A stretch of 25,618 nucleotides of DNA from a virus, in the IMG/VR virus record IMGVR_UViG_3300023179_005360, positions 1 through 25,618 of that record. One strand, 5' to 3'. This document shows positions 1-25,618 of the stretch, piece after piece. Under the pieces are notes generated by a model that saw only the letters and a program-made list of their open reading frames with translations, was not told the DNA's origin and made no database searches. Made by a program: the position numbers and the translations under genes. Positions within the stretch are counted from its first letter, which is position 1. Each line of letters begins with the position of its first letter.

Positions 1-161
1 AGATTAAACATCTTTACGAAAAAGTACTAGAAGATGATACATATACTCGTGACAAGATCGCAAATTATTTACTTGGCTTAGAAACTATTTATGAGTTAAA
101 ATTTAATAAATTGTGGGATTGTTTTGAGTCAATAGCACAGCAAGGAAAAATTACGTCATGA
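1..161 (+). CDS. C-terminal end of an unknown phage gene (5' truncated)
   Basis: The window opens inside a reading frame that runs in frame from base 3 to the TGA at 159-161, giving the last 52 residues of a protein whose start lies outside the window. The visible part is a charged, probably helical tail ending in QGKITS, with no motif I recognise. The stop overlaps the ATG of the next gene (ATGA, 4 bases), the usual sign of translational coupling, and this supports both frames. Function unknown. Confidence 0.7.
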   Translation, partial: IKHLYEKVLEDDTYTRDKIANYLLGLETIYELKFNKLWDCFESIAQQGKITS

Positions 162-595
162 GTAGTGAACTACTAGAAAACCTTGACAAAACTAGTGAAG
201 TTTTTGATCAAATGATCAAAGAATTTGAAGATAAGAGTGAACAGTACTGGAATTCACTAACCAAAGAGCAACAGCTTGATGCTTTTTGCGCTGTGAGTCG
301 TAGAATCTATCGTGGCGAGATTGAGCAGCAAGGTAGTTATCGCTATATTCTCTATCAAGTATTTGGATTTGATGAAAGCAGCTATCTACAAGCACAGTGT
401 GCAGGCTACTTAGCCGTACACAATAGTATTTATAGTGGACAAAATCCTGATGATCACATTAAGATTGATGTGCTTACTCGTGAGGTAGAGCGACTAAAAA
501 AGAAGTACAAATCTATGGATCATGATGGTGGACATTATAATACTGCTATCGGTGTCTTAGAAGAACGTATTCAAGAAATTGTAAAAACCATGTAG
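158..595 (+). CDS. Unknown phage protein, 145 aa
   Basis: A 145-residue cytoplasmic protein without signal peptide or membrane segment. It is mostly helical and charged. The middle (about residues 38-92) is rich in aromatic and small residues (SYRYILYQVFGF, then AQCAGYL) and looks like a conserved core, and the end (about 105-145) looks like a short coiled coil. It starts four bases inside the previous gene, so it is probably coupled to it. An AGGAG at 594-598, overlapping its stop, serves the next small gene. I have an impression of similar hypothetical proteins in other aquatic phages but cannot name a family. Function unknown. Confidence 0.75.
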   Translation: MSSELLENLDKTSEVFDQMIKEFEDKSEQYWNSLTKEQQLDAFCAVSRRIYRGEIEQQGSYRYILYQVFGFDESSYLQAQCAGYLAVHNSIYSGQNPDDHIKIDVLTREVERLKKKYKSMDHDGGHYNTAIGVLEERIQEIVKTM

Positions 596-603
596 GAGAA
601 TTA

Positions 604-771
604 GTGGCATATTCGCAAAAAGTTTTAGATCACTATGTAAAGTTTGAAACACTATATGCTGAGGCCAAGATGCCCGACCAACCTTATACCAAGTTGGAAA
701 TGTTTCTTAGTACTCGTGAGTTGGAACTACTCGAAACTTATATCAGTAATTATATAGAACATGGAGGGTAA
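604..771 (+). CDS. 55-aa protein with an IscU-like N-terminus
   Basis: A small gene starting at GTG 604, five bases after an AGGAG (594-598), and ending at the TAA at 769-771, just before the Fe-S carrier gene. Residues 1-11 (MAYSQKVLDHY) match the first residues of IscU encoded at 1109 (MAYSDKVLDHY) in 10 of 11 positions. At DNA level bases 604-637 and 1109-1142 agree at 28 of 34 positions, and both are preceded by AGGAGA. The remaining residues, ending in EYISNYIEHGG-like sequence, do not resemble IscU and lack its cysteines. It looks like a partial duplication of the iscU start fused to an unrelated helical segment. It is unlikely to be a cluster scaffold; a role in binding IscU partners is only a possibility. 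Confidence 0.65.
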   Translation: MAYSQKVLDHYVKFETLYAEAKMPDQPYTKLEMFLSTRELELLETYISNYIEHGG

Positions 772-772
772 T

Positions 773-1099
773 ATGATCACTGTGACTGAGTCAGCCGCAA
801 GACAAATTCGTCAAGTACAAACTGAAGAAAATACTTCGAGTCCACTACGTGTTTTTGTGCGAGGTGGTGGTTGTTCGGGATTTACCTATGCTTTTACTTT
901 TGAAGATGACGGCACCGCTGCTGATGACTTTGTTATCGATGCTCCGGACGGAGTTCAAGTCCTAGTAGATGCCATGAGCATGAACTTGCTTTCAGGCGCT
1001 GAAATTGACTACAAGCGTGATCTAACCAGCAGTCAATTTGTCATACGCAACCCCAATGCCAGTGCTCAATGCGGTTGTGGTAGCAGTTTTTCTGTATAG
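773..1099 (+). CDS. A-type Fe-S cluster carrier (IscA/ErpA/HesB family)
   Basis: A 108-residue HesB/IscA-fold protein. A-type carriers bind Fe-S clusters or iron and hand clusters from the scaffold to target enzymes in the cytoplasm. The three family cysteines are present: C34 in the GGGCSG loop, and C100 and C102 in the C-terminal CGCGSSF motif. Length fits the family (about 105-115). I chose ATG 773 over the in-frame ATG at 761 because a GGAGGG (763-768) sits just upstream of 773. The gene is followed ten bases later by iscU. Its base composition is clearly richer in G+C than the oxygenase gene downstream (bases 1021-1080 are half G+C), suggesting transfer from a host. ErpA and IscA cannot be separated by eye. 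Confidence 0.93.
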   Translation: MITVTESAARQIRQVQTEENTSSPLRVFVRGGGCSGFTYAFTFEDDGTAADDFVIDAPDGVQVLVDAMSMNLLSGAEIDYKRDLTSSQFVIRNPNASAQCGCGSSFSV

Positions 1100-1108
1100 G
1101 AGACCACA

Positions 1109-1504
1109 GTGGCCTATTCAGATAAAGTATTAGATCATTATGAGAACCCTCGCAATGTAGGATCATTTGCTCGTGAAGTTCGACGAGTAGGAACTGGTAT
1201 GGTGGGAGCACCGGCCTGCGGAGATGTAATGAAGTTGCAAATCCAGGTCAATGAAGAAGGAATTATTACAGATGCGAAATTCAAAACGTATGGCTGCGGC
1301 TCAGCGATCGCAAGTTCATCACTCGTTACGGAATGGGTCAAGGGTAAGACGTTGGATGAGGCGGGAACTATTAGAAATACTGAAATCGCCGAACATCTTG
1401 CACTCCCCCCAGTTAAAATACATTGCTCGATTCTTGCTGAAGACGCAATCAAGGCTGCTATAAAAGATTTTAAACAGAAACATATGGGAGAAATACCATT
1501 TTAA
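1109..1504 (+). CDS. iscU: Fe-S cluster assembly scaffold protein IscU
   Basis: A 131-residue IscU/NifU-N protein. IscU is the scaffold on which the cysteine desulfurase IscS assembles 2Fe-2S clusters before transfer to carriers. All catalytic residues are visible: C37 and D39 in APACGD, C63 in TYGCGSA, and H105-C106 in KIHCSILAED. The LPPVK motif (99-103) recognised by the HscA chaperone is intact. The sequence is very close to proteobacterial IscU as I remember it, far closer than expected for an ancient phage gene. It starts with GTG at 1109 after AGGAGA. No IscS, HscA/HscB or ferredoxin gene is near, so it would have to use the host machinery. The C-terminal HMGEIPF tail is slightly longer than in E. 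coli (128 aa). Confidence 0.95.
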   Translation: MAYSDKVLDHYENPRNVGSFAREVRRVGTGMVGAPACGDVMKLQIQVNEEGIITDAKFKTYGCGSAIASSSLVTEWVKGKTLDEAGTIRNTEIAEHLALPPVKIHCSILAEDAIKAAIKDFKQKHMGEIPF

Positions 1505-1677
1505 AACGCAGATTTATTCACACAACACTAGCTGCCAGTATTGTCTTTGATAGGACCTTCAAAGACAATACTGGTAAGGTTGTATTAGAGAAAGATGTGG
1601 TAGGAGACGATGCATTCAAAGGTAAGATCAACTTCTTTGTCGAAGGTGTTGAGGGTCGAGTACCGTCAGGTAAATAA
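1498..1677 (+). CDS. Possible 59-aa protein lacking a standard start codon
   Basis: An open frame runs from 1474 to the TAA at 1675-1677 but contains no ATG, GTG or TTG near its beginning. The only plausible start is the rare ATT at 1498, seven bases after a GGGAG (1486-1490) inside the end of iscU. Read this way it gives a 59-residue protein with a protein-like C-terminal half (GDDAFKGKINFF and GRVPSGK). A perfect 16-bp inverted repeat lies inside the frame. It could instead be translated by slippage from iscU, be a remnant of a longer gene, or be a non-coding region built around the hairpin. No family recognised. Confidence 0.3.
   Translation: MLKRRFIHTTLAASIVFDRTFKDNTGKVVLEKDVVGDDAFKGKINFFVEGVEGRVPSGK
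1535..1574. repeat. Perfect 16-bp inverted repeat downstream of iscU
   Basis: Bases 1535-1550 (CCAGTATTGTCTTTGA) are exactly complementary to 1559-1574, with an 8-base loop (1551-1558). The flanking pair G1534/T1575 can add a wobble. No run of T follows, so it is not a classical terminator. As RNA it would be the most stable hairpin in the region; as DNA it is a good dyad operator. Its place 30 bases after the iscU stop suggests a role in mRNA stability or regulation of the Fe-S genes. Confidence 0.85.
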
Positions 1678-1690
1678 GAAAGTAATATAG

Positions 1691-2359
1691 ATGAAAAATT
1701 ATTTATTTCCAACACTAATAGTAGATAATTTTTTATCGGATCCTGATCAAGTAGTAGAGTATTCTAAAACATTAGATTATGAAATTGATAAAAACTATGC
1801 TTGGCCAGGTAAAAGAAGTAAACCATTACATGAAATAAATTATAATTTATTTAATTTTATAGGAAATAAAATATTAAGCTGTTTTAATGTTGAAAAAATA
1901 GATTGTACATGGAAAGCCATAGCACAATTTCAATCTATAGATAATAAATATATTAGTGGCTGGACCCATTCTGATCCTAATGTATTAACAGCGATTATTT
2001 ATTTAAATAAAGATTATGTTTTAGATTCAGGTACTAGTTTAAACAAACCTAAAAAATTATATAATTTACCTATTAATATTGAAAAAAAGAAAACTATCTA
2101 TAAAAAAATAGCTACTGAAAATGATTATAATTTTTTAGAAGATATTAATTATTTACATGAAAATAATCAATTGTTCGAAGAAACCTTATTGGTTAAAAAC
2201 TTATATAATAGATTATTTGTATTTGAAGGTTCAAATTTTCATACAGCAGATCAATTTAATACGCCAGAGGCTAGACTTACACTAATATATTTTTTTACTG
2301 AAATAAATATACGTGATAATAGATACCCAATGGTCTCTGTTGAGAAATTATTGATGTAA
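1691..2359 (+). CDS. 2OG-Fe(II) oxygenase-like protein (DUF6445-like)
   Basis: A 222-residue protein with the pattern of a double-stranded beta-helix Fe(II)/2-oxoglutarate oxygenase. The HxD pair is H93 and D95 in GWTHSDP, followed by a LTAIIYLN strand and a DSGTSL turn. The distal histidine is H184 in SNFHTAD, and R195 in EARLTL fits the 2-oxoglutarate-binding arginine. The opening (LIVDNFLSDPDQV) is typical of phage-type oxygenases of this class. Such enzymes hydroxylate proteins, sugars or nucleobases; the substrate here is unknown. The gene is strikingly AT-rich (bases 2041-2100 are about 15% G+C), unlike iscA and iscU, so it has a different history. It ends directly in front of the tmRNA gene. 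Confidence 0.75.
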   Translation: MKNYLFPTLIVDNFLSDPDQVVEYSKTLDYEIDKNYAWPGKRSKPLHEINYNLFNFIGNKILSCFNVEKIDCTWKAIAQFQSIDNKYISGWTHSDPNVLTAIIYLNKDYVLDSGTSLNKPKKLYNLPINIEKKKTIYKKIATENDYNFLEDINYLHENNQLFEETLLVKNLYNRLFVFEGSNFHTADQFNTPEARLTLIYFFTEINIRDNRYPMVSVEKLLM

Positions 2360-2427
2360 AATATAGTTGTATGATATAGAAGGAAAAACATTGTGGACGC
2401 GGGTTCGATTCCCGCCTGGTCCACCAA

Positions 2428-2491
2428 AAGCATTCTGATGTAGGTCTTGGTCGTTACCCGCATTGAGCGAAAACGGCGTCCCAGAGTGCTT
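2428..2491 (+). other. Intervening hairpin joining the two tmRNA pieces
   Basis: Bases 2428-2437 (AAGCATTCTG) pair with 2482-2491 (CAGAGTGCTT) over ten positions with one T-G wobble. This hairpin sits between the CCA of the acceptor piece (2426) and the first base of the 5' half (2497). In permuted ssrA genes such a segment is excised from the precursor, leaving a two-piece RNA; here excision would leave the encoded CCA as a mature 3' end. The pairing is seen directly; the processing is inferred from the known alphaproteobacterial and cyanobacterial RNAs. Confidence 0.8.
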
Positions 2492-2583
2492 CTGATGGGC
2501 CAGTCATGGTTTCGACATGGTGAAGAGTACTGAAGTGGACAACTCGCTAGGCGAAGAGCGTAATTCTAGCAAATCAAATAAAC

Positions 2584-2616
2584 GCAAACGACGAGGTCTT
2601 TGCCCTAGCAGCTTAA
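2584..2616 (+). other. tmRNA tag reading frame, tag ANDEVFALAA
   Basis: GCA at 2584 begins the frame encoding ANDEVFALAA and ends at TAA 2614-2616. With the alanine carried by the RNA itself the tag would be A-ANDEVFALAA. The ALAA end is the degron recognised by ClpXP, so tagged proteins should be degraded. The bases GCAAACGACGA at the resume site are the same as I remember for the E. coli gene, which fixes the choice over the in-frame GCA at 2569. The last codons and stop lie in the hairpin CCTAGC/GCTAGG (2604-2609 with 2617-2622). Confidence 0.85.
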
Positions 2617-2685
2617 GCTAGGTGGGGTTTTGGCGGTTGGCCTTATTAACCAAACAACCGCCGCTACAACAACTTGGAGCATTTT

Positions 2686-2892
2686 ATGCACTTACAGCTT
2701 ACAACACATAACTTAGAAGTTAGTTTTAACTGCGATGCCGAAGATCATTACGATCACAGCAGATTACTAAAATTATTAGCAGAATTAATTGATGAATTGG
2801 ATAGTCATATAGGAGTTGATCTAGTAGTTACTAGTACACATCCTAATGATAGCACTGATAGTGACAGTGAAGATGACAAGTGGAACGACTAG
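2686..2892 (+). CDS. Small acidic protein, 68 aa, unknown
   Basis: Starts at ATG 2686, six bases after GGAG (2676-2679); an upstream in-frame TTG at 2674 would overlap this binding site and is less likely. The protein begins with a strand-like segment (LQLTTHNLEVSFN), continues with a leucine-rich helix (about 26-40) and ends with a Ser/Asp-rich acidic tail (STDSDSEDDKWND). No membrane segment or cysteine motif. It follows the tmRNA gene by about 15 bases and may share its transcript. Acidic tails of this sort occur in DNA mimics and in partners of basic proteins, but nothing here proves a function. Confidence 0.7.
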   Translation: MHLQLTTHNLEVSFNCDAEDHYDHSRLLKLLAELIDELDSHIGVDLVVTSTHPNDSTDSDSEDDKWND

Positions 2893-2990
2893 AATATATT
2901 AATCTTATAGATAAACCGCGTTATTATTTACGTTGGTTTTTAGACAAACATAATTTTATAAAAGTAGAATTAATTCGAATGCGGGATTAG
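2880..2990 (+). CDS. Possible 36-aa protein ending inside tRNA-Gly
   Basis: A GTG at 2880 overlaps the end of the previous gene and opens a 36-codon frame (VERLEYINLIDKPRYYL at its start) whose TAG (2988-2990) is part of tRNA-Gly. The ribosome-binding site is weak (a purine-rich GAAGA about seven bases upstream). The composition is protein-like, with several aromatic and charged residues, and translational coupling to the preceding gene is possible. It is too short to separate from a chance open frame. Confidence 0.3.
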   Translation: MERLEYINLIDKPRYYLRWFLDKHNFIKVELIRMRD

Positions 2991-3056
2991 CTCAGTTGGT
3001 AGAGCGTAACTTTGCCAAAGTTAAGGTCGTGGGTTCAAGACCCATATCCCGCTCCA
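2981..3056 (+). tRNA. tRNA-Gly(GCC)
   Basis: A complete cloverleaf: acceptor GCGGGAT/ATCCCGC, D-arm GCTC...GAGC, anticodon stem TAACT/AGTTA with loop TTGCCAA (anticodon GCC at 3014-3016), T-arm GTGGG-TTCAAGA-CCCAT, discriminator T and encoded CCA (3054-3056). It decodes GGC and GGT glycine codons. No obvious promoter of its own is present. Confidence 0.95.
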
Positions 3057-3057
3057 C

Positions 3058-3131
3058 GCGATAGTAGCTCAATGGTAGAGCGCCTCGCTTACACCGAAAG
3101 GACCAGCAGTTCGAATCTGTTATTGAGTACT
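3058..3131 (+). tRNA. Degenerate tRNA-Val(TAC)-like sequence
   Basis: One base after tRNA-Gly lies a clear D-arm (GCTC...GAGC, 3067-3082), an anticodon loop CTTACAC (TAC at 3090-3092) and a T-arm with TTCGAAT loop (AGCAG/CTGTT). However only three of five anticodon-stem pairs form (CCTCG/CGAAA) and the expected acceptor strands, GCGATAG and ATTGAGT, do not pair. A six-pair alternative, CGATAG with TTATTG, would shorten the T-stem to three pairs. CCA is not encoded. It is either a decaying tRNA, an RNA edited after transcription, or a tRNA-like processing element. Confidence 0.45.
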
Positions 3132-3145
3132 AAAATGAGTGTTAT

Positions 3146-4633
3146 ATGCAAAAACAAATTATAGATTTCTTTCCTTATTTTGATCAAACTGGTAGAGAAT
3201 TATTACAATTAAGAATTAATGTATTAAAAGATTACGTAGATAAATTTATAATTTGCGAATCTAATAAAACTCACAGCGGGCTGCCACTAGAGTATAAATT
3301 GGAGGAAAGAATACAAGAATTAAATCTTCCCAGAGAAAAAATACAAATAATTAAATTAGATATTCCTAGTGACGAAAATTTACCAGTAGAATTAATTGAT
3401 GTATTTAATTGTTATGAAAATAATAAAAATCACGATTCTATTAGAGCTAGAACTCGTGAACGTTTACAAAAAGACGCACTATTAAAAGTATTGAATGAAT
3501 ATAGCGATAATACGCTATTTCTAGTAAGCGATAGCGATGAAATTATAGCTCCCAAGTATTTAGATTGGTTAGGAAATACTGTTTTAATGCACCCAGATCA
3601 TATAATAAAAGTACCATTAGTTCATTTAGAGGGCCGTGCTGATTTGCGTGTATATAAAGTAGATGGTAATCCTAAACGTTGGGATGGTGGTATGTTTATG
3701 TGTACTAAACAACATCTACAAAAAGCTACACCAACACAGATTCGCTCAAATGTAGATAATCCATTTACTATAAGTTATTTACATCAAGACGGCGTTCGCA
3801 TAGAAGATATGGGCTGGCATTTCAGCTGGATGGGTGGAGTAGATAAACGCGATATTAAACGCAGATCATTTACACACTATAATGATAGTTTTAGTTTTAT
3901 TAAAGGTAACAAATATAATGGCGAAGAAATGGCAAAACTTCATTATGAAGAGCCTGCTGTTGGAACTATTTCTCCATCAGGAGAAGTAGATACCGTACTA
4001 CAAGCATATGCTCTTGATTTATTGCCACAAGAAATTTTTTACTTTGGTAACATTAAAGCATATTTATTGCCTAATCTACAGTTGACTAAAACCGATATAT
4101 TAGATCGTGAATATTATACTGCTTGCAACAATAAAACAGACATTAATGAACATCTACCACTATTAAAAGACTTAGCACATCTATGTAATTCCATTATAGA
4201 AATGGGAACTAGAGATGGTCAGAGCACTCGCGCATTTTTAACAACAGATGCATCTTTAAAAGCATATGATCTAGAGTTAGATGAAACAGTTAATAATCTA
4301 TTTACAATTGCTAAATTGCAAGGCAAAAATGTAGACTATATTAAAGCAGATGTTCTACAGTTAGAAATACCAGAAGTAGACCTATTATTTATAGATACTT
4401 GGCATACGTATGAACAGCTAAGTCAAGAATTAAAATTACACGGAAATAAAGCTAAAAAATATTTAGCATTTCATGATACACATACATATGGTGTAAGTGG
4501 AGAAGGCGGTAGTGGTAATGGATTACTTCCAGCAATTATAGAATTTGTAATTGTTAATCCACATTGGAGATTTAAAATACATAGGACTAATAATAACGGA
4601 TTAACCATACTAGAAAGAACCAATAATGGATAG
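3146..4633 (+). CDS. GT17-type glycosyltransferase fused to a SAM methyltransferase
   Basis: A 495-residue two-domain protein. Residues 1-310 resemble glycosyltransferase family 17: the opening QIIDFFPYFDQTGRELLQLR, ESNKTHSG near 38-45, a DSDE metal/nucleotide-sugar motif at 129-132 and GWHFSWMGG near 223-231. Residues 330-490 resemble a class I methyltransferase of the Methyltransf_24/cephalosporin hydroxylase type: EMGTRDG (352-358, SAM loop), FIDTWHTY (415-422) and AFHDTHTYG (441-449). The enzyme would add and methylate a sugar, substrate unknown. It follows the tRNAs with only a weak ribosome-binding site and overlaps the next glycosyltransferase by eight bases. Composition is AT-rich like the other genes of this island. 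Confidence 0.8.
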   Translation: MQKQIIDFFPYFDQTGRELLQLRINVLKDYVDKFIICESNKTHSGLPLEYKLEERIQELNLPREKIQIIKLDIPSDENLPVELIDVFNCYENNKNHDSIRARTRERLQKDALLKVLNEYSDNTLFLVSDSDEIIAPKYLDWLGNTVLMHPDHIIKVPLVHLEGRADLRVYKVDGNPKRWDGGMFMCTKQHLQKATPTQIRSNVDNPFTISYLHQDGVRIEDMGWHFSWMGGVDKRDIKRRSFTHYNDSFSFIKGNKYNGEEMAKLHYEEPAVGTISPSGEVDTVLQAYALDLLPQEIFYFGNIKAYLLPNLQLTKTDILDREYYTACNNKTDINEHLPLLKDLAHLCNSIIEMGTRDGQSTRAFLTTDASLKAYDLELDETVNNLFTIAKLQGKNVDYIKADVLQLEIPEVDLLFIDTWHTYEQLSQELKLHGNKAKKYLAFHDTHTYGVSGEGGSGNGLLPAIIEFVIVNPHWRFKIHRTNNNGLTILERTNNG

Positions 4634-5399
4634 TATTCCAGTAATGGGTACTGCCATTGTTAATGGCGTACATTGGTTAAAACGATTGATTAGTAGTGTA
4701 GATTTTCCAGTAGATACTTTTATTATATTTAATAATAATGGTCGCGGACAAATAACCAAAGATTTAGATGAGTTACGACAAAGACACAACTATATTAAAA
4801 ATATAGTTGTGTGTCATTTGCCAGTAAATATAGGTTGCCCTGCTGCTTGGAATATGATTATAAAATGCTATATTCAAAGTAGATATTGGCTTATAGTTAA
4901 TCATGATATATCATTTACATCTGGCTTTTTAGAAAAAATGCACTCATTAGCACAATCAGCAACGATTGGTATGGTACACGGCGCTAGTGGAGAATTTGGA
5001 TTAGGAACTTGGGATGTATTCTTAATCAAAGATTGGGTAGTAGACAAATATGGTTTATTCGATGAAAACCTATACCCAGCATACTGCGAGGACTGGGATT
5101 ATCTACTAAGATTTGTTCATAATCCTATAAACAAAGCATTTGTAGATTTGCCATACTACCATGGCGAAACACTAGAATATGCAAAAAGTGGTAGTCAAAC
5201 TTGGCGAGAAGATATGTCCCTAAAGTATAAAATTGATAGTGCTAGATATTTGAATGAATCTAATTATTTAGTACAAAAGTGGGGTTTACAGTGGAATTCG
5301 TTAAATCCACATAAAACCCCTTTTAATAATAAAGATTCATATTTAGGTTATAGTAAGTATGATATAAATTTTATAAGACATAAATATATAGGATTTTAG
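4626..5399 (+). CDS. Glycosyltransferase, GT2-like (GT-A fold)
   Basis: A 257-residue glycosyltransferase. Family features seen: an N-terminal nucleotide-binding strand (DTFIIFNNNGRG), NIGCPAAWN near 68-76, a VNHD (91-94) in the place of the DxD metal site, and GLFDENLYPAYCEDWDYLLR near 144-162, where E155-D156 fit the catalytic ED. It would transfer a sugar from a nucleotide donor in the cytoplasm; donor and acceptor are not predictable. It overlaps the GT17-methyltransferase gene by eight bases and is followed two bases later by a 2OG oxygenase gene, so the three probably act on one product. A 12-bp perfect hairpin (4784-4812) lies in its coding sequence. Confidence 0.8.
   Translation: MDSIPVMGTAIVNGVHWLKRLISSVDFPVDTFIIFNNNGRGQITKDLDELRQRHNYIKNIVVCHLPVNIGCPAAWNMIIKCYIQSRYWLIVNHDISFTSGFLEKMHSLAQSATIGMVHGASGEFGLGTWDVFLIKDWVVDKYGLFDENLYPAYCEDWDYLLRFVHNPINKAFVDLPYYHGETLEYAKSGSQTWREDMSLKYKIDSARYLNESNYLVQKWGLQWNSLNPHKTPFNNKDSYLGYSKYDINFIRHKYIGF
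4784..4812. repeat. Perfect 12-bp hairpin inside the GT2-like gene
   Basis: ACACAACTATAT (4784-4795) is complementary to 4801-4812 with a five-base TAAAA loop. It encodes an ordinary stretch of the protein (around NYIKNIVV). No T-run follows. It may slow ribosomes, affect mRNA stability, or be chance in AT-rich DNA. Confidence 0.7.
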
Positions 5400-5401
5400 T
5401 T

Positions 5402-5979
5402 TTGTTTACTATTGTTAATGTTAATCCACTGATTCTAACAGTAGATGATTTTATATCAAAAGAACAATGCCAAAATATATTAAATTTTGATTGGAAGTGG
5501 AATAGAAGCAAAGGCTGGGATTCTGCTAATAAATCTACACATTTTACTGATATTAGAACCAGTTCTACTGTATTTATTGATTTAAAAAATACAAATATAC
5601 CAATTGAATTAAGAGTATTAAAATACAAACTATCTGACTCGTTTAATATTAATACAACAAGATTTGAAGATCCTCAATTAACTAAGTATGAGCCCAATCA
5701 ATTTTATAAAGATCATTGGGACTTCTTTCTTGAAAAAGAATTAGAAGATAATAATAGAGTAATAACAGCCATACTTTATTTAACTGATGATTTTATTGGT
5801 GGAAATACTACATTTCCTATATTAAATAAATCAGTATCAGCTAAAGCTGGAAAATTATTATATTTTCAGTATGATTACGAATATGACCCTAATATAAAAT
5901 ATTTAACTAAACATAGTGGAGATGTAATCACTAGTGGTGTAAAACAAATAGTTACATTTTGGGTAAGAAAGATTAAATG

Positions 5980-5989
<10 letters not shown>
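5402..5989 (+). CDS. 2OG-Fe(II) oxygenase, prolyl-4-hydroxylase-like
   Basis: A 195-residue Fe(II)/2-oxoglutarate dioxygenase of the P4H/phage 2OG type. The iron ligands are H105 and D107 (DHWDFF) and H171 (KHSGD); K181 in GVKQIVTFW fits the 2-oxoglutarate-binding lysine. A GGNTTFP turn (133-139) links the core strands. The start is TTG at 5402 with AGGA about nine bases upstream; no better start is available. Enzymes of this group hydroxylate proteins or small molecules; the neighbouring glycosyltransferases suggest that the hydroxyl made here, or on the same target, might be glycosylated. Its TAG stop (5987-5989) lies inside the first bases of tRNA-Ile. Confidence 0.85.
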
Positions 5990-6058
<69 letters not shown>

Positions 6059-6087
6059 AAACCCAGCAGCTTAAGCTGGGTTTTTTA
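6059..6087 (+). terminator. Rho-independent terminator after tRNA-Ile
   Basis: Stem CCCAGC (6062-6067) with GCTGGG (6075-6080), extended by A-T pairs, loop AGCTTAA, then six T. It directly follows the CCA of tRNA-Ile and closes the island transcript before the next promoter. Thirteen bases of it (AGCAGCTTAAGCT, 6065-6077) are identical to the end of the tmRNA tag frame. Confidence 0.92.
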
Positions 6088-6103
6088 TTCTAAAAAAATT
6101 ATG

Positions 6104-6132
6104 TTGACAACTTGTTAATAAATTGCTATAAT
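6104..6132 (+). promoter_or_regulatory. Consensus sigma-70 promoter
   Basis: TTGACA (6104-6109), 17-base spacer, TATAAT (6127-6132): a perfect consensus site. Transcription should start near 6139, about 20 bases before the ATG at 6159. It drives the run of small genes from 6159. Confidence 0.92.
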
Positions 6133-6158
6133 ATATATTCTTTGATACAGGAAAGGCT

Positions 6159-6377
6159 ATGAAAACACAGGATAAAAAATTTGTTATTGCTTATCAGGAT
6201 GATAGTGCTGATAATGGTATTGAACTAGAAGTTGTATATGGCAGTGACGAACTAGATGCCATGTTATATTTTCTAGACAATCCTGATGTAGAAGCACTTA
6301 CTTGGTCTAGCCCAGAACAATTACAAGACTGGGTATGGGATGAGTGGGGTGCATTGATTAATTATATTGAGGTATAG
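6159..6377 (+). CDS. Small acidic protein, 72 aa, unknown
   Basis: First gene behind the consensus promoter. ATG 6159 follows GGAAAGG. The protein is strongly acidic and tryptophan-rich at its end (WSSPEQLQDWVWDEWGALINY), with no membrane segment. Position and charge fit an early host-directed protein or DNA mimic, but there is no motif to support a function. The stop is followed at once by the next ATG. Confidence 0.75.
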   Translation: MKTQDKKFVIAYQDDSADNGIELEVVYGSDELDAMLYFLDNPDVEALTWSSPEQLQDWVWDEWGALINYIEV

Positions 6378-6785
6378 ATGGCAAAAGGTAAAACTAGTAG
6401 TAAAAGTGATCAAAATTATTGGTCAAGGTATCAGTCGAATAAGATTTGGGAAACTAATCGTAAAAAGAAATTAAATCGACATCTAAAAAAGCATCCTAGT
6501 GATAAATGTGCAGAAAAAGCACTTGGCAATATTAAATATCGACGTAAAACTCCCAAAGCACCTTTTTGGACTCCTGGTAATATTCGTATTGCACAACTAT
6601 TCAAAGAATTTGCCGGAAAAGTAAACTTAGATATGTTTAATGCTAATCATAAAATTCAGCAAGATGCATTAAATAGTTATAATAAATCAACAGGTCTAAC
6701 AAAAGTCAATCAAACTAGCAAGGTTAGTTTCAGTATTAGTGCTAGAGCGCATGACGGTAAAGGCAGATCTGCATGGATTGGATAA
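6378..6785 (+). CDS. Basic protein, 135 aa, unknown
   Basis: ATG follows directly on the previous stop (TAG-ATG). The protein is strongly basic in its first 60 residues (RKKKLNRHLKKHP, IKYRRKTPKAP), suggesting contact with nucleic acid, and ends in a Ser/Gly-rich tail (SARAHDGKGRSAWIG). Paired with the acidic gene before it, a basic/acidic partner couple is conceivable. It overlaps the next gene by 13 bases. No recognised family. Confidence 0.7.
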   Translation: MAKGKTSSKSDQNYWSRYQSNKIWETNRKKKLNRHLKKHPSDKCAEKALGNIKYRRKTPKAPFWTPGNIRIAQLFKEFAGKVNLDMFNANHKIQQDALNSYNKSTGLTKVNQTSKVSFSISARAHDGKGRSAWIG

Positions 6786-7033
6786 TCATATACTTAGTAT
6801 TTGCTTTAACAACTAGTATATGTGCATGGCTATTTTATTATGTACCAATAATTGCAGAAGCAAAGAAAAAAGCAATAGTAAATACTTTTACAAATAGTCC
6901 AATACTTAGTTCAGTAGTATACATTGTTATTTCCACATTTATAGCTCCAACTATATTTATAGCACTTTTTAGTGAGCGTCATGCAAAACTATTTCGTGAA
7001 GCATTGCGAGAGGAAATCTTAAAACAAGATTAA
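6773..7033 (+). CDS. Small membrane protein, two transmembrane helices
   Basis: An 86-residue protein with two hydrophobic helices (about residues 3-25 and 43-66) joined by a short loop containing EAKKKA, and a charged C-terminus (SERHAKLFREALREEILKQD). Both ends are probably cytoplasmic. It starts inside the previous gene without its own clear ribosome-binding site, so it is probably coupled. Small two-helix membrane proteins in early phage regions are often superinfection or host-membrane factors; a holin is possible by shape but the setting is not a lysis cassette. Confidence 0.65.
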   Translation: MDWIIIYLVFALTTSICAWLFYYVPIIAEAKKKAIVNTFTNSPILSSVVYIVISTFIAPTIFIALFSERHAKLFREALREEILKQD

Positions 7034-7044
7034 AAATTTTTTTA

Positions 7045-7073
7045 TTGATTTATTATGCTTAATCTTGTATAAT
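7045..7073 (+). promoter_or_regulatory. Sigma-70 promoter before the 7103 operon
   Basis: TTGATT (7045-7050), 17-base spacer, TATAAT (7068-7073), followed by an ATTATAT stretch shared with the promoter at 10665. The predicted start near 7080 gives a leader of about 23 bases with AAGGA before the GTG at 7103. Confidence 0.88.
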
Positions 7074-7102
7074 ATTATATCAATTGATAAGGAAAACACA
7101 CA

Positions 7103-7375
7103 GTGAAACTACTTGAATTTACTTACACTAAACAAGATGGTTCGGTTAGTAAACGCGCAGTTATTGAGCTAGTAAGTCCTAATAAGTTTGTAGAAGGTTG
7201 GGATGTTAGCGAGCTTGATGAGCAAAATTTTGCTCAATTTACCCAAACTATGGGCGAACTGCGACGTCGTCAACATGAAGAAACTATGCAACTTCTTGTT
7301 GATTTTGATCTTAAACACAACTATCGTAGATTTAAACCAGAATCTATGACAGATGTTCAAGTAGAATATGTCTAA
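7103..7375 (+). CDS. Unknown protein, 90 aa
   Basis: GTG start at 7103 with AAGGA upstream. It opens with a beta-strand pair (LLEFTYTKQDGSVSKRAVIEL) and continues with a long charged helix (about 40-70, GELRRRQHEETMQLL). The compact layout suggests a small cytoplasmic regulator or DNA-associated protein. It overlaps the next gene by eight bases. No recognised family. Confidence 0.75.
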   Translation: MKLLEFTYTKQDGSVSKRAVIELVSPNKFVEGWDVSELDEQNFAQFTQTMGELRRRQHEETMQLLVDFDLKHNYRRFKPESMTDVQVEYV

Positions 7376-7619
7376 AAAGTTCCGAATATGGGACAGTATA
7401 GAACTTCATGAAACAGTAAAAAACTGTATGCAACTCAGACTTAAATTAGAACAAATATGCATAGAAAACGAAAAACAGTTAACAGAGTTGCCAGACAGTT
7501 TGATACCATCTGAATTATTATACATTATAGCAGCAAGTAATGAAGCTATGTATAACAAACTACTAGAACAAGATTTACTAAAAACACTTAATCCAACAAC
7601 TAATCCAAATATTCATTAA
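7368..7619 (+). CDS. Unknown helical protein, 83 aa
   Basis: ATG 7368 lies inside the end of the previous gene, suggesting coupled translation. The protein is nearly all helical, with leucine/isoleucine heptads (about 17-45 and 50-75) that could form a small coiled-coil bundle. No membrane segment or metal site. It lies second in the operon that ends with the HTH protein at 7628. Function unknown. Confidence 0.7.
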   Translation: MSKKFRIWDSIELHETVKNCMQLRLKLEQICIENEKQLTELPDSLIPSELLYIIAASNEAMYNKLLEQDLLKTLNPTTNPNIH

Positions 7620-7627
7620 GGAAAATT

Positions 7628-8002
7628 ATGGCAACCCAATCGAGCTGGACAGATGAACTCAAAGCTAAAGTTATTGAAATGTATGAACAGGCAGGTCCAA
7701 CACCTGAAAATTCAACTGAAATCTGCAAAGACATCGCAGAGGAAATTGAAATGTCACCTAATGGGGTACGCATGGTACTCGTACAGGCTGGAGTCTATGT
7801 TAAAAAAGACCCCAGTGCCGGTTCAGCTAAGACAACTAAAACTGCGTCAGAAGGTGGTAGTAAGCGCGTCTCAAAAGAAGCTAGTATTGCTGAACTCAAA
7901 GCAGCGATTGAGTCAAAAGGTGGGCCTATTGATGATGACATCTTGGGCAAACTCACAGGTAAAGCAGCTGTCTACTTTACCCAAGTCTTAAAAGCAGCAT
8001 AA
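7628..8002 (+). CDS. Small DNA-binding-type protein (Myb/HTH-like N-terminus)
   Basis: A 124-residue protein with AAGGAAAATT before ATG 7628. Residues 5-52 read as a three-helix HTH of SANT/Myb style: WTDELKAKVIEMYEQAG, then a second helix (TEICKDIAEEI) and a recognition-like helix (SPNGVRMVLVQAGVY). A low-complexity Ser/Lys/Thr linker follows (about 58-82), then a helical C-terminal unit (ASIAELKAAIES to LTGKAAVYFTQVL). This resembles a widespread family of phage regulators that I know only as hypothetical. Its N-terminus resembles the repeats of the protein at 12491, so the two may be related. A terminator follows directly. Confidence 0.7.
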   Translation: MATQSSWTDELKAKVIEMYEQAGPTPENSTEICKDIAEEIEMSPNGVRMVLVQAGVYVKKDPSAGSAKTTKTASEGGSKRVSKEASIAELKAAIESKGGPIDDDILGKLTGKAAVYFTQVLKAA

Positions 8003-8006
8003 TTGT

Positions 8007-8028
8007 GGCGGCCTAGTGCCGCCTTTTA
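8007..8028 (+). terminator. Terminator or attenuator
   Basis: GGCGGC (8007-8012) and GCCGCC (8018-8023) form a very stable stem with loop CTAGT, followed by TTTTATTT. It lies between two closely spaced genes and only about 20 bases before the next GTG, with no promoter seen between, so partial termination (attenuation) is likely. Confidence 0.85.
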
Positions 8029-8043
8029 TTTCTGGAGAAACGA

Positions 8044-8664
8044 GTGGCAAAGCGACGTAAAACTGATCTTGAGCTAGAAAAGATGACTGATGCTAACATT
8101 GCCAAAGTCATTCGATTACTAGAACCACAAGACGGCAAACCTATTACTAAAAAAGATGCTTGTCAAATACTTGGTATGACGTACAATACCACTAGACTTG
8201 CTAGTGTTATCGAGGAGTTTAAGCAAAAGCAACAACGTATTGCAGAACAAAAGGCTAAACTTCGTGGTAAGCCTATTACTGATGGTGAGCGTGCTAGTAT
8301 TATTCAAGAATACTTAGGTGGTGCTACCATTGAATCCATTAGTAAAATGACTTATCGCGGCTCACATCTTATCAAACAAGTTTTAGAAGATAATAGTGTG
8401 CCTATTCGTCAGCCAGGCCATAACTATTTTACACCGCAACTAATACCAGATGGTGCGACTCGTGATAGATTTCAGCCTGGAGAGGTTGTGTATAGTGCCC
8501 GCTACGATAGCATGGCTAAAATTAAGCTTGAAAAGCTTGACCCTAAACATGGGTATATATACTCTTTATGGCTACTCAGCGAACGTTGGTTACAATGGTG
8601 CTGGCAACCGGCTTATGAACTGGCCAGCTTAGAACATTTAAGAAAAATTGGAGTAGCAGTATGA
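8044..8664 (+). CDS. Helix-turn-helix phage protein, 206 aa
   Basis: GTG start with GGAGAAA upstream. Two HTH-like segments are visible: ITKKDACQILGMTYNTTRL (about 34-52) and GERASIIQEYLGGATIESISKMTYRG (about 81-106), the latter resembling a recombinase/transposase-type HTH. A basic helix (KQKQQRIAEQKAKLRGK) lies between. The last 90 residues are rich in aromatics (LWLLSERWLQWCWQPAYE) and probably form a small beta domain. A DNA-binding regulator is likely; the target is unknown. Its stop overlaps the next ATG (ATGA). Confidence 0.7.
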   Translation: MAKRRKTDLELEKMTDANIAKVIRLLEPQDGKPITKKDACQILGMTYNTTRLASVIEEFKQKQQRIAEQKAKLRGKPITDGERASIIQEYLGGATIESISKMTYRGSHLIKQVLEDNSVPIRQPGHNYFTPQLIPDGATRDRFQPGEVVYSARYDSMAKIKLEKLDPKHGYIYSLWLLSERWLQWCWQPAYELASLEHLRKIGVAV

Positions 8665-8834
8665 GCAGTACGTTTAAAGAGGGCGCAATTGGCGTACTTA
8701 TATTTGTAGTAGCATTTGTAATGTTAATAGGGGCCCCAATGGCAGCTAGTCACGCTAGTAAGCAAAGTTGTATTGAGCTAGGCATGCAGAATAAGTATTC
8801 TGCAACTGATATTATGTTAATTTGTGGTAGGTAA
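8661..8834 (+). CDS. 57-aa single-pass membrane protein
   Basis: ATG 8661 overlaps the previous stop by four bases, and its own TAA shares a base with the next ATG (8834), so it is tightly embedded in the operon. Residues 8-29 form one hydrophobic helix (GAIGVLIFVVAFVMLIGAPMAA); the ALA-type end at AASHA could be a signal-peptidase site. The remaining segment carries two cysteines (C37, C55) that could form a disulfide outside the cytoplasm. No family recognised. Confidence 0.65.
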   Translation: MSSTFKEGAIGVLIFVVAFVMLIGAPMAASHASKQSCIELGMQNKYSATDIMLICGR

Positions 8835-9820
8835 TGAACAATTTTGTAAAACATGTACTAGACAATGGTGGGCAAATCTATCCACTATTTCTGGATTTTA
8901 AGTATACCAATGGTACAGGCATTTTTAATCCAAGTGTGTACTATGACGAACCAACAGATAAATTATTAGTAAATATTCGTCATTGTCAGTATACCCTGTA
9001 TCACGCAGAAAAATGTAAATTTGATTCACAGTGGGGTCCCTTGTCATATCTAAATCCAGAAAATGATATGACCCTTACAACTACAAATTATTTATCAGAA
9101 TTAGACAAGACCACACTAGAAACCGTAAAGGTATTGCGAGTAGATACTAGTAAATTAGATGTAAAACCCATTTGGGAATTTGTAGGTCTAGAAGATGTTA
9201 GACTAGTTCGCTGGAATGGTACACTATATGGCACAGGAGTTAGACGAGATACAACTCCACATGGTCAAGGTCGTATGGAATTATCTGGAATAGAACTAAC
9301 TGATACTAGTGCTACTGAATTCAGTAGATTTAGAATTGCAAGTACTGGTGATGATGGTAGTTATTGCGAAAAGAATTGGATGCCTATACAAGAGATGCCA
9401 TTTCACTATATGAAGTGGTGCAACCCAAGTGAAATAATCAAAGTAGATTTAGAACATAATAAAACAAAAACTATATTTTTAGGTCAGTACAAATACTTTT
9501 ATAAAGATTTTCGTGGTGGTTCACAAGTAATTAGGTTAAATAAAGATTATAGTTTTGCTTGTGTACATACAGTTAATCTCTTTAGATCAGAAATTGGTGC
9601 AAAAAATGCCATATACAGACACTGTTTTATTTTCTGGCGCAATGATTGGTCTGTGCACAAGTGGACTAATGAGTTTAGCTTTTTAGGTGGAGATATTGAG
9701 TTTTGTACAGGTATGACTAAGTATAAAGATGATTTCTTTCTAACTTTTGGCTTTCAGGATAATTGTTCATTTGTTCTAAGGGTGCCAGAAACACTTATGG
9801 AGCAAATATGCATGAATTAA
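8834..9820 (+). CDS. Beta-propeller glycosidase/phosphorylase-like protein (GH43/GH130-like)
   Basis: A 328-residue protein with the repeating beta pattern of a five-bladed propeller. The strand FVGLEDVRLVRWNGTLYGTGVRRDT (about 116-140) and the later KWCNPSEIIKV and GGSQVIRL segments resemble GH130/GH43 enzymes, where acidic residues such as E120-D121 lie in the active site. It starts one base into the previous stop. I recall similar proteins encoded next to glycosyltransferases in large viruses, so a glycan-processing role is likely, though a non-catalytic sugar-binding role is possible. It overlaps the next gene by 13 bases. Confidence 0.65.
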   Translation: MNNFVKHVLDNGGQIYPLFLDFKYTNGTGIFNPSVYYDEPTDKLLVNIRHCQYTLYHAEKCKFDSQWGPLSYLNPENDMTLTTTNYLSELDKTTLETVKVLRVDTSKLDVKPIWEFVGLEDVRLVRWNGTLYGTGVRRDTTPHGQGRMELSGIELTDTSATEFSRFRIASTGDDGSYCEKNWMPIQEMPFHYMKWCNPSEIIKVDLEHNKTKTIFLGQYKYFYKDFRGGSQVIRLNKDYSFACVHTVNLFRSEIGAKNAIYRHCFIFWRNDWSVHKWTNEFSFLGGDIEFCTGMTKYKDDFFLTFGFQDNCSFVLRVPETLMEQICMN

Positions 9821-10380
9821 AAGATTTAGTAAAAATCTATGCCAATGATACAGAAAATGCAGTAAATAATAGACTACTTGCAGATCACTATTATACTAGC
9901 GGACAATTTGCTGGAGCTCTAAGTTTCTATCTTAGAGCTAGTGAAAGAACTGATGACATTGATCTACAATACTACAGTTTAATAAAGGCTGGAAGATGTT
10001 TAGAAGTACCGGGAAATAGGCGGCATACTGTTAGAACACTATTTAGCCATGCTATAAATATAGCTCCGCTAAGACCAGAAGCCTACTATTTTATGAGCAG
10101 AAATCACGAATGGAGTCAAGAATGGATTCCTAGCTATACTTATGCTAATTTAGGACTTATGCTTACTAGTGGTAATAAATATTCTGATAATATAGATTTG
10201 ACAGAGTATCCAGGAAAACATGGATTAATATTCCAAAAAGCTATTAGTGCTTGGTGGTGGGGCAAATGCAGCGAGTCTAGAGAATTGCATAAAATATTAG
10301 TGCGGGATTATTTTAAAGTGCTAGATCAAACGTACTTAACTACTATAGGTAATAATTTAAATATTATCTATAAGAACTAA
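9808..10380 (+). CDS. TPR-like helical protein, 190 aa
   Basis: ATG 9808 follows GGAG by about six bases and lies inside the end of the propeller gene; an in-frame TTG-like start farther upstream would overlap much more and has no better binding site. The protein contains helix pairs of TPR character (NRLLADHYYTSGQFAGALSFYLRASE, then YYSLIKAGRCLE, then AINIAPLRPEAYYFMSRNHE). Such helical domains commonly accompany glycosyltransferases and mediate protein contacts. With the propeller protein it probably forms a functional pair. No catalytic motif. Confidence 0.65.
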   Translation: MHELKDLVKIYANDTENAVNNRLLADHYYTSGQFAGALSFYLRASERTDDIDLQYYSLIKAGRCLEVPGNRRHTVRTLFSHAINIAPLRPEAYYFMSRNHEWSQEWIPSYTYANLGLMLTSGNKYSDNIDLTEYPGKHGLIFQKAISAWWWGKCSESRELHKILVRDYFKVLDQTYLTTIGNNLNIIYKN

Positions 10381-10381
10381 T

Positions 10382-10663
10382 ATGGATAGTAATATTTTAT
10401 ATGAACGACTAATAGAAGAAAATCTTGAAAAAGGTTTTCAAGTCAAATTAGTAGTAAATGATTTCAGAGAAGTTACTTATATACAACTACGAAAATATTT
10501 TCTTAGCTATGAAGGTAACTGGATACCCAGTCGTGAAGGAGTTAGTATTCCAGCTAGTATAGAAAATATACATCAATTAATCTATGGTTTATTAGATATT
10601 TGTGCTAAAGCTGAAGGTGAAGAAGTAATTAAGTTTTTTCATGATAAGATAGTAAAAAAATAA
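10382..10663 (+). CDS. PC4/p15-like ssDNA-binding transcription cofactor
   Basis: A 93-residue protein with the PC4 (p15) fold pattern: a curved beta-sheet segment FQVKLVVNDFREVTYIQLRKYFLS (about 19-42), then GNWIPSREGVSIPASIENIHQLIYGLLDI (about 45-74), where the GVSIP strand leads into the long dimerisation helix. PC4-like proteins bind single-stranded DNA and influence transcription or replication, and are found in many phages. It sits directly upstream of the ligA promoter at the edge of the replication module, which fits. Confidence 0.72.
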   Translation: MDSNILYERLIEENLEKGFQVKLVVNDFREVTYIQLRKYFLSYEGNWIPSREGVSIPASIENIHQLIYGLLDICAKAEGEEVIKFFHDKIVKK

Positions 10664-10664
10664 C

Positions 10665-10693
10665 TTGAAAGATATACTATAAACTGCTATAAT
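10665..10693 (+). promoter_or_regulatory. Sigma-70 promoter giving a leaderless ligA mRNA
   Basis: TTGAAA (10665-10670), 17-base spacer, TATAAT (10688-10693). The ligA ATG is at 10701, eight bases after the -10 box, so the expected transcription start coincides with the ATG. No Shine-Dalgarno sequence precedes it. Confidence 0.88.
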
Positions 10694-10700
10694 ATTATAT

Positions 10701-11654
10701 ATGAACAAATTACACACATTATTAGACAAAGCAAGTGAAGCCTACTATACCGGTAAGCCCATTATTAGTGATTACATATTTGATATATTAGCAGAAGGTT
10801 CTGGATATAATAAGGTCGGCGCTACTGTACATGGTAAAAAAGCAAAACACTTGTACCAAATGTATAGTCTTCAAAAATTTTATGAAGATGACGGCAAGCC
10901 TGACCCATTAGCAGGGCTAGATATTACTACTAGTATCAAACTTGATGGTGCAGCTATTAGTTTGGTATATGATAATGGTATACTTATACAAGCACTTACT
11001 CGTGGTGACGGTATTGAAGGTCAAGTTATTACAGATAAAATTTATGAACATGGCGGCTTAGTTCCACTACAGCTAAACAACAATTTAACTATACAAATTA
11101 CTGGAGAAATAGTAGCCCCACTACATATAGAAAATTCTAGAAACTATGCAGCAGGTAGTCTAAATCTTAAAGATGTAGCAGAATTTCGTACTCGTGCAAT
11201 TGAATTTTTTGCATATCAAATTACTCCTAGCCACTACCAATTGTGGACAGATGAAATGAAGTATCTTAAATTCTTAGGTTTTAATACAGTTCTAGAACCA
11301 GATCTAGATAAAATATATCCTAGTGATGGCATTGTAATTAGATTGAATGATAATCTTAAATTTCAGGAAATGGGATATACTAGCAAGCATCCACGCGGTG
11401 CCTATGCTCGTAAAGAACGTGCTAAGCATGTAGAAACCAAACTATTAGGTGTTGAATGGAATGTTGGTAAAACTGGCAAAGTAACTCCAACAGCCATACT
11501 TGAACCAGTATATATTGGTGACGCATTGGTTAGTCGTGCAACACTTAATAATCCTGGATTTATAGAAGCCCTAAACTTACAAATTGGAGATACTGTAGCA
11601 GTTGCTCGTGCTGGAGAAATTATACCTTGCATACTACACAAAGTTGATGCATAA
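10701..11654 (+). CDS. ligA: NAD-dependent DNA ligase, subunit A (adenylation and OB domains)
   Basis: A 317-residue N-terminal ligase half. The start resembles the Ia domain that binds NMN (EAYYTGKPIISDYIFDIL, 13-30). The catalytic lysine is K80 in SIKLDGAAISL, with the downstream nucleotidyltransferase motifs TGEIVAP, SDGIVIRL and the OB-fold segment VGKTGKVTPTAILEPV near the end. It stops after GDTVAVARAGEIIP, exactly where the zinc-finger/HhH/BRCT part would begin; that part is encoded next. T5 has the same two-gene ligase. Together they seal nicks using NAD. Its mRNA is probably leaderless. Confidence 0.93.
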   Translation: MNKLHTLLDKASEAYYTGKPIISDYIFDILAEGSGYNKVGATVHGKKAKHLYQMYSLQKFYEDDGKPDPLAGLDITTSIKLDGAAISLVYDNGILIQALTRGDGIEGQVITDKIYEHGGLVPLQLNNNLTIQITGEIVAPLHIENSRNYAAGSLNLKDVAEFRTRAIEFFAYQITPSHYQLWTDEMKYLKFLGFNTVLEPDLDKIYPSDGIVIRLNDNLKFQEMGYTSKHPRGAYARKERAKHVETKLLGVEWNVGKTGKVTPTAILEPVYIGDALVSRATLNNPGFIEALNLQIGDTVAVARAGEIIPCILHKVDA

Positions 11655-11686
11655 TTTTACAGCTTAGGGGTAAACTAAATTTTAGC

Positions 11687-11715
11687 TTGTAAACAAATAG
11701 TCAATACTGTATAAT
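11687..11715 (+). promoter_or_regulatory. Sigma-70 promoter before ligB
   Basis: TTGTAA (11687-11692), 17-base spacer, TATAAT (11710-11715). The transcription start near 11722 leaves only about 12 bases before ATG 11734 and no convincing Shine-Dalgarno sequence. It lies in the 79-base gap between the two ligase genes. Confidence 0.85.
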
Positions 11716-11733
11716 AATATCTTAAGTTGATAA

Positions 11734-12498
11734 ATGAATATGAAGATTGAAATACCAACACACTGTCCTTGTTGCAGCTACAAACTAGAATTGGTCAATG
11801 ACCAGTTGTTTTGTCGCAACCAGGCTTGTAATGCTCAGTTACTTAAGCGTGTAGAACACTTTTGCAAAACAATGGGCATCAAAGGTATGGGAACAAAAAC
11901 TATTGAAAAACTTGAATTAGCAGATATTACAGAATTGTATTATTTAGACTTAGATCAAATAGCAAATCAATTAGCCAGTAAAAAAATTGCTGAAAAGTTA
12001 ATTGGCGAATTAGATCGCAGCCGCAGTGCCCCACTAAATCAAGTATTAGCCAGTATGAGTATTCCTCTAGTAGGTAATACGGCTAGTCAAAAAATTTGCG
12101 GTGTAGTTAACCATATCAGCGAAATCAACTTAGAAACTTGCAAACAAGCTGGACTAGGAGACAAAGTAACACAAAATCTACTAGCCTGGCTAGAAACTGA
12201 TTTCATTGAAATGAAAGAATTTTTACCATTTTCATTTCGTAGTGAAAAACCTGAAGTACATAATGAAGCAAAATCAGTGTGTATTACTGGTAAACTATCT
12301 TCTTATAAAACAAAAGCCGAAGCCTATAAGCAACTAACAGAATATGGATTTCATGTAGTAGAATCTGTAACAAAAACTACGGACTATTTGGTAGATGAAG
12401 AAGGTAAAAGTAGTACAAAACGTAAAAAAGCCGAAGAACTCGGCATTAAAATCATCACAAACTTAGATAACTTTTTAAGAGAAATAAACAATGACTGA
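11734..12498 (+). CDS. ligB: NAD-dependent DNA ligase, subunit B (Zn finger, HhH, BRCT)
   Basis: A 254-residue C-terminal ligase half. The four-cysteine zinc site is C11, C14, C27 and C32. A helix-hairpin-helix region follows (GIKGMGTKTIEKLELADI near 48-65, and MSIPLVGNTASQKI near 107-120). Residues from about 180 to the end form a BRCT domain (VCITGKLSSYKTKAEAYKQL, TDYLVDEE). It has no adenylation domain and depends on LigA. The alternative start at ATG 11740 would remove two residues only. It overlaps the next gene by eight bases. Confidence 0.92.
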   Translation: MNMKIEIPTHCPCCSYKLELVNDQLFCRNQACNAQLLKRVEHFCKTMGIKGMGTKTIEKLELADITELYYLDLDQIANQLASKKIAEKLIGELDRSRSAPLNQVLASMSIPLVGNTASQKICGVVNHISEINLETCKQAGLGDKVTQNLLAWLETDFIEMKEFLPFSFRSEKPEVHNEAKSVCITGKLSSYKTKAEAYKQLTEYGFHVVESVTKTTDYLVDEEGKSSTKRKKAEELGIKIITNLDNFLREINND

Positions 12499-13243
12499 AA
12501 AAACAAAAAAATGGTCCGAAACTACTGTTAACCAGCTTATGAAACTTGTTGGATCGCAACGTCCTGTTAGTGCTAACACTGTTGAAACAGCAGCTGAATC
12601 GCTTGGTGAAGGATTTACTCCACGTAGCGTAGCTAGCAAATTGCGTCAACTAGAAGTTGAAGTAGCTAGCATGGCCAAAGAAAAAACTAGTGCATTTACC
12701 GAAGATGAAGGTGCAGAACTTGCAGAGTTCGTTATTAGCAATAGTGGCGAACTTACTTATAAGCAAATTGCTGAACAATTTATGGATGGTAAGTTTACTG
12801 CAAAACAAATCCAAGGCAAGTTATTAGCACTAGAATTAACTGGTAGTGTTAAGCCAGCAGAAAAAGTAGAAATTGCTCGTACTTATACCGATAGTGAAGA
12901 AGCCAAATTTATTCAAATGGCTGAACGTGGCGCATTTATTGAAGATATTGCTACTGCACTTAACAAATCAGTTGCAAGCGTTCGTGGTAAAGCTCTTAGC
13001 CTTACTCGCAAGGGTCAAATTGCTAAGATTCCTGCACAAAAGAACAGCTATGCGAAAGAGCAAGTTGATCCTGTTGTAGCTCTTGGTAATAAGATTCATG
13101 CAATGACAGTTGCTGAAATCGCAGCTGCAGTTGATAAAACTGAGCGTGGTCTTAAGACTCTGTTAACTCGTCGTGGAATTAAAGTTGCTGACTATGATGG
13201 TGCAGCAAAGCGCGACAAGGCAGATGGTAAAAAAGCTGCCTAA
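12491..13243 (+). CDS. Multi-HTH DNA-binding protein, T5 D5-like candidate
   Basis: A 250-residue basic protein made of four repeated helix-turn-helix units of SANT/Myb style: about 7-52 (KWSETTVNQLMKLV), 66-115 (AFTEDEGAELAEFV ... YKQIAEQF), 128-175 (TYTDSEEAKFIQMA ... IEDIATALNKSVASVRGK) and 190-235 (MTVAEIAAAVDKTERGLKTLLTRRG). It ends in a lysine-rich tail. In T5 the comparable slot near the ligase and helicase genes holds D5, an abundant DNA-binding protein needed for replication and late transcription. By position, size and type I infer the same role. It starts inside ligB and is closed by a strong terminator. Confidence 0.68.
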   Translation: MTEKTKKWSETTVNQLMKLVGSQRPVSANTVETAAESLGEGFTPRSVASKLRQLEVEVASMAKEKTSAFTEDEGAELAEFVISNSGELTYKQIAEQFMDGKFTAKQIQGKLLALELTGSVKPAEKVEIARTYTDSEEAKFIQMAERGAFIEDIATALNKSVASVRGKALSLTRKGQIAKIPAQKNSYAKEQVDPVVALGNKIHAMTVAEIAAAVDKTERGLKTLLTRRGIKVADYDGAAKRDKADGKKAA

Positions 13244-13262
13244 TTAGCAGATTGTTAATTCA

Positions 13263-13301
13263 GGCTGGGAGTTTTGAAAAGCTCCCAGCCTTTATACTTT
13301 T
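13263..13301 (+). terminator. Rho-independent terminator after the D5-like gene
   Basis: GGCTGGGAG (13263-13271) pairs perfectly with CTCCCAGCC (13282-13290); the inner TTTT/AAAA can extend the stem. TTTATACTTTT follows. It separates the ligase-D5 operon from the helicase operon. Confidence 0.9.
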
Positions 13302-13311
13302 GGGCTAACAG

Positions 13312-13611
13312 ATGAAGGTAACAATTACTTATCATGATAATGAAAGTTTTACTATAGAAGAAGTGGTAAAACAAGCGGTACATAATTATGGAAAATTTGC
13401 TGCTGTAGAAGTAATGCCCGAGTCAACCATGGCCTATGACCATATTTACTTTGGGTTACAGCAACTAATAACTCACGAACAACTTAGTTTGTTATTTGAA
13501 CGAGATGCTGGCTATCAGCAAGATATTAAAAAATTAAGAGAAGAAGTACTATATAAGGTAACAGAAATTATAGATCAAGTAATTATAGATAATGAATCGA
13601 AAGTAGGTTAA
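13312..13611 (+). CDS. Unknown protein, 99 aa
   Basis: ATG 13312 just after the terminator; the ribosome-binding site is weak and no promoter consensus is seen, so it may depend on read-through. The protein is alpha/beta with an acidic C-terminal helix (DIKKLREEVLYKVTEIIDQVI). It ends two bases before the helicase start, suggesting joint expression. Loader or accessory functions occur next to phage DnaB helicases, but there is no motif to support that here. Confidence 0.7.
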   Translation: MKVTITYHDNESFTIEEVVKQAVHNYGKFAAVEVMPESTMAYDHIYFGLQQLITHEQLSLLFERDAGYQQDIKKLREEVLYKVTEIIDQVIIDNESKVG

Positions 13612-13613
13612 AC

Positions 13614-14999
13614 TTGGATACAAGTGCAGTAGTCTTACATAAACTACTAGCAGAGCAAAACCTAGAGTTATGGGCAAGGCTCAAACTAGTATTTTTAGAC
13701 CCTGCGTACAGCTCTCTTTATAGTGTAATCACAAAACATTACGAAAAGTATAATAGTGTACCTTCGTTCGACGATTTAACACTTACGTTAAGGGAGGGTC
13801 CAGCGTCTAAAACGTTAGCAACTCTCCGGCTAACGGAAGTTCCTGATGTTAGTGCTGAAGTAGCACTAGATGCATTAATAGATCAATATACACAAAACGA
13901 AACAGTAAAATTACTAGATAAATTTGTAGATAAGTTACCACTATATGACAGTAATGAAATAAAAGAAAATTTAGCTACAATAGCTATGACCATAGAAGAA
14001 AAGACACACACATCGGAAAAAGTCTTTACTATGGCAGATATAATGATGTTTAGGCATCCTAATGAATTGGAAAAAGAACGTGTTTATCTTGGACTTAATA
14101 ACACTTTTGATGCTGTTCTTGGTGGCGTTGCTAGACAAGAACTTGTACTCATCGGCGGTAAACGAGGTAGTGGCAAATCTATTACTAGTAGCAATATTTT
14201 TATTAATCAGTATGAAAATGGTTTTTCATCTCTATACTTTTCAATAGAAATGACGGCTTATGAGGTTATGGAACGCAATCTAAGTATTTTAGCCAGTGTT
14301 GATTTACAGCGACTAAAACAAAATAAATTAACTGACGAAGAAGTATTAAAAGTAGTAAAAGCTAGAGCGAATATGTTTGAAGAATCAGATCAAACAGTAC
14401 TAGAATTTATGCGGCATCGTGATAGGTATAAATTTGAAGAAACACTAGTAAGAAACCATCAACTAAAATCTGATAATCAAATGATTATAGTTGATGACAG
14501 AGATTTAACAATCAATAGCATTGATCTACACATAGGCAAAGCAAAAGCTAAATTTGGCGAAAAATTACAAGTAGTAGTTGTAGACTACTTAAATCAGATT
14601 GTAATTGAAGGCAGCGATATGTATGATTGGAAGCCACAAATTGAAGTATCAAAGAAACTAAAAAATTTAGCTAGAAAATATGAAATAGTATTAGTAAGTC
14701 CCTATCAAATTGATGCTAGTGGTGAGGCAAGATTTGCTAAAGGTATTCTTGATGCAGCAGATATTGCACTAGTAATGGAAGCCCACGATAAAAGTACAAA
14801 TGCAATTAGTTTTGAAACTACTAAAATTCGTGGTGGTAAAGAAATGAAATTTACTTGTCCTATTGATTGGGAAACATTACGAATTAGTCCGCAAAGTATT
14901 GATAGACCAGAACAAAAAGAAACAGTTAAACGTGTAAGCAAAAAACAACAAGATTTAAAACAAGACGATACTGCAGCAGATTTACCTTGGCATACATAA
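13614..14999 (+). CDS. DnaB-type replicative helicase
   Basis: A 461-residue hexameric replicative helicase related to DnaB and T5 D7. The N-terminal 140 residues are a divergent helical domain. The RecA-like motor follows: Walker A GGKRGSGKS (181-189), SIEMTAYEVMERNL (H2-like region near 210-223), Walker B VVVVDYLNQ (about 320-328), SPYQIDASGE near 363-372 and the arginine-bearing TTKIRGGKEM. It unwinds the fork and recruits the primase encoded next. The start is TTG 13614 with AGG about six bases upstream; no ATG is near. It ends two bases before primase. The tail is Lys/Gln/Asp-rich and ends DLPWHT. Confidence 0.92.
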   Translation: MDTSAVVLHKLLAEQNLELWARLKLVFLDPAYSSLYSVITKHYEKYNSVPSFDDLTLTLREGPASKTLATLRLTEVPDVSAEVALDALIDQYTQNETVKLLDKFVDKLPLYDSNEIKENLATIAMTIEEKTHTSEKVFTMADIMMFRHPNELEKERVYLGLNNTFDAVLGGVARQELVLIGGKRGSGKSITSSNIFINQYENGFSSLYFSIEMTAYEVMERNLSILASVDLQRLKQNKLTDEEVLKVVKARANMFEESDQTVLEFMRHRDRYKFEETLVRNHQLKSDNQMIIVDDRDLTINSIDLHIGKAKAKFGEKLQVVVVDYLNQIVIEGSDMYDWKPQIEVSKKLKNLARKYEIVLVSPYQIDASGEARFAKGILDAADIALVMEAHDKSTNAISFETTKIRGGKEMKFTCPIDWETLRISPQSIDRPEQKETVKRVSKKQQDLKQDDTAADLPWHT

Positions 15000-15000
15000 A

Positions 15001-15852
15001 ATGAGCGATCCAGTACTAGATCTATTAAAAAATAACGGTATAGCTTTTACAGTTAGTGGTAGAGACTACGTAACTAAATGCTTAAATCCCGAACATGAAG
15101 ATACTAATCCTAGTTTTAGAATTGATCGTATTAGTGGCATAGCACATTGTTTTAGTTGTGGATTTAAAACTAATATATTTAAATATTTTGGTATTTTTAC
15201 TAATCCCATACCTATTAGAATACTTGGTTTAAAAAAGAAACTACAACAACTTAAAACTAATACAGAACAAAATCTGCCACAAGGATATACCCCCTGGACA
15301 AAACCTTTTAGAGGAATTAGTAATCAAACTTTAAAGCATTTTGGAGCTTTTTACACTAATCAAGTAGAAAAATTACAAGATAGAATAATATTTCCAATTA
15401 GTGATATTACTAATAAAATACAAGTATTTGTAGGCAGACATACATTAAGTAATGGTAATCCAAAATATTTAAACTATCCTAGCGGAGTAGAATTACCTGT
15501 ATATCCTAGTTATCTAGAACAGGTACAAAAAAGCATTATTTTAGTAGAAGGCATATTTGATATGTTAAACCTTTATGATAAAGGATTAAGAAATGCAGTA
15601 TGCTGTTTTGGAACAAATACGCTACAAAATTCAACAAAACAAAAACTATTACCATTTAAAGCGCAGGGCGTTACACATATATTCATTTTATTTGATGGCG
15701 ATGATGCGGGAGAAAAAGCAGCAAAACAACTCAAACCAACGCTAGAACAAGATGAGTTTATTGTAGAAATAATTAAACTACCAGATGGTGTTGATCCAGG
15801 CGAATTATCTAAAGAAGATGTCGATAGTATAAGAGAGTATACAACAAAATGA
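15001..15852 (+). CDS. DNA primase (DnaG type)
   Basis: A 283-residue primase that makes RNA primers at the fork. The N-terminal zinc ribbon is C27, H32, C50, C53 (KCLNPEH ... HCFSCGF). The TOPRIM catalytic domain shows LVEGIFDML with E183, FDGDDAG (231-237) and the late DGVDPGEL. It is shorter than bacterial DnaG (about 580 aa) and lacks the C-terminal helicase-binding domain, as is common in phages. It starts after the helicase stop with no gap to speak of and overlaps the polymerase gene by four bases (ATGA). Confidence 0.93.
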   Translation: MSDPVLDLLKNNGIAFTVSGRDYVTKCLNPEHEDTNPSFRIDRISGIAHCFSCGFKTNIFKYFGIFTNPIPIRILGLKKKLQQLKTNTEQNLPQGYTPWTKPFRGISNQTLKHFGAFYTNQVEKLQDRIIFPISDITNKIQVFVGRHTLSNGNPKYLNYPSGVELPVYPSYLEQVQKSIILVEGIFDMLNLYDKGLRNAVCCFGTNTLQNSTKQKLLPFKAQGVTHIFILFDGDDAGEKAAKQLKPTLEQDEFIVEIIKLPDGVDPGELSKEDVDSIREYTTK

Positions 15853-18128
15853 AAATAGCTGTAATTGATAAAGCACCTAGTCGTACCAAATATGAGCAAT
15901 ATTTTACCTTTGATTTTGAGCTATTTCATATGAGTTCAAAACCAATTACTAAATTACTTAAAAAAGATGTAGATTTAAACATTGATACTGATCTCTATGA
16001 TTTAGTGATCTTGGTAGGTGCTGAAGCAGCTAAAGAATATGCTAAAATTACTAGTGTTACAAATTATGCTGGCCAACTTATAAATGATAAATTCATACCT
16101 ATTAGTAATCCAGCTATGCTTGCCTTTAAGCCAGAAGGAAAACCAGATTTTGAACGTGCTTTAGATAAAGTTCATAAGTATGTTTCTGGAGAAGTTAAAG
16201 CAACTAAAGTAGGTGATTTTCGTGGTATTGACACTGAAGATGAAGCATATCAATTTCTACAAGAAGTCTTAGAAAACGCTCAAGGAGTAGTTGCAATTGA
16301 TACGGAAACTACAGGCTTATATCCCAGAGATGGTTATGTGCTTGGTGTTAGTATTAGCTATAAACCTAATCATGGACGCTATATTAGCTGTGATTGCCTA
16401 GGCGAAACTAACGCACTATTATTACAAAAAATTTGTAGTGAATTTACTGTAGTATTTCATAATATGAAATTTGACTACAAAATGTTGAAGTATCACTTAG
16501 ACCTAGAGTTTAATCGTAGTCGTGTACACGATACCATGGTTATGCACTATGTTTTAGATGAAACAGATAGTCATGGCCTAAAAGAATTAGCACTAAAGTA
16601 TACTGACTATGGAGACTATGACGCTAAACTGGATGAATTTAAGAAGGAGTACTGCCGTCAACATGGTGTGCTCAACGAGAACTTTACCTACGACTTAATA
16701 CCGTTTGACATTATCAGTGAATATGCTTCAATAGACACAGCAGTCACCCTAGAACTATTTAACAAGTTTTGGCCTATTGTGCAGAATAATGATAAATTGC
16801 ACAGAGTATATACCAAAATATTAATTCCAGGCACACTATTCCTAATGGATATGGAAGAAGTAGGTATTCCTATTAGTCGTGAGCGTATGCAATTAGCTGA
16901 TGTGTATCTTAGTGAAAAGATTCAAGAGGCTAAGGAGCACATTTACACATTTGACGAGGTAAAACTATTTGAAAAGAATGAAGGCAAGATTTTTAATCCT
17001 AACAGCGTAATGCAATTACGTACAATACTATTTGACTACTTAGGGCTGACACCAACTGGTAAAAAGACCGCTACAGGTGCTATATCAACAGATGCAGAAG
17101 TCCTAGAACAATTAAGTGAAGAACATGAACTTCCTAAAGCGATACTACAGGTCAGAAAGCTATCAAAAATCCAGAATACCTATATACATAAAATTCTTCC
17201 AGAGCTGGATCGTGATGATAGGATACGTACTAATTTTAATCTTATCTTTACCACTAGTGGTCGTCTATCTAGTAGTGGTAAGTTTAACGCGCAGCAGCTC
17301 CCACGCGATGATCCGATTATCAAAGGGTGTATTAAGGCTCCGCAAGGTTACAAGATTGTTTCGCAAGACTTAAGAACTGCTGAAATGTATTATGCTGCTG
17401 TATTAAGTGGCGATAAAAATCTACAAAAAGTATTTACTGATGGTGGAGACTTTCACAGTAGTATAGCTAAAATGGTATTTGATTTGCCATGTGAGGTTGA
17501 ACAAGTAAAAAAATTATACCCAGACATGCGTCAAAGTGCTAAGGCTATTAGCTTTGGTATCTTATATGGTAGTGGAGCAGATAAGGTTAGTGTAACAGTT
17601 ACTAAAGCAACAGGTCAGCATTATCCAGTAGAACGTGCTCGTGATGATATTAAACAGTATTTTACAACATTTAAAAAACTAAAGCAGTGGCTTGACACTA
17701 GAAAACAATTTATTGAACAGAATGGATATACTTACAGCTTTTTTGGCAGAAAAAGACGCCTACCTAACGTATTCAGCAGTGATAAAGGAATCGCAGCCCA
17801 CGAAGTACGTAGTGGAATTAATTCGGAAATCCAATCGCTTGCAAGCGACGTTAACTTACTCGGAGCTATTGAAACTGCTAGAACAATTAGAGAGCGTAAA
17901 CTTGACGCAAGAATCTTCATGCTTGTCCATGACTCAATCGTGGCACTTGTTAAGGACAGCGACGTAGATGAATACTGTAACATACTACGTCAATGTACAC
18001 AATATGACTGGGGCTGTAATATTAGTGGATTTCCTATTGGCGTTGATCAGGACATAGGCAATGACTACAGTTTCGGCAGTTTTGAGGAAACCTATAGGGC
18101 TGGTGAGCTTAGTTTGGCCCGTATTTAG
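15849..18128 (+). CDS. DNA polymerase, family A with 3'-5' exonuclease
   Basis: A 759-residue replicative polymerase. Residues 1-120 are an uncharacterised N-terminal extension. The proofreading exonuclease has D151/E153 (DTETTG), NMKFD (205-209) and EYASID (291-296). The polymerase domain shows TTSGRLSSSG (468-477), motif A with D507 (SQDLRTAEMYY instead of the common DYSQIELR), motif B RQSAKAISFGILYG (561-574) and motif C VHDS (693-696, where many relatives have HDE). No 5' nuclease domain is present; that activity is the separate flap endonuclease at 24620. T5 D9 is the closest type by organisation. Confidence 0.94.
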   Translation: MKIAVIDKAPSRTKYEQYFTFDFELFHMSSKPITKLLKKDVDLNIDTDLYDLVILVGAEAAKEYAKITSVTNYAGQLINDKFIPISNPAMLAFKPEGKPDFERALDKVHKYVSGEVKATKVGDFRGIDTEDEAYQFLQEVLENAQGVVAIDTETTGLYPRDGYVLGVSISYKPNHGRYISCDCLGETNALLLQKICSEFTVVFHNMKFDYKMLKYHLDLEFNRSRVHDTMVMHYVLDETDSHGLKELALKYTDYGDYDAKLDEFKKEYCRQHGVLNENFTYDLIPFDIISEYASIDTAVTLELFNKFWPIVQNNDKLHRVYTKILIPGTLFLMDMEEVGIPISRERMQLADVYLSEKIQEAKEHIYTFDEVKLFEKNEGKIFNPNSVMQLRTILFDYLGLTPTGKKTATGAISTDAEVLEQLSEEHELPKAILQVRKLSKIQNTYIHKILPELDRDDRIRTNFNLIFTTSGRLSSSGKFNAQQLPRDDPIIKGCIKAPQGYKIVSQDLRTAEMYYAAVLSGDKNLQKVFTDGGDFHSSIAKMVFDLPCEVEQVKKLYPDMRQSAKAISFGILYGSGADKVSVTVTKATGQHYPVERARDDIKQYFTTFKKLKQWLDTRKQFIEQNGYTYSFFGRKRRLPNVFSSDKGIAAHEVRSGINSEIQSLASDVNLLGAIETARTIRERKLDARIFMLVHDSIVALVKDSDVDEYCNILRQCTQYDWGCNISGFPIGVDQDIGNDYSFGSFEETYRAGELSLARI

Positions 18129-18627
18129 ATTGGGTGAAAAAGAACCATACACTCATGGTAAACTAACCTTCTATAGTAGTGAATATGTGGATAAAGACGA
18201 CCCTAAACCGTTTAATCGGTACAGAATCGTAGATGATCGTGGTGTAGACAAGCCTACTCTTGGCTTACGTAGACTAATGTTAAAACAGCAAAAGGTAAAA
18301 CTACACCCAATTGGGTCAGCAATATATTTTTTACAAGATGTTATTAAGCTAGCAAAAAGTACGACTTGGTTTATTGATAGTATAGGACAGGTATTTCAGC
18401 ACAAAAAACTTGTACGCGCCAAACTAGTCACGCACAGGATTACCCAAGTTTTGCCTGCCAGTGGGATAGGGTGTGTTTTAGAGGTTGAGGGTCTGTCTGA
18501 AAGATTTAAAAGCCTACAAGTTCCTAAAGAGTATGAATTGTATGCTGGTATACTACACTATAACCGATGCAACTTACTCTACGGCTACTATAGTGAACCA
18601 ATTGAAACTACATGGAGACTAGTGTGA
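18103..18627 (+). CDS. Unknown protein between polymerase and helicase, 174 aa
   Basis: I choose GTG 18103, preceded by AGGG, which overlaps the polymerase by 26 bases; ATG 18061 is in frame but would overlap by 68 bases with no better binding site. The protein is mostly beta with basic patches (GLRRLMLKQQKVKLHP), and contains two internal sequence stretches rich in Tyr (LHYNRCNLLYGYY). It ends in the GTGA overlap with the helicase gene. The tight overlaps on both sides suggest co-translation with the replisome. No family recognised. Confidence 0.75.
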   Translation: MSLVWPVFRLGEKEPYTHGKLTFYSSEYVDKDDPKPFNRYRIVDDRGVDKPTLGLRRLMLKQQKVKLHPIGSAIYFLQDVIKLAKSTTWFIDSIGQVFQHKKLVRAKLVTHRITQVLPASGIGCVLEVEGLSERFKSLQVPKEYELYAGILHYNRCNLLYGYYSEPIETTWRLV

Positions 18628-19916
18628 AAGCTATTATAACTAACAGGATTTATATGGACGATCCTGGTAGGCTAAACGCCAAGTTTATCATGAATAGTTT
18701 AACTTACAAGTTTAAAAAGAATACAGGCAGTAAAAAGTTTAGTGTAGTAGAAACCATTAAAAATTATAGATTGTTGCCAAAAGGCATACTTAGTGTGCCA
18801 CAAGGTAGAACAGATTTAATACCTGATGGATATGAAGTAGTAGATAAGCGCGTGTTAAATCCTGTACCTTTTCCTACACCTAAATATAGTTTGCGAGAGG
18901 ATCAGCTAGAAATTTATAATAGTGCTAATGATACTTGCTTTATTAATGCCTTAGTAGGTTGGGGCAAAACATTTACAGCACTACATATTGCACGCAAGTG
19001 GGGACAAAAAACACTAATAGTAACACATACTACTGCACTACGTGATCAATGGTGCGATGAAGTTAGAAGACTATTTGGTCATGAGCCTGGTATTATAGGC
19101 AGCGGTTTCTACGATGTAGAAGATCACTTTGTAGTTGTGGGCAATGTGCAAAGTATAGTTAAATATTTAGACAGGATTAATAAAGAATTTGGCACAGTTA
19201 TCTTAGATGAAGCACATCATTGTCCTGCTACAACTTTTAGCCAAACTATAGATAGTTTTTATGCTCGTTATAGATTGGCACTTAGCGGAACTATGGAGCG
19301 CAAAGATGGTAAACACATATTTTTTAATGATTATTTTGGTGATACTATATTCCGTCCAAAACAAGCTAACACTATTAATCCAGTAGTACACTTAGTAAAA
19401 AGTAATCTTATACTAAAACCCAATGTAACTTGGGTGGAAAAAATTAATGACCTAACACAAAACGAATATTATAGAAAGTTTATCAGTGCTACTGCTAACT
19501 ATCACATCCAAGCAGGTCATAGTGTACTAGTAGTAGCAGATCGCGTAGAATTTTTGGAGGCTGTAAAGGAATATGTTGGAGAAACGTGTTTGTTGGTTAC
19601 TGGCGACACCAGCTATGAAGAAAGGCAATATGCCAAAGAACAAATCCTTAACAGAGAAAAAATGTGCATTGCTGGTAGCCGCCAAATCTTTGCCGAAGGA
19701 ATATCAATCAACGCACTTAGTTGCGTTATCCTAGCAGTACCTATGAGCAACGATAGTTTACTAGAACAAATTGTAGGACGAATTATGCGACCATATCCAG
19801 ATAAACCGCAACCCATAGTAGTAGACATTCAATTTAGTGGCTGGGCTGATAAGAAACAAAATAATGATAGGCTTGGACTATACGTGCGTAAAGGTTGGAA
19901 AATCTTATCGGTATAG
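18624..19916 (+). CDS. SF2 DNA helicase (T5 D10-like)
   Basis: A 430-residue superfamily 2 helicase. Motif I is ALVGWGKTFTALH, motif II is ILDEAHHCP (DEAH), motif III is LALSGTMERKDG, and motif VI is EQIVGRIMRPYPDK. This is the DEAD/DEAH type related to UvsW and T5 D10, which unwind branched DNA and remodel forks. I prefer GTG 18624 as start, six bases after GGAG (18614-18617), giving the 4-base overlap GTGA; ATG 18612 would place the binding site inside the gene. The stop is followed by a promoter for the next operon. Confidence 0.92.
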   Translation: MKAIITNRIYMDDPGRLNAKFIMNSLTYKFKKNTGSKKFSVVETIKNYRLLPKGILSVPQGRTDLIPDGYEVVDKRVLNPVPFPTPKYSLREDQLEIYNSANDTCFINALVGWGKTFTALHIARKWGQKTLIVTHTTALRDQWCDEVRRLFGHEPGIIGSGFYDVEDHFVVVGNVQSIVKYLDRINKEFGTVILDEAHHCPATTFSQTIDSFYARYRLALSGTMERKDGKHIFFNDYFGDTIFRPKQANTINPVVHLVKSNLILKPNVTWVEKINDLTQNEYYRKFISATANYHIQAGHSVLVVADRVEFLEAVKEYVGETCLLVTGDTSYEERQYAKEQILNREKMCIAGSRQIFAEGISINALSCVILAVPMSNDSLLEQIVGRIMRPYPDKPQPIVVDIQFSGWADKKQNNDRLGLYVRKGWKILSV

Positions 19917-19926
19917 AAATTTTAAC

Positions 19927-19955
19927 TTGCTGTGGTTAGTCTACTATGATATAAT
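19927..19955 (+). promoter_or_regulatory. Sigma-70 promoter giving a leaderless mRNA
   Basis: TTGCTG (19927-19932), 17-base spacer, TATAAT (19950-19955). ATG 19961 begins five bases after the -10 box, so the transcript should start at or next to this ATG. Confidence 0.82.
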
Positions 19956-19960
19956 ATATT

Positions 19961-20320
19961 ATGAATCAAAGAAAAGTCTTTATGTTTAACCTAGCCAAGC
20001 TTGAAAAGCTAGCTAATGGTGATCAAGTAAAAATTGTAGAAATTTTAGAAGATTACTACAAAGGATTTAAATATGACTTAAAGGGTGGCAGCTGTTTTTT
20101 AATAGAACCAGCACAACTATTTTTTGATCGTAATACAGATATACTATTTAAAGCACAGTATATACAGTTAGCGGCACGTAGAAGTTATCAACAATATAAA
20201 GATTTAGGCTACACATATTTAGACTTAAGTTATTTTCCAGACCTAAATTTACAAGCAATAAAATACAATCCGCTATTAATAACAAAAAACAACAAAATAT
20301 ACTTCAAATACGAGGAATAA
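19961..20320 (+). CDS. Unknown protein, 119 aa
   Basis: First gene of the ssDNA-binding operon. If the promoter at 19927 is used, ATG 19961 is leaderless; an internal ATG at 19982 has a purine-rich stretch (AAAGAAAAG) upstream and would give a 112-residue protein. It is rich in Tyr, Phe and Lys (YKGFKYDLKGG, YFPDLNLQAIKYNP, IYFKYEE), which suggests a compact alpha/beta protein. It ends one base before the ssDNA-binding gene. Function unknown; a replication accessory role is implied only by position. Confidence 0.75.
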   Translation: MNQRKVFMFNLAKLEKLANGDQVKIVEILEDYYKGFKYDLKGGSCFLIEPAQLFFDRNTDILFKAQYIQLAARRSYQQYKDLGYTYLDLSYFPDLNLQAIKYNPLLITKNNKIYFKYEE

Positions 20321-20321
20321 A

Positions 20322-20960
20322 ATGGCACTTAGTTTTAAACAAACAAAAGGTAAAGCAGCATCAAATAAAGTAGAAAGCTATGAATATAAAGATGGTGAAA
20401 ATACAGTTAGATTGATTGGTGGTGTACTTCCTAGATATATTTACTGGTTAAAAGGCACTAACAACAAAGACATTCCAGTAGAATGTTTGGCTTTTAGTCG
20501 CGAAAAAGAAAAATTTGATAATCTTGAAAAAGATTATGTACCAGACTACTATCCTGATTTGCGTTGCAGTTGGAGTTATTCAATTAATTGTATTGATCCT
20601 AAAGACGGTAAAGTTAAAGCACTAAATCTTAAAAAGAAACTATTTGAGCAGATTGTTACAGCTGCCGAAGATTTAGGAGATCCCACTGACTATGATACAG
20701 GTTGGGATGTTGTATTTAAGCGTCAAAAAACTGGCCCTCTTCCATTTAATGTTGAGTATACACTACAAGTTCTACGTTGCAAACCACGAGCACTAAGTGC
20801 AGATGAACGAGCATTAGCAGATAACGCACAAAACATTGATGAAAAATTTCCTAGACCTACAGCAGATGAAGTCAAAGCATTGCTAGAAAAGATCGCTCAA
20901 CAAGGCGATGAAGATGAAGGCAATGAGAGTGAGCAAGAAGCCGTTAAGGAATTAGGTTAA
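20322..20960 (+). CDS. Single-stranded DNA-binding protein (gp32-like)
   Basis: A 212-residue phage ssDNA-binding protein. The N-terminus MALSFKQTKGKAASNKVE is the basic arm typical of the group; the OB-fold core follows (ENTVRLIGGVLPRYIYWLKGTNNK, then VECLAFSRE, with WSYSINCIDPKDGKVKALNLKKKLFEQI and the GPLPFNVEYTLQVLRC strand). The end is strongly acidic (about 195-212, QGDEDEGNESEQE), the tail used to recruit helicase, primase and polymerase. Cysteines are not arranged as the T4 gp32 zinc site. A terminator follows at 20967. Confidence 0.88.
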   Translation: MALSFKQTKGKAASNKVESYEYKDGENTVRLIGGVLPRYIYWLKGTNNKDIPVECLAFSREKEKFDNLEKDYVPDYYPDLRCSWSYSINCIDPKDGKVKALNLKKKLFEQIVTAAEDLGDPTDYDTGWDVVFKRQKTGPLPFNVEYTLQVLRCKPRALSADERALADNAQNIDEKFPRPTADEVKALLEKIAQQGDEDEGNESEQEAVKELG

Positions 20961-20966
20961 TAAAAG

Positions 20967-20996
20967 GCCCAGTAATGAAAGTTACTGGGCTTTTTT
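20967..20996 (+). terminator. Rho-independent terminator after the ssDNA-binding gene
   Basis: GCCCAGTAA (20967-20975) pairs perfectly with TTACTGGGC (20982-20990), loop TGAAAG, then six T. It ends the short operon that starts at 19927, allowing high expression of the ssDNA-binding protein apart from the nuclease genes. Confidence 0.93.
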
Positions 20997-21011
20997 ATCA
21001 CAGGAAAAATA

Positions 21012-21977
21012 ATGAAAATACTTTTTACGGCAGATATACATATAAAATTAGGTCAAAAAAATGTTCCTGTTGATTGGGCTAGAAATCGCTATAATCTTTT
21101 ATGGCAACAATTTGAACAACTGCAACAGCAAGCAGATATATTTGTTATAGGAGGAGATATATTTGACAAGCTACCTAGCATGGATGAACTAGAAGTATAT
21201 TTTGATCTAGTTAGTAGTTGCAAAATACCAACTATAATTTATAGTGGTAATCATGAAGCAGTTAAAAAATCTACTACATTTATGACAAATCTTGCTAAGG
21301 CTACTAATTTACTAAGTAGTAAGCGCAATGTTATAGTTGTAGATGATTACTATAGTGATTATGGTATAGAATTCGTTCCTTATAATAAATTAAAAGACTT
21401 TGAGCATAGTAATCCTTGGCCAGAAGGTGGTAGAATTTTATGTACACATGTTCGTGGCGAGATACCACCACATGTTACACCAGAAGTTAATTTAGATATA
21501 TTTAATAACTGGGATATTGTATTAGCAGGAGATTTGCACAGTTATGAAAATTGTCAGCGTAATATCTTGTATCCTGGTAGTCCTGTTACCACTAGTTTTC
21601 ATAGAGATGTTGTCCAAACTGGTCTCATACTTTTAGATATAGAAACATTAGAACATACCTGGCTTAAATTAGAATTACCACAGTTAATTAGAAAAACAGT
21701 TGGTGCTGGAGATCCTAAACCGCCAACCCCATATCATCACACAATTTATCAAGTTGAGGGTGACTTACAAGAACTGGGTGATCTAGAAGATAGCGATCTT
21801 ATTGATAAAAAGGTTATCAAGCGTAACAGCGATGTACAACTCATGCTAGACAATGACATGACACTGGTAGAAGAAGTTAAAGAGTACTTACAATATATAT
21901 TACAACTTCCACAATCTACTATTGATAAAGCTGTATTAGAAGTACAAAATCAATTGGATAAAATAGAACATGATTAG
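21012..21977 (+). CDS. SbcD/Mre11-like nuclease subunit (T5 D12 / T4 gp47 type)
   Basis: A 321-residue metallophosphoesterase nuclease that works with the ATPase encoded at 22136. All five motifs are present: TADIH (D8, H10), IGGDIFD (D49), SGNHE (78-82), CTHVRG and AGDLHSYE. The last 100 residues are a helical region that contacts the ATPase. Such complexes process DNA ends and hairpins in recombination and in host DNA breakdown. AGGAAAA precedes the ATG. It starts right after the terminator without a visible promoter and overlaps the next small gene by eight bases. Confidence 0.93.
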   Translation: MKILFTADIHIKLGQKNVPVDWARNRYNLLWQQFEQLQQQADIFVIGGDIFDKLPSMDELEVYFDLVSSCKIPTIIYSGNHEAVKKSTTFMTNLAKATNLLSSKRNVIVVDDYYSDYGIEFVPYNKLKDFEHSNPWPEGGRILCTHVRGEIPPHVTPEVNLDIFNNWDIVLAGDLHSYENCQRNILYPGSPVTTSFHRDVVQTGLILLDIETLEHTWLKLELPQLIRKTVGAGDPKPPTPYHHTIYQVEGDLQELGDLEDSDLIDKKVIKRNSDVQLMLDNDMTLVEEVKEYLQYILQLPQSTIDKAVLEVQNQLDKIEHD

Positions 21978-22167
21978 TATAAACTATCATCCTAATTTTT
22001 ATTATGTTGCTAGAATTTTAGCAGAGCGTAAGCATGGCTCACAAAATAGTTGGCAACTAGAATTTGATAATGCAGTTGATATAATATTATTAATAGAACA
22101 ATTAGGTTTTTTAAATAAGCGAAAGTTTTGGAGCAATGATAACAATAAAAGAATTACGTTGGAGTAA
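21970..22167 (+). CDS. Small protein between the nuclease subunits, 65 aa
   Basis: ATG 21970 lies in the end of the nuclease gene and the stop lies 32 bases inside the ATPase gene, so the frame is locked between two partners. The protein is helical with a hydrophobic middle (NAVDIILLIEQLGFLNK) and aromatic start (YHPNFYYVARIL); it is too polar for a membrane helix. It may be an assembly factor or regulator of the complex. No family recognised; the coupling supports its reality more than its sequence does. Confidence 0.6.
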   Translation: MISINYHPNFYYVARILAERKHGSQNSWQLEFDNAVDIILLIEQLGFLNKRKFWSNDNNKRITLE

Positions 22168-23938
22168 CTGTTTTAGCTATGGTAGTAATAATACAATTAA
22201 TTTTGTCAAAGCTCCACTAACGCAACTAGTAGGTAAAAACGGACATGGTAAGAGTAGTATTGCACTTATCTTAGAAGAAGTCTTATTTAATAAAAATAGT
22301 AAGGGCATTAAAAAGGCCGATATACTTAACAGATATGTCAAAGATAAAACTTATACAATTGAACTTGATCTAGAACGTGATGGCAATGATTATACAATCA
22401 AAACTACCCGCGGCGCTAATCAAACTGTTAAATTATTAAAAAATAGTCAAGATATTAGTGCTCACACAGCAACACAAACTTACAAAATCGTAGAAGATAT
22501 TGTAGGTATAGATCATAAGAGCTTTGCACAGATTGTTTATCAAAGCAATGCTATGAGCTTAGAGTTTTTAACTAGTGCTGATACTGCTCGTAAAAAGTTT
22601 TTGATAGAAATTTTAAATCTTACTAAATATACCAAAGCAAGTGAAATATTTAAGGATATTTCACTAGAGCTTGGCAAAGAGATTAGTGTTACACAAGCTA
22701 AAGTTAATACGGTACGTAGTTGGTTAGATAAATATGAAAAAACTGATTTAACTCCTAAAGATTTCTACATAGTAGAAGTATTAGATCCTAAAATAGAACA
22801 AACTGCCGCAGAATTAAATTTAGAAATTGCTAATGTAGATAAAACCAATCGTAAGATTGTACAAAATAATACTTACAAACAACAACTTGATGCAATTAAT
22901 CTAACTTTTCCACCAGTAGCACCTGTTGATGAAAAGCATATTAAACAACTACAGCAAGAACAAACAGAAAATATGAAAACCGTAAAAGACGGTGAATTAT
23001 TTATTAAAAAACTTAAAAACTTAAGTGGAGTTTGTCCTACTTGCTATAATCCAATTGACAGTACAAAAACTCAAGAATTAATTAGTGCTAAAGATAGTGA
23101 GGTTGAAATAGCTAGAGTAGCAGCTGCAGCTAGTCTAATCATATGTAGTAAATTAGAGGAATCAGATAAACAATATAAACAAGCTATAAAAGCACAACAA
23201 GAATTTGAACGACTACATTTATTAATTGATAATACTCTACCAAATAAAACATTAGATAAAAATGAACTACAAAATCAATATGATGAACTGGCTAGAACTA
23301 TACAAGAAACTAAACAACGAATTAAGCTGGCAGAAGATAAAAATATTCAAATACAAGTACACAACAGTAAGATAGAAACTATCAAACAACAGTTGCAGGA
23401 AATGAGTGAAGAATTGGAAGAACATAGCTTTCAACTACACTTAATGACAGAACGAATGAGTATACTACATGTACTCACTAAAACATTTTCAACAACTGGG
23501 TTGGTGGCTTATAAGATCGAGTGTTTAGTAAAAGATTTAGAGGCAATTACTAATAAATATTTGGTAGATCTAAGCGATGGTAGATTTCAGATAAGCTTTA
23601 AAGTAAATAGTAGTGATAAATTATTAGTAGTAATTACTGATAATGGTAAAGATATTGATATTAATGCGTTAAGTGGTGGTGAAAAAGCCAGAGTAAATGT
23701 AGCTACTTTACTAGCTATACGCAAACTAATGCAAACACTATCGAGTAGTCGTATTAATCTACTAATCTTAGATGAAACTGTAGAAGCACTAGATATAGAT
23801 GGTAAAGAAAAACTTGTAGAAGTTTTGTTAGGCGAAGAGCATTTAAATACATTTTTAGTATCACATGGATTTAGTCATCCACTATTGGAAAAAGTAAATG
23901 TTATTAAACGTGCTAACATATCTCGTATTGAAGGATAA
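22136..23938 (+). CDS. SbcC/Rad50-like ATPase subunit (T5 D13 / T4 gp46 type)
   Basis: A 600-residue SMC-type ATPase. The N-terminal Walker A is VGKNGHGKSS (32-41); the Q-loop region is near QIVYQSNAMS. Two long coiled-coil arms (about 150-290 and 310-450) flank a zinc hook CPTC (C300, C303). The C-terminal half holds the signature LSGGEKARVNVATLL and Walker B LLILDETVEALD, then the switch histidine in LVSHG. It forms the nuclease complex with the protein at 21012. ATG 22136 follows GGAG (22130-22133). It is shorter than bacterial SbcC (about 1,050 aa), typical for phages. Confidence 0.94.
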   Translation: MITIKELRWSNCFSYGSNNTINFVKAPLTQLVGKNGHGKSSIALILEEVLFNKNSKGIKKADILNRYVKDKTYTIELDLERDGNDYTIKTTRGANQTVKLLKNSQDISAHTATQTYKIVEDIVGIDHKSFAQIVYQSNAMSLEFLTSADTARKKFLIEILNLTKYTKASEIFKDISLELGKEISVTQAKVNTVRSWLDKYEKTDLTPKDFYIVEVLDPKIEQTAAELNLEIANVDKTNRKIVQNNTYKQQLDAINLTFPPVAPVDEKHIKQLQQEQTENMKTVKDGELFIKKLKNLSGVCPTCYNPIDSTKTQELISAKDSEVEIARVAAAASLIICSKLEESDKQYKQAIKAQQEFERLHLLIDNTLPNKTLDKNELQNQYDELARTIQETKQRIKLAEDKNIQIQVHNSKIETIKQQLQEMSEELEEHSFQLHLMTERMSILHVLTKTFSTTGLVAYKIECLVKDLEAITNKYLVDLSDGRFQISFKVNSSDKLLVVITDNGKDIDINALSGGEKARVNVATLLAIRKLMQTLSSSRINLLILDETVEALDIDGKEKLVEVLLGEEHLNTFLVSHGFSHPLLEKVNVIKRANISRIEG

Positions 23939-23942
23939 TATT

Positions 23943-24122
23943 ATGCGTGCTAAACATTATGAAAAAATATTAAGCAAACGGCGTAAACAATATGAAATCG
24001 AACAAGACAAAATAGAAAACTTAGATATTAGTCAACCACAATATATTTATATGGATGCTAATGGTACTATAGACTGGGATCGTTTAGCTAAACATGTTAG
24101 TGAGGCTACTAGTGGTAGATAG
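23943..24122 (+). CDS. Unknown protein, 59 aa
   Basis: ATG 23943 is preceded by AAGGATAATATT; in-frame codons upstream overlap the ATPase gene and have no start with a binding site. The first 30 residues are a basic helix (KHYEKILSKRRKQYEIEQ) and the rest is acidic (YMDANGTIDWDRLAKHVSEATSGR). It overlaps the next nuclease gene by 11 bases. Position suggests a small partner of either recombination enzyme. No family recognised. Confidence 0.68.
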   Translation: MRAKHYEKILSKRRKQYEIEQDKIENLDISQPQYIYMDANGTIDWDRLAKHVSEATSGR

Positions 24123-24570
24123 TCGCCAAAAAGGCGCTCGTACAGAAACGCTAGCACGTGATATGCTTCGTAAATATACTGGATTAGGTTGGGAGCGTGT
24201 TCCGGGTAGTGGAGCACTAGACGCAAAACATGGTTTAAAAGGCGACTTATATGTACCTAATCATGTTAACAACTATTGTGTAGAAGTAAAAGGTTACGCA
24301 GATGATCATATTAACAGTGGATTACTAACACATAAAACTCCACAGATTGTAGAGTGGTGGCAACAAACACAACGTCAAGCATTTCAAGTAGATAAAATGC
24401 CCTTATTAATATTCAAATATAATCGCAGTAAATTATTTGGGGCTACTAGTTTTGTTTGTGATAATATGATGGAAAAACGTTGGCTAATGTTTTACTCACA
24501 AGATTATGAGTTTTATATGTTCTTGCTAGAAGATTGGTTAACAGATACCAAAACTAAATTTGTAAATTGA
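24112..24570 (+). CDS. Holliday-junction resolvase-like PD-(D/E)XK nuclease
   Basis: A 152-residue nuclease with the pattern of Hjc-type resolvases: KGARTETLARDML (E12 on the first helix), GWERVPGSGA (26-35), KGDLYV (D45) and YCVEVKGYA (E58, K60), giving the E...D...ExK active site. It would cut branched recombination intermediates, consistent with the SbcCD-like genes before it; T5 D14 holds this slot. I choose GTG 24112, six bases after GAGG, over ATG 24094, which lacks a binding site. It ends at the promoter for the flap endonuclease. Confidence 0.82.
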   Translation: MVDSRQKGARTETLARDMLRKYTGLGWERVPGSGALDAKHGLKGDLYVPNHVNNYCVEVKGYADDHINSGLLTHKTPQIVEWWQQTQRQAFQVDKMPLLIFKYNRSKLFGATSFVCDNMMEKRWLMFYSQDYEFYMFLLEDWLTDTKTKFVN

Positions 24571-24595
24571 CTTTTTTTATCAATAGTGTTATAAT
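24567..24595 (+). promoter_or_regulatory. Sigma-70 promoter before the flap endonuclease
   Basis: TTGACT (24567-24572), 17-base spacer, TATAAT (24590-24595). The start near 24602 gives a leader of about 18 bases that shows no Shine-Dalgarno sequence before ATG 24620. The -35 overlaps the stop of the nuclease gene. Confidence 0.88.
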
Positions 24596-24619
24596 AGTAG
24601 ATTACACCATTAAAATAAT

Positions 24620-25462
24620 ATGAAAACTTTTAAACAATTTGAACAAACTGAAAAAACACTAATGATAATAGATGCGCTTAATCTGGCTTTTCGATATAAG
24701 CATAGTAAAGCCAGAGATTTTGCTGAAGATTATTTACGCACTGTTGAAAGTTTAGGTAAAAGCTATAAAGCACAGCACATAATTATAGCCACAGATCAAG
24801 GATCTAGCAGCTATCGTAAAACTATTTATCCTGACTATAAACAAAATCGTAAAGATAAATACGATCAACAAACTGAAAATGAAAAATTAGAGTTTGAATT
24901 ATTTTTTGAAGATTTTGCCAAAACTATAGAATTAATTGGTGAAAAGTATCCTGTATTAAGATTTCAAGGTGTTGAAGCAGATGATATTGCTGCATATATA
25001 GTAAATAAAAAGCGCAAATTACCTATTGACCAAATTTGGTTGATGTCAAGCGATAAAGACTGGGATTTACTTATAAAACCAGGGGTATCTAGATTTAGTT
25101 ATGTTACTAGAAAAGAAACTACTTGGGAAAATTGGTCAGATCACTATACATTCGAACCCGAACAATATATTCATGTTAAGTGCCTTATTGGTGATAGTGG
25201 TGATAATGTTCCTGGTGTAGCTGGTGTTGGACCTAAACGTGCTCAACAACTTATTGAAGAGTATGGTACTACCTGGGATATTATTAATAGTATTCCTATA
25301 CCTGGACGTTATAAGTACATTGAAGCGATTAATCAATCGAAACAACAACTAGAACTTAATTATCAACTAATGGATTTAGTAACCTATTGTAGTGATGCAA
25401 TAGGTACTGAAAATTGTAAACAAATTGACGAGATACTAACAAAATGTCTTATAATTCACTAG
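24620..25462 (+). CDS. 5'-3' exonuclease / flap endonuclease (T5 D15-like)
   Basis: A 280-residue FEN-family nuclease that removes RNA primers and flaps. Metal-binding acids are visible: D18 (IIDALNL), D59 (ATDQGSS), E119/D121/D122 (VEADDIA), D145/D147 (SSDKDWD) and D192/D195 (IGDSGDN). The helical-arch basic segment YRKTIYPDYKQNRKDK (65-80) and the H3TH motif GVAGVGPKRAQQL are intact. It supplies the activity missing from the separate polymerase. It overlaps the next gene by 19 bases. The C-terminus is short and ends LIIH. Confidence 0.94.
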   Translation: MKTFKQFEQTEKTLMIIDALNLAFRYKHSKARDFAEDYLRTVESLGKSYKAQHIIIATDQGSSSYRKTIYPDYKQNRKDKYDQQTENEKLEFELFFEDFAKTIELIGEKYPVLRFQGVEADDIAAYIVNKKRKLPIDQIWLMSSDKDWDLLIKPGVSRFSYVTRKETTWENWSDHYTFEPEQYIHVKCLIGDSGDNVPGVAGVGPKRAQQLIEEYGTTWDIINSIPIPGRYKYIEAINQSKQQLELNYQLMDLVTYCSDAIGTENCKQIDEILTKCLIIH

Positions 25463-25618
25463 TAGTAAACGTAGATGAAATAGGCGAAGGGCATGACTAT
25501 AATGTATTAAGATCATTTAGAGACTATGCCGTTCCTAAAACAATATTTGCAACAGTAGATAGAAGCTATAATAAGGATCCACAAGTAGCCGAACCAGATG
25601 TTAGTTCGGCCAAATTAC
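25444..25618 (+). CDS. Start of an unknown gene (3' end outside the window)
   Basis: ATG 25444 lies inside the end of the flap endonuclease gene and the frame stays open to the edge of the window, giving 58 residues. The visible part begins MSYNSLVVNVDEIGEGHDYN and contains RSFRDYAVPKTIF. It could be an enzyme or regulator of nucleotide metabolism by position, but nothing in the sequence proves that. Confidence 0.7.
   Translation, partial: MSYNSLVVNVDEIGEGHDYNVLRSFRDYAVPKTIFATVDRSYNKDPQVAEPDVSSAKL

Follow-up and report, generated by a model that had tools for sequence, protein, structure and literature searches.

Does a phage that encodes its own ribosome-rescue RNA carry a working gene, and what would the phage gain from it? 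The question is raised by a 25,618-base viral fragment from IMG/VR (the window, meaning the whole stretch of DNA analysed), in which a sequence-only reading had proposed a phage-borne circularly permuted tmRNA at 2361-2670 and had suggested a covariance-model search as the check.

Identity and setting of the gene

Covariance models and ARAGORN identified window positions 2362-2670 (+ strand) as a complete circularly permuted (two-piece) tmRNA gene, in agreement with that proposal and with its coordinates to within a few bases. Using cmscan, we found that the Rfam model tmRNA_permuted (RF04321) matched 2365-2616 at 138.7 bits (gathering cut-off 47; E = 1.5e-27) and that beta_tmRNA (RF01850) matched 2313-2668 at 131.9 bits (gathering cut-off 84; model positions 1-331, the terminal hairpin of the model being missing from the window alignment). 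ARAGORN, which is independent of the Rfam models, also reported a permuted tmRNA, with the tag ANDEVFALAA. The spaced pattern TCCACCA...TGGTTTCGAC gave zero chance matches in shuffled window sequence. Since DNA similarity to sister phages (L170, L304, L228, L287 and L302) starts exactly at base 2362, we place the 5' boundary of the gene there. The features of the locus are:

2362..2426, + strand: acceptor piece (Rfam alignments; compensatory changes in T-stem and P2; start of sister-phage similarity), with the P2 helix 5' strand at 2365-2369, the T-arm at 2399-2415 and the acceptor 3' strand CUGGUCC at 2416-2422
2427..2496, + strand: intervening segment, a 70-nt hairpin (fold; an open frame stands in its place in L004/G002)
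2497..2665 (3' end approximate), + strand: coding piece (pairing, Rfam, compensatory changes), with the acceptor 5' strand GGGCCAG at 2497-2503, UGGUUUCGAC at 2507-2516, the P2 3' strand at 2540-2544 and a 3' hairpin GGCGGUUGG...CAACCGCC
2584..2616, + strand: tag frame ANDEVFALAA with its stop TAA (ARAGORN; identical tag in L304, L004, L228, L283 and L103)
2674..2892, + strand: 72-aa protein with no assigned function, adjoining the tmRNA (syntenic in sister phages, 46-96% identity)
2981..3130, + strand: tRNA-Gly(GCC) and tRNA-Val(UAC), downstream of the tmRNA (ARAGORN)

The CCA-bearing acceptor piece lies 5' of the coding piece and the acceptor stem closes across the intervening segment, with 7 of 7 pairs formed when the alanine-identity G3.U70 wobble (G2499.U2420 in the window) is counted; A-CCA is encoded in the DNA at 2423-2426. 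The tag frame occupies 2584-2613, with a hydrophobic degron end, and is followed by the stop TAA at 2614-2616. Full pairing of the acceptor strands and a hairpin with a 10-bp base between them, both described in the earlier reading, were borne out, the segment folding at -22.1 kcal/mol (z = -2.6); the window's own 70-nt intervening segment is a non-coding hairpin. In known permuted tmRNAs, the intervening segment is not part of the mature RNA. A consensus promoter scan of the window revealed no clearly placed promoter for the tmRNA gene; promoter-like matches outnumber those in shuffles by a modest margin, and one of them ends at 2367, within the P2 strand.

Also present in the window, in one block, are genes for a split NAD-dependent DNA ligase, a DnaB-like helicase, a primase, a Pol, a helicase, an exonuclease and SbcCD; the Pol shares 49% identity over 99% with its counterpart in Enterobacter phage KKP_3711. 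We read this block as a putative T5-like replication module, with a gene order that appears to resemble that of T5. The same block is found in the sister phages L170, L304, L228, L283, L287, L004/G002 and L421/G003, at identities to the window that range from 94-99% for LigA and DnaB (L170) through 79-91% for most replication proteins (L004/G002) to 63% for Pol (L421/G003). A tmRNA is present in all of them, for most beside the same neighbours, and is syntenic through this apparently T5-like clade down to ~63% Pol identity. A whole-window near-identity search of phage isolates returned tRNA-Met matches only, and the 72-aa protein next to the tmRNA had no Pfam or PHROG match. Upstream of the tmRNA, adjacent genes for an A-type Fe-S carrier and IscU lie at 761-1504, with an 18-bp terminator-like hairpin directly after IscU (1533-1576); IscU has at least 600 relatives in IMG/VR, indicating that viral contigs often carry Fe-S assembly genes.

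Conservation of the RNA and its tag

For an assessment of selection, 108 non-redundant copies were gathered from fetched loci, nearly all from IMG/VR, with a pattern that needed at least 5 of 7 acceptor pairs, through which complete loss of the stem would escape; the shuffles used for comparison do not remove relatedness. Acceptor pair 2417/2502 was paired in 107 of 108 copies (shuffle maximum 68), pair 2418/2501 in 101 of 104 (67) and pair 2419/2500 in 100 of 104 (68). Because several Watson-Crick pair types are used at these three positions, there is little doubt that the acceptor stem across the intervening segment is under selection in phage relatives. Position 3.70 was G.U in 106 of 107 copies and A-U in one, the T-stem was paired in 108 of 108 with compensatory pair types present, and four of the five P2 pairs exceeded every shuffle. 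Within the window's own clade, one acceptor pair changes from U-A to A-U on both strands. Pairing in related phages, on which the earlier proposal had been staked, is therefore kept with compensatory changes, and the clade shows long-term selection on a phage tmRNA.

Most clade members carry the tag ANDEVFALAA, and L170 carries ANDEVYALAA. Among 58 ten-residue phage tags, every one has N2, A9 and A10, and position 5 tolerates different residues (V, Q, K, R, S and others), as expected if the degron is selected; one of the scans behind this set had ANDEVFALAA as its query, which raises the share of that tag. The LAA end is found in 81 of 102 phage copies. An ALAA end is the ClpX determinant, the terminal Ala-Ala being the main one (PMC7652416); in E. 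coli, the adaptor SspB docks on the N-terminal portion of the tag (PMC7652416, PMC8512704). ANDEVFALAA had been called a ClpXP degron from its letters, rightly so, since it ends in ALAA, the form recognised by ClpXP.

ANDEVFALAA-TAA occurs in 89 IMG/VR stretches, mostly clear permuted tmRNAs. A scan of 84,980 GTDB species genomes, covering the TAA stop only, in unmasked sequence on contigs of at least 3 kb, gave a single hit, on a contig that looks viral. This contig sits in a Bacteroidia bin, holds a permuted tmRNA and encodes what we take, from translations rather than a family search, to be two MazG-like proteins and one Hsp20-like protein. It is probably viral, because none of the other 394 sampled Bacteroidia genomes has a permuted tmRNA over the cut-off. 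The tag thus looks phage-only, occurring on no clearly bacterial contig searched, and is a possible marker of phage tagging in proteomes of infected communities.

Several other observations concern tags and copy number. One GTDB Bacteroidia MAG has three permuted tmRNAs on separate contigs (L201; G001 contigs C175, C126 and C13), which are probably co-binned phages and call for caution in tmRNA surveys. Long or unusual phage tags (ANADTFDFSAMSFTGN...VALAA, i.e., ANADTFDF...VALAA; ANDAFYGEDRLAA; ANDAEFKVAAYA) were seen at L120, L139, L163, L174, L409, L107, L112, L115, L180 and L197. ANDEVFALAA also occurs in divergent tmRNA-like genes at L220, L223, L262 and L266, which depart from the consensus in the T-loop (GGGGCAGTACC-type) or the TTCGAC motif (TATCGATTGAC-type), and L255:7019-7985 holds two stretches like the tmRNA coding half, ~0.6 kb apart, possibly two tmRNA copies.

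Protein frames within intervening segments

Five loci (L232, L281, L297, L369 and L375) have a 454-455-nt intervening segment with a 146-codon staphylococcal-nuclease homologue (PF00565, E = 2.6e-12), whose frame begins 12 nt past the CCA, downstream of an AGGA, and leaves 1-2 nt between its stop and G1. The segment of L349 holds an 84-codon thioredoxin (PF00085, E = 4e-21), on a contig that also encodes a ribonucleotide reductase small subunit. Among segments of at least 95 nt, 52 of 59 distinct ones are filled by a frame starting no more than 18 nt from the CCA (3.9 expected from frame-fixed shuffles), in a set enriched for filled segments by a search pattern that required a ribosome site and an ATG; a tag-based scan, blind to the segment, gave 6 filled of 34 distinct segments (11 of 52 contigs). 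All 52 frame-filled copies retain 7 of 7 acceptor pairs, and covariance matches span the nested genes (L232, 114 bits; L349, 136; L375, 95; L357, 105). The start codon lies ~9-15 nt past the CCA, mostly accompanied by an AAGGA-type ribosome site; the frame then closes at the 3' end of the segment or continues into the coding half.

Comparison of nuclease homologue pairs revealed a dN of 0.088 vs. a dS of 1.0, and other nested homologue pairs likewise had dN well below dS (e.g., 0.006 vs. 0.17 and 0.058 vs. 0.54). The products are nuclease, thioredoxin, small membrane proteins and unassigned proteins, under purifying selection wherever testable; the figure of 33 protein clusters is approximate, an 11-member cluster being partly joined by a common tmRNA-derived tail. 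Shuffles and dN/dS together rule out chance as the origin of the frames. Trans-splitting of the L232-type genes is likewise ruled out, the acceptor half lying 455 nt upstream across the nuclease gene. Nested protein frames in phage permuted tmRNA genes are well supported. Besides the nuclease and thioredoxin loci, such frames were recorded at L333/L355/L311, L357/L378, L330/L385, L367/L379, L372, L004/L221 and others. The L378 contig encodes a protein that we take to be isocitrate lyase, and may be bacterial or prophage rather than free phage. In isolate Melnitz, considered as a case of a nuclease inside a tmRNA, the homologue is located among baseplate genes, and in six isolates checked, the only frame to fill the segment was a short run-through across the 31 nt of DLP_6.

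In the close relative L004/G002, the segment is 143 nt long and contains a 52-codon frame reaching 27 nt into the coding half; this frame has no family match and, as a single frame, stands outside the dN/dS set. We consider it likely that the intervening segment is an exchangeable protein-gene slot in phages, empty in the window and filled in L004/G002. From a single transcript, host tRNA processing would then yield an mRNA together with a two-piece tmRNA, and we infer that rescue-RNA and protein production would be coupled through this step. The relatives suggest that the portion of a tmRNA gene which known examples discard can house a protein gene; should this hold, phages would physically link RNA processing, ribosome rescue and protein expression. 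Our full-text literature search found no published account of protein frames in tmRNA intervening segments; PMC11915505 reports intervening sequences with one tRNA and one repeat and, in the passages searched, names no protein frame. The nearest analogue met is the S23p frame in an intervening sequence of Coxiella 23S rRNA (PMC4990558).

Likely role and relation to known tmRNAs

We favor, with a probability of about 0.82, a working, vertically kept, circularly permuted phage tmRNA whose likely benefit would be extra ribosome-rescue capacity in infection. The gene looks functional because both halves, the acceptor stem, G3.U70, the CCA, the SmpB/D-loop motif and the tag frame are intact, and because the RNA structure is under selection among relatives. 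Following established tmRNA biology, host tRNA-processing enzymes would cut the transcript into two pieces that are still base-paired, host alanyl-tRNA synthetase would charge the RNA, and host SmpB would bring it to stalled ribosomes, where it would append ANDEVFALAA and free the ribosome, the tagged proteins passing to host ClpXP. Host mRNA decay would strand many ribosomes on broken messages, and more rescue capacity may benefit the phage. SmpB (PF01668) was found in 0 of 22 phage records, several of them fragments, with a control search positive in 10 genomes, so host SmpB would be needed.

That the tmRNA instead mainly tags host or viral proteins for ClpXP, for amino-acid recycling or cell remodelling, with the altered tag setting the protease or adaptor, is in our view unlikely. 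The full tag with its ALAA end is kept, its distribution (89 viral stretches vs. one viral-looking contig among the 84,980 GTDB genomes) and the long or unusual tags of some phages fit such a role, and recycling has been put forward before (PMC9004378). Trans-translation, however, acts on stalled ribosomes and not on chosen proteins, and the distinctive V sits at a freely varying position, away from the ClpX-bound ALAA, which gives no sign of a switch in protease. A decoy role, in which the RNA would titrate host SmpB or AlaRS and thereby block host trans-translation, has a precedent in mycobacteriophage DS6A, for whose tag-less fragment (tRNA-like domain only) it was suggested (PMC4131195, citing Mao et al. 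2009). In the window, tag frame, stop and resume region are all undamaged and are conserved across the clade, which makes a decoy highly improbable. We give as little credence to a passenger without a role in the phage, whether copied recently from a host or left behind at an integration site. Although tmRNA genes are common integration sites (PMC11915505), both halves of this gene are complete, it is kept with compensatory changes across phages whose Pol is 63-88% identical to the window's, its tag is on no clearly cellular contig, and no integrase was found among the window proteins scanned.

The view that the gene points to a host lineage with permuted ssrA did not survive. Isolates SM1 (Pseudomonas aeruginosa), DLP_6 and Mendera (Stenotrophomonas), XacN1 (Xanthomonas) and BUCT-ZZ01 (Synechococcus phage) all pass the beta_tmRNA cut-off, so the host cannot be read from a match to this model. 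Among bacteria, permuted tmRNA belongs mainly to Alphaproteobacteria, Betaproteobacteria and Cyanobacteria (PMC11915505). Whether a host uses permuted tmRNA cannot be told from its presence in the phage.

Nor is the gene as unusual as it had been rated, for phage two-piece tmRNAs were surveyed in 2022 as an aquatic-enriched class (PMC9004378), and a single permuted-tmRNA pattern picks out at least 119 stretches of IMG/VR; the window gene belongs to this already known class. What looks less expected in the family is the phage-only-looking tag and the use of intervening segments as gene slots. The window gene shares gene order, an acceptor stem across the segment, TGGTTTCGAC and a GCCUU-UUA-CCAAA region near the 3' end with the betaproteobacterial permuted tmRNA (RF01850; merged RF04321), and differs from it in being phage-borne, in the absence of the last model hairpin and in a tag found on no clearly cellular contig. 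It has the permuted form in common with SM1 and PA_L9 (Pseudomonas), DLP_6 and Mendera (Stenotrophomonas), and XacN1 and X1 (Xanthomonas), whose tags differ (ANDTSFDVRLAA, ANDDSFAPMAIAA, VAANDDSYTVRIAA and others) and whose DNA does not match the window phage beyond the tmRNA. Like Melnitz and other aquatic phages, it is a permuted tmRNA in an aquatic phage; the Melnitz tmRNA is reported to be of alphaproteobacterial type with a glutamine riboswitch (PMC9004378), whereas the window's is of beta type, in a T5-like phage, with no riboswitch found by Rfam cmscan. Finally, it is phage-borne like the DS6A tmRNA fragment, which holds little beyond the tRNA-like domain (PMC4131195), whereas the window gene is complete with its tag.
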